Assembly: GCA_001940845.1 (NCBI GenBank)
Contig: MSGV01000029.1
Span: 1 to 64,000, forward strand
Source: Christensenellaceae bacterium Phil7
GTDB taxonomy: Bacteria; Bacillota; Clostridia; Christensenellales; CAG-138
Length of the DNA: 64,000 bases
Direction: 5' to 3'
In this document: piece by piece, positions 1 through 64,000 of the stretch
Numbering within the stretch: position 1 is the stretch's first letter
Layout of the letters: every line of letters starts with the position of its first letter
Program-made: the position numbers and the translations under genes
The notes under the pieces: model-generated
What the model was told of the DNA's origin: nothing
The model's database searches: none
What the model saw: only the letters and a program-made list of their open reading frames with translations

Positions 1-245
1 TCCCCCCCTGTTAACTCCCTTTTTAAAAATAAATATATCTTCTTTTTCCCTTTTTTTCGGGAATAACGCATAAAAATTTACCCACTGCTCATCTTCCATT
101 TCACAGCATTTTGAGGTATAATATTGGAGTTGGAGTTATTTGTGACTCAAAATCGGTCTAATCAATCGTATTTATATCTCTTGGGAATCAAATGACATTT
201 GACGATATTCAGCTTTATTTAATTTTAAATAGGAAGGAATTGTTT

Positions 246-962
246 ATGAAATACAAACGGGTGCTGCTTAAAATGAGTGGTGAGGTGCTTTCCGGAAATA
301 GTCCAATAGACTTTGATAATGTACTTTCCCATGCTCAGCATATCAAGACATTGCATGATGCCGGTTGTCAAATTGGCATTGTGATTGGCGGCGGTAATAT
401 ATGGCGCGGCAGAAGTGGCGGCAGCATGGATAGGAATCGTGCCGATAGTATTGGTATGTTGGCAACTGCAATGAATTCACTTGCGATGGAACAGGCTCTC
501 ATAGATCTTGGCGTTCCTGTAAAAGTCATGAGTGCAGTGAACATGGAGTTATTCATGGATACTTATTCCGCTCGCTCAGCTAATTCCGCAATCGATGCTG
601 GAAATGTCGTTATATTTGCATGCGGCACCGGTTCTCCTTTCTTTTCTACCGATACAGCTGCTGCACTGCGTGCAGCACAGATTAACGCCGATGCATTGCT
701 TCTAGCCAAAGCAGTTGATGGTATATATACATCAGATCCAAGGGTGGATTCCTCCGCTCGCAGGTATTCTCATGTTAGCTATGATGAAGTGATCGAAAAA
801 AACTTGCATGCAACCGACCTGACTGCAATAAGCTTTTGCCGTGAATATTCTATTCCCATGATTCTCTTTGCAATGAACTCTGGCGAAAGCTTTTTAGATG
901 CAGTCAATGGAGTTAATGCAGGCACAATTGTCGATTCCAGAGCCGATTCTGAACTTGTTTGA
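246..962 (+). CDS. pyrH: UMP kinase
   Basis: MKYKRVLLKMSGEVLSG...IVIGGGNIWRGR...DGIYTSDPR; ATG at 246 preferred over ORF start 192 (aaggaattgttt upstream); followed by frr. Confidence 0.96.
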   Translation: MKYKRVLLKMSGEVLSGNSPIDFDNVLSHAQHIKTLHDAGCQIGIVIGGGNIWRGRSGGSMDRNRADSIGMLATAMNSLAMEQALIDLGVPVKVMSAVNMELFMDTYSARSANSAIDAGNVVIFACGTGSPFFSTDTAAALRAAQINADALLLAKAVDGIYTSDPRVDSSARRYSHVSYDEVIEKNLHATDLTAISFCREYSIPMILFAMNSGESFLDAVNGVNAGTIVDSRADSELV

Positions 963-1070
963 AATGCAAGCTAATATGTTTTTATGAATAGGCAATGAAT
1001 ATGGTTGACAACGAAAGCTTCTTACATTAAAATATTTTTGAATCATTGTTGATAGAAAGGAACTTAACAA

Positions 1071-1622
1071 ATGGATGTTATTGAACTTGCACAGGATAAA
1101 ATGAATAAGACCATCGCTGTGCTCAAGCGCGATCTCGGTTCCCTCCGCGCTGGTAGAGCTAATCCACAGCTTCTTGACCGTATTGTAGTCGATTATTATG
1201 GAACACCCACGCCAATCAATCAAATGGGTACTGTTAGTTCTCCAGAACCCCGTATGCTTGTGATTTCTCTTTGGGATGCTTCCATGCTTTCCGCTGTTGA
1301 AAAGGCAATTCAGAAGTCAGACTTGGGCATCAACCCCACTAACGACGGCAAACTAATCAGGCTTATATTCCCCGAACTCACCGAAGAACGCCGTAAAGAG
1401 CTTGTTAAAATAGTAAAAAAGAAAGCCGAGGAAGCCAAGGTTGCGATTCGTGCCATCCGCAGAGAAGCGAACGAAACGATAAAGAAGGATTGCAAAGACG
1501 GCAGCATCACAGAGGATGATCAAAAGCGACTTGAAGACAAGGCACAAAAGGCAACCGATGCTGCAATCAAGGATATTGATCGAATTTGCACTGAAAAGGA
1601 AAAGGAGCTGCTCGAGGTTTGA
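1071..1622 (+). CDS. frr: ribosome recycling factor
   Basis: LRAGRANPQLLDRIVVDYYGTPTPINQ...LIFPELTEERRKELVK; typical RRF. Confidence 0.97.
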   Translation: MDVIELAQDKMNKTIAVLKRDLGSLRAGRANPQLLDRIVVDYYGTPTPINQMGTVSSPEPRMLVISLWDASMLSAVEKAIQKSDLGINPTNDGKLIRLIFPELTEERRKELVKIVKKKAEEAKVAIRAIRREANETIKKDCKDGSITEDDQKRLEDKAQKATDAAIKDIDRICTEKEKELLEV

Positions 1623-1825
1623 TTGAGTTGCTTGGTCAACCGCTCGACAGAGCGGTTTCTTTGCTCGAAGCAAGGGGCTATCGAATTGAAACCGTGGAGA
1701 CCCGCTCAAGAAAAGGTGTCGAAGGTGACAGTTTACGAGTTATTCGCATCGAAGAACTCGGTTGTGCGGAGCCAATCGTAAGAATAACATATTCTGAATT
1801 CAAAACCAACGTTTCTGGGGAGTGA
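1619..1825 (+). CDS. small PASTA-like protein (68 aa), hypothetical
   Basis: TTG start overlapping the frr stop by 4 nt; 'LLGQPLDRAVSLLEARGYRIETVET' resembles the first half of a PASTA domain. Confidence 0.55.
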   Translation: MIELLGQPLDRAVSLLEARGYRIETVETRSRKGVEGDSLRVIRIEELGCAEPIVRITYSEFKTNVSGE

Positions 1826-1859
1826 ATACATCACACCCCATTTTCAGGTATAAAACATA

Positions 1860-2615
1860 ATGAAGATTTATCCAAAGTTTACCGGTGCTGAGCTGGAAAA
1901 ACTCGGCTTAACCGGCAATATGCCAAAACATGTTGCTATAATCATGGATGGAAATGGACGTTGGGCCAAAGCAAGGCACATGCCCAGAAGCTTCGGGCAT
2001 CGGGCAGGCATGGAGGCCTTACAGGAAATAGTGCGTTCCTCTCACAGCATCGGCATAGAGGTTCTTACTGTTTATGCATTTTCTACAGAAAATTGGCGTC
2101 GTCCGGAATCTGAAATCAATGCCTTATTTTCACTGCTCGTTGAATACTTTTATAAGGAGATCGATGAGTTGGATGCAAATAATGTCAAAATCCATGTCCT
2201 AGGTGATTTATCGCGATTTCCCGCCAAGCTGCGTGAACTCATGGAAACGGCCATTGATCGCACAGCACTTAATAGTGGGTTAAATTTTGCAATAGCACTC
2301 AACTATGGATCACGAGATGAGATCGTCCGCGCAGCCAGAGCCATTGTCCAAGCAAACTTAACTCCGGATGATATAACTGAGGGGATCTTTTCAGAGTATT
2401 TGTATACCAATTCAATATCAGTTCCTGATCCCGATCTCATTATACGCACGGCCGGAGAGCAGCGTCTATCCAACTTTCTTCTCTGGCAGGCTGCTTACTC
2501 TGAATTTGTTTTTACCAATACCACTTTCCCGGACTTTACACCGGAGGCATACTATGAATGCATCAAAGAATTCATGCGGCGAACAAGAAGGTTCGGTAAA
2601 GTTTTACCAAACTGA
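1860..2615 (+). CDS. uppS: isoprenyl (undecaprenyl) diphosphate synthase
   Basis: HVAIIMDGNGRWAKARHMPRSFGHRAG...TVYAFSTENWRRP...DLIIRTAGEQRLSNFLLWQAAYSE. Confidence 0.97.
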   Translation: MKIYPKFTGAELEKLGLTGNMPKHVAIIMDGNGRWAKARHMPRSFGHRAGMEALQEIVRSSHSIGIEVLTVYAFSTENWRRPESEINALFSLLVEYFYKEIDELDANNVKIHVLGDLSRFPAKLRELMETAIDRTALNSGLNFAIALNYGSRDEIVRAARAIVQANLTPDDITEGIFSEYLYTNSISVPDPDLIIRTAGEQRLSNFLLWQAAYSEFVFTNTTFPDFTPEAYYECIKEFMRRTRRFGKVLPN

Positions 2616-2729
2616 TCAGTATAAGCTTTGAATATGATTTATTTGTTAATGCATTCTTCACAATAAGGATGTATAAAAGCATCAGCATCCAAATTATGGA
2701 TGTACTATTATCATAAAGGAAACTATAAT

Positions 2730-3539
2730 ATGAAAGATTTGCCCCTTCGCACAGTCATCGCCATTCTGCTTCTGGCATTGCTTGCTCTTGTCCTTTGGCT
2801 TGGTGGCTGGGTACAGGCCATTATACTAGGCATATTCAGTGCTATGGCCATACACGAGATGAATGATATATTTAAGAAAAAAGATATTCATCCATTTGTC
2901 ATCCCTCATATGATACTCGGAGCGGCTCAATTTGCTGTACTCTTTAAACTTGGTATGAAATGGCTGTTTGCGCTAGTCGTGCTCACATTTTTTTCAATCA
3001 TGATTGAAAGAATACTCAATGGAAAACGAACCAACATCGATCTTGTCGCCTCATTTTCCATGCTTGTCTATCCACTTGCTCCGTTACTGTGTCTGGGAGC
3101 TGTAGGCTTTGATAACTCGGATTACTCGCGCATAGCTTTATTCTGCTGTTTTGCTGGGCCATGCATGGCTGATAATGCCGCATACATGGTCGGTTCTATT
3201 TGCGGGAAACATAAACTCTGTCCCGAAATCAGCCCCAACAAAACTACTGAAGGAGCTGTCAGCGGACTGATTGGCGGAGCGCTTGGAGGCATTCTTGCCT
3301 ACTTTATTCAGAAGCTTTGGGGATTTGATATTTCCATTTGGGCTCTACTAATAATTTGCTTCCTGGGAGGTTTTATCGGACAATTTGGAGATTTACTCTC
3401 ATCGACCTATAAAAGATGGGCCGGAGTAAAGGATTTCGGCAATATTTTTCCAGGTCACGGTGGGGTCATGGATAGGCTTGACAGTGCAATGATCGCTGCA
3501 CCCATGGTGCTTGCTGCATTTACTTTATTCATAAAATAA
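2730..3539 (+). CDS. cdsA: phosphatidate cytidylyltransferase
   Basis: Multi-TM protein; C-terminal signature GDLLSSTYKRWAGVKDFGNIFPGHGGVMDRLDS. Confidence 0.95.
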   Translation: MKDLPLRTVIAILLLALLALVLWLGGWVQAIILGIFSAMAIHEMNDIFKKKDIHPFVIPHMILGAAQFAVLFKLGMKWLFALVVLTFFSIMIERILNGKRTNIDLVASFSMLVYPLAPLLCLGAVGFDNSDYSRIALFCCFAGPCMADNAAYMVGSICGKHKLCPEISPNKTTEGAVSGLIGGALGGILAYFIQKLWGFDISIWALLIICFLGGFIGQFGDLLSSTYKRWAGVKDFGNIFPGHGGVMDRLDSAMIAAPMVLAAFTLFIK

Positions 3540-3553
3540 TCAGAGGAAAATCA

Positions 3554-4705
3554 ATGAAAAATCTTGCGGTGTTCGGCTCAACAGGTTCCATTGGAAAACA
3601 GACGCTTTCTGTTGCGCAATTTCATAGGGACGAGTTTTGTGTCAAGGCTTTGATCGCCGACTCAAACGCTATGCTTATGCTCCAGCAAATCGAATGCTTT
3701 CATCCCGATTTTGTCGGAATGTATTCTGCAGAATCAGCTAAGCTCATTCGAGAACATCACCCGGAGCTCATTGTGGTGAGCTGCGATGAAGTGAACATGC
3801 TGGCCTCATTGCCCGAAGTGGACATTGTTGTAAATGGAGTCAGTGGCTTTGCAGGACTTGCACCATTGATAAACGCATTAAAATCCGGTAAAACCGTTGC
3901 GCTTGCAAACAAGGAAAGCATTGTCTGTGCACATCATGTTATCAACAAAACCATTGATGAATTTGGCGGCAGGATCATTCCCGTGGATAGCGAACAAAGT
4001 GCCATCTTTCAATGTATCTCTGCCGGTAAGCATGATGATATCAAAAGGCTTATTTTGACCGCTTCCGGAGGTATGTTCCGTGATTTTACGCAAGATGAAC
4101 TTTCAACAGTCACACCTCAAATGGCACTCAACCATCCGACTTGGAGCATGGGTGGTAAGATAACGATCGATTCATCCTCTCTCTTCAATAAAGGACTCGA
4201 ACTTATGGAGGCCGGTTGGCTTTTTAATATTGATCCCGATAGAATCAGCATTCTTATCCATCCTCAATCCATCGTTCACTCAATGGTAGAATTCACGGAT
4301 GGATCCGTTATTGCTCAGCTTAGCTCTGCGGATATGCGGCTTGCTATACAGTATGCGCTTACCTATCCTGACCGAATCATATCCGAGATCCCAGAGCTTG
4401 ACCTTACTAAGCTTTCCGGACTTACATTTTTTAAGCCAGATTGCGAACGCTTTCCTGCTATATCACTTGCTTATGAGGCGTTCAAGGATGGAGAGGTTCT
4501 GCCGATTGCATATAATGCGGCGAATGAGGTTGCTGTTGCTCATTTCATGCGCAATGAAATTGGGTTCACCGATATTCCAAAATGCGTAGAAAGCACGATG
4601 AACCGCATGATTCATTCTGAAAAATGCATTGATTCACTTGAAAAGGTCTATGAAATTGACCTTGAAGCAAGAAATCTTGCTAAGACTTTCTGTAAAAATA
4701 ATTGA
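3554..4705 (+). CDS. dxr: 1-deoxy-D-xylulose 5-phosphate reductoisomerase
   Basis: AVFGSTGSIGKQTL...ALANKESIV...PVDSEQSAIFQC...HPQSIVHSMVEFTDGS. Confidence 0.97.
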   Translation: MKNLAVFGSTGSIGKQTLSVAQFHRDEFCVKALIADSNAMLMLQQIECFHPDFVGMYSAESAKLIREHHPELIVVSCDEVNMLASLPEVDIVVNGVSGFAGLAPLINALKSGKTVALANKESIVCAHHVINKTIDEFGGRIIPVDSEQSAIFQCISAGKHDDIKRLILTASGGMFRDFTQDELSTVTPQMALNHPTWSMGGKITIDSSSLFNKGLELMEAGWLFNIDPDRISILIHPQSIVHSMVEFTDGSVIAQLSSADMRLAIQYALTYPDRIISEIPELDLTKLSGLTFFKPDCERFPAISLAYEAFKDGEVLPIAYNAANEVAVAHFMRNEIGFTDIPKCVESTMNRMIHSEKCIDSLEKVYEIDLEARNLAKTFCKNN

Positions 4706-4735
4706 TTATTTTCATTTAACTAAAAGGAGAGTGCT

Positions 4736-5818
4736 ATGACATTACTTTATATTTTGCTTGCAATACTTATCCTTGCGTTTCTCATTTTCTTTCATGAGCT
4801 TGGTCATTTTGCCATGGGAAAAGCGCTTGGTTTTCGTGTGCTGGGTTTCTCAATGGGCTTTGGACCCGCCCTTGTAAAATTCAAAAAGGGTGAAACAGAA
4901 TATTCGCTGCGTGCCATACCATTTGGCGGTGCCTGTATGTTTGATGGTGAAGATGAGGACGCTCAAAACGATCCTCGCAGATTCAATGCGCAGCCTGTAT
5001 GGAAGCGTTTCCTTGTTATCCTTGCAGGTCCGTTCATGAACGTTCTATTGGCATTCCTTGTGGCCTTTATAGTAATGCTGAGTGCTCCGGTTCCGATTTA
5101 TGCTATCGATTCTGCAACCGGAGACAATATTCCATACATAGTCACGGTTGCGGATAAAAGTGCGGCCGCCGAGGCAGGCATACTCCCAAACGATATTGTT
5201 ATTGCAATAGATGGAAAAAGTCCGCTCAATGCAAATGATTCGATTAATTCCTCCGATGCCCTCGTCTCGCTCATCGCTTCGGCAAATGATACGTTGACTA
5301 TAACTGTTGAGAGAGATGGTGCGCAAAAGGATATCATCGTTTCAGGCATATACAATGCACAGCTTGGTAAAAACCAACTTGGCATAACCATAGGATCCGT
5401 CTCGACCGGAACTAAGCATTATACGATCGGAGAGGCTTTCATCAACGCATTCGAATATCTCGGTCAAATAATCAAGCTTACCGTCGAAGGCATTGCCGGC
5501 ATGTTTAAAAACGGAATACACCAAGGTGATATATCTGGCGTGGTTGGAGCAGTAGCAGTCATGGCGGATGTTGCAAACGAAAGTCTGTTGAATCTCGTTT
5601 ACATTGCCATCGTTCTATCTCTCAGCCTTGGTTTATTTAATTTAATTCCCTTTCCTGCACTTGATGGCGGCAGACTGCTATTCCTTCTCATAGAGGCGAT
5701 AATCGGAAAACCACTAAACCGCAAAGTCGAAGGTATTATCAATGCAGTCGGATTGGCTCTGCTCTTTGGGCTCATGATAATTGTCACAATATCCGATGTC
5801 ATAGGTCTGTTTAAATAA
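4736..5818 (+). CDS. rseP: site-2 protease family zinc metalloprotease
   Basis: HELGHFAMGKALGF (HExxH), PDZ region, LVYIAIVLSLSLGLFNLIPFPALDGGRL. Confidence 0.95.
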   Translation: MTLLYILLAILILAFLIFFHELGHFAMGKALGFRVLGFSMGFGPALVKFKKGETEYSLRAIPFGGACMFDGEDEDAQNDPRRFNAQPVWKRFLVILAGPFMNVLLAFLVAFIVMLSAPVPIYAIDSATGDNIPYIVTVADKSAAAEAGILPNDIVIAIDGKSPLNANDSINSSDALVSLIASANDTLTITVERDGAQKDIIVSGIYNAQLGKNQLGITIGSVSTGTKHYTIGEAFINAFEYLGQIIKLTVEGIAGMFKNGIHQGDISGVVGAVAVMADVANESLLNLVYIAIVLSLSLGLFNLIPFPALDGGRLLFLLIEAIIGKPLNRKVEGIINAVGLALLFGLMIIVTISDVIGLFK

Positions 5819-5850
5819 TCGCTTATTAAATCGCCGATTCAGTTATATTT

Positions 5851-5897
5851 GAAATTCGCTAAAGATGTTCTTCATTTTTTGGCGAATTTCATTTTTA
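5851..5897 (+). terminator. inverted repeat / probable Rho-independent terminator after rseP
   Basis: GAAATTCGC...GCGAATTTC perfect 9-bp stem followed by ATTTTTATT. Confidence 0.6.
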
Positions 5898-6097
5898 TTG
5901 TTAACTTCAAGCAGTTATCTTCCCAAGCATAAACTCACGGTTCTTGAGATAATTGATGTGCATATAGTTGAGCTGTGTAGTGCCGCTTAGATCAGAAATA
6001 ATCGTCGTGTTAGTTTTCAGCAAAAATAGACGTTAAATTCTTCCTTTATAACTCATATCAAAATAATTGGGCCGCTTTGTACGGCGACCCATTAATC

Positions 6098-6556
6098 CTA
6101 CATCGCTTTGATTTCTCCGCATGCAATTTTTGCCCCTGAATTTCCAGCAGGCTGTGAAATGAAATCATCAAAGCTTTCATGTACAACGATTGTTCTTCCA
6201 ATTACATCCCAGGGCTCAAAGCTATCGGTCAGTAAAGCCATAAATGCACGTTTGCCGCATCCAAGTAACGGAGGAAGATCTCCCGCGTGTTTTGGATGCG
6301 TGCAGCTCCCCGGATTATAATGTCCATCCGTATTAGAAAAATCATCACCTGTGCAGTTGCTTCCAGCATGAATATGGAGTGCAAAGAATCGTTTTCCACA
6401 TACTTCATCCGAAACCGGAAGACCATTTACACGTATAGATATTAGACTTCCGTCCTTCTGCGGATAAAAATACGCATCACCCATGATTCCGGGGTATTTA
6501 TCACTTCCAATAAGCTTTGCATATGCAACAGGTCTGCCGAAAAAGACATCAAACAT
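6098..6556 (-). CDS. Cu/Zn superoxide dismutase family protein (no signal peptide)
   Basis: LHIHAGSNCTG, GHYNPGSCTHPKHAGDLPPL, VVHESFDDF, IACGEI: metal-ligand and disulfide positions of SodC all present. Confidence 0.88.
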   Translation of the reverse strand: MFDVFFGRPVAYAKLIGSDKYPGIMGDAYFYPQKDGSLISIRVNGLPVSDEVCGKRFFALHIHAGSNCTGDDFSNTDGHYNPGSCTHPKHAGDLPPLLGCGKRAFMALLTDSFEPWDVIGRTIVVHESFDDFISQPAGNSGAKIACGEIKAM

Positions 6557-6617
6557 ATATTTCCTCTTTCATATTATTAAAAAACATATTACTTCTTTGT
6601 TTTTCTGTAAATTATAC

Positions 6618-6646
6618 TTGAAATGTTCCAAGAATATGTGTACAAT
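6618..6646 (+). promoter_or_regulatory. sigma-A-type promoter upstream of radC
   Basis: TTGAAA-N17-TACAAT. Confidence 0.6.
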
Positions 6647-6696
6647 AATAAATAGGCATCAAATAAACAAAATGGTTTAAGGAGGAACCGCCGGCT

Positions 6697-7500
6697 GTGG
6701 AAAAAACAAATGCGGACTGTTCAACAGAAAATATCAAGCTCTCTCGATCCGAAAAAACGCCGAAATCTATGAGTTCGCTTCATTCCGGACATCGCGAAAG
6801 AGTCCGTCAAAGTTTTATTGACAGAGGCTGTACCTTAAGCGGAATGTATGAGCATCAAGTCCTCGAAATGCTGCTGTTCTATTGTCAAAAAAGGGCTGAT
6901 GTGAATCCATTGGCTCATAAATTACTTAATTATTTCGGTTCACTGTACAATGTTCTCAATGCCGACAAGGCTGAGCTATCGCGCTTCGGCTTGTCGGATA
7001 ATACAATCATGCTTATCAAGCTGTCCAACTGCATATCAACGTATTCAGAGGAAGTGCAGTATAAGAATAGTAGATTTACGACTCTTGATTCCATAATCGA
7101 TTTTTCTTATAAGGTGCTTGGTAAGTATACAGACGAAAAGGTCTGCGTTATTTGTTTGAATGTATCCCAAAGGCTCCTTCATTATGAATGTATTGATTTT
7201 GGCCTGCCCAGCAAATCCGAATTTCCGCGCAGACGTATAATCGAGATCGCACTCCACCATAATGCTGTCAATCTCGTTATAGCTCATAATCATCCATCGG
7301 GAGTATGCTCTCCGTCAACTCAAGACATCAATGGCACAGAGCTTCTCTACCAAATGCTCTTTGATTTGAACATACGGCTCGTTGAACATGTCATTGTAGC
7401 TTATCCGCATTGCTATGCGGTAATGAATGGGTATATAAAAGATATAACCGCATCTGGAGACCAAGCTGAAGAAAAGTCCGGTTATGTTACTGACTTTTAA
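6697..7500 (+). CDS. radC: RadC family JAB/MPN domain protein
   Basis: JAMM signature AHNHPSGVCSPSTQD; N-terminal helix-hairpin-helix-like region; adjacent to maf. Confidence 0.9.
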   Translation: MEKTNADCSTENIKLSRSEKTPKSMSSLHSGHRERVRQSFIDRGCTLSGMYEHQVLEMLLFYCQKRADVNPLAHKLLNYFGSLYNVLNADKAELSRFGLSDNTIMLIKLSNCISTYSEEVQYKNSRFTTLDSIIDFSYKVLGKYTDEKVCVICLNVSQRLLHYECIDFGLPSKSEFPRRRIIEIALHHNAVNLVIAHNHPSGVCSPSTQDINGTELLYQMLFDLNIRLVEHVIVAYPHCYAVMNGYIKDITASGDQAEEKSGYVTDF

Positions 7501-8083
7501 ATTCCGGTAATATTCCGATATTCTTAAGCATTCTATATAGTTCTGGCAGTGGTAATCCAATAATTGTAAAATAATTACCAATTATTCTATCCACAAACAT
7601 TCCAAATGGTCCTTGAATTCCATATGCGCCGGCCTTATCCATTGGCTCACCGGATGACACATAGGCATTGATTTCTTCATCGCTCAATTGGCTGAGTTTA
7701 ACCAATGTTGTGCTGACATCAAGCTGCATGCCTTCCTCTGTAACCACCGAAACTCCGGTATATACCGTATGGGTCCTTCCGGAAAGCATTCGTAAAATGC
7801 GCATCGCATCCTGCTCGCTGCGTGGTTTTCCGATAATCTTCCCCTCGAAAGCAACAACGGTATCCGCTCCGATGACTGCAATATCCTCTGCTTTCTTTCC
7901 ATCTGAAATCAAGCGCAGGAATACCTCCCTTGCTTTCATTTCCGCGAGAGCAGAGACCAGCGCATGTGGATTTTGCTCATCGATCTCCTCGTTAGCGTTG
8001 CTCACAACTACGTCATAGCTGTAACCGCACATATCCATAAGCTGACGGCGTCGCTGTGATGAACTGGCAAGTACAAGATGCAT
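7487..8083 (-). CDS. maf: Maf family nucleoside triphosphate pyrophosphatase
   Basis: LVLASSSQRRRQLMDMCG...VIGADTVVAFEGKIIGKPRSEQDAMRILRMLSGRTHTVYTGV. Confidence 0.96.
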   Translation of the reverse strand: MHLVLASSSQRRRQLMDMCGYSYDVVVSNANEEIDEQNPHALVSALAEMKAREVFLRLISDGKKAEDIAVIGADTVVAFEGKIIGKPRSEQDAMRILRMLSGRTHTVYTGVSVVTEEGMQLDVSTTLVKLSQLSDEEINAYVSSGEPMDKAGAYGIQGPFGMFVDRIIGNYFTIIGLPLPELYRMLKNIGILPEFKSQ

Positions 8084-8238
8084 AATCTTACATATTTCCT
8101 TTCATTTTTTCACATTTCGAGCATTTTCATGACTCAATTATGATTTTAGCAAAATAATAGCGATTATGCAAGCATGAAAGCTATAATTTTCAGGTGGGGA
8201 AAAGTGGTGCTAAAATTCAAAAAAATTGCCAAATAGTA

Positions 8239-8267
8239 TTGACTTTGCATTGAAATCGTTGTATGAT
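8239..8267 (+). promoter_or_regulatory. sigma-A-type promoter upstream of mraZ / dcw cluster
   Basis: TTGACT-N17-TATGAT, about 70 nt before mraZ ATG. Confidence 0.65.
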
Positions 8268-8337
8268 TACTCTTGAGGATAGATATACATTTTTCCCGTC
8301 CGACAAATCCATTTATATTAACTGAAAGGAGCACGGA

Positions 8338-8847
8338 ATGAGCAGTTCTGATTTTTCAAATCCTAACTTCTTTGGTTTCTCAACCAATTCCGTTGACTCC
8401 AAAGGGCGAGTATTCGTTCCAACTAAATGGCGCGGTAAGATCAGTGAGTCGGTTATGCTGCATATCGGACTCGGACGCGAAGGCGAAGGACGTTATCTTG
8501 AGCTTACCAATATTGAAATTTTTCAAAAATTAATTGATCGTGTGACAAAATTATCTGCCACTAACCGCAGATATGAAGCATTAAAGCGAAATCTTTTTGG
8601 TAAGACGGAGGAGATCACACTGGACAAGCAATATCGAATCCTGCTTCCAAAACATTTGATCGAATATGCCGAACTTGATGACGAGATCATTATGATTGGC
8701 TCTGGAGATCATATTCAGCTTTGGAATCCCAATATTTACCGTAATGTTGATGAGAGCTACAGTCACAATGATTTCTGCGATGATCTCCAGAAGCTCGATC
8801 ACGATCTTGATTTAACTTCCGTCGATGGAGGTACTATACATGGTTGA
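8338..8847 (+). CDS. mraZ: transcriptional regulator / division protein MraZ
   Basis: NSVDSKGRVFVPTKWR...EEITLDKQYRILLPKHLIEYAELDDEIIMIGSGDHIQLWNP; first gene of dcw cluster. Confidence 0.93.
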   Translation: MSSSDFSNPNFFGFSTNSVDSKGRVFVPTKWRGKISESVMLHIGLGREGEGRYLELTNIEIFQKLIDRVTKLSATNRRYEALKRNLFGKTEEITLDKQYRILLPKHLIEYAELDDEIIMIGSGDHIQLWNPNIYRNVDESYSHNDFCDDLQKLDHDLDLTSVDGGTIHG

Positions 8848-9805
8848 TACATATCACGTTCCGATTATGTTTGATGAAGTGATGCAGCTGCTGCATCCTG
8901 AACGCGGAGGTATCTTTGTCGATGGAACCCTTGGCGGCGGCGGGCATAGCGCAGGCATATTGGAACGTCTTCCGGTTGGATCAAAGCTCTTCGGCATTGA
9001 TCGAGATGACGAAGCACTTGCCTCAGCTGGAGCAAGGCTCTCAGGTTATGAAGGTTTCACCCCCATAAAGGGCAATTTCTTTAATATGAAAACGCTTATG
9101 CGGTCAGCCGGAATTAAGTGTGTCGATGGAATATTGCTGGATCTAGGGGTCAGTTCGCACCAGTTGGACGCCGGAGAGAGGGGATTCTCCTACTCATTTG
9201 ATGCAAAGCTCGACATGAGAATGGATCAGTCCCAGCCATTCAGTGCTTATGATGTGGTCAACGGCTATACCTCAAAGCAGCTATTTGAAACCATACGTAA
9301 TTATGGAGAGGAGCGATTCAGTTCCCGAATAGCGAATGCAATCGTTGCAGCCAGAGAAAAACATCCCATTACTACTACTACAGAATTAGCTGCAATAATC
9401 AAGGCTGCAATACCTGCAGCAGCGAGGCGCGATGGCCCGCATCCTGCTCGAAGAACGTTTCAGGCCATAAGAATAGAGGTAAATTGTGAATTAAATGGAC
9501 TTGAGTCCGCCATCGAGGATGCAGTTGACCTGCTTAGTCCCAATGGAGTGATCGCAATAATATCCTTTCATTCACTTGAAGCCCGTATTGTAAAAACCAC
9601 TTTGCGAAGGCTTGCAAACCCTTGTACATGCCCCAGTAATGCTCCGGTGTGTATCTGTGGGAAAAAGCCTATCGTTAAACTGCTGACTGGTAAACCAATA
9701 ACAGCAAGTAATGCCGAATTGGAAAGCAATCCGCGGGCCCGCAGTGCAGAACTGAGGGCTGCATCAAAACTCATAATCGAAGGAGGACAAACATATAATG
9801 AGTAG
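8840..9805 (+). CDS. rsmH: 16S rRNA (cytosine1402-N4)-methyltransferase
   Basis: HVPIMFDEVMQLLHPERGGIFVDGTLGGGGHS...GILLDLGVSSHQLD...; ATG 8840 with GGAGGT upstream. Confidence 0.97.
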   Translation: MVDTYHVPIMFDEVMQLLHPERGGIFVDGTLGGGGHSAGILERLPVGSKLFGIDRDDEALASAGARLSGYEGFTPIKGNFFNMKTLMRSAGIKCVDGILLDLGVSSHQLDAGERGFSYSFDAKLDMRMDQSQPFSAYDVVNGYTSKQLFETIRNYGEERFSSRIANAIVAAREKHPITTTTELAAIIKAAIPAAARRDGPHPARRTFQAIRIEVNCELNGLESAIEDAVDLLSPNGVIAIISFHSLEARIVKTTLRRLANPCTCPSNAPVCICGKKPIVKLLTGKPITASNAELESNPRARSAELRAASKLIIEGGQTYNE

Positions 9806-10514
9806 CGAGTATAATTCTGATTACATGGCCAGGCGTGCAAAGCTTGCCTCCAAGTTCGGTGCAGCATCTCCCGGTACTCTAAAGGAAGCTGCAAGTCCTT
9901 CTTTGAACTCGGAAAGAAATCGTCCTTCCGACTCAATAAGGGTACGCTCTTCCTCCGCTTCATACACAAACAGAGTATATTCATCCGAGAGAATTCGTTC
10001 AGGAAGCATCGCTTCCTCTGCTACATCAAAAATGGGAACCTCAAGCGGATATGGTTCCGATGGAAGTTCTTCTACTTCAGGAAGATCGTATTCACGGAAT
10101 TCAGCTTATGATGCGGTACACAGAAATACCAGGTTTGCAACCAGGGATTCAAGCGCTCATAAAATAGAGCAGCTTCCGAATGAGCGCATAGAAGCTCAAG
10201 AAGAGCAAAAACCCGGCATTTCGGAACGAATTGCTGCTTATATTAGAACAACTTATGCAGTGCCGAAAGCCGTAATCGTATGCTTGGTTCTCGTGTTGGC
10301 ACTCTCGTTGTGTATACCACTCATCGGATCGCATAATAAGTCAGTTGCCCAAAACGAATTGAATGGTATTAACCAGCAGATTAAGGATGCGGACCACGAG
10401 ATTGCAGAACTGAACGAAGCATATCTATGCTCGATAGACAGCAACGAAGCATGTGCTGCTGCCTCGGAAGCCGGTATGAAAAGAAATGCGCAATGCATAC
10501 CGATTCATCCATAG
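9798..10514 (+). CDS. FtsL-like division protein with long Ser/Arg-rich N-terminal tail
   Basis: Position between rsmH and spoVD; about 150 aa Ser/Arg-rich tail, one TM (AVIVCLVLVLALSLCIPLIG), then coiled-coil-like segment. Confidence 0.7.
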   Translation: MSSEYNSDYMARRAKLASKFGAASPGTLKEAASPSLNSERNRPSDSIRVRSSSASYTNRVYSSERIRSGSIASSATSKMGTSSGYGSDGSSSTSGRSYSRNSAYDAVHRNTRFATRDSSAHKIEQLPNERIEAQEEQKPGISERIAAYIRTTYAVPKAVIVCLVLVLALSLCIPLIGSHNKSVAQNELNGINQQIKDADHEIAELNEAYLCSIDSNEACAAASEAGMKRNAQCIPIHP

Positions 10515-10615
10515 ATCGTCAGCTAGGCTCATTGCGTAATTCCGTAAATGGGCCATAATTCTAAGGAATTGGCGTTCTTATAAGCTTCCGATTCCAAGAT
10601 CGTTGAGGTATTAGA

Positions 10616-12787
10616 ATGAATAAAAGGACAAATGGCAAAATATCCGGAAAATTGAATTTGAAACGCGCTTCAAGCCAATCGAAACGCATAATTGCATTGG
10701 AGCGTGTCCTTATTGGCCTATTTGCTGTCATCATTTGTCACATATTCTATATCTCTGTCATAGTTGGCAAATCACGCGTAGAAACGGCAGTAAAACAATG
10801 GACTCATGAATCAGCACTCGCTGCCAGCCGAGGAGAAATTGTTGATTGCAATGGAAAAGTGATTGCCACCAACGGCACTGTCTATAAGGTTGTACTATGG
10901 CCCAAAAGCGTTGGCAAGGGAGATGCAGATCGAGTCGCAAATGAACTTGCAAGCCTTTTTGATCTCGATTATGATACTATTTACAAGCGTGCAACAGATA
11001 AAACGCGCGGCGAATATACAATCAAGCGACAGGTTGATGCCGCTACAATTGAAAAACTCCGACTTTTAAAACTCAGCGGAGTCGGCATTTTAAATGACAG
11101 TAAGCGGTACTATCCGTATGGTACTCTGCTTTCCCAGGTAATCGGATTCACTACAAGGGATAATGCCGGACAAAGCGGACTGGAGCTTGCGCTGGACAAA
11201 TATCTGACCGGTCAGGATGGTAAGATAATTATAGAAACCGATAGCAGGGGCAATCCCCTTCCCTATACTGGGAGCTATAACGAAGATCCAATCAATGGTT
11301 CAAAGGTCGTTCTGACTATTGATCAAGTCATTCAAAGCTATCTTGAAAATGCACTTGAAGAGGCCTTGCGTGTCAATAACGCTAAGGATGCTCAGGGCAT
11401 TATAATTGATGTCAATAGTGGCGCAATCAAAGCGATGTCCACAAAGCCCGATTATGATCCTAATGATCCGCCAAGAAGTGACTTGGAATTGTTGGCCTCA
11501 TTATCACGCAACCGCATCGTTACGGATGCCTATGAACCCGGTTCAACATTCAAGATCCTGACCCTTGCCTCTGCGCTCGATTCCGGCAATGTGGATTTAA
11601 ATTCCAATTTCTTCTGCAACGGGGGTTACATCGTAAATGGTGAGCGCATAAAATGCTGGAGGCACGCCGGACACGGAAGTCAGAATCTGACCACTGCAAC
11701 CGAAAATTCCTGCAACTGCTGTTTCATGCAGCTTGCGCTCCGCATGGGCAAGGAGGAATTTTACGATTATTTGTACGCATTCGGTTTGGGTCAGAAAACG
11801 GGAGAATTCTTTGATGGAGAATCATCCGGTATCGTGACTCACGAAAAATACATAACCGATAACGACTTGGCCCGCATTGGTTTTGGGCAGAGCATTGCTG
11901 TTACCCCCATCCAGCTTGCCGCCGCAATCTCTGCGGCCGTTAATGGCGGATATCTATACACGCCCTATATCGTGCAGCAAATTGTTGCTGCCGATGGTAC
12001 GGTTATAGATGAAGCTAATCCCTCCCCCGTACGGCAGGTCATCAGCAGCGAGGCATCCCAACTCGTAAGGCAGATTCTCCAAAGCGTTGTTGATAATGGA
12101 ACCGGCCGAAATTGCCAGATCGAGGGCTATTTTGTTGGCGGAAAAACAGGCACAGCGCAAAAATATGATGAGTACGGCCGAGTATCAGCAGGCAGCTACA
12201 TATGTTCATTTGTTGGCTTTGCCCCTGCTGATGATCCCCAATATCTCTGTCTCATTCTCGTCGATGAGCCTAAAGTCGGACAAATTTTCGGCAGCACCGT
12301 TGCCGCTCCGTTTGTCCGCAGAGTACTTTCCGAAATACTGCCGTATTCAGGAATAGAGCCCTCTCATCTTTCGGAAACGGTTGTTATCCCCGATGTTACC
12401 GGTTTAACTGCGAATGAAGCAAACAAGCTGCTTCAGGAATCCGGTCTGGAAGGAATATATGAGTGTGATAATGTTGTAACGCTTCAGATTCCCGCCGCCG
12501 GCCAAAGTGTTGTAAAGGGTTCTACGGTACTTCTTTATACCGGTTATGAAGGTGTAAATGATTTGGATGATAATCCGCAGCCACTTATGGTTAAAGTTCC
12601 TGAGCTATACGGAATGACCGCCGTTGAAGCTTATAATGCTTTAAATGCTGTCGGACTCATTATGGCATCCGATCCCGAAGATCCTTATGGATATGTTCTC
12701 TCTCAAGATATCCCTTACAACCAGGAGGTCGAATACGGCTCTACGATAACGCTCACCTTTGGATATCCCACTGGCAGCGGACAATAA
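10616..12787 (+). CDS. spoVD: class B penicillin-binding protein with two PASTA domains (SpoVD/FtsI-like)
   Basis: YEPGSTFKILTLASAL (SxxK), SCN region NSCNCCFMQ, GGKTGTAQK (KTG); C-terminal PASTA repeats VVIPDVTGLTANEANKLLQESGL and VKVPELYGMTAVEAYNALNAVGL. Confidence 0.93.
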   Translation: MNKRTNGKISGKLNLKRASSQSKRIIALERVLIGLFAVIICHIFYISVIVGKSRVETAVKQWTHESALAASRGEIVDCNGKVIATNGTVYKVVLWPKSVGKGDADRVANELASLFDLDYDTIYKRATDKTRGEYTIKRQVDAATIEKLRLLKLSGVGILNDSKRYYPYGTLLSQVIGFTTRDNAGQSGLELALDKYLTGQDGKIIIETDSRGNPLPYTGSYNEDPINGSKVVLTIDQVIQSYLENALEEALRVNNAKDAQGIIIDVNSGAIKAMSTKPDYDPNDPPRSDLELLASLSRNRIVTDAYEPGSTFKILTLASALDSGNVDLNSNFFCNGGYIVNGERIKCWRHAGHGSQNLTTATENSCNCCFMQLALRMGKEEFYDYLYAFGLGQKTGEFFDGESSGIVTHEKYITDNDLARIGFGQSIAVTPIQLAAAISAAVNGGYLYTPYIVQQIVAADGTVIDEANPSPVRQVISSEASQLVRQILQSVVDNGTGRNCQIEGYFVGGKTGTAQKYDEYGRVSAGSYICSFVGFAPADDPQYLCLILVDEPKVGQIFGSTVAAPFVRRVLSEILPYSGIEPSHLSETVVIPDVTGLTANEANKLLQESGLEGIYECDNVVTLQIPAAGQSVVKGSTVLLYTGYEGVNDLDDNPQPLMVKVPELYGMTAVEAYNALNAVGLIMASDPEDPYGYVLSQDIPYNQEVEYGSTITLTFGYPTGSGQ

Positions 12788-12833
12788 ACTCTGTGTTTTA
12801 ATTAGAAAAACTTTTGCAAAGGACAGTGATATT

Positions 12834-14285
12834 ATGTTACTCAGCAGACTTTCAAGAAATATAAATTGCATGATGATTGGAGAAGATCGCGACATCAATC
12901 GCATTGAGTATGATTCTCGCCGTATTGAGCCCGGTAATCTGTTTGTATGCGTAAACGGAACCTATCAGGATGGTCATAAGTATGCGGAGGCAGCGATTAA
13001 AAACGGTGCTGCAGCCTTACTCTGCGAGCATGAAATGCCATATTCCATTCCACAGATCATTGTTCCAAATACTCGAATCGCAATGGCAGAAATGGCCGCC
13101 GAGCTATATAATCAGCCTGCAAAGGGTATCACCATTATAGGTATTACAGGAACCAACGGTAAGACGACGACAACATATATGTTAAAAAGCATATTTGAAC
13201 GCGCCGGACATAGATGCGGTATCATAGGCACGATAAGGAATATGGTCGGCAATGCCGTTATACCCACCTCACATACAACCCCTGAAAGTGTTGAATTGAT
13301 GAGGATATTCCGCATTATGCGTGATGCCGGAGTGGATGTGATCATAATGGAGGTTAGCTCTCAAGCGCTCGATCAGCATCGTGCGCATGGTATTGAATTC
13401 ACCATCGGAGGATTCACCAATCTTACCCAGGACCATCTCGATTATCACAAGACCATCGAAAACTACCTGAACGCGAAGCGGATTATGTTTGAAAACACTA
13501 AGTTCGCCATTGTAAATGCCGATGATCCGCACAGCATGCCTTTGATCGATGGGCTAAGCTTGGGCAGCCTAACATATGGCATTCGAAACGCAAACGCTGA
13601 TATAAAGGCGATCAACATCGATATTCACGCAAAAGGAGTTGAATTTGATCTGATAGCAGATAAGGATAGTATGCACCTGAATGTGAATCTGCCCGGACTG
13701 TTTAACGTTTATAATGCGCTTCTGGCTGCTGCGATTTCGCTTAAGCTCGGAGTGGACCAAAGCAGCATAAGGGATGGTCTTGCAAGCGTGACAGGCGTTT
13801 CCGGAAGAATGGAATCTCTGAATACAGATGGTTTTAATTTCTCCGTTATTCTGGATTTTGCACACACTCCCGATGGACTGATGAACCTGCTTTCCTCCGT
13901 TCATGAATTTGCTAAGGGGCGGATAATTACGGTATTTGGCTGCGGCGGCGATAAGGACAAGACCAAGCGGCCAATCATGGGCGAAATGGCTGGGATGTAT
14001 TCCGATCTATGCGTTGTAACAAGCGATAATCCACGTACGGAAAATCCCATGCAGATCATAGAGATGGTTCTTGACGGCGTGAAGAGAACAAAATGCGAAT
14101 TTATTGTTATTGAGAACCGCCATGACGCTATAAAATATGCTCTTGAAACCGCAAAAACCAATGATGTCATTGTTCTCGCAGGCAAGGGTCATGAGACCTA
14201 TCAAGAGATAAATGGCATAAAGCATCCTTTTGACGAGAAGATCATCGTCGAAGAGCTGCTTAATGAAATGCGCAGAAAGGATTGA
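12834..14285 (+). CDS. murE: UDP-N-acetylmuramoyl-tripeptide synthetase family (MurE)
   Basis: ITGTNGKTTTTYMLKSI, EVSSQALDQHRAHGIEF, DNPRTENPMQIIEMV; ATG 12834 with AAAGGA upstream. Confidence 0.95.
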   Translation: MLLSRLSRNINCMMIGEDRDINRIEYDSRRIEPGNLFVCVNGTYQDGHKYAEAAIKNGAAALLCEHEMPYSIPQIIVPNTRIAMAEMAAELYNQPAKGITIIGITGTNGKTTTTYMLKSIFERAGHRCGIIGTIRNMVGNAVIPTSHTTPESVELMRIFRIMRDAGVDVIIMEVSSQALDQHRAHGIEFTIGGFTNLTQDHLDYHKTIENYLNAKRIMFENTKFAIVNADDPHSMPLIDGLSLGSLTYGIRNANADIKAINIDIHAKGVEFDLIADKDSMHLNVNLPGLFNVYNALLAAAISLKLGVDQSSIRDGLASVTGVSGRMESLNTDGFNFSVILDFAHTPDGLMNLLSSVHEFAKGRIITVFGCGGDKDKTKRPIMGEMAGMYSDLCVVTSDNPRTENPMQIIEMVLDGVKRTKCEFIVIENRHDAIKYALETAKTNDVIVLAGKGHETYQEINGIKHPFDEKIIVEELLNEMRRKD

Positions 14286-15316
14286 TTATTAATATTATGC
14301 AAAGGATGATTTTTGCTTTTGTAGCCGCTGCAGCGATCGTAATGCTGCTTGCGCCTCTATTCATTCCCATGCTCAGGCGCATGAAGTTCGGACAAGTTGA
14401 ACGTGCCGAAGGGCCCCATGCTCATTCAGCGAAGGAGGGAACTCCTACCATGGGAGGAGTTATGTTCGTCATTGCAATCGTCGTTGCAGCGATCATATTC
14501 TCAATATTTGATATCGCAATGCATTTCTCCATACCCGCAATATTGATGATGGTTGCATTTGGGTTGGTCGGATTTCTTGATGATTTCATCAAAGTGAAGC
14601 GCAAGCGCAACCTTGGGCTGCGTGCATACCAGAAAATAATTGCACAGCTTCTGCTTTCCTTTGCGGTTGCTTATTATGCATATAAGAGCGAATTCATAGG
14701 CTCAACCCTCTTCGATCCAATATTTGGAGAGATCGAAATGGGCTGGGGTTATATTCCATTCATAATGTTTGTTGTTATCGCCATTGTCAATAGTGCGAAC
14801 CTAACCGATGGATTGGACGGATTGCTTTCCGGGGTCTCCCTCGTCTACTCTATTGCAATGGGTGTACTCTTTCTGTATTTTGCAGGTGTCTTTAATAGCA
14901 GCTTTGCAAACGGACCACTGTTCGTTGCACGCAGCGATGGCATGATATCCATGGCCGTTTTCGCATTTGCCGTTGCAGGTGGCTGTACCGGTTTTCTAAA
15001 ATCCAACAGCTATCCGGCAAAAGTTTTCATGGGCGATACTGGCTCTATGGCGCTTGGAGGAGCGATGAGCGCAATGGTCATATATTCCCGTTCTCCGTTT
15101 CTATTCCTGCTCATGGGCATATGCATAGTTGCCTCTGCCGTAAGCGATGTTCTTCAGGTGGGCTCCTATAAGCTGCGGCATGGCAAGCGAATTTTTAAAA
15201 TGGCACCCCTGCATCACCATTTTGAATTGCTCGGTTACCCGGAGACCAAGATAGTAACCGGCTATATGATCACAACTGCAATCACATGCATGATTGCACT
15301 CGCACTCTTCCTATAG
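14282..15316 (+). CDS. mraY: phospho-N-acetylmuramoyl-pentapeptide-transferase
   Basis: HSAKEGTPTMGGVMFV, LTDGLDGLLSGVS, FMGDTGSMALGGA, APLHHHFELLG; start ambiguous (TTG 14282 or ATG 14297). Confidence 0.96.
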   Translation: MIINIMQRMIFAFVAAAAIVMLLAPLFIPMLRRMKFGQVERAEGPHAHSAKEGTPTMGGVMFVIAIVVAAIIFSIFDIAMHFSIPAILMMVAFGLVGFLDDFIKVKRKRNLGLRAYQKIIAQLLLSFAVAYYAYKSEFIGSTLFDPIFGEIEMGWGYIPFIMFVVIAIVNSANLTDGLDGLLSGVSLVYSIAMGVLFLYFAGVFNSSFANGPLFVARSDGMISMAVFAFAVAGGCTGFLKSNSYPAKVFMGDTGSMALGGAMSAMVIYSRSPFLFLLMGICIVASAVSDVLQVGSYKLRHGKRIFKMAPLHHHFELLGYPETKIVTGYMITTAITCMIALALFL

Positions 15317-15413
15317 TTCAAAAAAGAGGCTAAACTGTTATTAATTGGCTTCTCAGTAAATAAACTGATACAGAGTTTAGATTTCTTGACCCTGAATAAG
15401 GAGCAATATATTC

Positions 15414-16781
15414 ATGAAGAAAAAGACTGCACTCATAGTCGGTATGGCCAAAAGCGGAATTGCATCTGCCATACTACTATATAAAAACGGTTATAATGTA
15501 ATAATAAATGATCAGAAACCCGAAATTGAAGGACTTTCGGATGCCCTCGCCGATATTAAATATGCGGATAAGCTGGGTATTGCCCCCGAAACCCTTCTGA
15601 ACGATATCGATCTTATGGTGCTATCACCGGTCATACCCATATTCAGTTCATTTGTTAAGAATGCAATAGCTATGGGAATTGAAGTCATAGGGGAAATCGA
15701 ACTGGGGTATCGATATAGCAGCAGAGGAGCGAAGTTTGTCTGTATTGGAGGTACCAACGGTAAAACGACAACTACGACTCTTACAGGCGAGATATTTAAA
15801 GCATATCATGAAAAACTCGGTCACGGCCACGCATTCGTTCTCGGCAACATAGGCGTCCCAATTACAGCTCATGCTCTTGAAACAATGCCTGGAGATACTA
15901 TCGTAGCTGAGACCGCCGCACTGCAATTCGAGAGCATTGATACCTTTCGCTGCAATGCGGCAGGGCTTCTAAACATAACAGAGGATCATATAAACAGATT
16001 TGGCAGCATGGAAGCCTATATAGCGGCAAAAATGCGAATGTTTGAAAATCAAACTGAAAATGATTTTGCTGCGCTAAATGCAGATGATCCAATAGTTGCA
16101 TCTGCCAAAACAAAGGCCCGAAAGCTCTTCTTTTCTCGTACTGTCGAAGTTAATGAAGGCGCTTTCGTGCGTGATGGAATGATAATATTCCGTATGAACG
16201 GAAACGAAACGCAGCTCATTCCTTCTGATGAGCTTGGCATCATTGGCGGACATAATCTTGAAAACGCACTTTGTGCTGTATGCCTAAGCATGGCAATGGG
16301 AGTTCCGGCAGATATCATTAGGAATATTATGCGTGCCTTTAAGGGAGTTGAGCATAGAATCGAATACACCCGAACATACCAAGGAGTGGTATTCTATAAT
16401 GATTCAAAGGGAACCAATCCCGAATCAACGATAAAGGCTGTCGAGGCAATGAAACAGCCTACTATTCTCCTGCTTGGTGCAGGCAATTATGATAAGCAGA
16501 GCGACTATCGTCCCGTATTCCGCTGTTTCAATGGTATGGTGAAGGCATGCATAGTAAATGGCTCAAATACAGAAGCAATTTTGAAAGCCGCCCATGACGA
16601 AGGATACGAGAATATCCATGCCTGTATTGGCGGGCTCGATGAAATGATTTATGAAGCCGTTAAAATTGCTACGCCCGGAGATGCTGTACTGCTTTCCCCA
16701 GCTTGCGCAAGCTGGGGCATGTTCAAAGATTATGAAGAGCGCGGAAAGGTATTTAAGGATATCGTTAACGCCCTAAAATAA
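15414..16781 (+). CDS. murD: UDP-N-acetylmuramoylalanine--D-glutamate ligase
   Basis: GGTNGKTTTTTLTGEI, FKGVEHRIEYTRTYQGVVFYNDSKGTNPEST, LSPACASWGMFKDYEERG. Confidence 0.96.
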   Translation: MKKKTALIVGMAKSGIASAILLYKNGYNVIINDQKPEIEGLSDALADIKYADKLGIAPETLLNDIDLMVLSPVIPIFSSFVKNAIAMGIEVIGEIELGYRYSSRGAKFVCIGGTNGKTTTTTLTGEIFKAYHEKLGHGHAFVLGNIGVPITAHALETMPGDTIVAETAALQFESIDTFRCNAAGLLNITEDHINRFGSMEAYIAAKMRMFENQTENDFAALNADDPIVASAKTKARKLFFSRTVEVNEGAFVRDGMIIFRMNGNETQLIPSDELGIIGGHNLENALCAVCLSMAMGVPADIIRNIMRAFKGVEHRIEYTRTYQGVVFYNDSKGTNPESTIKAVEAMKQPTILLLGAGNYDKQSDYRPVFRCFNGMVKACIVNGSNTEAILKAAHDEGYENIHACIGGLDEMIYEAVKIATPGDAVLLSPACASWGMFKDYEERGKVFKDIVNALK

Positions 16782-16822
16782 TAGATGGAATTCGCCTAAT
16801 TAACGGATTGACAGAGGTGTAA

Positions 16823-18037
16823 ATGAAGAACAATATCGTCAGCAATCGAAGATTGAAGATGCAGGGGCTCAAAAAAAGGCTGTCCCTCGGTTCTGCGCAG
16901 AAGATCGAGCTGCCTTCTGTCGCTAAACACGAGCTTGATTACCCTCTGTTGATAGCGATCATATGCATCTGTGCATTTGGAATCGTGATGCTTTTTTCCG
17001 CGAGTTATTATTATGCTGAGCAATACTTGGGTGATGGTTTGCACTATGTGCGCAATCAGCTAGGCTATCTCATTGTTGGTATAGGCATAATGATAGGAAT
17101 TTCTCACATTCCATATACAACTTATTCAAAGCCATTGGTTTACTGGGGATTATACTTCTTTCTTCTCGTAATTCTAGGTGCCGTACTCGTCGTAGGATCA
17201 ACCTTGCAAGGTGCCACGCGCTGGCTTAATCTTGGCTTCATATCAATACAGCCATCAGAGTTCGCTAAATTCATTCTTGCGATTCTACTGGCGGCTTTGA
17301 TGACGAAATATAAGCAAAAAGTCAAAACCTTTGGAGGATTGATTCTCCTTGGCTTGCTGATAGCAGTGCCGGCAGTATTGATTTATTTCCAACCAAATCT
17401 TTCAATGCTGATAATTGTTCTCTTCAACTTTATTATCCTTGCACTTGTTGGAGGCTGTGATTGGAAACAGGTTCTAGGCTGCTGCATCGTAGGCGGAGCA
17501 GCGATGATTATCTACTTAAAGACGGGTGATAACTATCAATCCCAGCGCTTCGCTTTGATGAACATGAGTTGGGAAGAGCTTCAAAAACTATCAGGCGATG
17601 AAGCCTTTCAGATCGTCCAGTCATTATACGCTTTCGCAAATGGCGGCCCCTTTGGGCAGGGCTTTGATGCCAGCCGACAAAAACTCCTATTCCTCCCCTA
17701 CCGCGAAAGCGACTATATTCTTCCAATAATTGCCGAAGAATTGGGCTTCGTTGGCGTTCTTTTATTGATGCTCGCGTATTTATACATAATTCATAGAGGA
17801 TTGAAAATAGCAAGGAACTGTCCCGAACGTTTCGGCTCACTTCTTGCTGTTGGAATGACCATTGCGCTTGCAGTGCAGGTGCTCATCAACGCTGCTGTGG
17901 TTTCAAACTTTTTTCCGGCAACCGGGCAGACACTGCCATTCATAAGTTCAGGCGGTACTTCGCTTCTTGCTTTTATGATGGCTATGGGTGTGCTGCTCAA
18001 TATTTCCAGATACACAGAAAAGAACAAGGTTAAATAG
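16823..18037 (+). CDS. ftsW: FtsW/RodA/SpoVE family lipid II polymerase
   Basis: GATRWLNLGFISIQPSEFAKFILAI, ESDYILPIIAEELGFVG, TGQTLPFISSGGTSLLA. Confidence 0.95.
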   Translation: MKNNIVSNRRLKMQGLKKRLSLGSAQKIELPSVAKHELDYPLLIAIICICAFGIVMLFSASYYYAEQYLGDGLHYVRNQLGYLIVGIGIMIGISHIPYTTYSKPLVYWGLYFFLLVILGAVLVVGSTLQGATRWLNLGFISIQPSEFAKFILAILLAALMTKYKQKVKTFGGLILLGLLIAVPAVLIYFQPNLSMLIIVLFNFIILALVGGCDWKQVLGCCIVGGAAMIIYLKTGDNYQSQRFALMNMSWEELQKLSGDEAFQIVQSLYAFANGGPFGQGFDASRQKLLFLPYRESDYILPIIAEELGFVGVLLLMLAYLYIIHRGLKIARNCPERFGSLLAVGMTIALAVQVLINAAVVSNFFPATGQTLPFISSGGTSLLAFMMAMGVLLNISRYTEKNKVK

Positions 18038-18048
18038 GATTATTCGCT

Positions 18049-19218
18049 ATGGCAAACGAAAGAAAGAATAATTCAAAAAATAATGATTTATCTATCAACG
18101 ATATGCGGCGCAGCAACAGAAGGGGTTATGCCAATCCTCAAAGAGGCTCAGCATACCGCTCATCCGGCAAAAATAATCCATCAGGTGATGATGATCTGAT
18201 CTTTCCTAATGGTTCACATACCGTCAAAGCTCCTGAAAACAATACAGATGAGCGAGAAGCTGCCCCGTCTTCTGTACCCATACATCGCCGCAGGAGCTCA
18301 GGCATTTATTATCGTGATAACGTTATTCAGGATGATGAAAGCAGTATGCGCGGCAGGCGGAAGAGCAAAGAAGATGACCTTTCTGCCAATAGCATTAATG
18401 CCGGTGGCTTCAGCCACGAATCCCACAGAAAACGCGCCAATATTAGGGAGCTCCTAAAACTTCTGGCAAGTATGCTCTTGATTACAGCAATGATCTTCGG
18501 ACTGATAGCATTCTATCAAAAGCTCCATGTGAAATCCATTGCAATCATCGGCAGCTACAAGTATAGCGAAAAGCAGCTTCTCAGCAAAAGCGGACTGCAG
18601 GATGGTGCTTTTCTTCTTAGTTACAACAGAAAGGATATCGATGACCTGTTCAATAAAATCGATGATGTTACAGTTCTCGATTTTAAACGAGTATTCCCCG
18701 ATCGTTTAGAAATTCGAGTCGTTGATAAAGATGCACGTGCTGCAATACTTACCGGAAATGGCAAGTATACCATAATAAGTGCAGATGGTTATGTTATCAG
18801 CTCGGGTGCTGAATCCGCTGATGAACTCATCGTTATTAGGGGTCTCTCCGGAAAAAGTTATGCCGTTGGCAGTTATATAGATGAATCCACGCAGGATGCA
18901 TCGGAGCTTGCAGTTATTGAGCTGCTCGAAGGAATCAATGCAAGCGAGCTTGCTGACATGATAACCGCGATAGATCTATCGAATACATCCTGTGTTAAAT
19001 TTGAGATAGCCGATGAATTCACCATCGTTCTTGGAGATTGCATCGAGGCTCCCAATAATATTGAAACAGCCTCAAAGGCATATGTCATATTGAGCAAGCG
19101 ATATCCCGCCGGTGGCATAATCAATGTCTTTTCTGATTCTACAATAATTGATTTTTCTCCGACTCTATCGGCTTCAATCGATGAGCCTACGGCTCAGCCA
19201 GCCGATAATCCCGAATAA
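18049..19218 (+). CDS. ftsQ: FtsQ/DivIB-type protein (POTRA) with long Ser/Arg-rich N-terminal tail
   Basis: Single TM (LLKLLASMLLITAMIFGLIAFYQ) then POTRA-like KSIAIIGSYKYSEKQLLSKSGL; located after ftsW. Confidence 0.82.
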   Translation: MANERKNNSKNNDLSINDMRRSNRRGYANPQRGSAYRSSGKNNPSGDDDLIFPNGSHTVKAPENNTDEREAAPSSVPIHRRRSSGIYYRDNVIQDDESSMRGRRKSKEDDLSANSINAGGFSHESHRKRANIRELLKLLASMLLITAMIFGLIAFYQKLHVKSIAIIGSYKYSEKQLLSKSGLQDGAFLLSYNRKDIDDLFNKIDDVTVLDFKRVFPDRLEIRVVDKDARAAILTGNGKYTIISADGYVISSGAESADELIVIRGLSGKSYAVGSYIDESTQDASELAVIELLEGINASELADMITAIDLSNTSCVKFEIADEFTIVLGDCIEAPNNIETASKAYVILSKRYPAGGIINVFSDSTIIDFSPTLSASIDEPTAQPADNPE

Positions 19219-19250
19219 CCAAAAGATATGCAGCAATTCTAAAGCTGTCC

Positions 19251-19283
19251 TGCTGCAAAAATATGTAAAGTATTTTTGCAGCA
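19251..19283. repeat. perfect 13-bp inverted repeat (hairpin) between ftsQ and ftsA-like
   Basis: TGCTGCAAAAATA-tgtaaag-TATTTTTGCAGCA. Confidence 0.8.
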
Positions 19284-19296
19284 CCTATACAGGGTA

Positions 19297-19326
19297 TTGC
19301 CAATCTTGGCTTTATCGTGGTATAAT
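19297..19326 (+). promoter_or_regulatory. sigma-A-type promoter upstream of ftsA-like/ftsZ
   Basis: TTGCCA-N18-TATAAT, about 50 nt upstream of the start. Confidence 0.6.
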
Positions 19327-19378
19327 TATTCTTGGATAGGTTTAACCCTTCCTCGCATGGCGAATGGAGATTTTGCGT

Positions 19379-20572
19379 ATGAAACTCACCGCAGTTCTTG
19401 ATATTGGCAGCAGTAAAGTCGTGTGTGCAGCGATAAGCCCCGGAGCACGCGGCGCGCTTTTCTTAAACGGAGTCGGCACATGTCCATACTCCGGATTTTA
19501 TCTTGGAGCAATGCCAAAAGCGGGTGCACTTTCCCAAGCAATTGCGACTGCTATTGCGCTTTGTGAGTCCGAATCAAAGATCAAGATATCAAGCATATGT
19601 GTAGGAGTCCCCTCTCCGTTCACTCGGACACGCATCACGGCAGCAAGACTCGAATCCCACTTTGGCGGTGCAAAGATTGCGGATGAGGATATAGACAAGC
19701 TGATACATCTTTCTGCGCCCATGAATCCCCCACCGGGCTATGAGCTTATGCACAGCACACCATTTGACTACATTATCAATGGGAGCGAAAGAGTTTATGA
19801 CCCCATTGGAATGATTGCTCAATCGCTCGAAGCGAGCGTTTCTCATGTTTATGCCGATAATGCATTCACCGAAATGCTGCGCTGTTGTCTTAAAGGGCTA
19901 GGGATTGAGACTAAGCTCTTTATCTCTTCTGCATTTGCTGATTCCCATTATATTATTCCGCAGAATATAAGGCAATGCGGTTCCCTATTGCTCGATTGCG
20001 GCGGCAATCATTGCGACATTAGCCTTATTAGGGGAGATGCTGTCTTCGAAACGATCTCTATCGGAATAGGTGGAAACCATATTACAGATGATTTAGCGAT
20101 TAGGCTTCGATTGCCTACTGAAGCGGCTGAGGAACTAAAGCGGAGGTACGATTTTTTTGATTCGGACATGCTCTCATACGAACAGGTGTTTGCTCCGCAT
20201 GAAGGATATGTGTCCATAAAGCGTTCGGTTATTGCATCAATAGTCAGGCCAAGAATAGAAGAGCTTGGCATGTATATTTCTGATTCGATTGCGGATTTGC
20301 TGACGGACACTTCATACGATCTGCGAATTTTCTTAACCGGAGCAGGTATTGCACCGCTGTATGGAGGTATGGAATATCTGAGCGAATGTATAGGCATGCG
20401 AATAGATAGCAGCCTTCCCCCTTCTGCAATCAGTGAGGATGAAGAGTTGCCAGGACGAACTTCTGCTCTGGCACTTGCGCATTTTATACTGTATGAATAT
20501 TGCAATACGAATCGCAGCGACAAGCGGTTCGGTAAGAAAACCATCAAGCAACTAATGATGAATAATTCCTAG
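19379..20572 (+). CDS. divergent FtsA-like actin-fold division protein
   Basis: LTAVLDIGSSKVVCAAISP, SLLLDCGGNHCDISLI, ISIGIGGNHITDDLAIRL, FLTGAGIAPLYGG; directly upstream of ftsZ. Confidence 0.85.
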   Translation: MKLTAVLDIGSSKVVCAAISPGARGALFLNGVGTCPYSGFYLGAMPKAGALSQAIATAIALCESESKIKISSICVGVPSPFTRTRITAARLESHFGGAKIADEDIDKLIHLSAPMNPPPGYELMHSTPFDYIINGSERVYDPIGMIAQSLEASVSHVYADNAFTEMLRCCLKGLGIETKLFISSAFADSHYIIPQNIRQCGSLLLDCGGNHCDISLIRGDAVFETISIGIGGNHITDDLAIRLRLPTEAAEELKRRYDFFDSDMLSYEQVFAPHEGYVSIKRSVIASIVRPRIEELGMYISDSIADLLTDTSYDLRIFLTGAGIAPLYGGMEYLSECIGMRIDSSLPPSAISEDEELPGRTSALALAHFILYEYCNTNRSDKRFGKKTIKQLMMNNS

Positions 20573-20584
20573 GAGGATATCATA

Positions 20585-22048
20585 ATGCCTTTAGAATTTC
20601 AAATTGATAATGATACTGCAAACATCGCCCAGATCAAGGTCGTGGGCGTCGGCGGAGCGGGCGGAAACGCCGTTAACCGAATGATAGACTATGGTCTAAA
20701 AGGTGTGGAGTTCATATCGGTAAATACCGATGCTCAGGCACTTGCTAAGTCCAAGGCGGACGTTAAGGTTCAAATCGGAGAGAAAGCGACCGGCAGACTT
20801 GGTGCAGGCGCTAAGCCTGAAATAGGCCGTGCTGCTGCCGAGGAAAGCCGCGATGAGTTGACCGATGCTCTGCGCGGTGCGGATCTTGTCTTTATTACTG
20901 CCGGAATGGGTGGCGGTACCGGTACGGGAGCCTCTCCAATAATTGCCGAGATCGCTAAAGAGCTCGGAATACTTACGGTCGCCGTCGTCACAAAACCCTT
21001 TGATTTTGAGGGTAAAAACAGGGCAAATGCTGCGCTTGGCGGAATCCGAGCATTGCGTGAGATCGTGGATACTCTGATAATCATACCCAACCAAAAGCTG
21101 GTATCAATTGTCGGCAAACGTCCCATCCGCGATGCGTTCATGGTTGCCGATGATGTGCTTCGCCAAGGTGTACAAGGTATCTGCGATATCATCACTCATC
21201 CGGATACAATTAACAGCGACTTTGCCGATGTCCGCACAATTATTTCCGAAAAGGGTATGGCTCATATGGGTATCAGCTCCGCTTCCGGAGATGATCGCTG
21301 CGTGACCGCTGCACAGCAGGCTATAAACAGTCCTATGCTTGAGACCTCGATCAACGGGGCCAAAGGCGTTCTGCTTAATATCATCGGTGATCCTGCGCTT
21401 ACAATGGAGGAGATCGATGCTGCCGGCAGACTTATCCGAGATTCTGTCGATCCCGGAGCCAATTTCATATTCTCCATGGGTATTGATGATTCTCTTGAGG
21501 ATGAAGTCCGTGTGACTGTCATAGCAACGGGTTTTGAATATGCTGATGAATATTCCATCCCTGAAACCCCAAAGGCTCCTGAAAAACCTATCGAACCCAA
21601 AGAAACCCCTAAGATCGCTGAAGAACCCGTATCCAAAAGCGAGCCGGTGAATGAGGAGCCACTATCCACTCCTTCTGATCAAAGCGAGTACGAGTCTCGC
21701 TACATCGGAAGCTCCTATTCAGAAGAACCCTTGAATGCAGGTCGTTCGGTTCAGAACGATGAAGTCCGCAGGAGCTATCCCTCTCCCGGCAACGCTGGCA
21801 ACCCAAGAAGATCCACCCCTATTCAATCTGCCCGCAGCCGTTTTGATCCAATCGAGCCTCCATCCCGCCGTATAATTGATGAGCTTGAGCCCAATGGCGA
21901 TCGCGAAACTTCTTCGTCCGAGGATTCTCCCTATTCCGGCAACCGCACATCTGGTCGCAGGCGAAGCTCCAGCTATAATTCACGCGAGCGTGAAAGCAAC
22001 GACCTGAAGATTCCTTCCTGCTTACGTTTTGGCAGAAAGGATTCATGA
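20585..22048 (+). CDS. ftsZ: cell division protein FtsZ
   Basis: [39 protein letters not shown]-like [11 protein letters not shown]; about 150 aa Ser/Arg-rich linker and C-terminal [13 protein letters not shown]. Confidence 0.97.
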
Positions 22049-22100
22049 GTTTGAAAGTATAACCGATTCTAACTCATAACAGGTAATTTTTACCAACAAT

Positions 22101-22131
22101 AAACAGTCGTCACCAAACGTGGCGGCTGTTT
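22101..22131 (+). terminator. hairpin downstream of ftsZ
   Basis: AAACAGTCGTCAC-caaac-GTGGCGGCTGTTT (13-bp stem with two G-U pairs); weak T-run. Confidence 0.5.
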
Positions 22132-22182
22132 AACTGAAATTCGCAGTGTTGCAGAAGATTTTGCAATACCTCTCATAAAATG

Positions 22183-22211
22183 TTTACAACCCTTGTCTGC
22201 TGTGGTATACT
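22183..22211 (+). promoter_or_regulatory. sigma-A-type promoter for alpha/beta hydrolase
   Basis: TTTACA-N17-TATACT. Confidence 0.6.
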
Positions 22212-22228
22212 GTTATTGGAGGAATGTT

Positions 22229-22930
22229 ATGGCAGAATTCATTATCGATAATCAAATAATTCATTACGAGATAATCGGAGCTTCCGGGCAGCAGCGAACG
22301 CCCATTCTGATGCTTCATGGCAATGGGGAGGATATGCACATTTATGATAGCGTATTGTCTCAGTTTACTGATTCAAAGTACTTCATATTAATGGATAGCC
22401 GCCTTCAAGGCGAATCCCATCCGGCTGAAGGAGGATCAGGCACTATATCATTCGATCTTTTGGCAAACGATGCGATCGAACTTATGAAACATCTTGGCAT
22501 ACATGAATACTATGTTGTTGGGCATTCGGATGGTGGTATCACTGCCCTGCTTATGGCTAAAAAAACATATGATATCATGAAGATCATAGCAATTGGTATT
22601 AATTCCAGCCCAGCGGGACTAACTTCATCCGCAATAAGGCATATAAAAGCTGCATATCGGAAAGCAAAACGGAAGCATGACTATATTGGAATGGAGCTTA
22701 ATCGTCTCATGTTGGAAGAGCCGCAAATAACGCTGAAGGATCTATCCCGTATTGTCGCAGAAGTTACCATATTATTAGGTCAAAAGGATACAGTGATAGA
22801 TCATCAGCAAAGCATTGCCATTGCAGATGCGCTCCCCCACTGTTCGCATATCATCATACCCGGAGCCGGGCATGATATTCCGACCACGCATGCACGGCAG
22901 CTTGCGGATTATATACGTACGCTGCTATAA
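22229..22930 (+). CDS. alpha/beta hydrolase
   Basis: PILMLHGNGEDMHIYD, VVGHSDGGITALLMA (GxSxG with nucleophile Ser), IIPGAGHDIPTTH. Confidence 0.88.
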   Translation: MAEFIIDNQIIHYEIIGASGQQRTPILMLHGNGEDMHIYDSVLSQFTDSKYFILMDSRLQGESHPAEGGSGTISFDLLANDAIELMKHLGIHEYYVVGHSDGGITALLMAKKTYDIMKIIAIGINSSPAGLTSSAIRHIKAAYRKAKRKHDYIGMELNRLMLEEPQITLKDLSRIVAEVTILLGQKDTVIDHQQSIAIADALPHCSHIIIPGAGHDIPTTHARQLADYIRTLL

Positions 22931-23067
22931 CGATAGCGCGCGACAAATATATTTATTATTTTTGAAGGAAATTTGCAATCCTATCAACCAAATTGATCCT
23001 TCATGCGTTCTATTAACAGATGGGGCAAAGCAAGACCACATCTTTCATGGTTTCCTTCCTGTTAATA

Positions 23068-23106
23068 AAAAGCAAGAGTTGTTTGGCGGCAGCTCTTGTT
23101 TTTCTT
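23068..23106 (+). terminator. Rho-independent terminator
   Basis: CAAGAGTTG-tttggcgg-CAGCTCTTG followed by TTTTTCTTTT. Confidence 0.7.
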
Positions 23107-23123
23107 TTGCCCAATAATCTATG

Positions 23124-23160
23124 AAAAACTGCCGAACATTTTCATGCTCGACAGTTTTTT
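23124..23160. terminator. bidirectional terminator hairpin
   Basis: AAAACTGCCGAACATTTTCATGCTCGACAGTTTTTT; T-runs on both strands. Confidence 0.65.
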
Positions 23161-23182
23161 CATATCATTTCATTCCAATGAA

Positions 23183-23353
23183 TCAGTCATTGGTGGGAGC
23201 ACCGACGGGGCAGGTTGCAGCGCAAGCACCACATTCTACGCAAACATCGGGCATGATCTCGTATTTGCCGTCACCTTCGGAGATGGCGGATACGGGACAT
23301 TCTGCTGCACATGCACCACAAGCAATACATGCATCGGTAATGCGATAAGCCAT
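23183..23353 (-). CDS. 2[4Fe-4S] ferredoxin (56 aa; not in supplied ORF track)
   Basis: Manual translation of reverse complement: MAYRITDACIACGACAAECPVSAISEGDGKYEIMPDVCVECGACAATCPVGAPTND*; two CxxCxxCxxxCP motifs; AGGAGGT upstream of ATG. Confidence 0.95.
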   Translation of the reverse strand: MAYRITDACIACGACAAECPVSAISEGDGKYEIMPDVCVECGACAATCPVGAPTND

Positions 23354-23489
23354 TGATAATACCTCCTGAATAGTATGTCCGAAAGCTCATTGAACTTTCG
23401 TTCGTACCTATTGTACCACGAAATCACAATAAATCAAGACGATATTCTGGTAATTCTGCTATTTAATTTTAATTGTGAGTTAATTAAGC

Positions 23490-23768
23490 TTATTTTGTCT
23501 CCATCGCATCCTTGAGAGCCTTGCCGGGCTTAAAACTAACCGAGCGGCTCTCGCCGATTTCTATCGTTTCACCGGTCATAGGATTACGTCCATTTCTAGC
23601 AGGACGCTGGCGAACGTCAAAGCAACCGAAACCAACGATCTGGACTTTCTCGCCCTTCTCAAGTTCCTCGGTTATGAGATCGAAAACGGCATTTACAGCA
23701 AGATCTGCATCCTTACGAGTGAGTTGACACTTTACTGCAAGTGCCTGAATAAGCTGAGCTTTATTCAT
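23490..23768 (-). CDS. hup: HU family DNA-binding protein
   Basis: MNKAQLIQALAVKCQLTRKDADLAVNAVFDLITEELEKGEKVQIVGFGCFDVRQRPARNGRNPMTGE. Confidence 0.97.
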   Translation of the reverse strand: MNKAQLIQALAVKCQLTRKDADLAVNAVFDLITEELEKGEKVQIVGFGCFDVRQRPARNGRNPMTGETIEIGESRSVSFKPGKALKDAMETK

Positions 23769-23971
23769 TGATGATTTCCTCCAAAAATAATAACGATATA
23801 ATATTGAACAAGTCTGCGGTGAAGACTCTCTTCAACCTTCTCGATCGCATGAATCATCCTGCGATCGGCCGCATTAACAACGCACTACATTTTAACAGTC
23901 TTAATGCAAAAACGCAATAGTCTTATGGTATATTTTGCTGTTTTTTTAGCATTTTAGGCATGTTTACAGCA

Positions 23972-25441
23972 TTATATCTCATCCTCTCGATCCATGAGCT
24001 TCACTCGATTCCAGTATTCATCCATATCATCAAGCACCATATCATCAAAGCTTTTTCCTTCGGCAAGCATCAGTTCTTCCATTCTAATGAACCTTTTCAT
24101 AAATTTATCCGTGGCTTTAAACAATGCAAGCTCTGGATCTACCTTTAAAAGTCTCGCGACATTTACGCAGGCAAAAAGCATATCCCCTACTTCCTCAAAA
24201 ATATTATCGGCATCACCTGCGTCAATTGCCGAGCTCACTTCATCCGCCTCCTCATATACCTTATGAAGGGCCATGGCCGCATCATCGAAATCGAAACCCA
24301 CATTTGCAGCTTTCTTCTGGATTTTATAGCTCCTCATGAGCGCAGGGAAAGCGGAGGGAACGGCTCGCATAGTATCGGCAACGGTATCCTGGTGCTTTTC
24401 TTTCTTCTTAAGACGCTCCCAGTTCACGAGCACATCATCGGATGAACCTACCATTACTTCACCAAACACATGTGGATGACGATAAATAAGCTTATTTACT
24501 ATCCCGGTTGTCACATCCCTTATGCTGAATTCCTGTTTTTCTTCCTCAATAATTGAGTGAAAAACCACTTGCAGCAATAAATCTCCCAGTTCCTCCTCCA
24601 ATGCAGTAATATCCTCGCGATCGATCGCATCCAGAACCTCATAGCTCTCCTCAATAAGCGACGATCGAAGACTCCTATGTGTTTGCTCCGCATCCCATGG
24701 GCATCCGCCCGGCGCACGCAATCTATACATAACCTCCATTAAACCATCAAGTCCATGTCTTTTCAACTGCATTAATTCGCATTTCGGCACAATTAATACG
24801 GTTGCAGTATCATATTTCGACTCATTTCCCGGGAAATCAAGCTCATATAGCTGCATAGCCTCAGCAGTATAATCACCACGTTCATCCATTTCGCAGAGAT
24901 AAACCATGTGCTCATCCGGGTAAAATTCCAAAAGCTTAAGTTTTAATTCACCTGCTGCCAATATGTTGTCAATTTCCTCTATGACAAGCTGCGATGATGT
25001 ATCAGCTACATGCAGTGAAATTGCGGATTGAACATAGTATTCGCACATATTCACATCATATCCCATATTGACCGCAGTGCTCATCGCAGCCTCGGCGAAA
25101 CCCTGCGCTGGAATGGTTTGAAGCTCAAATCCATTTTTCATTGCTGCCTCACGTATACATTTCATAAGCGCCGAACCGACGCCACGCCCAAGCACAGCAT
25201 AGGTGCATGATTCGCCTGCCGTCAATCTATCAGCAATTCTGGCATTCAGCTCGTCAAAATCCATACAGGTATCATAGAGATCATCCATCGATATTGCATC
25301 CGGACGAATACTTGCAACTATATCGGCACAACGATGCTTCATAGTCTGAACATACAATACCTGAGCATCCGAAATCATCGCGGCAGCATTCAAAGTGATG
25401 GTCTTAGGTGTTGATAATGGTATTATTGTAATTTTTTTCAT
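23972..25441 (-). CDS. mazG: nucleoside triphosphate pyrophosphohydrolase MazG with N-terminal YabN-like tetrapyrrole-methylase domain
   Basis: LRAPGGCPWDAEQTHRSLRSSLIEESYEVLDAIDREDITALEEELGDLLLQVVFHS; N-terminal methylase-like fold; adjacent to hup. Confidence 0.93.
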   Translation of the reverse strand: MKKITIIPLSTPKTITLNAAAMISDAQVLYVQTMKHRCADIVASIRPDAISMDDLYDTCMDFDELNARIADRLTAGESCTYAVLGRGVGSALMKCIREAAMKNGFELQTIPAQGFAEAAMSTAVNMGYDVNMCEYYVQSAISLHVADTSSQLVIEEIDNILAAGELKLKLLEFYPDEHMVYLCEMDERGDYTAEAMQLYELDFPGNESKYDTATVLIVPKCELMQLKRHGLDGLMEVMYRLRAPGGCPWDAEQTHRSLRSSLIEESYEVLDAIDREDITALEEELGDLLLQVVFHSIIEEEKQEFSIRDVTTGIVNKLIYRHPHVFGEVMVGSSDDVLVNWERLKKKEKHQDTVADTMRAVPSAFPALMRSYKIQKKAANVGFDFDDAAMALHKVYEEADEVSSAIDAGDADNIFEEVGDMLFACVNVARLLKVDPELALFKATDKFMKRFIRMEELMLAEGKSFDDMVLDDMDEYWNRVKLMDREDEI

Positions 25442-25506
25442 AATATTATTCCTTTATTGTGTTTAATTTGTTTCTATGTAGTTCACATGTTGCAGAAAAC
25501 ATAGCT

Positions 25507-26241
25507 TTATATAGTAAATCCACCATCCAGCGTGATCACTTGCCCGGTCATAAACGAAGCAGCATCCGAAGCAAGAAATGCAACTGCGTTCGCAACATCC
25601 TTCGGCGTACCAAGCCTTCCCATGGGGGTTTCTTCCCTCAATAATGATATTGTTTCGTTTCCAAGCTTCAAGGTCATATCTGTTGCAATGCAGCCGGGTG
25701 CAACACAATTCACCCTAATACCCGATGGGGCCAATTCCGCTGCTAATGAGCGAGTCAACCCCTCTATTGCCGCCTTGCTGCAAGAATATGCGGCTTCACA
25801 CGATGCGGCTCTGCTGCCCCAAATGGAAGAAATATTTATAATGTTTCCTTTTTTCCGTTCCAGCATACTAGGCAACGCAGAAAGGATCAGGTTGCGCACT
25901 CCGTTCACGTTAACGTTCATTATGCAATTCCACAATTCGTCATCAACATCCTGAAATAATCCGACATGCGATATCCCCGCATTATTTACTACGAGCTCCA
26001 CCCGACCAAGCATATCCTCTGCCGCACTAAACATCCGCTTTACAGCATTTCGATCCGAAACATCGGCCCGGTATTTTGTAGCGCGATATCCCGCCGCAGC
26101 AAGCTCATGTTCTATCCTTTCAGCCGACTCTTCATGACTATTATAGTTCAGCAATATACTCCAGCCATCTGCGGCAAGCCGCCTGGCTACTTCCCTACCT
26201 ATGCCTCCCGAGGCACCGGTAACTATAGCGGCACTTTTCAT
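25507..26241 (-). CDS. fabG: SDR family oxidoreductase (3-oxoacyl-ACP reductase-like)
   Basis: AIVTGASGGIGREVARRLA, NNAGISHVG, YSCSKAAIEGLTRSLAAELAPSGIRVNCVAPGCI. Confidence 0.88.
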   Translation of the reverse strand: MKSAAIVTGASGGIGREVARRLAADGWSILLNYNSHEESAERIEHELAAAGYRATKYRADVSDRNAVKRMFSAAEDMLGRVELVVNNAGISHVGLFQDVDDELWNCIMNVNVNGVRNLILSALPSMLERKKGNIINISSIWGSRAASCEAAYSCSKAAIEGLTRSLAAELAPSGIRVNCVAPGCIATDMTLKLGNETISLLREETPMGRLGTPKDVANAVAFLASDAASFMTGQVITLDGGFTI

Positions 26242-26393
26242 CAGTTCCTCCCATGCGTTCTTTTATTGAAGATTATAAGCCTATTACGGCAGGATTGCAA
26301 CTGCCCAGAATATCCTCAAAGACCTGCACGTAAGCTGCCCTGCATTTCATGCTTCCGGCAATATGATATTTTCACACTCCATGATTTTGGGTA

Positions 26394-26422
26394 TTGAAAT
26401 CATTAATTATTTTTGTTACAAT
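26394..26422 (+). promoter_or_regulatory. sigma-A-type promoter of the ATP synthase operon
   Basis: TTGAAA-N17-TACAAT. Confidence 0.6.
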
Positions 26423-26486
26423 AAACAAGATAAATGATTGTATGTGTTATTATTCACATACATCATTGGTAGAAGGAGGAAAGCCG

Positions 26487-26957
26487 ATGAAAAAGCTTGA
26501 CAGAACCGTGGTTCGTGAGGGCATCTTCATCGCCTGCGGAGTGTTCATTTTGAGCATCATAATGCAGCTTGTATTCGTACTGTTAAAGAAATGGGATTAT
26601 ACCGTATTGTTTGGAAATCTTTTGAGTGGTTTAGTTGCGGTATTGAATTTCTTATTGCTTGGAATAACTGTGCAGAATGCAGTAGGCAAGGAAGAAAAGC
26701 AAATCAGGGATGAAATTAGATTATCGCATCTGCTGCGCATGTTTTTAATTGCGGCTGGGCTCATCGTTGGAATCGTTCTGCCTTGTTTCAATCTGATCGC
26801 TGCCATACTGCCATATGCATTTCCCAGAATTGCAATTGCGTTCCGTCCTCTTTTTACAAAAATTTTGGATAAGGACAATGACTGCATGGCTTCAGCTGAT
26901 TATTCCGAGACCTCCGTTCAGTCACCTGGCACATCTGAAATTTCGGTAAAGGATTAG
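26487..26957 (+). CDS. AtpI-like membrane protein preceding ATP synthase operon
   Basis: Small multi-TM protein directly upstream of atpB; ATG 26487 with AGGAGGAA upstream. Confidence 0.65.
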   Translation: MKKLDRTVVREGIFIACGVFILSIIMQLVFVLLKKWDYTVLFGNLLSGLVAVLNFLLLGITVQNAVGKEEKQIRDEIRLSHLLRMFLIAAGLIVGIVLPCFNLIAAILPYAFPRIAIAFRPLFTKILDKDNDCMASADYSETSVQSPGTSEISVKD

Positions 26958-26971
26958 TATTTTCTATTAAG

Positions 26972-27898
26972 ATGAAAAGAGAAAAAGATTTCAAATTCAT
27001 TCTTGTTGATATCCTATTGATCATCGGCATTATTCTGCCAATAGTTTGCGGAATGGTGCTTGATGTGCTGACTTCGCCGGCAGTCGATGGAGTCAATATC
27101 ACAGGTGCGCGAATTTACTTTACAATAAATATGCCTATTCAGGATTTTCCGATTACAGAAGCACAGATAAACTCAGCCATTGTCGTTATATCGTTATTAT
27201 TTCTTTGCCTATTCCTGACCCATGGTATAAAGGAAAAGCCGGATAGCATCCGTCAGCATATAGCAGAATACATCGTTGAAAAAACGGATTCGCTCGTTCA
27301 TGATAACATGGGCAGATATTTTATGAGCTTTGCTCCATTTATTGCGGCTATCATGGGCATTTCGCTCCTTTCCAGCCTGCTTTCGCTCGTTGGGCTGTTC
27401 CCCCCAACCTCCGATATCAATATCATTGCCGGCTGGTCCATATTGGTTTTCTTCATCATTACTCATTATAAGATGAAATGTGGTCCTCTCTACTACCTGA
27501 AAGGATTGACAGAACCTATAGTGCTGCTGACCCCACTTAACATCTTAGGCGAAGTATCAACACCGATCTCTATGGCTTTTCGTCACTATGGCAATGTGCT
27601 TTCAGGCTCGGTTATCTCCGTGCTCATCACCGCAGCGTTACAGGGATTATCTCAGAAACTTCTCGGTTGGATTCCCGGAACATTAGGGCAATTTCCATTG
27701 CTGCAAATTGGTCTCCCGGCTGTGTTGAGCATTTATTTTGATGTATTCAGCAGCTGCTTGCAGGCATTCATATTTGCAATGCTTACCATGCTGAATATTT
27801 CTACCGCTTTCCCTCAAGAGGATTATCTGGCGAGGCAGCGCCGTAAAGCTGAAAAGCGCCGAATAAGGAATGCAGGGAAAATGATTTCTACGAACTAA
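26972..27898 (+). CDS. atpB: F1Fo ATP synthase subunit a
   Basis: FRHYGNVLSGSVI conserved Arg helix; LVGLFPPTSDINI; operon position. Confidence 0.94.
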   Translation: MKREKDFKFILVDILLIIGIILPIVCGMVLDVLTSPAVDGVNITGARIYFTINMPIQDFPITEAQINSAIVVISLLFLCLFLTHGIKEKPDSIRQHIAEYIVEKTDSLVHDNMGRYFMSFAPFIAAIMGISLLSSLLSLVGLFPPTSDINIIAGWSILVFFIITHYKMKCGPLYYLKGLTEPIVLLTPLNILGEVSTPISMAFRHYGNVLSGSVISVLITAALQGLSQKLLGWIPGTLGQFPLLQIGLPAVLSIYFDVFSSCLQAFIFAMLTMLNISTAFPQEDYLARQRRKAEKRRIRNAGKMISTN

Positions 27899-27950
27899 CG
27901 GAAAATTTTTCCGATTAGATTTAAAAAAATTTTCTTATAGAATAAATTAA

Positions 27951-28250
<300 letters not shown>

Positions 28251-28270
28251 GAAAACAAGGTGTGAACCAT

Positions 28271-28805
28271 ATGTTAGTACCTGAGGTACAAAATCTGGAC
28301 ATAATTTCGGTCAATATTTGGCAGATGTTGGTTTCTATGATCAATCTTCTGCTTCTATTGCTGATAATCAAAAAATTTCTTTATAAACCTGTTAGGGAAG
28401 CCCTTTCGAAGCGTAAAGAAACCATTGATGGGCAGTACTCTGATGCGGCAAGGGCCAAGCAGAATGCTGTTTCTGCTCAAAGAGCTTGGGAAGATAAGCT
28501 CTCCGAAGCTCAAAGCGATGCCGATGCGATAATAGATGAAGCTCGCATTGCAGCAAAGCGAAAATCCGATGATATTATTTCTGCGGCCGATGCGAAGGCC
28601 AAGGTAATAGTCCACCGCGCTCAGGTCGATGCGGAGCTTGAAAAGAAGAAGGCTCAAGCATCAATAAGGGGCGAAATTGTCGATGTCTCCATGCTTCTCA
28701 CTGAGAAGATGATTGGAAGAGAAATCAATGAGACGGATCATCGTAAGCTTATCGACTCCTTCATAAATGGGATTGACAGTGCCGATGGCATAGGAGATGA
28801 TGACA

Positions 28806-28822
<17 letters not shown>
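28271..28822 (+). CDS. atpF: F1Fo ATP synthase subunit b
   Basis: One TM then long charged helix; operon position; GTG 28262 is an alternative start. Confidence 0.93.
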
Positions 28823-30820
<1,998 letters not shown>

Positions 30821-30840
30821 TTTGGAAAGGCGTATAACCC

Positions 30841-33086
<2,246 letters not shown>

Positions 33087-33092
33087 TTTGTT

Positions 33093-33359
33093 ATGAATGA
33101 ATTTAACCTTAAAATTTCAACTCCGGAAGGCGATGCATATAATGGCAAAGCAATTTTCCTGAGCCTTAGAGGTACGGAAGGTGATTTAGCCATCATGGCC
33201 GGTCATGTTCCGTTCATTACGACGGTTAAAGCCGGCAATTGCAAAGTTGAAACTGAAAATGAATCTGAAAGCTTTTTCGGGACGATTTCTGGAGGCCTTC
33301 TTACGGTCGCAAAAGACGGAGTTACTTTAATCTGCGGCAGTTTTAATAGGGATAACTAA
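33093..33359 (+). CDS. atpC: F1Fo ATP synthase subunit epsilon, short form (88 aa, N-terminal beta-sandwich only)
   Basis: FNLKISTPEGDAYNGKAIFLSLRGTEGDLAIMAGHVPFITTVKAG; last gene of operon; C-terminal helical domain absent. Confidence 0.92.
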   Translation: MNEFNLKISTPEGDAYNGKAIFLSLRGTEGDLAIMAGHVPFITTVKAGNCKVETENESESFFGTISGGLLTVAKDGVTLICGSFNRDN

Positions 33360-33429
33360 AAGATGATGACTTCCGATCAGGTTCAATAAAAATATCGATG
33401 TCCTTTCATCATGCATAATGCCAAACACA

Positions 33430-33457
33430 GCAAAGGGAATCTGTGGGTTCCCTTTGT
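33430..33457. terminator. hairpin terminating the atp operon
   Basis: GCAAAGGGAA-tctgtggg-TTCCCTTTGTTGC. Confidence 0.6.
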
Positions 33458-33470
33458 TGCTTATCGCCTT

Positions 33471-34370
33471 TCATCGTCCATAAAGTTCCTTCACATACCT
33501 CAGTGCATCCTGAACAGCATGAAATTCGGAATTTTCTGCTTTCAAAAGTTCATTTGAATATTTACTAAAGAAATCAGGTTCATCCCTTACGGCCATTGCA
33601 ATAGCTTCAGCTGTAAGTCTGCCTTGGCTCGTCATGTTTCTTCCAATCAGTTTTCTGGCATCCGATGTATCGCCTGCTATCAGTCTTGCGGTGTCAAACG
33701 CATTGAGTAAGCTACAATTCGGCTTGATTGAATCGGTTTTATGATTTCTTGGACAAGCATACTGACAGATCTCGCAGCCTATGTATGTCATCTGCTGTGC
33801 CTTTACCCAGTCAGGATGTTCTGCTGATTCCATAGCAAAGCGCATACATCGATCTGAGCTCAATCCATTCTCACCTATAGCAGTTACAGGACATGCACTT
33901 ATGCATTCGGTGCAAAATCCACATTCATAATCCTTCTCATCGTAGCTGATAGGTTCAAGCATATCTATTGCAACTGCATGCAGCACCACACGTGTACCCA
34001 AGCCCGGAATTGATACAAGTGAACTACGGCATTGTGTACCAACTCCTGAACGAAGGAGCTGCGGCTTGATTGGAATTTCAACCTTTTCCGCACGAATTCC
34101 CTCTCTAACCAACTCTGATATTAAGCGCTTGCAGGAATGATATGATGCATTAGACGCAATATAATACGCAGGTATATGCTCCAACAAATCAAACTGAGCA
34201 TATGGATACACCAATATCGCAATACAGGATGCGAATGAAAGTTCTTTTTTTGCATCCATTATCAAATTATATTTATTTTCGGGCATGAAATCAAAGCTCA
34301 TTGGAGCTGTAAAATAGACGCGCGCAAAGCCGTATGTGTTAGCAAGCTTTTCAAAGCATGAATAATCCAT
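33471..34370 (-). CDS. QueG-like double-cluster 4Fe-4S protein (epoxyqueuosine reductase family)
   Basis: CGFCTECISACPVTAIGENGLSSDRCMRFAM...IGCEICQYACPRNH. Confidence 0.75.
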   Translation of the reverse strand: MDYSCFEKLANTYGFARVYFTAPMSFDFMPENKYNLIMDAKKELSFASCIAILVYPYAQFDLLEHIPAYYIASNASYHSCKRLISELVREGIRAEKVEIPIKPQLLRSGVGTQCRSSLVSIPGLGTRVVLHAVAIDMLEPISYDEKDYECGFCTECISACPVTAIGENGLSSDRCMRFAMESAEHPDWVKAQQMTYIGCEICQYACPRNHKTDSIKPNCSLLNAFDTARLIAGDTSDARKLIGRNMTSQGRLTAEAIAMAVRDEPDFFSKYSNELLKAENSEFHAVQDALRYVKELYGR

Positions 34371-34468
34371 ACTTAAATTCTATCATACCAAATCGTTTCT
34401 TTCAAGTCTGCATATTTCCGCCAGCGGAGCATATACCTTAATAAGATTCTACCAAGGAGGTCCGATCA

Positions 34469-34771
34469 ATGATCGACAACAAACCAAGCATCGAAAGCAC
34501 TGGCCCTATGAGGCTAAGAAGCCATTCCATACATATTGAAAACCGTGAATATGCAAGCATTACAGGGGTTAAGGATGTACTGAGTTTTAACGAGAACGAA
34601 ATCGTGCTACTATCAGATGGGGGAGGTATGACGATCGAAGGAAATGACCTGCATATAACCAAGCTGAATTTAGATGAAGGACAGATCATAATCGAAGGAC
34701 AGGTTACTGCGCTTGATTATGATGATATCCAAGCTCCGAGAGGCTCTATCTTCTCTCGTATGTTTCACTGA
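34469..34771 (+). CDS. yabP: sporulation protein YabP
   Basis: HSIHIENREYASITGVKDVLSFNENEIVLLSDGGGMTIEGNDLHITKLNLDEGQIIIEGQVTALDY; paired with yabQ. Confidence 0.93.
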   Translation: MIDNKPSIESTGPMRLRSHSIHIENREYASITGVKDVLSFNENEIVLLSDGGGMTIEGNDLHITKLNLDEGQIIIEGQVTALDYDDIQAPRGSIFSRMFH

Positions 34772-35118
34772 TGTATAATTCTTTAAACGAAATCCCAATT
34801 TTCTTGTACTGTCTGCGTACCGGCCTTCTAATTGGCATATGCTATGAGATGTTTCGATTATTTCGGTTAAGCGGAAACCGTATTGTTAATGGTATAATTG
34901 ATGCTGCATTCGGAATAATCGCAGTCTCAGCAGCAGCATTGACGCTGCTTTACTGCAATGACGGCATCCTGCGCGCATATGAATTCGCTGGAATGTTCAT
35001 AGGAGCTTTCATCTATTATAAATATCCCGGCCGCTTAATACGCATGGCCTTTGCGGCAATTCGAGTTCGAATGGAGCAAAAACGCAGAACAAAACATGGC
35101 GGACACAGCAAAGCGTAA
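34771..35118 (+). CDS. yabQ: spore cortex biosynthesis protein YabQ
   Basis: Multi-TM small protein immediately after yabP (stop/start overlap); GICYEMFRLFR motif. Confidence 0.88.
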   Translation: MYNSLNEIPIFLYCLRTGLLIGICYEMFRLFRLSGNRIVNGIIDAAFGIIAVSAAALTLLYCNDGILRAYEFAGMFIGAFIYYKYPGRLIRMAFAAIRVRMEQKRRTKHGGHSKA

Positions 35119-35147
35119 TTGCAGCTGTGTCCGTAAAAGCGAGAAAA

Positions 35148-35747
35148 CTATTTCACAGGTTCTGTCTTTTCCGTCGTACCCGGCTCTTGGGTCTTCATGT
35201 ACGCAACACCCCATGTATTTGCATAGCTTTCGACGACCCATTTCCCATCTTTCCAAACAAGATTTATGTCATAACCGGATGTATCATTATCTGAAATAAA
35301 AGCTGAAAGCTTTACAATCACCGAATCGGTATCGGTATCACCAACTTTTGTGAAGGTAAATATCTTACCCTTCCCCATCTTGTATGTATTTTCGTCTTTG
35401 CCGTAAAAATCGCCGTCCCCCTTTTCTATATAGCCTTTTTCTATAAGCTCATCAAAGCTGTACGGCATTACCGCAGCATTTCCATCTGAAGCATATTCTG
35501 CAATATAGCTTTCAATGGCATCCGGAATCTCATCAAAACTCCAGCATTCTATATGAAAGGTTAGATACTCAACTTTGGAATGGTTGTCATCCTTGGGACA
35601 GACGGCTGCAATAGCCGTAAATAAAGCTGCTTCCTCTCGTGTCAATCCCTCTGGAATCTCGTATCCCGTATTCTTTTTGCATGCTAGAGCCGATATAAGC
35701 ATCAATACTGAAAGCATGACGGCAACAAACCTTGTTATTCTCTTCAT
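35148..35747 (-). CDS. putative lipoprotein, unknown function
   Basis: MKRITRFVAVMLSVLMLISALAC|KK lipobox; RBS-like sequence upstream. Confidence 0.75.
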   Translation of the reverse strand: MKRITRFVAVMLSVLMLISALACKKNTGYEIPEGLTREEAALFTAIAAVCPKDDNHSKVEYLTFHIECWSFDEIPDAIESYIAEYASDGNAAVMPYSFDELIEKGYIEKGDGDFYGKDENTYKMGKGKIFTFTKVGDTDTDSVIVKLSAFISDNDTSGYDINLVWKDGKWVVESYANTWGVAYMKTQEPGTTEKTEPVK

Positions 35748-36077
35748 ATTTCCTCCTGAATTGGCTCATACTGTTTTTGTGGATGAGCCCTGAAAAGCTG
35801 CCGTAATTTATAAGCGGCTCCGTAATATTATAACACTGAATAAGGATTTTTGCAAATGTTTTTTTATATTTATAATGAAGCGGCTTTAATTATGTGCATT
35901 TTTATATTATCTTTTTGGTGCTACTCGGATAAATGTGGACTAAATGTTAATTTTTACTTATGTCACAGAAAGTTCACATTTTTCTATTGCAATTTCCTTC
36001 CGATTTGAGTAAAATACATTCGCCAAGGAAATTTCTTGGAAAGCTAAGCCAATCGCAAATCTATGGAGGTCATAGTC

Positions 36078-37283
36078 ATGCGCAAAACATTTTGTATTCT
36101 TCTATGTGTCGCTATGCTGATTCCGGCCTGGGCCTGTATCAATACACAGCCCGATGAACCAACGCCGAATCCACCAGCCGATTCGCAGAGCGTATATGTA
36201 TCTTCTACTCCCTATTCCACCCCGACTCGTACGCCGGGCATTACTTTTGATACGACGATCAGCCCTGCTCCTACCGATGCAGCAACGGAGCCGTCTACTA
36301 GTGCGCCCTCGCTCACCGCTGTACCTACGCCTACCCCTCGCCCAACGCCTAAACCAACGCCATATTGCAACCCAATACCCACGAGCGAATCTGAGCTCAA
36401 GCTTGCAAATGCCGGCAAAAAGTTCATGGCAAAGCTAAAATCCAAAGAGGGCTATGAGAAGCTGGATCTAAAGGCAAAATATGGCTACCCTTACCTCATA
36501 TGTATCAATAATATCAATAGCTGCGTCACCGTTTTCTGCGTTGACGAAAACGGTGAGTATACTCGTCCTTATTCATCTATGATCTGCACTGGCGGAGCGG
36601 ATACTCCGGAAGGGATATTTAAAACACCGGCTAAATATAGTTGGCACGTCCTAATGGGGCCATGCTACGGCCAGTACTGCACACGTATTGTTGGCGGCAT
36701 ATTATTCCATTCAGTGCCTTATAACACTATGCATAAGTATGATCTTATGTATAAGTCTTATAATCGCCTTGGTTGGATTATATCCCATGGCTGCGTCAGG
36801 CTTGCCGTTAATGATGCTAAATGGATCTTTGATAATTGCCCTCTCGGAACAACTGTGGTCATATATAATGATAAATCAAGCGTTGGTCCCATGGGAAGAC
36901 CTCAGCCGATACGCATCGATGCATCTAACCTATTTCTGCGTGGTTGGGATCCCACCGACCCCGATAAAGCCAACCCTTATGGCGATGAATTCAAAGCCGG
37001 GTCTACGCTGCGCTCAGAGCTTGCTCGGGCAGATTATGAATACGCTATGAAGCATCATCTTTGGGATAGCAGTATAAATCCTGCTGAACGCCCGACCCCC
37101 ACGCCGAACTTTACTCCCACTCCTGCGCCGACTCAGGTTCCAGCCACTACGAATACACCGATACCTTCAAGTACGCCTGAATCGACGTACACTTCTGAGC
37201 CCACCTTTACTCCGGATATTCCGGTCACAAACTTGCCGACGCCTACGCCGATTTATACGCCGTCTCCCTCATCCGGCAATTGA
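36078..37283 (+). CDS. YkuD-type L,D-transpeptidase lipoprotein with Pro/Thr-rich flanking regions
   Basis: Catalytic motif ISHGCVRLAVNDAKWIFDNCPLGTTVVIY; lipobox AWAC; PT-rich segments on both sides. Confidence 0.92.
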   Translation: MRKTFCILLCVAMLIPAWACINTQPDEPTPNPPADSQSVYVSSTPYSTPTRTPGITFDTTISPAPTDAATEPSTSAPSLTAVPTPTPRPTPKPTPYCNPIPTSESELKLANAGKKFMAKLKSKEGYEKLDLKAKYGYPYLICINNINSCVTVFCVDENGEYTRPYSSMICTGGADTPEGIFKTPAKYSWHVLMGPCYGQYCTRIVGGILFHSVPYNTMHKYDLMYKSYNRLGWIISHGCVRLAVNDAKWIFDNCPLGTTVVIYNDKSSVGPMGRPQPIRIDASNLFLRGWDPTDPDKANPYGDEFKAGSTLRSELARADYEYAMKHHLWDSSINPAERPTPTPNFTPTPAPTQVPATTNTPIPSSTPESTYTSEPTFTPDIPVTNLPTPTPIYTPSPSSGN

Positions 37284-37292
37284 ACAGATAGT

Positions 37293-37325
37293 GAGCCCAA
37301 CTCCAATTGAAGTTGGGCTTCAACG
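37293..37325 (+). terminator. terminator after L,D-transpeptidase
   Basis: AGCCCAACT-ccaattga-AGTTGGGCT followed by T-containing tail. Confidence 0.65.
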
Positions 37326-37423
37326 TATTTATGGAGCAAATGAGTTCTCATGTATTTATATGTACTAACGCAAAGTTTTCATCAAGCTTGTGATAATTTA
37401 ATAATATAGAAACGGAGCAGCCC

Positions 37424-38386
37424 ATGAAGCAACCGAATAATAATTATGATGCAGCATTATTTAAATCTATACTTGGTCTTGCTAATCTTTTGACATTTGG
37501 CGATGTTGCATCATATTCTCTTCATGCCCTCAATAGCAACGAACAAGGCTTCTCAGGAGCCAAACTTTGCAGGGCATATGTTTATTTAAAAGACGGTGAA
37601 TTCAAAACCATGGTGTTGAAAAAAACGGAGCTTAAAGAGCGCATGGCTATGCATACGCTTACAGTACAGGGTCATAAGCATACTCCTGCTGCATATTCTT
37701 CGGATTTAACATCTTCCGAACCCAATTGGATAGCTATGGAAGATCTGGCAGAACAGCGTTCAAGCATTATAAACAATATAGATTGGAAGAGTTCCGTTGC
37801 ATCGGCAATTGCAGAAATTCACCTGAACAATTTAGGAAATGCTTGCATGTCTTCCTGGCTTCCTACCGCAGACAAAGTATACTGGACTAACATTGCTTCA
37901 ATTATATCGCTGGATCACTTTGAGCAGGCTGCATCCAGCAACAATGCATTTTTTAATGAATTTGGATCATACCTACCATCTCTCCGAAGGAATGCTGCTC
38001 GCTTTATTAACGATATGACTGCCTTATCTGCCGAAAAGAGCTGTTTAACCCTTACCCACGGCGATATTCAGTCGCCATCCGGAGATCATGTCTATAATTG
38101 CAGCGGTGTGCCCTATATCATTGATTTTGGATTTTGCAGCTATGCGCCATTTTACATTGATTTAGTAAGCTATTTTGATTTTGACGATATCGATATTTGC
38201 TACGCCGCTTTTAGTTCTCAAGGAGTCCACTTATCTAAAACCGATTTTGAATACGGTTTTCGTGCTGCATTTTGTTATGGAGGCTTTCTCTATTTCTATC
38301 CGGCTATCATGAATTATCTGTGTAAGCCTAATCTTGCTGCTAGAAACAGGCTGAATGAACTGATTGCCCAAGCATTACTGCGATAA
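37424..38386 (+). CDS. aminoglycoside phosphotransferase / kinase-like fold protein
   Basis: SCLTLTHGDIQSPSG...YIIDFGFCSYAPFYIDLVSYFDF: Brenner-like HGD and DFG motifs. Confidence 0.75.
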   Translation: MKQPNNNYDAALFKSILGLANLLTFGDVASYSLHALNSNEQGFSGAKLCRAYVYLKDGEFKTMVLKKTELKERMAMHTLTVQGHKHTPAAYSSDLTSSEPNWIAMEDLAEQRSSIINNIDWKSSVASAIAEIHLNNLGNACMSSWLPTADKVYWTNIASIISLDHFEQAASSNNAFFNEFGSYLPSLRRNAARFINDMTALSAEKSCLTLTHGDIQSPSGDHVYNCSGVPYIIDFGFCSYAPFYIDLVSYFDFDDIDICYAAFSSQGVHLSKTDFEYGFRAAFCYGGFLYFYPAIMNYLCKPNLAARNRLNELIAQALLR

Positions 38387-38475
38387 ACTTTATCCTTGTT
38401 TAACATCTGAATTGGACACTAACCCACCATATGCAAGGATTCGATCATAACCAGGTCGAGCAACCGACAAAACAA

Positions 38476-38727
38476 TCAGTCTAAATACTCCCCGCAATGT
38501 GGACAGTAGGATGTCCAAAATCCCTTGAGCGGAAGTATATGCCCACATGCAGGACAACGAACAGTAATAAGCCCATACACAAGTCCTCCTAACACGATCA
38601 TACCGCAGCCTATCGTAAGCGGATGTATGGGATCAACCCCAAAAACCCAAGCAGAACCGGCAAAAGCGATCATGCCAATTATAATTATGCCATTCATAAT
38701 AAGCCTACAAATATTTGGATTGCGCAT
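38476..38727 (-). CDS. small membrane protein with C-terminal zinc ribbon
   Basis: Two TM segments then CPACGHILPLKGFWTSYCPHCGEYLD. Confidence 0.75.
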   Translation of the reverse strand: MRNPNICRLIMNGIIIIGMIAFAGSAWVFGVDPIHPLTIGCGMIVLGGLVYGLITVRCPACGHILPLKGFWTSYCPHCGEYLD

Positions 38728-38848
38728 GCTCTATTGCTCCTTCATTATATAAGCCAATTATATCACCAGCATTACTATGCATTCAATCTGATTTCTGTAA
38801 TATCATTGTAAATTCATCATGATCATGTTTTTAACTATGAATTTTCGA

Positions 38849-38876
38849 GCACGGCATGATTATGACCATGCCGTGC
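38849..38876. terminator. perfect inverted repeat, possible terminator
   Basis: GCACGGCATG-attatgac-CATGCCGTGC. Confidence 0.5.
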
Positions 38877-38978
38877 CCATATAGCTAATTCATATTGCAT
38901 TTACATTCGGCTTCCTTCTGTATAACAGAAATTGTGCAAGTCTCAAAAAGTTTAACGCTAATTGAAAATATTACACTA

Positions 38979-40280
38979 TCAACCATTCCATTTCTTTATG
39001 GAATTTAATAATTGTTTAGCTCGTTTAGCAGCCTCATTAGTTGGCTCATCGCTTAGATCATAACGCGCCTGGCGGTATTCATCCGTAAGCTCTCCAACCT
39101 CTTCTCTCAAGTGCTGATCCAATAAAGAAGCCGTTATTTCAACCTCAGCGCAGGTATCCGCTCTCCGAAGTTTTCCGCCTCGACGATGAACGTATCGCAG
39201 AAATTCAGCATAGTAAAAACGAATTTTCAGTCTCGGTGAGCCATTGTATCGTGATAGTGGCCGTTGCTTCTTCTTTTCTGGCTCATCAACCATTTCGCAT
39301 ACTTCATTAGGATATCCATAGCTTACAGCACGCCTTCCACGCTTAAAAAGCTTTCTAATGATAAGATAGATTATAACAGAAACTATTGCCAATGCTAAAA
39401 CCGCTAATAAGAATCTAGCCAAATCATTTGAATTCTGCTCTACCTTGCCCGGAGCATTGGTCACAGTCTCATAGTTAGGAGCTGGAGTTATATCCATTCC
39501 ATTTTGTGACTCGCTCGGACTTAAAGGTTTAAGATTAAATGATGGATTCTTATTCTTTAAAAGCTGCTCAATCTGATACAGCATTTTGGACACCCAAATA
39601 AATAATGGATTAATTACATGCTCAGCAATAAGTTCCAAAAACCATTTTAGTGCATTGAGTAGCCCGGAAATGAACACTATAATGCATCCTGCAAAGAAAA
39701 TCAGAGTATCCCTGAGCTGCTTTTTATTGAATTCCGTTTCATCGACCATACCTGTCACTGCGCGCAGACCACGAAGCAGCAGTATGCCCATCACAACAGA
39801 TATTATTATTACCGGGATTGAATTTATCATTGCGGCAACTGTATAATCGGTATCCAGGAAGGAATCCTCTGTCCCACCTGTGAATATTCCCATAACGCAA
39901 AATAATAATGCGATAACTATCATCGTGAATTTAAACTTAGGTGCAAAATCACGATGTGTGGTATTATATTTAAGCGTTGAGGGCAGAATAAAGCTGAGCA
40001 GCACAAAGACGCTTTGAATTATATAAAATGCTTTTGGTCTCCTTAATATTATCAAAAAAACAAAACCGATCAATGATAAAATTATGCCAGCTATCCTAAG
40101 CATTTCTTCGTGCTTTTGCAGCTTCGGGATTATCACTCCCAGCATAAAAACAAGCGTTCCAAGCCAGAGCATCATATAACACCCAAGCGGATACATTGCG
40201 CCGGTGAAGCTCCCTGCAAACACACTGATCACAACAAATAATATGCCAACGATAAATGAAACGCGAAGAAACCTATTCAT
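38979..40280 (-). CDS. multi-TM protein with C-terminal DUF4129-like domain
   Basis: Eight or more hydrophobic segments; C-terminal region RIRFYYAEFLRYVHRRGGKLRRADTCAEVEI...LTDEYRQARYDLSDEPT. Confidence 0.75.
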   Translation of the reverse strand: MNRFLRVSFIVGILFVVISVFAGSFTGAMYPLGCYMMLWLGTLVFMLGVIIPKLQKHEEMLRIAGIILSLIGFVFLIILRRPKAFYIIQSVFVLLSFILPSTLKYNTTHRDFAPKFKFTMIVIALLFCVMGIFTGGTEDSFLDTDYTVAAMINSIPVIIISVVMGILLLRGLRAVTGMVDETEFNKKQLRDTLIFFAGCIIVFISGLLNALKWFLELIAEHVINPLFIWVSKMLYQIEQLLKNKNPSFNLKPLSPSESQNGMDITPAPNYETVTNAPGKVEQNSNDLARFLLAVLALAIVSVIIYLIIRKLFKRGRRAVSYGYPNEVCEMVDEPEKKKQRPLSRYNGSPRLKIRFYYAEFLRYVHRRGGKLRRADTCAEVEITASLLDQHLREEVGELTDEYRQARYDLSDEPTNEAAKRAKQLLNSIKKWNG

Positions 40281-40963
40281 TACATCACCTCCATCCGCTT
40301 TGCTTCATGTGCCAGAGCTTCCCATTCTTTTCTGTCCTGGTTAACCATCGTTTTCGATTGCATGGCTTCACTCTTAGCAGCTTCTTCCGCCCTCTTCCTT
40401 TCCGCTTCCGTCTCTTCATTTACATAATCCTCTGCAAAGACGGTAACAATTTCGGTACCGTAACTGCTTTTGACATGTGCGAGATCTGCCATCAACGATT
40501 CCTCACGACGATTGGTTATAAAAACGAGCGTATGCTCGCGAAATGCTCCGGAACATACTTCAGCCAGCAAAATATCGGTAGAACAGGTTTCACCATTCTT
40601 TGCAAAACCAAGTCCATAGAGAATTCTATTGTATACATTGCCTCTTCCACCACTGCTGTGGAAGCTTGAAATGCCTTCATTAATTATTGCATTCGTAATA
40701 AACGTATATTCAATATTTCTGTCCTCAAGGTATTCACAGATTGTTCTTGCTGCTCTAAATTCGTATTCCTGTCGCTTGATATGCAATTCATATTCACCAT
40801 GATAAGCAGTGTCAAGAACGACAGTTACGGACTGTTTGCCTATCGGATCAAACTCCTTAACGATCAGCTTGTTTCTTACTGCTGACTGCTTCCAGCTTAT
40901 AGAACGTAGTGATTCGCGTCCTGTATATTCTCTATAGCCACAAACGGATATTGGATCCTCCAA
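40280..40963 (-). pseudogene. DUF58-domain protein, apparently missing its N-terminal region
   Basis: EDPISVCGYREYTGRESLRSISWKQSAVRNKLIVKEFDPIGKQSVTVVLDT is the DUF58 core; reading frame is open back to TGA near 41078 with no ATG and no TM helices. Confidence 0.6.
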
Positions 40964-41175
40964 AAGCTGCTTATTTAAAGCTATATCTTCAAAAGCATTT
41001 GTTAAAGTTTTAATGAATTCCTCATCTCTATACTCCCCCTTGAGTGGAACCCCTTTCTTTTTTGCGATTTTATATTTGGCTCAGTAAACATCCATACATG
41101 TATTTATCAAAATGGATGCATCCTCTTTATTATTATATCACGTTTGTTTCATAACGTACAGGATATAATTAAAAT

Positions 41176-41207
41176 AAGGAGCTCAACTTTTTAAAGTCGA
41201 GCTCCTT
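41176..41207. terminator. strong hairpin terminator between dockerin-protein gene and DUF58 gene
   Basis: AAGGAGCTCAACTTT-TT-AAAGTCGAGCTCCTT. Confidence 0.65.
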
Positions 41208-41235
41208 CTATCTAGCTAAAGATATCGATCAGTTT

Positions 41236-43221
41236 TTACAAACCCATTGCTGCACGAGCGATCAGGGTAGCATCAACGGTATTAACGTCACCATCGCCAT
41301 TGATATCTGCGATAGCAAGCTGATCCTCATTGAGCAGGTTAAGGCCGAGAACATGACGATGAACGAGGATTGCATCTGCAATAGTAACACTGCCGCTTCC
41401 ATCAACATCTCCGGGGATGCCGGACTGTCCGGAATATGCAACCTCATCGATCTTGACGCAGTCATCACCGCCGTTTACGCTGCCATCCTTTGTGAAACTC
41501 CAAACGAAGGTCACAGCACCATCAGCAGTTGCCGTATATGTATAGGTCTGCCAATTTGCATTGTTAGTGCCTGAAAGGTGAAGCTTCTGCTGACCATCAA
41601 CTGTGAAATTGAACCAGTCATAGTTATTCTCACTGCTATACTTATAATCGAAGGTGAGAGTCTCGCCGGCATGCATATTGATCGTTGCGGTAACTGAAGA
41701 GGTGGAGTTACCAACGCCGCCGTTGCCGCTCTTCGCATAGAACCTTCCATCTGCTTCTTCAGCAATGAAGGGATACTGCTCGGAAGTTCCGAATGCAATG
41801 GTGCCGCCCTCAACATTCAGAGAATCATACAGGCTGGTATCGATATTTACGGTTACAGCAACGGTTGCAGTACCGAATACCTGACCATCGACCATAACAG
41901 TACAGGTGACAGTAGTGGTACCGGGATTTACGCCAGTGATGTTTGCACGGCGGTTGTTTCCGTTTACGGTAGCAATATTCTCGTTAGCGGAAGTCCAAAC
42001 AAGCTCATACTGGTTTGCATTATCTGGTACACGACCGAAGGTAACGGTGGCTGACCTGCCAACGTACATTTCAACGGCATTTGTATCGAGGGTGAAGCTT
42101 TCAAGAGCTACAGGCTCTGCTTCGCCGAAGAGAGTCCATTCGCAATAAACGGTCTGCTCTGAATCGGGATTTGTGGGGAAATCGTCAACAGGGCTCATTA
42201 CAATGGGATATGCATCGCCGTGAGGATCTGGGGTTCCCCATCTATCCTTCATGGCCTGGAAAGCCTCGGCAACCGTGCCGCCCTCTTTCATGACATTCCA
42301 GAATGTTTCTTCATACTTATAGTCACCTACAAAGGTAACACTCTGAGAATAGCCATATACAACACCTGCGCCTGCTTCGAGCAATGCTGCACCGGTGGTA
42401 CCACGTCCTTGAAGCTTCATGCCTTCGCAGATTGCCATCCATACCATACAATTTGCAAGGGTATCGGGAGCATGATGTTGAATATATCTGCCATCGATAT
42501 ATGCTGCGCTGCCTGCATTGACTGCCCAACCATTGGAGAAATCTTCCTGAGTAATGCCATTCTTGGTTGTCAGGCAGAGATAGGAAGAGGTTCCGCTCTG
42601 AGTACCGTGGCTATCAAAAATAACGGTGCCCTTTTCAACGAAATTCTCTGCAATAGCCGGTCCGGTTGCAGCGGTGGACTGAATGAGGGTATATTCGCCG
42701 CCCGTTGCCTCAGCAATGGACTGAGCTTCACGCTTATACTGGTCTGTGAAGCTGCTATCGTGGCCATAATAGGGAGCTATGAGGAAGACATCGGGAGACT
42801 CGGCATCCTTAGTGCCAGTGCTGATCCCGCTGCCCTTAACTGTAACGAGCTGTTCATCTTCGGGAATGGGTGCAACATTCGTATTAAGCTCATTACGAAG
42901 CCTATAATTGTAGGCACAGTACATACCATCGACGGTGAAAAAGAAACCATCCTTGGTAAAGTCGGAGAAGCCGTCCCTGTCTATGAGGTCATTGCTCAAT
43001 GCAGCTTCATAAACTGCATTTATGACTTCAATACGGCTTGCACCTCTGTTCATTGCAGCTTCTTCTGCAACATTCAGGGTGTTCCATGCGTTGTCAAGCT
43101 TGCGCATCTGGGTTGCTTCGTATGCCGCTGCATCAATACTCTCTGCGAGGGTGGCAACGGGGACGAGAGCGAATACCAGAACGATCGCAAGAGCCATTGA
43201 TAGAACTCTACGGATTTTCAT
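41236..43221 (-). CDS. secreted caspase/gingipain-like cysteine peptidase candidate with Big2-like domain and C-terminal type I dockerin
   Basis: Signal peptide MKIRRVLSMALAIVLVFALVPVATLA; TVIFDSHG and VWMAICEG; Big2-like LDTNAVEMYVGRSATVTF...; dockerin GDVDGSGSVTIADAILVHRHVLG...ADINGDGDVNTVDATLIARAAMG. Confidence 0.8.
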   Translation of the reverse strand: MKIRRVLSMALAIVLVFALVPVATLAESIDAAAYEATQMRKLDNAWNTLNVAEEAAMNRGASRIEVINAVYEAALSNDLIDRDGFSDFTKDGFFFTVDGMYCAYNYRLRNELNTNVAPIPEDEQLVTVKGSGISTGTKDAESPDVFLIAPYYGHDSSFTDQYKREAQSIAEATGGEYTLIQSTAATGPAIAENFVEKGTVIFDSHGTQSGTSSYLCLTTKNGITQEDFSNGWAVNAGSAAYIDGRYIQHHAPDTLANCMVWMAICEGMKLQGRGTTGAALLEAGAGVVYGYSQSVTFVGDYKYEETFWNVMKEGGTVAEAFQAMKDRWGTPDPHGDAYPIVMSPVDDFPTNPDSEQTVYCEWTLFGEAEPVALESFTLDTNAVEMYVGRSATVTFGRVPDNANQYELVWTSANENIATVNGNNRRANITGVNPGTTTVTCTVMVDGQVFGTATVAVTVNIDTSLYDSLNVEGGTIAFGTSEQYPFIAEEADGRFYAKSGNGGVGNSTSSVTATINMHAGETLTFDYKYSSENNYDWFNFTVDGQQKLHLSGTNNANWQTYTYTATADGAVTFVWSFTKDGSVNGGDDCVKIDEVAYSGQSGIPGDVDGSGSVTIADAILVHRHVLGLNLLNEDQLAIADINGDGDVNTVDATLIARAAMGL

Positions 43222-43291
43222 TGGAATTCCTCCTTGTATTTTTTTGCTGTTTATACAGCACGAGAATAGCGTTGGCTATTGCTCAAATAAA

Positions 43292-43319
43292 ATTATACCA
43301 TAATTCAAAACGATGTCAA
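43292..43319 (-). promoter_or_regulatory. perfect-consensus sigma-A promoter upstream of dockerin-protein gene
   Basis: On minus strand TTGACA-N16-TATAAT. Confidence 0.75.
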
Positions 43320-43382
43320 TGCCTAGCGATATTATATCTTCAAAATGCAGTCTCTTTTTATAATCATGATCGGGTCAATTCC

Positions 43383-43418
43383 AAAAAAGTGTGCCCTGTT
43401 TTACACAAAAGCACACCC
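43383..43418 (-). terminator. Rho-independent terminator after thiI
   Basis: Minus strand GTGTGC-...-GCACAC followed by TTTTTT. Confidence 0.65.
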
Positions 43419-43440
43419 TTAATCATTATTCAGTTCATTA

Positions 43441-44610
43441 TCATTTAGATGCTATTATGAGCTCAGTCTCTTCCATTGCCTTCTCTATCATCGGCTCAAA
43501 ATCTACCGCAGCTTCACTGGCTCGCAAATCAGCGACCTCTGGGCGAGTCACCGGATGCTTTGGAACAAATACGGTGCAGCAATCCTCATATGGCAGTATA
43601 CTAGTCTCATATGTTCCTATTTTTCTTGCCAGGCTCATTATCTCATCCTTATCAAAACCGATCAGAGGACGAAATACGGGCATGGATACTGCATCATTGG
43701 TCACGCATAGGCTTTCAAGGGTTTGGCTTGCCACCTGCCCCAGAGCCTCCCCGGTAATCAGTGCTCTTGCCTCCTCCGATAGAGCTATTCTCTCCGCTAT
43801 CTTCATCATAAGCCTGCGCATAATAACAGTAGTTTCCTTCTCCGGGCATTCATCATATATCTTCATTTGAATGTCAGTAAACGGCACCAGGAAAAGGCGA
43901 ATCGGTCCTGCGTACCTGGAAAGCAGCCGTGCAAGGTCTATGACCTTATCTCTTGCGCGCTCGCTGGTATAAGGATAGCTGTAAAAATGCACTGCGCTTA
44001 GCACTAAGCCGCGCTTTGCCATCATGTAACCCGCAACCGGGCTATCTATTCCTCCGGAGATCAGCAGCGTCGCTTTGCCGGATGAGCCTATGGGCATACC
44101 ATTTGCGCATGGTATTTCCTCGCAATAAATATAAGCCGAATCACGGATTTCAATGCATAGAGAGATCTCCGGGTTATGGATATCGACATGCAGCTGGGGG
44201 AATTTTTCAAGCATCAGATGCCCTATCTCACGGTTTATTCCATCGGAATTCATAAAATAATGCTTGTCTGAACGCCTTGCAAAGACCTTGAAGCTCGTTT
44301 TTCCGCTGCGCTCGAGCTCTCTGCCCATAAGCTCATAGGACATACTTACAACATTATCCCATTCTTTATCCACAACATACGCTGGACTGATCGAGTGGAT
44401 GCCAAATACTCGCGTTAAGCGATCCGAAGCATCATCAAAGCTCTGCTCGGGAATAGAACATACATATATTCTTCCCTGCTCATGACGTATCTTGCAGGAT
44501 ATCCCTCTCAATGCCCCTTTCATATTTGAAATCAGCTTTTTCTCAAAGAAGGGACGGTTAAGTCCCTTTAAATGAATCTCGGTATAGCGTACAAGAATGA
44601 TCTTTTCCAT
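43441..44610 (-). CDS. thiI: tRNA 4-thiouridine synthetase
   Basis: ILVRYTEIHLKGLNRPFFEKKL, THUMP region, LLISGGIDSPVAGYMMAKRG; follows nifS-like gene. Confidence 0.95.
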   Translation of the reverse strand: MEKIILVRYTEIHLKGLNRPFFEKKLISNMKGALRGISCKIRHEQGRIYVCSIPEQSFDDASDRLTRVFGIHSISPAYVVDKEWDNVVSMSYELMGRELERSGKTSFKVFARRSDKHYFMNSDGINREIGHLMLEKFPQLHVDIHNPEISLCIEIRDSAYIYCEEIPCANGMPIGSSGKATLLISGGIDSPVAGYMMAKRGLVLSAVHFYSYPYTSERARDKVIDLARLLSRYAGPIRLFLVPFTDIQMKIYDECPEKETTVIMRRLMMKIAERIALSEEARALITGEALGQVASQTLESLCVTNDAVSMPVFRPLIGFDKDEIMSLARKIGTYETSILPYEDCCTVFVPKHPVTRPEVADLRASEAAVDFEPMIEKAMEETELIIASK

Positions 44611-44647
44611 GGTTTCTCCTTGTTTTAATCCTTTGTTATATTATTAA

Positions 44648-45793
44648 TTATCGTCTTCTAAATCTTCTAAGTTGATGCAGACTTTCTTCAATATACTGCG
44701 CTGCGTTATCTGCTTCGGCAACCGTATTAAACGGACTGAAGCTGAAACGAATCGCCCCATCCTGCCTTTCGCCGGTTATTCCCATTGAACTCAAAATACG
44801 GTTTTTGCCTCTATGTCTTGCAGCGCAAGCCGAACCTGTGGATACGAGCACACCCTTATCCATAAGCGAGTGCAGCAGCACTTCACCTCGAACTCCCAGA
44901 AAGCTTATGTTCAAAATATATGGTGCTGCATTTTCTATCTCCGGACCATTCAAGCGCACATCTCGTATTCTCATAAGATTAGAATGGAGCCTCCGTTTTA
45001 CTGCAAGCATATTTGCAATATTTACATCATGCTTTTCCATATAAATCGAACATGCAGTATCCAGTGCCATAATACCCGGCACATTTGTCGTGCCTGAGCG
45101 AAGATTATTTTCCTGTCCTCCTCCGCGCTGACCGCCTTTAAAACGAACGCCGTTCCTCACATAGAGCGCGCCTACACCCTTTGGTGCATGCAGCTTATGC
45201 CCACTCATTGAATACATATCGCATCGCACGGCAGGCATTTTAACATATGCCTGAACACCGTCAACATGAAAGACAGCATCCGGACACTGCTTCTTTACCA
45301 TTGCATAAATTGCATCGATATCATTGATGGCTCCCGACTCGTTATTGACATGCATGATACTTACATATCCTGTTTCGGCGTTTAGCGCCGCTGATAGCTC
45401 GTCCATCCTAATTCGTCCGGTCGTATCAACTCCAACCACAACCACATCATACCCCTGCTCCTTCATGGCAAGAATGGGTTCATACACCGAAGGATGTTCT
45501 ACGGCCGAGGTTATTATCCTGCATTTGCCGCGCCGCGCTGCAAGGGAACCCGAAAGCGCCATATTATTGCTTTCGGTACCACCGCTCGTGAATATGAGTT
45601 CACCAGCATCAGCATTTATATAAGATGCAAGCCTCGATCTTGCAGCATTAACCTCCCTCTCCACACTTACCGCGGGCGAATATGCTGCGGCAGGATTAAA
45701 ATATTGCTCCCTCATATACTTAATTGCTGTATCTGCCGCCTCCGGGAGCACAATTGTGGTAGCACTGTTGTCAAAATAAATCATAACATTCAC
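44648..45793 (-). CDS. cysteine desulfurase (NifS/IscS family)
   Basis: YFDNSATTIVLPEA, FTSGGTESNNMAL, SGHKLHAPKGVGALYVR, GSACAA. Confidence 0.95.
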   Translation of the reverse strand: MNVMIYFDNSATTIVLPEAADTAIKYMREQYFNPAAAYSPAVSVEREVNAARSRLASYINADAGELIFTSGGTESNNMALSGSLAARRGKCRIITSAVEHPSVYEPILAMKEQGYDVVVVGVDTTGRIRMDELSAALNAETGYVSIMHVNNESGAINDIDAIYAMVKKQCPDAVFHVDGVQAYVKMPAVRCDMYSMSGHKLHAPKGVGALYVRNGVRFKGGQRGGGQENNLRSGTTNVPGIMALDTACSIYMEKHDVNIANMLAVKRRLHSNLMRIRDVRLNGPEIENAAPYILNISFLGVRGEVLLHSLMDKGVLVSTGSACAARHRGKNRILSSMGITGERQDGAIRFSFSPFNTVAEADNAAQYIEESLHQLRRFRRR

Positions 45794-45834
45794 CGTTCCT
45801 ATCCTGTCCTTTTTCTACCAGAATATGCAGATCC

Positions 45835-48711
45835 TCAAGCTGATGGACCTATGGCAGGCGGAAACTGCTCATACAATGTACCATAATTTTGTTTCAACTC
45901 CTGAATTGCCTGCATTATCAGGCGGGCATCGGCCTGCGCAATTGCTTCCTGCAATGCAATGATATTCTGCTCAAGCAATTCTCTTTCACCCTGTCCAAGG
46001 GTTTGAACGGTATCAAGATACGCTCTGACCTCTGCTATCAATGCGCCTGCATATCTATACAGATCCTCAATATTCTCAAAAGGATTGCTCGTACCGTGAA
46101 TCGAACAAATGATATTTGAATAATCTATATAGCTTGCAGCAAAGGTGTCCAAATCAAGATCAGTTCTTACTGCATTTGGTATGATTTCATAAAGCTTTTC
46201 ACCATCCAATCTTGAATAGACGGAATCAGAATGAATCAAAACCACGCAGCTCTGCTCTCTTGAATCTACAGGGCAATCCACACCTGCCGGCTTGCCCGAT
46301 TCCGAGCAAACATCGATGCTGCAATGCATATCACAATACTCAGTAGGAATGCTCTCAACCGCACACCAATCCGTGATCGGTGGATTTGCTGTATCATGCA
46401 GGCATGCATCGGTTGCAATTTTACCAGAAACCGGACATATAGTAACCTGAGCAAGCCCCACATCTACAGGAGAAGCATCGATTATCGGTTTATCACTAAG
46501 CCCTTTATGGATATCGCTCATAAACGCCTGCCAAAGCGGTGCTGCCGCACTTCCTCCAGTAGATCCTGAAGCAAGCTTTTCCGAATATCGATCATGACCG
46601 ATCCAAAGTGAAGCAGTATAATAGCCGGTAAATCCCGCAAAATAAGCACTTGTATAATCATCATTGGTTCCCGTCTTACCTGCAACGGTAATCCCTTCAA
46701 TCTGAGCATTTGTGCCGGTTCCGCTGCTGACAACATCCTTCATCATATCCACCAGCATATAAGCCGTACTCTCCTTATAGACTCGGTGGGATTCCTGCAC
46801 ATCCTCCGCATCCAGAATTATTGTTCCATCCGGCGCAACAACTTTCGAGAACGATACTGGCTCTATATATACGCCTCCATTTGCAATGCAGGCGTATGCT
46901 GCCGCCATTTCAATGGGCGTTATATCCGATGTTCCAAGTGCAAGACCTGGTCCATCCTTATTTATTCTTTCATTTGGAACACCAAGACTTTCAAGATAGG
47001 CTGCGCTTTGTTCCGGAGTGCTGACCTCGAACAAAAGCCTTGCTGCAACTATATTCAGGGAAGAGGTAATTCCTCGTCTAATGTCCACTATCCCTTCCCA
47101 ACGCTTGCTTCCAAGAGACGGATAGCCCTTATCTCCTCCATAACCATTTATGCTCACCTCGGAATTTAGTACACCGGTTGCCGGACTCAACCCCATATCC
47201 AACACCGGGCCATACACCGTCAGCGGCTTGATCGATGAGCCGACCGGCATTGAGCTCTGGTATGCACGGTTTAACTGCCGCTTTTGGGTTGGCACGTCCC
47301 TCCCTCCGATTATCGCCTTGATCTGTCCGGTCGCATGGTCGATAATAACCGCAGATGCCTGCGGCTGCTGTATAGTTATACCCGATGTCGGGTCGGTTAT
47401 CAGCCCCGCACTCGAATTGCGAAGCGCAGGATACTTATCCCAATTTGATATTATCTCCTGCGTGGAGTTCTGTATTTTCGGATCCACCGTCAGGAAAATC
47501 TTATATCCACCCGTGCGCAGCTCTCTCTCAATTTGTGAGCGGTTTGATGAATTATCCTCCAAGCCTCTCACTTTCAACATGTTCGTAATAACATCATAAA
47601 CTCCGTATTCAACGAAGTATGCCATCTCATACGGCTGCTTTTGAGTGCTCACCTCAAGGATTTTTACATCATCCTTAAGTGCTGTGTTGTACTCTGCAAG
47701 CGATATGAACCCGGCTTCGTACATAGCCTTGAGCACGATATCCGTCCTTGCATTTGTAACATCCATCTTGTTTGTTCCATCCTCATTGAATCGCTTATAT
47801 GTATTTGCGCGAGGATTTGTGTAATTCGGCTTTTGAACCATCCCTGCAAGCATAGCGCATTCTCTAATGGTGAGTTCGTTCATATCCTTACCGAAATAGT
47901 CCTTTGCTGCTGTTTTGAAGCCATAGTTAGAATCCCCAAGGTACACATCATTCATATAGGCTTCCAAAATCAAATCCTTGGAAACAGTGCCCTCAAGCTC
48001 ATAAGCAAGATACGCCTCCTGTATCTTACGCTTATAGCTCTGGACGTTTGAAAGCACCTTATTCTTTATAAGCTGCTGTGTTATCGTCGAACCCCCGTGG
48101 GTATTCGTATTTCTAAGCGTATTTACTACCGCCGAAAACAGTCGCTTAAAGTCCAATCCGCCATGCTTATAGAATCTGACATCCTCAACAGCGATCAAAG
48201 CGTTTTTTAGGGTGCCCGGTATCTCATCGATATTTGCCCAATCGCGGAATTCCATGCTGGCATACGTGGTTATCTCATCCCCATTGCAATCATATATGTA
48301 ACTTGTACGATCGCTCTTTGTAAGGGTTGAAATATCCAAGGAAGGCGTGGTATCAATATATGCTTTTGCGATGCCCAGCACCAACCCCATGGCTATGAAT
48401 CCGCATAGAACTCCAACAATTATAAAACATTTAACCACGCCGAACACCACCGCGAGAAGCGTTGACCTGGGTCTTTTTCTTTCAACAAAAAGACCACCAC
48501 CCATTTCAATGCGCTTGCGCAGGCTCGATTGCCTCTTATTTTTCTTATGCTGCTTTCCGGCCGTTTCATTATTTGCTTTAGCTGAGGTCGGCTTATACAC
48601 GCTTGTTTTTCCGACATCAGAATTCGTATTGTCTTCTCCGGCCTTTCTTATCCCCCTACCACTGGTTCTTGCTATTTTTATAGGGGAATGGCTTTTTCTG
48701 ATATTACTCAT
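45835..48711 (-). CDS. class A penicillin-binding protein (PBP1A-type)
   Basis: Glycosyltransferase EDVRFYKHGGLDFKRLFSAV...GGSTITQQLIKN; transpeptidase SSMPVGSSIKPLTVY, SLNIVAARL, AGKTGTNDD. Confidence 0.96.
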   Translation of the reverse strand: MSNIRKSHSPIKIARTSGRGIRKAGEDNTNSDVGKTSVYKPTSAKANNETAGKQHKKNKRQSSLRKRIEMGGGLFVERKRPRSTLLAVVFGVVKCFIIVGVLCGFIAMGLVLGIAKAYIDTTPSLDISTLTKSDRTSYIYDCNGDEITTYASMEFRDWANIDEIPGTLKNALIAVEDVRFYKHGGLDFKRLFSAVVNTLRNTNTHGGSTITQQLIKNKVLSNVQSYKRKIQEAYLAYELEGTVSKDLILEAYMNDVYLGDSNYGFKTAAKDYFGKDMNELTIRECAMLAGMVQKPNYTNPRANTYKRFNEDGTNKMDVTNARTDIVLKAMYEAGFISLAEYNTALKDDVKILEVSTQKQPYEMAYFVEYGVYDVITNMLKVRGLEDNSSNRSQIERELRTGGYKIFLTVDPKIQNSTQEIISNWDKYPALRNSSAGLITDPTSGITIQQPQASAVIIDHATGQIKAIIGGRDVPTQKRQLNRAYQSSMPVGSSIKPLTVYGPVLDMGLSPATGVLNSEVSINGYGGDKGYPSLGSKRWEGIVDIRRGITSSLNIVAARLLFEVSTPEQSAAYLESLGVPNERINKDGPGLALGTSDITPIEMAAAYACIANGGVYIEPVSFSKVVAPDGTIILDAEDVQESHRVYKESTAYMLVDMMKDVVSSGTGTNAQIEGITVAGKTGTNDDYTSAYFAGFTGYYTASLWIGHDRYSEKLASGSTGGSAAAPLWQAFMSDIHKGLSDKPIIDASPVDVGLAQVTICPVSGKIATDACLHDTANPPITDWCAVESIPTEYCDMHCSIDVCSESGKPAGVDCPVDSREQSCVVLIHSDSVYSRLDGEKLYEIIPNAVRTDLDLDTFAASYIDYSNIICSIHGTSNPFENIEDLYRYAGALIAEVRAYLDTVQTLGQGERELLEQNIIALQEAIAQADARLIMQAIQELKQNYGTLYEQFPPAIGPSA

Positions 48712-48814
48712 TCGATAAATCCCTCTTTCTCAGAAAAATCATTGTCGTGCTGAAGCATACAAAAGCATTCTTCATATTTGCGTTCATATGCTCATGGAAT
48801 AATGCTCCATTTTG

Positions 48815-48843
48815 ATTATAACATATAACGATTGAATTGGCAA
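48815..48843 (-). promoter_or_regulatory. sigma-A-type promoter upstream of PBP1A gene
   Basis: Minus strand TTGCCA-N17-TATAAT. Confidence 0.6.
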
Positions 48844-48957
48844 ACCGGTTGAGTGCGGCGTAATATCTAAATAAAAATCATGGGACCGCAATGAACAGTC
48901 TTCAAAGCAGTCCCCTCCCTACAGCGCAAATAATGGCTTTTATAACGATATTCGGTT

Positions 48958-50076
48958 TCAATCTCGATATTTAGGAAAATACCTGTAAAGCGTACAAGTC
49001 ATACCTCCATTAGAAAGCTTACGGCGTTTATTTGCTCTTTCACCATATATACGTTCAAACTCCGGATGAGCCGCAATGATATTTACACTCCAACCATTCA
49101 ATGACGAGAAGACCTCATGCATATTGCGATATAGCTTTTCCGCATCCTTTTTTTCAAGGAGACGTTCTCCATAGGGAGGATTGCAAACTATAATACCACC
49201 ACACCGATCTTCATGCAGCAATTGAACCGAACGCACTGACCATTTGATCATTACGCCTGCTTTTTTTGCATGTTTTTTGCATAGCTCTATACAATGAGGA
49301 TCGATATCGAAACCTTCAATATCGAACGGAACATTTTGAATCAAATCCATCGCCTCATCACGCGCTTGTTTGAATGCCGGCAATCCCATGAAGTGCCACT
49401 GTTCAGCCGCAAAGTTTCTATTCAGGCCCACGGCCATGTTCTTTGCTATCATAGCTGCTTCAATAGGCATAGTTCCGGATCCACACATCGGGTCTATAAG
49501 TATGCGCTCCGGCTTGTATCCAGATAGCAATACTATTGCCGCTCCAAGTGTTTCCGAAATAGGGGCCGGCACATTATATGTACGATAGCCACGCCTTGAT
49601 AACCCCGCACCGCAGCAATCCAATGCTACGGTAACTTCATTTCTCAATATACCTACTTCAATTATGATCCTCTCACCATTCTCCGGAAAATAGCTCGTTC
49701 CGTATCCGACTTTTAACGATTCGATTACAGCCTTTTTTGCTATGCTCTGACAATCAGAAACCGAGAATAGTTTACTCTTAGCCGATTTTCCGTTAACATG
49801 AATGAAGCTGTCCCTCAGCAAATAATCTTTCCATCCAATGCGGCGCACTCCAGCAAAGAGTTCTTCAAATGTCTCTGCATGAAATTCATCAACTATCATC
49901 AATACCCGTTCTGCCGTCCTAAGCCAGAGACAAGCTCTTGCCATATCCAGATAGTCTCCTGAAAAAATCACCCTAGCATCAAGCACAGATATAACTTCAA
50001 TATTCAAATTTCTAAGTTCGCTTGCAGTGAGTGCCTCAAGCCCTATTTTGCATGTTGCAATAAACCTTGCTTTCAT
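48958..50076 (-). CDS. THUMP-domain RNA methyltransferase (RlmL/YpsC-like)
   Basis: Central ILIDPMCGSGTMPIEAAMIAKN and GGIIVCNPPYGERL motifs. Confidence 0.9.
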   Translation of the reverse strand: MKARFIATCKIGLEALTASELRNLNIEVISVLDARVIFSGDYLDMARACLWLRTAERVLMIVDEFHAETFEELFAGVRRIGWKDYLLRDSFIHVNGKSAKSKLFSVSDCQSIAKKAVIESLKVGYGTSYFPENGERIIIEVGILRNEVTVALDCCGAGLSRRGYRTYNVPAPISETLGAAIVLLSGYKPERILIDPMCGSGTMPIEAAMIAKNMAVGLNRNFAAEQWHFMGLPAFKQARDEAMDLIQNVPFDIEGFDIDPHCIELCKKHAKKAGVMIKWSVRSVQLLHEDRCGGIIVCNPPYGERLLEKKDAEKLYRNMHEVFSSLNGWSVNIIAAHPEFERIYGERANKRRKLSNGGMTCTLYRYFPKYRD

Positions 50077-50087
50077 ATTTATACCAT

Positions 50088-51929
50088 CTACTTTTCATAA
50101 AAATCAATTGTTTTCGCCGCTGTTTTCGAATATTTTATCAACAACCGCAATGCATTTCTGAACCTTGTTTCAGTGAGTTTATACGTCTCCAAAAACTTCA
50201 GATGCTGTTCATGAGTATATTTAGGGTGGTTTTCATTTGTTACAAACGGAGCAACATATATTATCGCTGCGCCTATTGATTGCATCTGCGCATCAGTAAA
50301 GCGAGATCGCTCCTTGGAACCTTCCTTTGTAAATTCATCAAGCAGCAACAACGCATCCTTTTTCCACGGAGCACCCCTTTTCCCTCTCAAATGAGATTTG
50401 ACGATATCCGAAATAGTATGATAATCAGCCGGAATCCTTTCTTTTGCTTCGCATTGCTTTTTATTTTTATCAGAAACGCTTTTTACCTCCATCAGAGCAT
50501 ACATGAGTCTGCCCCTTTTAAAAACCAAATTGCCCTTTGGAGGTGCTTCAGGTCTTATGCCATTTATTGCAATCATCTTTGTATTATAACTCACGTCAGG
50601 ATGTTTTATTATGTATTGACAGAGATTGTGCATTTGCGCATGAAATGGACGAACAAACGCTAAAAATGATGCTGCAAGTTTCGAATTCTCCATACGCACT
50701 GCCCACCTTGCAAGCTGCTGTGCTTCTTCACATGCAGCAGAATCCAACTTCCTATGGCTTTCAAGATGTATAAGGCTATGCATCATCCTTGCCATAAGCT
50801 CACCGGGAGGGAAAATATATGCAACTGGAATAACATTTTCATCTAAATCGGTTTCTTCTATGCAGATTTTTTTATAATATTTAGCTACTATGTCCCCAGG
50901 ATCAATCTTTAAAATACGTTCATAAAGCTTTGCCGCATAATCGGTATTTCCACAAATCGCAAGACAACGCGCATATGCATGAATTATCTCTTTATCATAT
51001 GGGCTCATTTTATAGCATAACCTTGCATATTTGAAAGCCTGCTCTTTCCTGTTGCCCAATTCACAAAGCATAGCATAAACCTTTAAAGCAGTATCTGCGG
51101 AGTCAGGCTCCAAACGAAGCGCAGCATTGCACTCACTTTCCGATTCGGCTTCCATCCCCGCCTTACTGTATATGAGTGATGCCAGGCAATGCATCTGTGC
51201 AGAATCCAATGCACCCCTTTTTAGAGATTTAATATATTTGGCTCCGCGTTCAAATTCTCTTGAACAATAGTAAGCCATCAACAATATGCTTCCCAGGATC
51301 GAATCATTCGGATTTTGCCTCATATATGGCTCAACGAGATCTATCACCTTAGAATATTCTTCATCTTTATATAAAGATTCTATCGTTTTTATCAGCTCCT
51401 CACGCTCAATATCCGCAACATCACGGATAGGCTGCATCTCAGCTTCATTAAAATCTAAAGATTCATACTCATCTTCGCTGTATACATCCATCATATACTC
51501 GCAGTAGTCCATTGCATCCAGAACCGATTCCAACACGTCTTCATTAAATGAGGCATCTTCCTCCGCATTAAGATGCAAAATACTGTATGCATCCAATGCA
51601 GCAGCATATTGTTCCATGCCTATATAGCAGTTACCAAGCAGCATAAGGATATTTGCATCATATTCACCGAAAACATCAATTGCCATACTCAACTGCCACA
51701 AAGCCTGATCATAACAGGTCATCTCAATAAGAGTTTCTATCAATATGACATATGCTTCCTTATTTCTTGGCTCAAGAGTTATTGCCCTATAGAGAAGCGG
51801 CAGCGCCTCCAAATATAATTCATTTTGCACTTTAGTTAGTGCGATATCAATTAGTAGAGCTGCTGCATCCTTCAGATTTACTATTATACCTTTTTTTGTG
51901 AGCTTCGTTACGTTACCGTTTTTGCTCAT
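50088..51929 (-). CDS. TPR-repeat protein
   Basis: Multiple TPR-like units (EALPLLYRAITLEPRNKEAYVILIETLIEM; AAKLYERILKIDPGDIVAKYYKKI); start MSKNGNVTK with AAGGAGG upstream. Confidence 0.8.
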   Translation of the reverse strand: MSKNGNVTKLTKKGIIVNLKDAAALLIDIALTKVQNELYLEALPLLYRAITLEPRNKEAYVILIETLIEMTCYDQALWQLSMAIDVFGEYDANILMLLGNCYIGMEQYAAALDAYSILHLNAEEDASFNEDVLESVLDAMDYCEYMMDVYSEDEYESLDFNEAEMQPIRDVADIEREELIKTIESLYKDEEYSKVIDLVEPYMRQNPNDSILGSILLMAYYCSREFERGAKYIKSLKRGALDSAQMHCLASLIYSKAGMEAESESECNAALRLEPDSADTALKVYAMLCELGNRKEQAFKYARLCYKMSPYDKEIIHAYARCLAICGNTDYAAKLYERILKIDPGDIVAKYYKKICIEETDLDENVIPVAYIFPPGELMARMMHSLIHLESHRKLDSAACEEAQQLARWAVRMENSKLAASFLAFVRPFHAQMHNLCQYIIKHPDVSYNTKMIAINGIRPEAPPKGNLVFKRGRLMYALMEVKSVSDKNKKQCEAKERIPADYHTISDIVKSHLRGKRGAPWKKDALLLLDEFTKEGSKERSRFTDAQMQSIGAAIIYVAPFVTNENHPKYTHEQHLKFLETYKLTETRFRNALRLLIKYSKTAAKTIDFYEK

Positions 51930-52824
51930 TATAATCCTCCTTGCGCTCAGCAAAGGCTAAAAGCGCATTGAGAGCATCCCTCTCAAAAAGGTACTTCGTA
52001 TCGCAAAATCTGCAGACGATCTCTGCCTGTCCGTCCTCCTCTATGATGGCTCTTAGTTCATCTCGACCAAGGGATACAAGCACTCCTTCCAACCGTTCAC
52101 GGCTGCAATCGCAACGAAATTCCGGCAAAATAGTTTCTGTCACTTTATAATCAAAACCCTCGAACAGCGCATTGAGTGCGTATTCAATTGAATCACCCTC
52201 ATCCATACGTAAGGAGAGCTTCGAAATTTTTTCACCAAGTGCCTCCAGTCTATCAAGCTCTTCATCCGGACAATTAGGAAGCGGTGCTAAAATTAAGCCT
52301 GCTGCCGACCTCACCTCTCCGGAAATAGGCTCTACCCTAACCCCAAGGTATACCAAAGATGGCTGTTGCTCACTTACCGTAAAATACCTTGCAAAGTCCT
52401 CTGCAATTTCCCCATTAACCAAATGACAGCTGCCAATATACGGCTCTTTCAATGAAAAGTCCCGTATAACACGCAACTCACCGGAATGTCCAACCGCACC
52501 GCCTACATCCAGCTTATTTTGTGCATTCAGCGGAATTTCCACCTCCGGATTCGTCACATATCCTTTTACTGCTCCCCCTTCACGCCCGACTACGGTTATA
52601 CTTCCTGCAGGGCCATTTCCCGCTATAGTAACGGTTATCGAGTCTCTCTCACTCTTAAGCTTTGCGCTCATCATTGAAACTGCAAGAAGCGTCCTGCCCA
52701 ATGCCGCGGTGCATACACGGCTCAAGTTATGCGTTTCACGTGCCTTTTCCACCATAACCCTGCCTGATATCGCAATAACATTTACAGTTTCATTCAAAAG
52801 AAGTCCTCTAATGATCTTATCCAT
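51913..52824 (-). CDS. hslO: Hsp33 redox-regulated chaperone
   Basis: ATLA-type VMVEKARETHNLSRVCTAALGRTLLAVSMMSAKLK; zinc CxC...CxxC: FRCDCSRERLEGVLVSLG...VCRFCDTKY. Confidence 0.95.
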   Translation of the reverse strand: MDKIIRGLLLNETVNVIAISGRVMVEKARETHNLSRVCTAALGRTLLAVSMMSAKLKSERDSITVTIAGNGPAGSITVVGREGGAVKGYVTNPEVEIPLNAQNKLDVGGAVGHSGELRVIRDFSLKEPYIGSCHLVNGEIAEDFARYFTVSEQQPSLVYLGVRVEPISGEVRSAAGLILAPLPNCPDEELDRLEALGEKISKLSLRMDEGDSIEYALNALFEGFDYKVTETILPEFRCDCSRERLEGVLVSLGRDELRAIIEEDGQAEIVCRFCDTKYLFERDALNALLAFAERKEDYNEQKR

Positions 52825-52839
52825 AATTCTTTCCTTCCT

Positions 52840-53589
52840 TCATTCGCTCTTTTTTGTTATAAATTGAATTCTTTCCGTCGTCTCTCCTGGTGCCTTGTTG
52901 CTGAAATCGGCATATACACCGATTATTGACAAGCCAATCCTATTAAGCAGAGCGCACAGTTCCTCTTGCGAATGCGCTCTCTGAATATGTCTTTCGCCGA
53001 AACGCTCATACAATGGCTTACCGGCTTTTGAAACCGCAGCTTTAGTAAAAAACTCCAGCTGCATCTCAATCAATCTGCTCTCTTCATCGTAATTATTCTT
53101 CCAAACATATACTGCATCCCTTCTGCTATCCGAAAACGTATTCATCCCAAGAATCTTGCTCAGCTTGTATTGCGATGAAATATCGAATATAAAAACCCCT
53201 CCGGATTTCAAAGATGCAAATACGGATTTAAAAAAGCCTTCTACCTCAGAAATACTCGTCAAATAGTTTACGCAATCACAAGGAGAAATAATTGCATCAA
53301 ATGGTTTTGGAAAATCAAAATTGCGCATGTCCATATGGAGCAACGGAATTCTCAACCCCAAACCGCGCGCTTTTTCGCTCGCTACACTCAGCATATCATC
53401 TGAAATATCGCTTCCTATAACCTCAAAGCCCAGTCTGCTCAATCTTATGGAAATTTCACCAGTTCCGCATCCGCATTCAAGCACACGCACACCTGGTTTT
53501 AAGAATGATGCGATATAGCTTGCCCACATATCATAATCAACATTGTCCATGAACATATCATAAAGCGAAGCGAACCGATTGTATTGCAT
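52840..53589 (-). CDS. class I SAM-dependent methyltransferase
   Basis: VRVLECGCGTGEISIRLSRLGFEVIGSDISDDML. Confidence 0.88.
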   Translation of the reverse strand: MQYNRFASLYDMFMDNVDYDMWASYIASFLKPGVRVLECGCGTGEISIRLSRLGFEVIGSDISDDMLSVASEKARGLGLRIPLLHMDMRNFDFPKPFDAIISPCDCVNYLTSISEVEGFFKSVFASLKSGGVFIFDISSQYKLSKILGMNTFSDSRRDAVYVWKNNYDEESRLIEMQLEFFTKAAVSKAGKPLYERFGERHIQRAHSQEELCALLNRIGLSIIGVYADFSNKAPGETTERIQFITKKSE

Positions 53590-53604
53590 AGTATTTCCTT
53601 TTAA

Positions 53605-53640
53605 GCTTCCGATAAAGCAATCCTTTGCTTTATCGGAAGC
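53605..53640. repeat. perfect 16-bp inverted repeat with 4-nt loop between dacF-like gene and methyltransferase gene
   Basis: GCTTCCGATAAAGCAA-tcct-TTGCTTTATCGGAAGC. Confidence 0.85.
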
Positions 53641-53657
53641 ATTTCAGTGTAAATTTA

Positions 53658-55565
53658 TTAATAACGACCGTAGCCACGGCTTCCGCTTCGATATGCGCGT
53701 CTGCGAGCTTTTGTTCCTGAACGCCTGTAGCGCCTGCGCCTGCTCGGGCGGTTATGATTTGCTATCAGAATAACCAACACAGCCATAAAAAAGAATACGG
53801 CACAAACCACTATCCAGAATACCATCCCGCTCCCGGGGTCTCTTGTCAGAAATTTAGAACTTTGGCTTATTTTGTATCCATTACCCTCGTTTTGAAATGT
53901 CCAAAGCACTTCATTTGGCACGTCAGCAGTTATGCTTTCAGAATATTCAGAAAGTTTGACTGCTTTAAGAGTGCCGTCAAGCTTTTCGGAGGATAATGCA
54001 TATCCATTCGAAACTATAATGAATATTCCGCCCTCACCTATTCCATCAACTCTGCTGTAATATGGTTGTCCTTCGCTATCGAAAAATTGCTTATAGAGCG
54101 TCAGTCCTCCCTGCACTTCAGGAGCGGAAGAAATATTGAACTTTCCATCCGCAAAATAGATATAATACCATGCAGAGTCCGTCATATTATAAAGGCTATT
54201 TCCATAATAAACCCATACTGAATATTCATTGCCCCCAGCGCTTCGTGCGTGGCGGAGCTTGCCCGTTTCACCACTTCCCGGAGGCGGCGTATTGGATACG
54301 GGAATAATGCTAACCAGCTCCGATCCGGTAGGATCCGCAGCCGCAATACTGCGTTTTGCTATAAGGCTAACCGTGATCGTGTTTACATCATTGATATAAT
54401 AATCCACGGAACCAACAATATCACCCGCATTGATCGGGGCAACCGCATTCTCAGTATGCAATTCGATACGAATCGATTCAGGGGCTGCTTTCAGTCTTTG
54501 CAGAGCAGACAATGCGCCGCGAATCTTTTGCCCTTCTGTATCCGCAGCAACATCCAGCTTGCCCAACTGGTCATCAAAAGGAGAATAGCCGGATGTCTGT
54601 ATTGTAAACTCCGTCCTAACCCCAAGCTCATCAAACGATAACTCTCCATAATTGCTGAAACCCCATTCATAGATCTCTTTGGCAACATTATATCGATAAG
54701 TTGTGCTTATCGTCTGATTATTATCTCCAAATTGAATCAGTATAAGCGTTATATCATCCTTTTTAGAAGCAGATGCCAAACAGAATCCTGCTTGGTTGGT
54801 CTCGCCCGTCTTCCCTCCAATACAATATGGATAACGAAAATCCGTCTTATCATTTTCCTTCATACAGATAAGTTTGTTTGAATTCTCCATGTGATAGCCA
54901 TTGCTGTGCTTGTTTGTCGGGGCAACGTCATGCACCTTTGTGGAAATTATCTCGCAAACCCTCTCATTTTTTAATACATACTGCATAAGCAGAGCAAAAT
55001 CATATGCCGTGGTATAGTGCGCTTCATCATGCCTCCCATCAACGGTTGCAAAATGAGTATCATTCATTCCTAGCTCCGAAGCCTTTTCGTTCATCATCTC
55101 AATGAACTTATCTACTGCATCTGCCTCTCCTACAGAATTTCCATAAATCTCATTCACCGTTTCAATCGCAAGACATTTTGCCGCATCATTACCAGAGCGC
55201 ATCATTAGACCATAGAGCACATCGCGAATTGCGATTTCCTCACCATTTTCCAAGCCCATCATAGAGCTTTTGGGGCCAAAGCCTGAAACGGCACGCACAC
55301 CAACCGTAATGACCTTATCAAGGTCTGGAATATTCTCCACTGTCAGCACAGCCGTCATGAGCTTGGTTGTGCTGGCAGGAAATGCTTTTTCATAGCCCCT
55401 GCGTTCATAGACCACCGTTCCTGTTTCGGCTTCCATAAGCATTATATATGGTGTTGTAACATTCTCAAACGGATCTATTGATGCATCCGACTCAGCAGAC
55501 ACAATCATCGGAATTACCAATATCAGTAAGATGGTGCTCAATACCATGCAAAAAACTTTTTTCAT
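53658..55565 (-). CDS. D-alanyl-D-alanine carboxypeptidase (DacF/PBP5 family) with Arg/Tyr-rich C-terminal tail
   Basis: AFPASTTKLMTAVL (SxxK), RSGNDAAKCLAIE (SGN), CIGGKTGETNQAG (KTG). Confidence 0.94.
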   Translation of the reverse strand: MKKVFCMVLSTILLILVIPMIVSAESDASIDPFENVTTPYIMLMEAETGTVVYERRGYEKAFPASTTKLMTAVLTVENIPDLDKVITVGVRAVSGFGPKSSMMGLENGEEIAIRDVLYGLMMRSGNDAAKCLAIETVNEIYGNSVGEADAVDKFIEMMNEKASELGMNDTHFATVDGRHDEAHYTTAYDFALLMQYVLKNERVCEIISTKVHDVAPTNKHSNGYHMENSNKLICMKENDKTDFRYPYCIGGKTGETNQAGFCLASASKKDDITLILIQFGDNNQTISTTYRYNVAKEIYEWGFSNYGELSFDELGVRTEFTIQTSGYSPFDDQLGKLDVAADTEGQKIRGALSALQRLKAAPESIRIELHTENAVAPINAGDIVGSVDYYINDVNTITVSLIAKRSIAAADPTGSELVSIIPVSNTPPPGSGETGKLRHARSAGGNEYSVWVYYGNSLYNMTDSAWYYIYFADGKFNISSAPEVQGGLTLYKQFFDSEGQPYYSRVDGIGEGGIFIIVSNGYALSSEKLDGTLKAVKLSEYSESITADVPNEVLWTFQNEGNGYKISQSSKFLTRDPGSGMVFWIVVCAVFFFMAVLVILIANHNRPSRRRRYRRSGTKARRRAYRSGSRGYGRY

Positions 55566-55649
55566 TTTACCCTCATCATAATCATTAGTATTGCTTTGAA
55601 ATCGCTGCTCATATACAACGGTATCAGGCTTCTGACCATACACGATTAA

Positions 55650-55678
55650 ATTATACCATCAAATTAGAATTTTGTACA
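55650..55678 (-). promoter_or_regulatory. probable sigma-A-type promoter upstream of dacF-like gene
   Basis: Minus strand TGTACA-N17-TATAAT. Confidence 0.45.
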
Positions 55679-55824
55679 GAGAATTGTGTTTTATTGCTGA
55701 CAGTAATTCTTCTTTTGGAATTTGCTTATATATAGCTAAATACTTATCAATTTAGAGTTTAAACTCATCTTCAAAAAGATGATATAAATTCATTTATGTC
55801 ATCTCAAGTTTTAATATATATTCT

Positions 55825-57438
55825 TTATTTTCCCGAGGCTTCTGCGATATTGAGCGCATGATCTGCGATTCGCTCCAAATCCGTCAGTATCTCAGCATAA
55901 AGGAGCCCTACCTCGGCTGTACATCTTCCGCCTTCCATGCGTCGAATATGTGCCTCCTGCAATTCATCTACAGCCATATCAACATGCTCTTCCTGCATTT
56001 CCAACGCATTCATATCAAGATCTGATTTGCCCAAATAAAACTGCTGAGCATCATTCACAAATTTTATAACCTGATCGGTCAATACTTCCAGCTCATCATG
56101 CGCATTCTTGGAGAATTTAAGCCCCTCGTTAACAAAACGATGTACATACCCCGCAATATTATCCGCATGGTCACCAATGCGTTCATAGTCACAGATTACA
56201 TGATGGGTGCGATTAACCGTCTTAGCATCAGCATCAGTCAGACCAAGCCCCGTGATCTCCACCAAGGCCTCAGTAATGACACGGTTCAAATAGTCGATCG
56301 TCTCTTCGTTTTCTACGATTTCATCAAACTCAGCTTCAGTGCGCTTATTGCTGTTCAGGAGTTTACAGGCAAGCTCAAGATTCTGCATCACAATTCCAAA
56401 CATTCTTTCTGTCTCAGCTCGTACCTGTGCAATCGCAATGGAAACAGATCCAAAATCGTTTCTGTTGATATGCTGCAGAGTTCGAGTTCTTGCCTTATCT
56501 TCTCCAGGAATAATGATACGGCTGAGCTTCTCCATTGCCGGCAGCAGCGGAAACATCACAATGGTTGCAATGACCTTTTCTCCGAAGTTAAAAAAGGCTA
56601 TTTGACGCATAACATCGGAGCTTAACGAGCGTATCCAATCTCCTATCGGCAGCAGCTTCCAACTTATAGCAAATAAAATGCTGGCAAACACATTGAACAT
56701 AACATGTATTGACGCCGTACGCTTTCCATCCTTAGTTCCACCTACAGCGGCTGTTATTGCTGCGACACAGCAGCCAATATTCATACCTAAAATTATGAAA
56801 ACGACTTGTTCCAATGATGTTACAGCACCTGAAAGTGCCATTGCCTGCAAAATACCAACCGATGCAGAAACGCTCTGCACGATTGCAGTAAACACTGCTC
56901 CGATCAAAATAGCTAAAATGGGTTTGTTTTCAAGACTCAGCATGAATTGGGTGAACCAAGCCTCATTGGCAAGCGGAGCCATGTATTCCTGAAGCATATT
57001 CATGCCCAAAAAAATTATACCGAGACCCGCAACAACTGCTCCCGCAGAATTTACATTCTTATTTTTAAAGAATACAATTAATACAACACCGACAAATGCA
57101 ATAATCGCAGCAATATCCGATATGTGAAGAGCAATGAGCAGACTGGTTGCTGTTGTTCCAATATTAGCACCAAGTATGATACCGGAGGCTCTTGTAAATT
57201 CCATCAGCCCGGCATTAACAAATCCCACGGTCATTGCTGTGGTTGCATTACTGCTCTGAATTACAGCAGTTACAAACAAACCCACCAAAAGGCCGATAAA
57301 GCGATTTCTAGTCAGCTTTTCAAGGATGCTTTTAAGCTTTGACCCCGCAAGATTCTGTATGCCGTCTCCCATAAGCCTGATGCCATAAAGAAAAAGAGCC
57401 AGACCTCCAGCCATACCAATCCAATCGGTCATCGTCAT
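55825..57438 (-). CDS. Na/Pi cotransporter family protein with C-terminal PhoU-like domain
   Basis: GGLALFLYGIRLMGDGIQNLAG, FVTAVIQSSNATTAMTVGFVNAGLM, second QSVSASVG repeat; PhoU-like C-terminus. Confidence 0.93.
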   Translation of the reverse strand: MTMTDWIGMAGGLALFLYGIRLMGDGIQNLAGSKLKSILEKLTRNRFIGLLVGLFVTAVIQSSNATTAMTVGFVNAGLMEFTRASGIILGANIGTTATSLLIALHISDIAAIIAFVGVVLIVFFKNKNVNSAGAVVAGLGIIFLGMNMLQEYMAPLANEAWFTQFMLSLENKPILAILIGAVFTAIVQSVSASVGILQAMALSGAVTSLEQVVFIILGMNIGCCVAAITAAVGGTKDGKRTASIHVMFNVFASILFAISWKLLPIGDWIRSLSSDVMRQIAFFNFGEKVIATIVMFPLLPAMEKLSRIIIPGEDKARTRTLQHINRNDFGSVSIAIAQVRAETERMFGIVMQNLELACKLLNSNKRTEAEFDEIVENEETIDYLNRVITEALVEITGLGLTDADAKTVNRTHHVICDYERIGDHADNIAGYVHRFVNEGLKFSKNAHDELEVLTDQVIKFVNDAQQFYLGKSDLDMNALEMQEEHVDMAVDELQEAHIRRMEGGRCTAEVGLLYAEILTDLERIADHALNIAEASGK

Positions 57439-57560
57439 CTTTGCAAATACCTCCGTGTCACCTCGTTAGCACCAAACCATTTCTGTATCCATATAAAAAG
57501 ATCAGCTGATGTTTGTATAAATTACCGAGACCATCCAGTTTAACATGATATTGATTATAA

Positions 57561-57591
57561 CAAAACCCATTGCAAGGTTCAATGGGTTTTG
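57561..57591. terminator. hairpin between aminopeptidase and Na/Pi symporter genes
   Basis: CAAAACCCATT-gcaaggttc-AATGGGTTTTG. Confidence 0.6.
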
Positions 57592-57656
57592 CATAATAAT
57601 GCCGAATATATGTGTTTTTCTGTAGAAAGCATGAGTTTGAAAGCTCGCTTATCCCG

Positions 57657-58949
57657 CTATTCTTCGCAGAAATACCTCATTACAAGCTCGTTAATCGATG
57701 ATTGATCCTTTACGCCCATTGTTTCCCTGCAAGAGTGCATTGCAAGCATAGGCACACCAATATCGGCTGTGCTCATTCCAAGCTGCGATGCTGCAAAAGA
57801 TCCCAGGGTCCCGCCTCCCCGCATATCCGGGCGATTCATGTAGCGTTGATATGCAATATCATACTTTTTACAAATACCTTCTATGAGACCTATGCCCACC
57901 GCCTCGGTCGCATAGCGCTGCTCATAATTCATCTTGAGCGTAACACCTCCGTTCATAACGGCATTGCAGGAATTATCCGCGAGCTCCGTATGATTCGGAT
58001 GCTTTGCGTGGGCAACATCGCATGAAAGCATGAATCCCGATGTCAAAGAGTCTATGTATTCAGAACGTGTCGCATTGAAACAGCAGGCAATCTTTTCAAG
58101 CATCATACCCAGCGTTGCGCTATCAGCCCCCTGCTTTGTTCCCGAGCCGACTTCTTCGTTATCAAATAACACCGCCGCTGTTATCCCATGTACCCTATTA
58201 CACTGCGCAATGCCAGTCAATACAGCAAATGCAGATGTAATATTATCAAGCCTCGGCGAAGATAAAATACCCTCATCCATACCGACAAGCACTGGTTTCT
58301 CCGCATTATAGAGGCAGAGGTCATAGCTCAGAATGTCATCAACCTCAACTTCCATCAATTCAGCAAGCTTTTTAACAAAATAGCCGTCCTGATTGAATTC
58401 CTTACTTACCGACTCGACAATTGGAAGCATGTCCTTATTAGGGTTGAGCTCTACACCCTTATTGACATTGCGATTCATGTGTATTGCAAGATTCGGTATG
58501 GTAGCAATAGGCCTCTTGAAATCCACAAGCCTACGCTCTGGCCCGAGCACAGAGTCAGTCTTTAATGCTGCAACACCTGCTGCGCTCAAAGGCCGATCCA
58601 GCCAGGTATTATGTATCATTCCGCCATACGGCTCAATGCTGAGCTTCAAACAGTTGCCGGCAACCTGCTCCGGATCAGGCTTAATATAATAGCATGGCCA
58701 ATCGGTATGGCATGCCGCCAGCCTAAAGCCTTCACCCGGCATATATTCACTGCCTACATGGAAGGCAATCAGCATCGTACCGAAACATTTAACATAGTAG
58801 TTTCCGCCGCGCTCCAGCTTCCATTTTTGATTCTGCCCAAGAGCTTCAAATCCCTCATCGCTCAAAAGGCGCATTGCCTCTTCTGCAGCATGATAGGGAG
58901 AAACCGCTTTCTCAATAAAAGAAATAAGAGCGTTAATATCGTTTTTCAT
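57657..58949 (-). CDS. M18 family aminopeptidase
   Basis: AACHTDWPCYYIKP, VLFDNEEVGSGTKQGADS, CDVAHAKHPN, MHSCRETMGVKD. Confidence 0.94.
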   Translation of the reverse strand: MKNDINALISFIEKAVSPYHAAEEAMRLLSDEGFEALGQNQKWKLERGGNYYVKCFGTMLIAFHVGSEYMPGEGFRLAACHTDWPCYYIKPDPEQVAGNCLKLSIEPYGGMIHNTWLDRPLSAAGVAALKTDSVLGPERRLVDFKRPIATIPNLAIHMNRNVNKGVELNPNKDMLPIVESVSKEFNQDGYFVKKLAELMEVEVDDILSYDLCLYNAEKPVLVGMDEGILSSPRLDNITSAFAVLTGIAQCNRVHGITAAVLFDNEEVGSGTKQGADSATLGMMLEKIACCFNATRSEYIDSLTSGFMLSCDVAHAKHPNHTELADNSCNAVMNGGVTLKMNYEQRYATEAVGIGLIEGICKKYDIAYQRYMNRPDMRGGGTLGSFAASQLGMSTADIGVPMLAMHSCRETMGVKDQSSINELVMRYFCEE

Positions 58950-59021
58950 GAAATGCTCCTTGTTTTTGTTTAACGGAAATGCTGATTAGATTTTAATCTG
59001 CAATTTCGTTCATTTATTTAA

Positions 59022-59050
59022 ATTATATCCATACCGAATGTTAAAGTCAA
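59022..59050 (-). promoter_or_regulatory. sigma-A-type promoter upstream of M18 aminopeptidase
   Basis: Minus strand TTGACT-N17-TATAAT. Confidence 0.6.
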
Positions 59051-59137
59051 TATCTCTGCTGCCTGCTGTTCAATAACATAAATCTATTTAAGGCGTTTCA
59101 AATCATAGCAAATCACAGTTCCTAAATCTTCGAAAAT

Positions 59138-59176
59138 TCTCCGGCTGCCGCATTTAGCAACCGGAGAGCGTTTTTT
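59138..59176. terminator. hairpin with T-run
   Basis: TCTCCGGCTGC-cgcattta-GCAACCGGAGAgcgTTTTTT. Confidence 0.6.
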
Positions 59177-59332
59177 CAAGAGCTTTCATATCCATGCCCT
59201 TTTATAAACCCTACATGGAACAATAGACTGCAAAAGTTCCGCAGCATAGAAAAGGATACCCTTTCCGCAAAATGTCTCACTTTTTTGTTTTTTAGCGTTA
59301 TCCGGAACACCAAACAAATCAGATGTTATACA

Positions 59333-59761
59333 TTAAACCGTAAAATCTATTTCGTACTTCATTCCGTGAGATATCAGAAATCCATGCGTAAGATTGATGC
59401 ATAAAATTATTGTATTAATATCATCAAAGTCATTGTGCCCGTTATAAATCCAATCCGCAAAAGTCGTTCTCATCTTTTTCGCTATTGAGCTATTTTCTTC
59501 TTTACCAAAATAGCCCAAATTAATCGCATTTCCTTGTGCGATAAACCAATCTCCTGCGATCGCAACAGTAGAATTTTGGGCAATTTGCTTCATTTTATTT
59601 GAAAGTGCATGTGTAAGAATATAAAATGAATTATTCTCATAAAAAGCGTTTACATTGCGAACATACGGAACATTATCAACCGTCGTTGCTAACGCAATCA
59701 CGCTATCTTTCCCAAATCTTTCAATTAAAATGGCTTCTGCTTCTTTCGTCAATTTTTGCAC
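59333..59761 (-). CDS. pyridoxamine 5'-phosphate oxidase-like (FMN-binding) family protein
   Basis: VIALATTVDNVPYVRNVNAFYENNSFYILTHALSNKMKQIAQNSTVAIAGDWF. Confidence 0.75.
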   Translation of the reverse strand: MQKLTKEAEAILIERFGKDSVIALATTVDNVPYVRNVNAFYENNSFYILTHALSNKMKQIAQNSTVAIAGDWFIAQGNAINLGYFGKEENSSIAKKMRTTFADWIYNGHNDFDDINTIILCINLTHGFLISHGMKYEIDFTV

Positions 59762-60025
59762 CGTTTTTCCTCCATATTCTTGAGAATTATTATTCTTGCT
59801 AGTTTAGCAGCTCACAACTTACCTGCTTCAACAATATGCAGAATTATAAAATCATGTTTTTTTCGAAAACACCTTTGCTTTTACAACAACGAGTGCTTTC
59901 ATCCCAGCATATTTGAACACAAAAGCATTAAAATTCTTTGCAGTTCCAACTGACACAATAAGCGAAAAATCCAGTATTTGCAACGTTTTTTAATGCTTTT
60001 GCGATTCAAATCAAAATGCTATTTT

Positions 60026-60316
60026 TTAATCCTTTTCGTCATTGATCTCTGCTTTCGGTTTTTCCCAGAGATTTATGATTGTCAATATCGAGCTCACGAT
60101 ACTGATAACTGCGGTTACGGCGAATACGCCCTTTGATATATCAGATGTCATAAAATCCATCGCATCATTGAATTTATCAATGACAAAGCATACGATAACA
60201 AGGATAGAAAACAGCATCGAAGCATGTGCGAAAAGCCTGTTTATCACCTTTCTTGCACGATTTTCATTATTGCCAGATTCATTATTCTTCATAATATTAT
60301 CCTCCTCACTGTGCAT
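60026..60316 (-). CDS. small two-TM hypothetical membrane protein
   Basis: ORF with two hydrophobic segments; overlaps downstream end of the 60306..61346 gene. Confidence 0.55.
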   Translation of the reverse strand: MHSEEDNIMKNNESGNNENRARKVINRLFAHASMLFSILVIVCFVIDKFNDAMDFMTSDISKGVFAVTAVISIVSSILTIINLWEKPKAEINDEKD

Positions 60317-61346
60317 CCGGTTCTGCTATATAGAGGATGTCCGTATTGGCCCTTCCACCATCGCAGGGTTTGGAATACAGGTCACCATCATACCACATCA
60401 TTGCAGTCATGCCCCCATCAAGGTTATAGGCGTCGGTGCATCCCAGATCATACATGAGCTTTGAAAGCTCAACCATGGTCATGCCATATGAATAGCCTGT
60501 TGTCCTTCCATCTACAACGACCAAGCAATAGTGACCCGGTTCATAGTAACCCAGTGCGCACCTGGGATGCCTATCGGCAACATAATCGTTGCAATTGAAT
60601 CCCTCTGTCCGAGGTTGTCCATTCTCCAAAAGGATCGGACCAAAGCTCCATGCATGAAGCGGATAATTTGCATAGATTGCATCGAGATCCACCTGCCCTG
60701 CATAATAAGTTCCCATGGTTCCATCGCGATAGAGCACGCAAACATCCTGTTCCTCACTTAGCCTATCACGATAGAGTGTTCCATTTCTAATTACCAGACC
60801 TTTTTTCTTAAACATCCAGTAATCGCCTGATCCGGCCAATATCGCCCCAGTACGCTCCGCCATAGCCTCAACTCTCTCCTTGTTGTTCGAAGATTCTGCA
60901 TTTTCGCAGCGGAAGCTATTGATATCCTGAATGTATATGTCTGCAACATAATAGGCAACGAGATAGCCGTTCACCATTTTGCTGTAGCTTGAAAGCTCAA
61001 TGCAAACATCCTTGCTGCGATAGCCATTTTCATCCCGAATAATCTCACCATCGGTAAACTTATCCGCGAATTTATTTCCAAGAAGACCGGTTGCTTCGAT
61101 AGTTGGCGCAGGCGTTTCACCTGTTTCCGAATCCGGCGTAGGCTCAGTTGGCTGAGCTGAATCGGATGTTATTGGTGCCGGCGTAGCCAATACCTGCGGA
61201 TTGGGTGTTGGAAGAACCGTTCCTTGATTGTACTTTCCGGGTTTTGCATGATGAAACCATGCAAACGTCAAAATTATGATTGCGAAAACGAGCACATCCG
61301 CAGCTATCGTCACCGCAACCTTTCCTGCATTATTTTTGAATTTCAT
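60306..61346 (-). CDS. NAGPA-type phosphodiester glycosidase family protein, membrane anchored
   Basis: N-terminal TM, PT-rich linker; YRDGTMGTYYAGQ, PRCALGYYEPGHYCLVVVDGRTTGYSYGMTMVELSKLMYDLGCTDAYNLDGGMTAMMWYDG. Confidence 0.85.
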   Translation of the reverse strand: MKFKNNAGKVAVTIAADVLVFAIIILTFAWFHHAKPGKYNQGTVLPTPNPQVLATPAPITSDSAQPTEPTPDSETGETPAPTIEATGLLGNKFADKFTDGEIIRDENGYRSKDVCIELSSYSKMVNGYLVAYYVADIYIQDINSFRCENAESSNNKERVEAMAERTGAILAGSGDYWMFKKKGLVIRNGTLYRDRLSEEQDVCVLYRDGTMGTYYAGQVDLDAIYANYPLHAWSFGPILLENGQPRTEGFNCNDYVADRHPRCALGYYEPGHYCLVVVDGRTTGYSYGMTMVELSKLMYDLGCTDAYNLDGGMTAMMWYDGDLYSKPCDGGRANTDILYIAEPDAQ

Positions 61347-61446
61347 ATTTTTACCCTCTTTCCGTATTTTATTTGCTACAATGCTGATCAATGAGCCGTT
61401 TATTATCGACCCTAGTATTCATTGATAGAAGCATATCGTGCAAGCC

Positions 61447-62520
61447 TCACTTTTCCTTAAATACAAATTTCCTCTGGCAAATGAAATTTATCGGATAAAT
61501 TATAAGCTGTGCGAGGATCTGCGCAATCCACATAGGCATGACCAAAGTCATAATCTGCAGAAGCACATAGTTAAATGCAAGCATTATAGCTGCAAGCACA
61601 TAATACTTCCATACACTGCCCATCGACTCGCTTTCAAATACGACCTTGCAATTCAGAATGTAGTTTAAAACAGAGCTCACAATTCGTGCAATTATCAATG
61701 CAGGCAGCTTCGGTTCAAGCGCAAGTCCGAACAGGCTGAATGTACCATTAACCGAGAAATGCCCGAATACGCCGGTCAATACAAGCAGCAGTACATAATC
61801 GACCACCCAGCTTATGAATGACGAAGCAACGAATCCAAATATCATCTTATAGATGCGCCATGAATCCTTGAGCGTATTGAAATGAGATGTCTCATTCTTA
61901 TTCAAATAGACCGTCTCAATTGTAACTTCATGGATCGGAATATGCTTTTTTGTACAGATGAGCAACTGATTTATCTCATACTCATAGCGTTCACCCTTTA
62001 TCTGAAGCATTTCATCCAACAGATCGGTTGAAAATGCGCGAAGCCCAGTTTGAGTATCATATACCCTTACTCCGGTCGAAACAGCAAAGACACCGCGGGT
62101 TATCGTATTTCCAATCCTGCTCCTCAGCGGCACATTGCCCTTGAAAGCACGGCTGCCAAGCACAAGCGAATCGCGATGCATAGACCACTCCCGGCTGACA
62201 TTTTCAACATCCCTGATTAGATGCTGACCATCGGCATCGACTGTAACAATACCCTCATCGACAAAGTCCTGTGCATTGACCCACTCAAATGCGGTTTTCA
62301 TAGCACGTCCTTTGCCCTTATTCACTTCATGGTGGATTAGCTTTATCCTATCTCCCATAGTTTCAAGCCTTGAGAAGATCGACTGCTTATCCGCCGAGCT
62401 GCCGTCATCGACTATAACCAGCAGATAATCGGTTTCGGCAATAAAATCTTCTGCAAGCTTGATGAGTTTTTCATCCGGCTCATAGGCCGGTATCACTGCT
62501 ATCATTTTGACTCCGTTCAT
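61447..62520 (-). CDS. bifunctional glycosyltransferase family 2 / GtrA-like protein
   Basis: AVIPAYEPDEKL...VIVDDGSS...VTVDADGQH; C-terminal four-TM GtrA-like region SWVVDYVLLLVLTGV...RIVSSVLNYILNCKVVF. Confidence 0.9.
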   Translation of the reverse strand: MNGVKMIAVIPAYEPDEKLIKLAEDFIAETDYLLVIVDDGSSADKQSIFSRLETMGDRIKLIHHEVNKGKGRAMKTAFEWVNAQDFVDEGIVTVDADGQHLIRDVENVSREWSMHRDSLVLGSRAFKGNVPLRSRIGNTITRGVFAVSTGVRVYDTQTGLRAFSTDLLDEMLQIKGERYEYEINQLLICTKKHIPIHEVTIETVYLNKNETSHFNTLKDSWRIYKMIFGFVASSFISWVVDYVLLLVLTGVFGHFSVNGTFSLFGLALEPKLPALIIARIVSSVLNYILNCKVVFESESMGSVWKYYVLAAIMLAFNYVLLQIMTLVMPMWIAQILAQLIIYPINFICQRKFVFKEK

Positions 62521-62817
62521 TCCGCAATAAGCAGACCACTGCTTACTTTAGCGGCAGTTTTCAATGATTATTGTGGATTATTTTTGGACCCACGCTTTAG
62601 ATTATAGCATATTTATGCTCAAGATGGAATAACCCAAAGAGCATTTTCTATCAAAATGCGAAATTTAACAAAGCAGACACAATTCGCCCTCTATTTAATA
62701 TATAGTCGAAATATTTGCTTTATTTCTTGAAAAATCAACCATGCCTATTTATGCCGACACGGTTGATGTTATATTATTTTCACCTTATTTATGTTCTCAT
62801 ATTCGGATAGATTTATT

Positions 62818-64000
62818 CTACCCTAAATCATCTGTAAGACTAGGCGTAGGCTTTTCCGGTTCCTGGGTTACAACCGGTTCGGTGGGCGTTGGAGTCTCAT
62901 CGGGCTCGGTAGGCTCCGGGGTTGAAGTATCAACGGGTACATCGGTTGCGGGAGCATCGGTAACCGGTTCGCCTGTAGGCAATTCCGGCGTTGGCTTATC
63001 TGCGGGAGGAGTCTGGCTGCCAATCGGAGGATTTGCGGTCGGATACGGAGGAGCCGACGTTGGCTTATCCCATCCTCCTCCACCCGGAGGCATAGTTGGT
63101 CTAATAGCCGGAGTTGGGTTTGCCGGCCTTGAACCAGGGATTATCGTTGCATTGGGATCACGCGTATTCAAAGGTAACGAGCTATTGTTAACCTTATTTC
63201 CTCCTTGATTTATAAATGGAGTGGGGGTTGCATCCAAATCGACTCTGCCGGACAAATCTCCCGTAGGATTGTTGTTCGGTATCGGCGTTGCAAGAGGATT
63301 CCAATTATTATTTCCTGTTGCCACAGGCGGGTTTGTGTTATTGTCATTTGGAGCGGTCGTCCCTCTGTTATTTCCGGCAATAATGATTATTATCGCTGCT
63401 GCTATAAAAATTATTGCCAGTACCAGCGCGTACCAAGGACTTTCATGTATCTCCGGTATACGCTTACCCTTAAAGCTTCCAATCGCAGATGCCCCGTCAC
63501 GACCGACCTCCATAATCATTGCCGAAAATCCACCGATATCTGCGCTCGAATCGGCAGCACACACTGCTTCTGTAAGCTTATCGATGCGTTCAGCAGCCGA
63601 GATTGGCAACTCAAGAATAGAAAGCAGCTCATTATCGCTCAGAGTATCGCAAACAGCGCTTGAACACAACAGCAGCACATCACCTTGATCAAATTTCTCA
63701 TCTTCATATACCGGCAGATCCAGATTTTGCTTGTCCGCATACCCAATGTATCTGGAATAGCATTGCTGATGAGCATTATCAGCATCCTCATACTGACAAT
63801 GTTCATCCGTAAGCCTCTTAAGCTTTCCATAGTGCATTAAAAATGCCGCACAACCTCCAAGATTGGTCACTGCGAGTTTATTTCCATGAATTACAGCGGA
63901 AACCGCAGTGCATCCGCTAGTTTCATTTACAAAAGCTTTTTCATTTGCGGAAACAATTGCATCGTACATCGCATTTTTTCTTCGTACAAATGAATCCTTT
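62818..64000 (-). CDS. PP2C-type protein phosphatase, single TM helix, Pro/Thr-rich C-terminal tail (5' end outside window)
   Basis: SGCTAVSAVIHGNKLAVTNLGGCAAFLMHYGKLKRLTDEH...GDVLLLCSSAVCDTLSDNEL; TM YALVLAIIFIAAAIIIIIAG; frame remains open to window edge. Confidence 0.82.
   Translation of the reverse strand, partial: KDSFVRRKNAMYDAIVSANEKAFVNETSGCTAVSAVIHGNKLAVTNLGGCAAFLMHYGKLKRLTDEHCQYEDADNAHQQCYSRYIGYADKQNLDLPVYEDEKFDQGDVLLLCSSAVCDTLSDNELLSILELPISAAERIDKLTEAVCAADSSADIGGFSAMIMEVGRDGASAIGSFKGKRIPEIHESPWYALVLAIIFIAAAIIIIIAGNNRGTTAPNDNNTNPPVATGNNNWNPLATPIPNNNPTGDLSGRVDLDATPTPFINQGGNKVNNSSLPLNTRDPNATIIPGSRPANPTPAIRPTMPPGGGGWDKPTSAPPYPTANPPIGSQTPPADKPTPELPTGEPVTDAPATDVPVDTSTPEPTEPDETPTPTEPVVTQEPEKPTPSLTDDLG

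Follow-up and report, generated by a model that had tools for sequence, protein, structure and literature searches.

The window analysed here, a stretch of 64,000 nucleotides from Christensenellaceae bacterium Phil7, carries at 41236..43221 a gene for a 661-aa protein that is a candidate secreted, dockerin-bearing peptidase of clan CD fold. The open reading frame lies on the minus strand, running from 43221 to 41236, and its product has 92 homologous domains; the plus-strand frame over the same positions is interrupted by stops. An earlier note on this DNA, made from the sequence alone, had placed a 661-aa product in this interval, and the frame does exist, but the note gave no strand. The expression signals are on the minus strand as well. 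A sigma-70 promoter (43292..43319, TTGACA and TATAAT spaced by 16 nucleotides, with an extended -10 TG) matches the consensus at 12 of 12 positions, a ribosome binding site (AGGAGG, 43229..43234) can be read about 7 nt upstream of the ATG, and a terminator-like hairpin, like the promoter a consensus match only, stands directly 3' of the stop (41176..41207). By these signals the peptidase gene looks like a single-gene unit. The neighbouring genes look unrelated to it: they encode ThiI, an aminotransferase, a penicillin-binding protein, an RlmL-like methyltransferase and three proteins without a Pfam match. An operon with these neighbours was rejected because the peptidase gene has its own promoter and terminator, and the identities of the neighbours also speak against it.

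The protein is built of several modules. Residues 1-26 (43144..43221) are a Sec signal peptide, MKIRRVLSMALAIVLVFALVPVATLA/ES, with cleavage expected after TLA. The signal peptide had been named in the earlier note and is confirmed by hydropathy as well as by reading the sequence: the Kyte-Doolittle 19-mer maximum is 2.6 within the first 40 aa versus 1.3 in the remainder, and the N-terminus is hydrophobic in 79 of 87 homologues. In aa 27-110 (42892..43143), the secondary structure of the model shows a helical pair and a beta hairpin, which are conserved among homologues, followed by a variable linker of lower model confidence (pLDDT). G99 in this N-terminal module is invariant in all 92 homologous domains; more speculatively, the helices and hairpin with their variable linker could be a prodomain. 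The catalytic core comes next, and a full-length AlphaFold model places two modules between it and the dockerin, one of Ig type and one a beta sandwich. The former is a Big_2 Ig-like module at about aa 374-459 (41845..42102), recognised by its strands in the model and by Pfam (PF02368, aa 374-444, 30 bits against a cutoff of 22.8). The latter, at about aa 463-597 (41434..41835), has no Pfam match and resembles by Foldseek the jelly rolls of CBM4, CBM61 and MAM domains. Foldseek matches of the full-length model fell mostly on these two parts. The protein ends in a type I dockerin at aa 603-656 (41254..41415), with two calcium loops, DVDGSGSVTIAD and DINGDGDVNTVD, which passes the threshold of Dockerin_1 (PF00404; 41 bits against 22.9, E 2e-10) and matches solved dockerins in a search of PDB sequences. 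All three C-terminal modules had been recognised from the sequence before these searches, and both loops are as then quoted. The dockerin would be expected to bind cohesin in a calcium-dependent manner.

The catalytic domain and its fold

We gathered 92 distinct homologous domains from public genomes and members of the bacterial family, mostly from MAGs of the ruminant gut that carry the labels Clostridia, Christensenella or Clostridiales. Four residues, D203, H205, G206 and C265, are identical in 92 of 92. A divergent subset of 42 sequences (23-64% identity to the window protein) has only nine invariant columns, these four among them. The earlier note had quoted strands ending in DSH205G and WMAIC265EG, which are present as quoted, and had singled out H205 and C265 as the key residues. 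Since it named both from one sequence alone, before any homologue was seen, their subsequent invariance is an independent test that they passed, and the motifs are not the product of chance. From this conservation and from the structural model, H205 (42607..42609, in DSHG) and C265 (42427..42429, in AICEG) are the predicted catalytic dyad.

The same evidence bears on the possibility that the domain is an inactive or non-proteolytic caspase-fold module serving as an adhesin or structural part. Inactive caspase-fold proteins exist, and the Big_2 and jelly-roll modules flanking the catalytic domain are adhesin-like. However, the His and the Cys are conserved without exception in the 92 domains, even at about 25% identity, where few other columns are, and we regard this reading as very unlikely. 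The domain is predicted to work like a peptidase of the caspase/gingipain class, with proteolytic activity expected from the conserved dyad.

The catalytic region has no match in Pfam, NCBIfam or the PDB sequences. An AlphaFold model of aa 27-372, built on an alignment of 60 sequences, has the caspase fold of clan CD (pLDDT 92.7, pTM 0.91), with its core at aa 125-343 (42193..42849). Enzymes of clan CD carry first the catalytic His, in His-Gly, and then the Cys, each following a core strand; in the model, H205-G206 and C265 each stand directly after such a strand. The best Foldseek match in the PDB was SAVED-CHAT (E 3.9e-6, probability 1.00, TM 0.43), followed by the Craspase TPR-CHAT and separase (the latter also with probability 1.00) and, at lower ranks, by MALT1, caspases and the gingipain RgpB (E 0.047). 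The caspase-fold match is a remote one, as the modest TM-scores (about 0.43) indicate. Matches to low-molecular-weight phosphatases in a PDB profile search, covering about 50 residues outside the His and Cys motifs, were discarded as spurious in view of the fold.

Profile comparisons point in the same direction. Aligned with hhalign, the profile of the family scored 41.5 against CHAT (E 3.9e-5 for this single comparison) over 145 columns, and the alignment pairs the His-Gly motifs and the cysteines of the two families; the best of 40 column-shuffled controls scored 21.1, and reversed profiles about 16. The window protein itself has no match to CHAT (PF12770) over the gathering score, and two of the 42 divergent homologues match it, with E down to 8e-4. 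Peptidase_C25 does not match the window protein, has no match in the genome at E 1e-5, is touched by one of the 42 homologues (E 0.003) and gave no hhalign match with the one C25 sequence tested. For Peptidase_C11, the hhalign probability was 0.1 and the genome has no match. Membership in C25 or C11 is thus ruled out by the profile searches and hhalign, while the ranking of CHAT above C25 is suggestive, because the profiles held four sequences (CHAT) and one sequence (C25); the same qualification holds for the greater closeness to CHAT than to C25 and C11. By the tests run, the domain would belong to a CHAT-related family of clan CD fold that lacks a Pfam entry and lies outside C25, C11 and CHAT. 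The original description of a clan CD, caspase/gingipain-like domain therefore holds for the caspase fold, which had been expected for the region of the two motifs, and is refined as to the relatives, which are nearer CHAT and separase than the C25 gingipains.

Cohesins and dockerin-bearing proteins of the genome

The absence of cohesins and carbohydrases from the window, remarked on in the earlier note, is uncontradicted there but misleading for the genome (2.21 Mb, 45 contigs, 94% complete). The genome-wide cohesin search that the note had suggested returned 14 matches on the window's contig and others, 13 of them over the cutoff, spread over nine ORFs; the contigs with cohesins are C13, C20, C23, C24, C29, C36 and C45. 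This census rules out a lone dockerin without a partner. One ORF (C23:36423-38840) is a several-cohesin scaffoldin of the kind found in cellulosome-type systems: it has four cohesins, and its C-terminal tail, NPPVTG followed by a hydrophobic stretch and RKK, looks like a sortase signal. Another (C20:34164-35057) combines a single cohesin with a C-terminal membrane helix. The genome encodes three sortases; one, on contig C36, has a cohesin gene about 1.6 kb away. A further cohesin gene, on C29 (117728-118681; L051:14729-15682), is broken by a run of N and adjoins a cohesin-dockerin ORF, and the two are probably one larger scaffoldin split by the assembly gap.

There are 51 dockerin ORFs over the cutoff and three just below it. 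The genome was read in the regions surrounding its dockerin and cohesin matches, and we scanned all 54 ORFs with Pfam. Three belong to the caspase-fold peptidase family (the window enzyme and two paralogues), six are S8 subtilases (seven counting one with a sub-threshold dockerin), thirteen are LRR proteins and about 11 carry DUF2436 and/or Cleaved_Adhesin, the latter a family of adhesins that are cleaved in Porphyromonas. Also among them are two CotH and two redoxin-like proteins, one protein of NlpC/P60 type and one of CHAP type. None of the 54 scored above the cutoff for a catalytic glycoside hydrolase or a polysaccharide lyase, and GH5 and GH9, the two glycoside hydrolase families searched across the genome, are absent. 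The dockerin-bearing cellulases or hemicellulases that characterise a plant-polysaccharide cellulosome thus number 0 of 54, and an ordinary cellulosome enzyme is ruled out by the dockerin census together with the absence of GH5 and GH9.

Some of these proteins have features of their own. About 12 of the dockerin LRR proteins have near-identical signal peptides (MKKRTLAALLALMLALAVLPTG...), and many are clustered on contig C10 (130640-188522), with others on C30, C35 and C7 (loci L045, L046, L047, L067, L068 and L074). The dockerin CotH kinase proteins are at L063:10685-13093 and L044:5287-7494. The Redoxin/AhpC-like proteins (L058:3005-4231 and L060:7160-8083) are an odd cargo for the surface complex of an anaerobe.

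One of the two paralogues, P0003 (L048:12191-15742, contig C24), has the same catalytic domain and, C-terminal to it, DUF2436, two Cleaved_Adhesin domains and a dockerin. DUF2436 and Cleaved_Adhesin are the accessory set of the gingipains RgpA and Kgp; P0003 is an instance of gingipain accessory modules on a different, non-C25 protease with a different attachment device. Its architecture would also suit a true gingipain (C25 in MEROPS and Pfam) that came from Bacteroidota and exchanged its T9SS domain for a dockerin, as would RgpB among the fold matches and the one homologue that touches Peptidase_C25. Against such an origin stand the lack of C25 matches in the genome and with the one C25 sequence tested, and the better agreement with CHAT by both fold and profile, so that we consider it extremely improbable.

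Distribution among relatives and proposed role

The caspase-fold peptidase occurs in 50 of 101 genomes of the same bacterial family, with 1-8 matches per positive genome. The positive genomes have a median of five cohesins, with at least one in 48 of 50 and at least two in 45 of 50, and the 51 negative genomes have a median of one, with at least two in five. The association of peptidase presence with a higher cohesin number holds at genus level, on genus medians (p=0.0005, a value that ignores the shared ancestry of the genera). Two of the positive genomes, both from genus g5, lack any cohesin match. The peptidase genes of relatives often come as tandem pairs (L078, L096, L101, L104, L106, L109 and L113).

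Among 399 genomes of the phylum, matches outside the bacterial family were found in five only, and no dockerin was detected in the homologue stretches read from there. Of the homologous ORFs with a complete C-terminus, 55 of 74 bear a dockerin; among the 19 that do not, 13 share a different C-terminal signature, IYKVVEG or IVLFKKVG (L092, L093, L094, L108, L110, L127, L128 and others), possibly an alternative attachment domain. Because these 19 and the few homologues read outside the bacterial family lack a dockerin, the enzyme does not depend on attachment. The enzyme family is thus wider than its link to dockerins, and it is in this lineage that the dockerin-bearing members have expanded.

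We think it likely that the window protein is a new, lineage-specific caspase-fold cysteine peptidase docked on the cell's own cohesin-dockerin complex of proteases and adhesins. The protein would be exported by Sec, as its sequence indicates, and its core would cut as a cysteine peptidase of an undescribed CHAT-related family, using the dyad H205/C265. The HMM matches suggest that its dockerin would plug, with calcium, into cohesins of surface scaffoldins of the same cell, for which the four-cohesin protein with the NPPVTG-TM-RKK tail and the single-cohesin protein with the C-terminal membrane helix are candidates; their tails and the sortases point to anchoring on the cell surface. Its partners in the complex would be the dockerin-bearing subtilases, gingipain-type adhesins, LRR proteins, CotH proteins and redoxins. 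To judge from this cargo, the complex most likely attaches the cells to protein from the host, feed, microbes or mucin, which would be cut to peptides for uptake.

The main rival to nutritional protein breakdown is a processing role, in which the enzyme sits on the scaffold as a maturation or housekeeping protease that processes, activates or turns over other components such as subtilase zymogens and adhesin precursors, or acts as a transpeptidase like PorU and GPI8 of clan CD. The genome does have gingipain-type adhesins, a kind that is cleaved in Porphyromonas, and its three divergent peptidase copies could differ in specificity. A review proposes such a role for the dockerin-S8 proteases of C. 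thermocellum (PMC12484212). However, the copy number is high (up to eight matches in one genome) and 9-10 of the dockerin proteins are peptidases while none is a glycoside hydrolase, which looks like a nutritional degradation set and not like a single processing enzyme. We therefore consider a processing role unlikely and prefer nutritional breakdown. Extended to the lineage, this preference would mean that ruminant-gut Clostridia (Christensenellales-like) turned the cohesin-dockerin system into a surface-anchored "protease-some" with several scaffolds, devoted to protein in place of polysaccharide and made of the caspase-fold family, subtilases and gingipain-type adhesins, a tentative proposal whose chances we put at not quite even.

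Proteolysis in the rumen is a driver of nitrogen loss in livestock, and knowledge of the responsible organisms and enzymes is incomplete. If our reading is true, a protein-degrading counterpart joins the cellulosome, the amylosome and the mucinolysome, secreted enzymes of clan CD gain a new family, and adhesin modules of gingipain type operate with an unrelated attachment system.

Comparison with known systems

The enzyme shares the caspase fold, with His-Gly and then Cys-x-Gly, with CHAT (PF12770: SAVED-CHAT and the Craspase TPR-CHAT/Csx29) and separase (C50). The known CHAT enzymes act inside the cell under the control of partners, whereas the window enzyme is secreted, bears a dockerin as well as an N-terminal module of its own, and falls below the Pfam thresholds. 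The gingipains RgpA, RgpB and Kgp are likewise secreted and of clan CD, and P0003 shares their DUF2436 and Cleaved_Adhesin. Unlike them, the present enzymes have a catalytic domain that is not C25 by profile, a dockerin in place of the T9SS C-terminal signal, and a Gram-positive-type lineage.

In the open-licence literature, we found nothing on a dockerin-borne CHAT-like or caspase peptidase, nor on the protease set of this lineage; Christensenellales SAGs are on record as containing dockerins and cohesins, to which no function was assigned (PMC10266427). The mucinolysome of Limousia is a gut cohesin-dockerin complex that includes dockerin peptidases, but it is dominated by mucin glycoside hydrolases, of which none was found on dockerins in the Phil7 genome (PMC12997984). 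Dockerin-attached proteases are also known from cellulosomes, e.g., the dDoc S8 protease of C. thermocellum (PMC12484212) and the papain-like RflaF_05439 of R. flavefaciens (PMC3573020); these differ in being minor parts of plant-degrading systems and in having other catalytic folds.

Protein-degrading cohesin-dockerin complexes have already been proposed in two cases. The planctosome of Nemodlikiaceae is a hypothetical machine that degrades polypeptides without cellulases; it differs in its M12B and M14 metallopeptidases, its single anchoring and single adaptor proteins, and its phylum (PMC6461901). The cellulosome-like complex of Ca. Stygibacter (Cloacimonadota), with predicted dockerin-bearing gingipain-like (C25) and S8 peptidases on a cohesin scaffold, belongs to another phylum and, unlike the genome studied here, includes GH18 and GH57, a CBM-bearing scaffoldin and peptidases annotated as C25 (PMC8542988).
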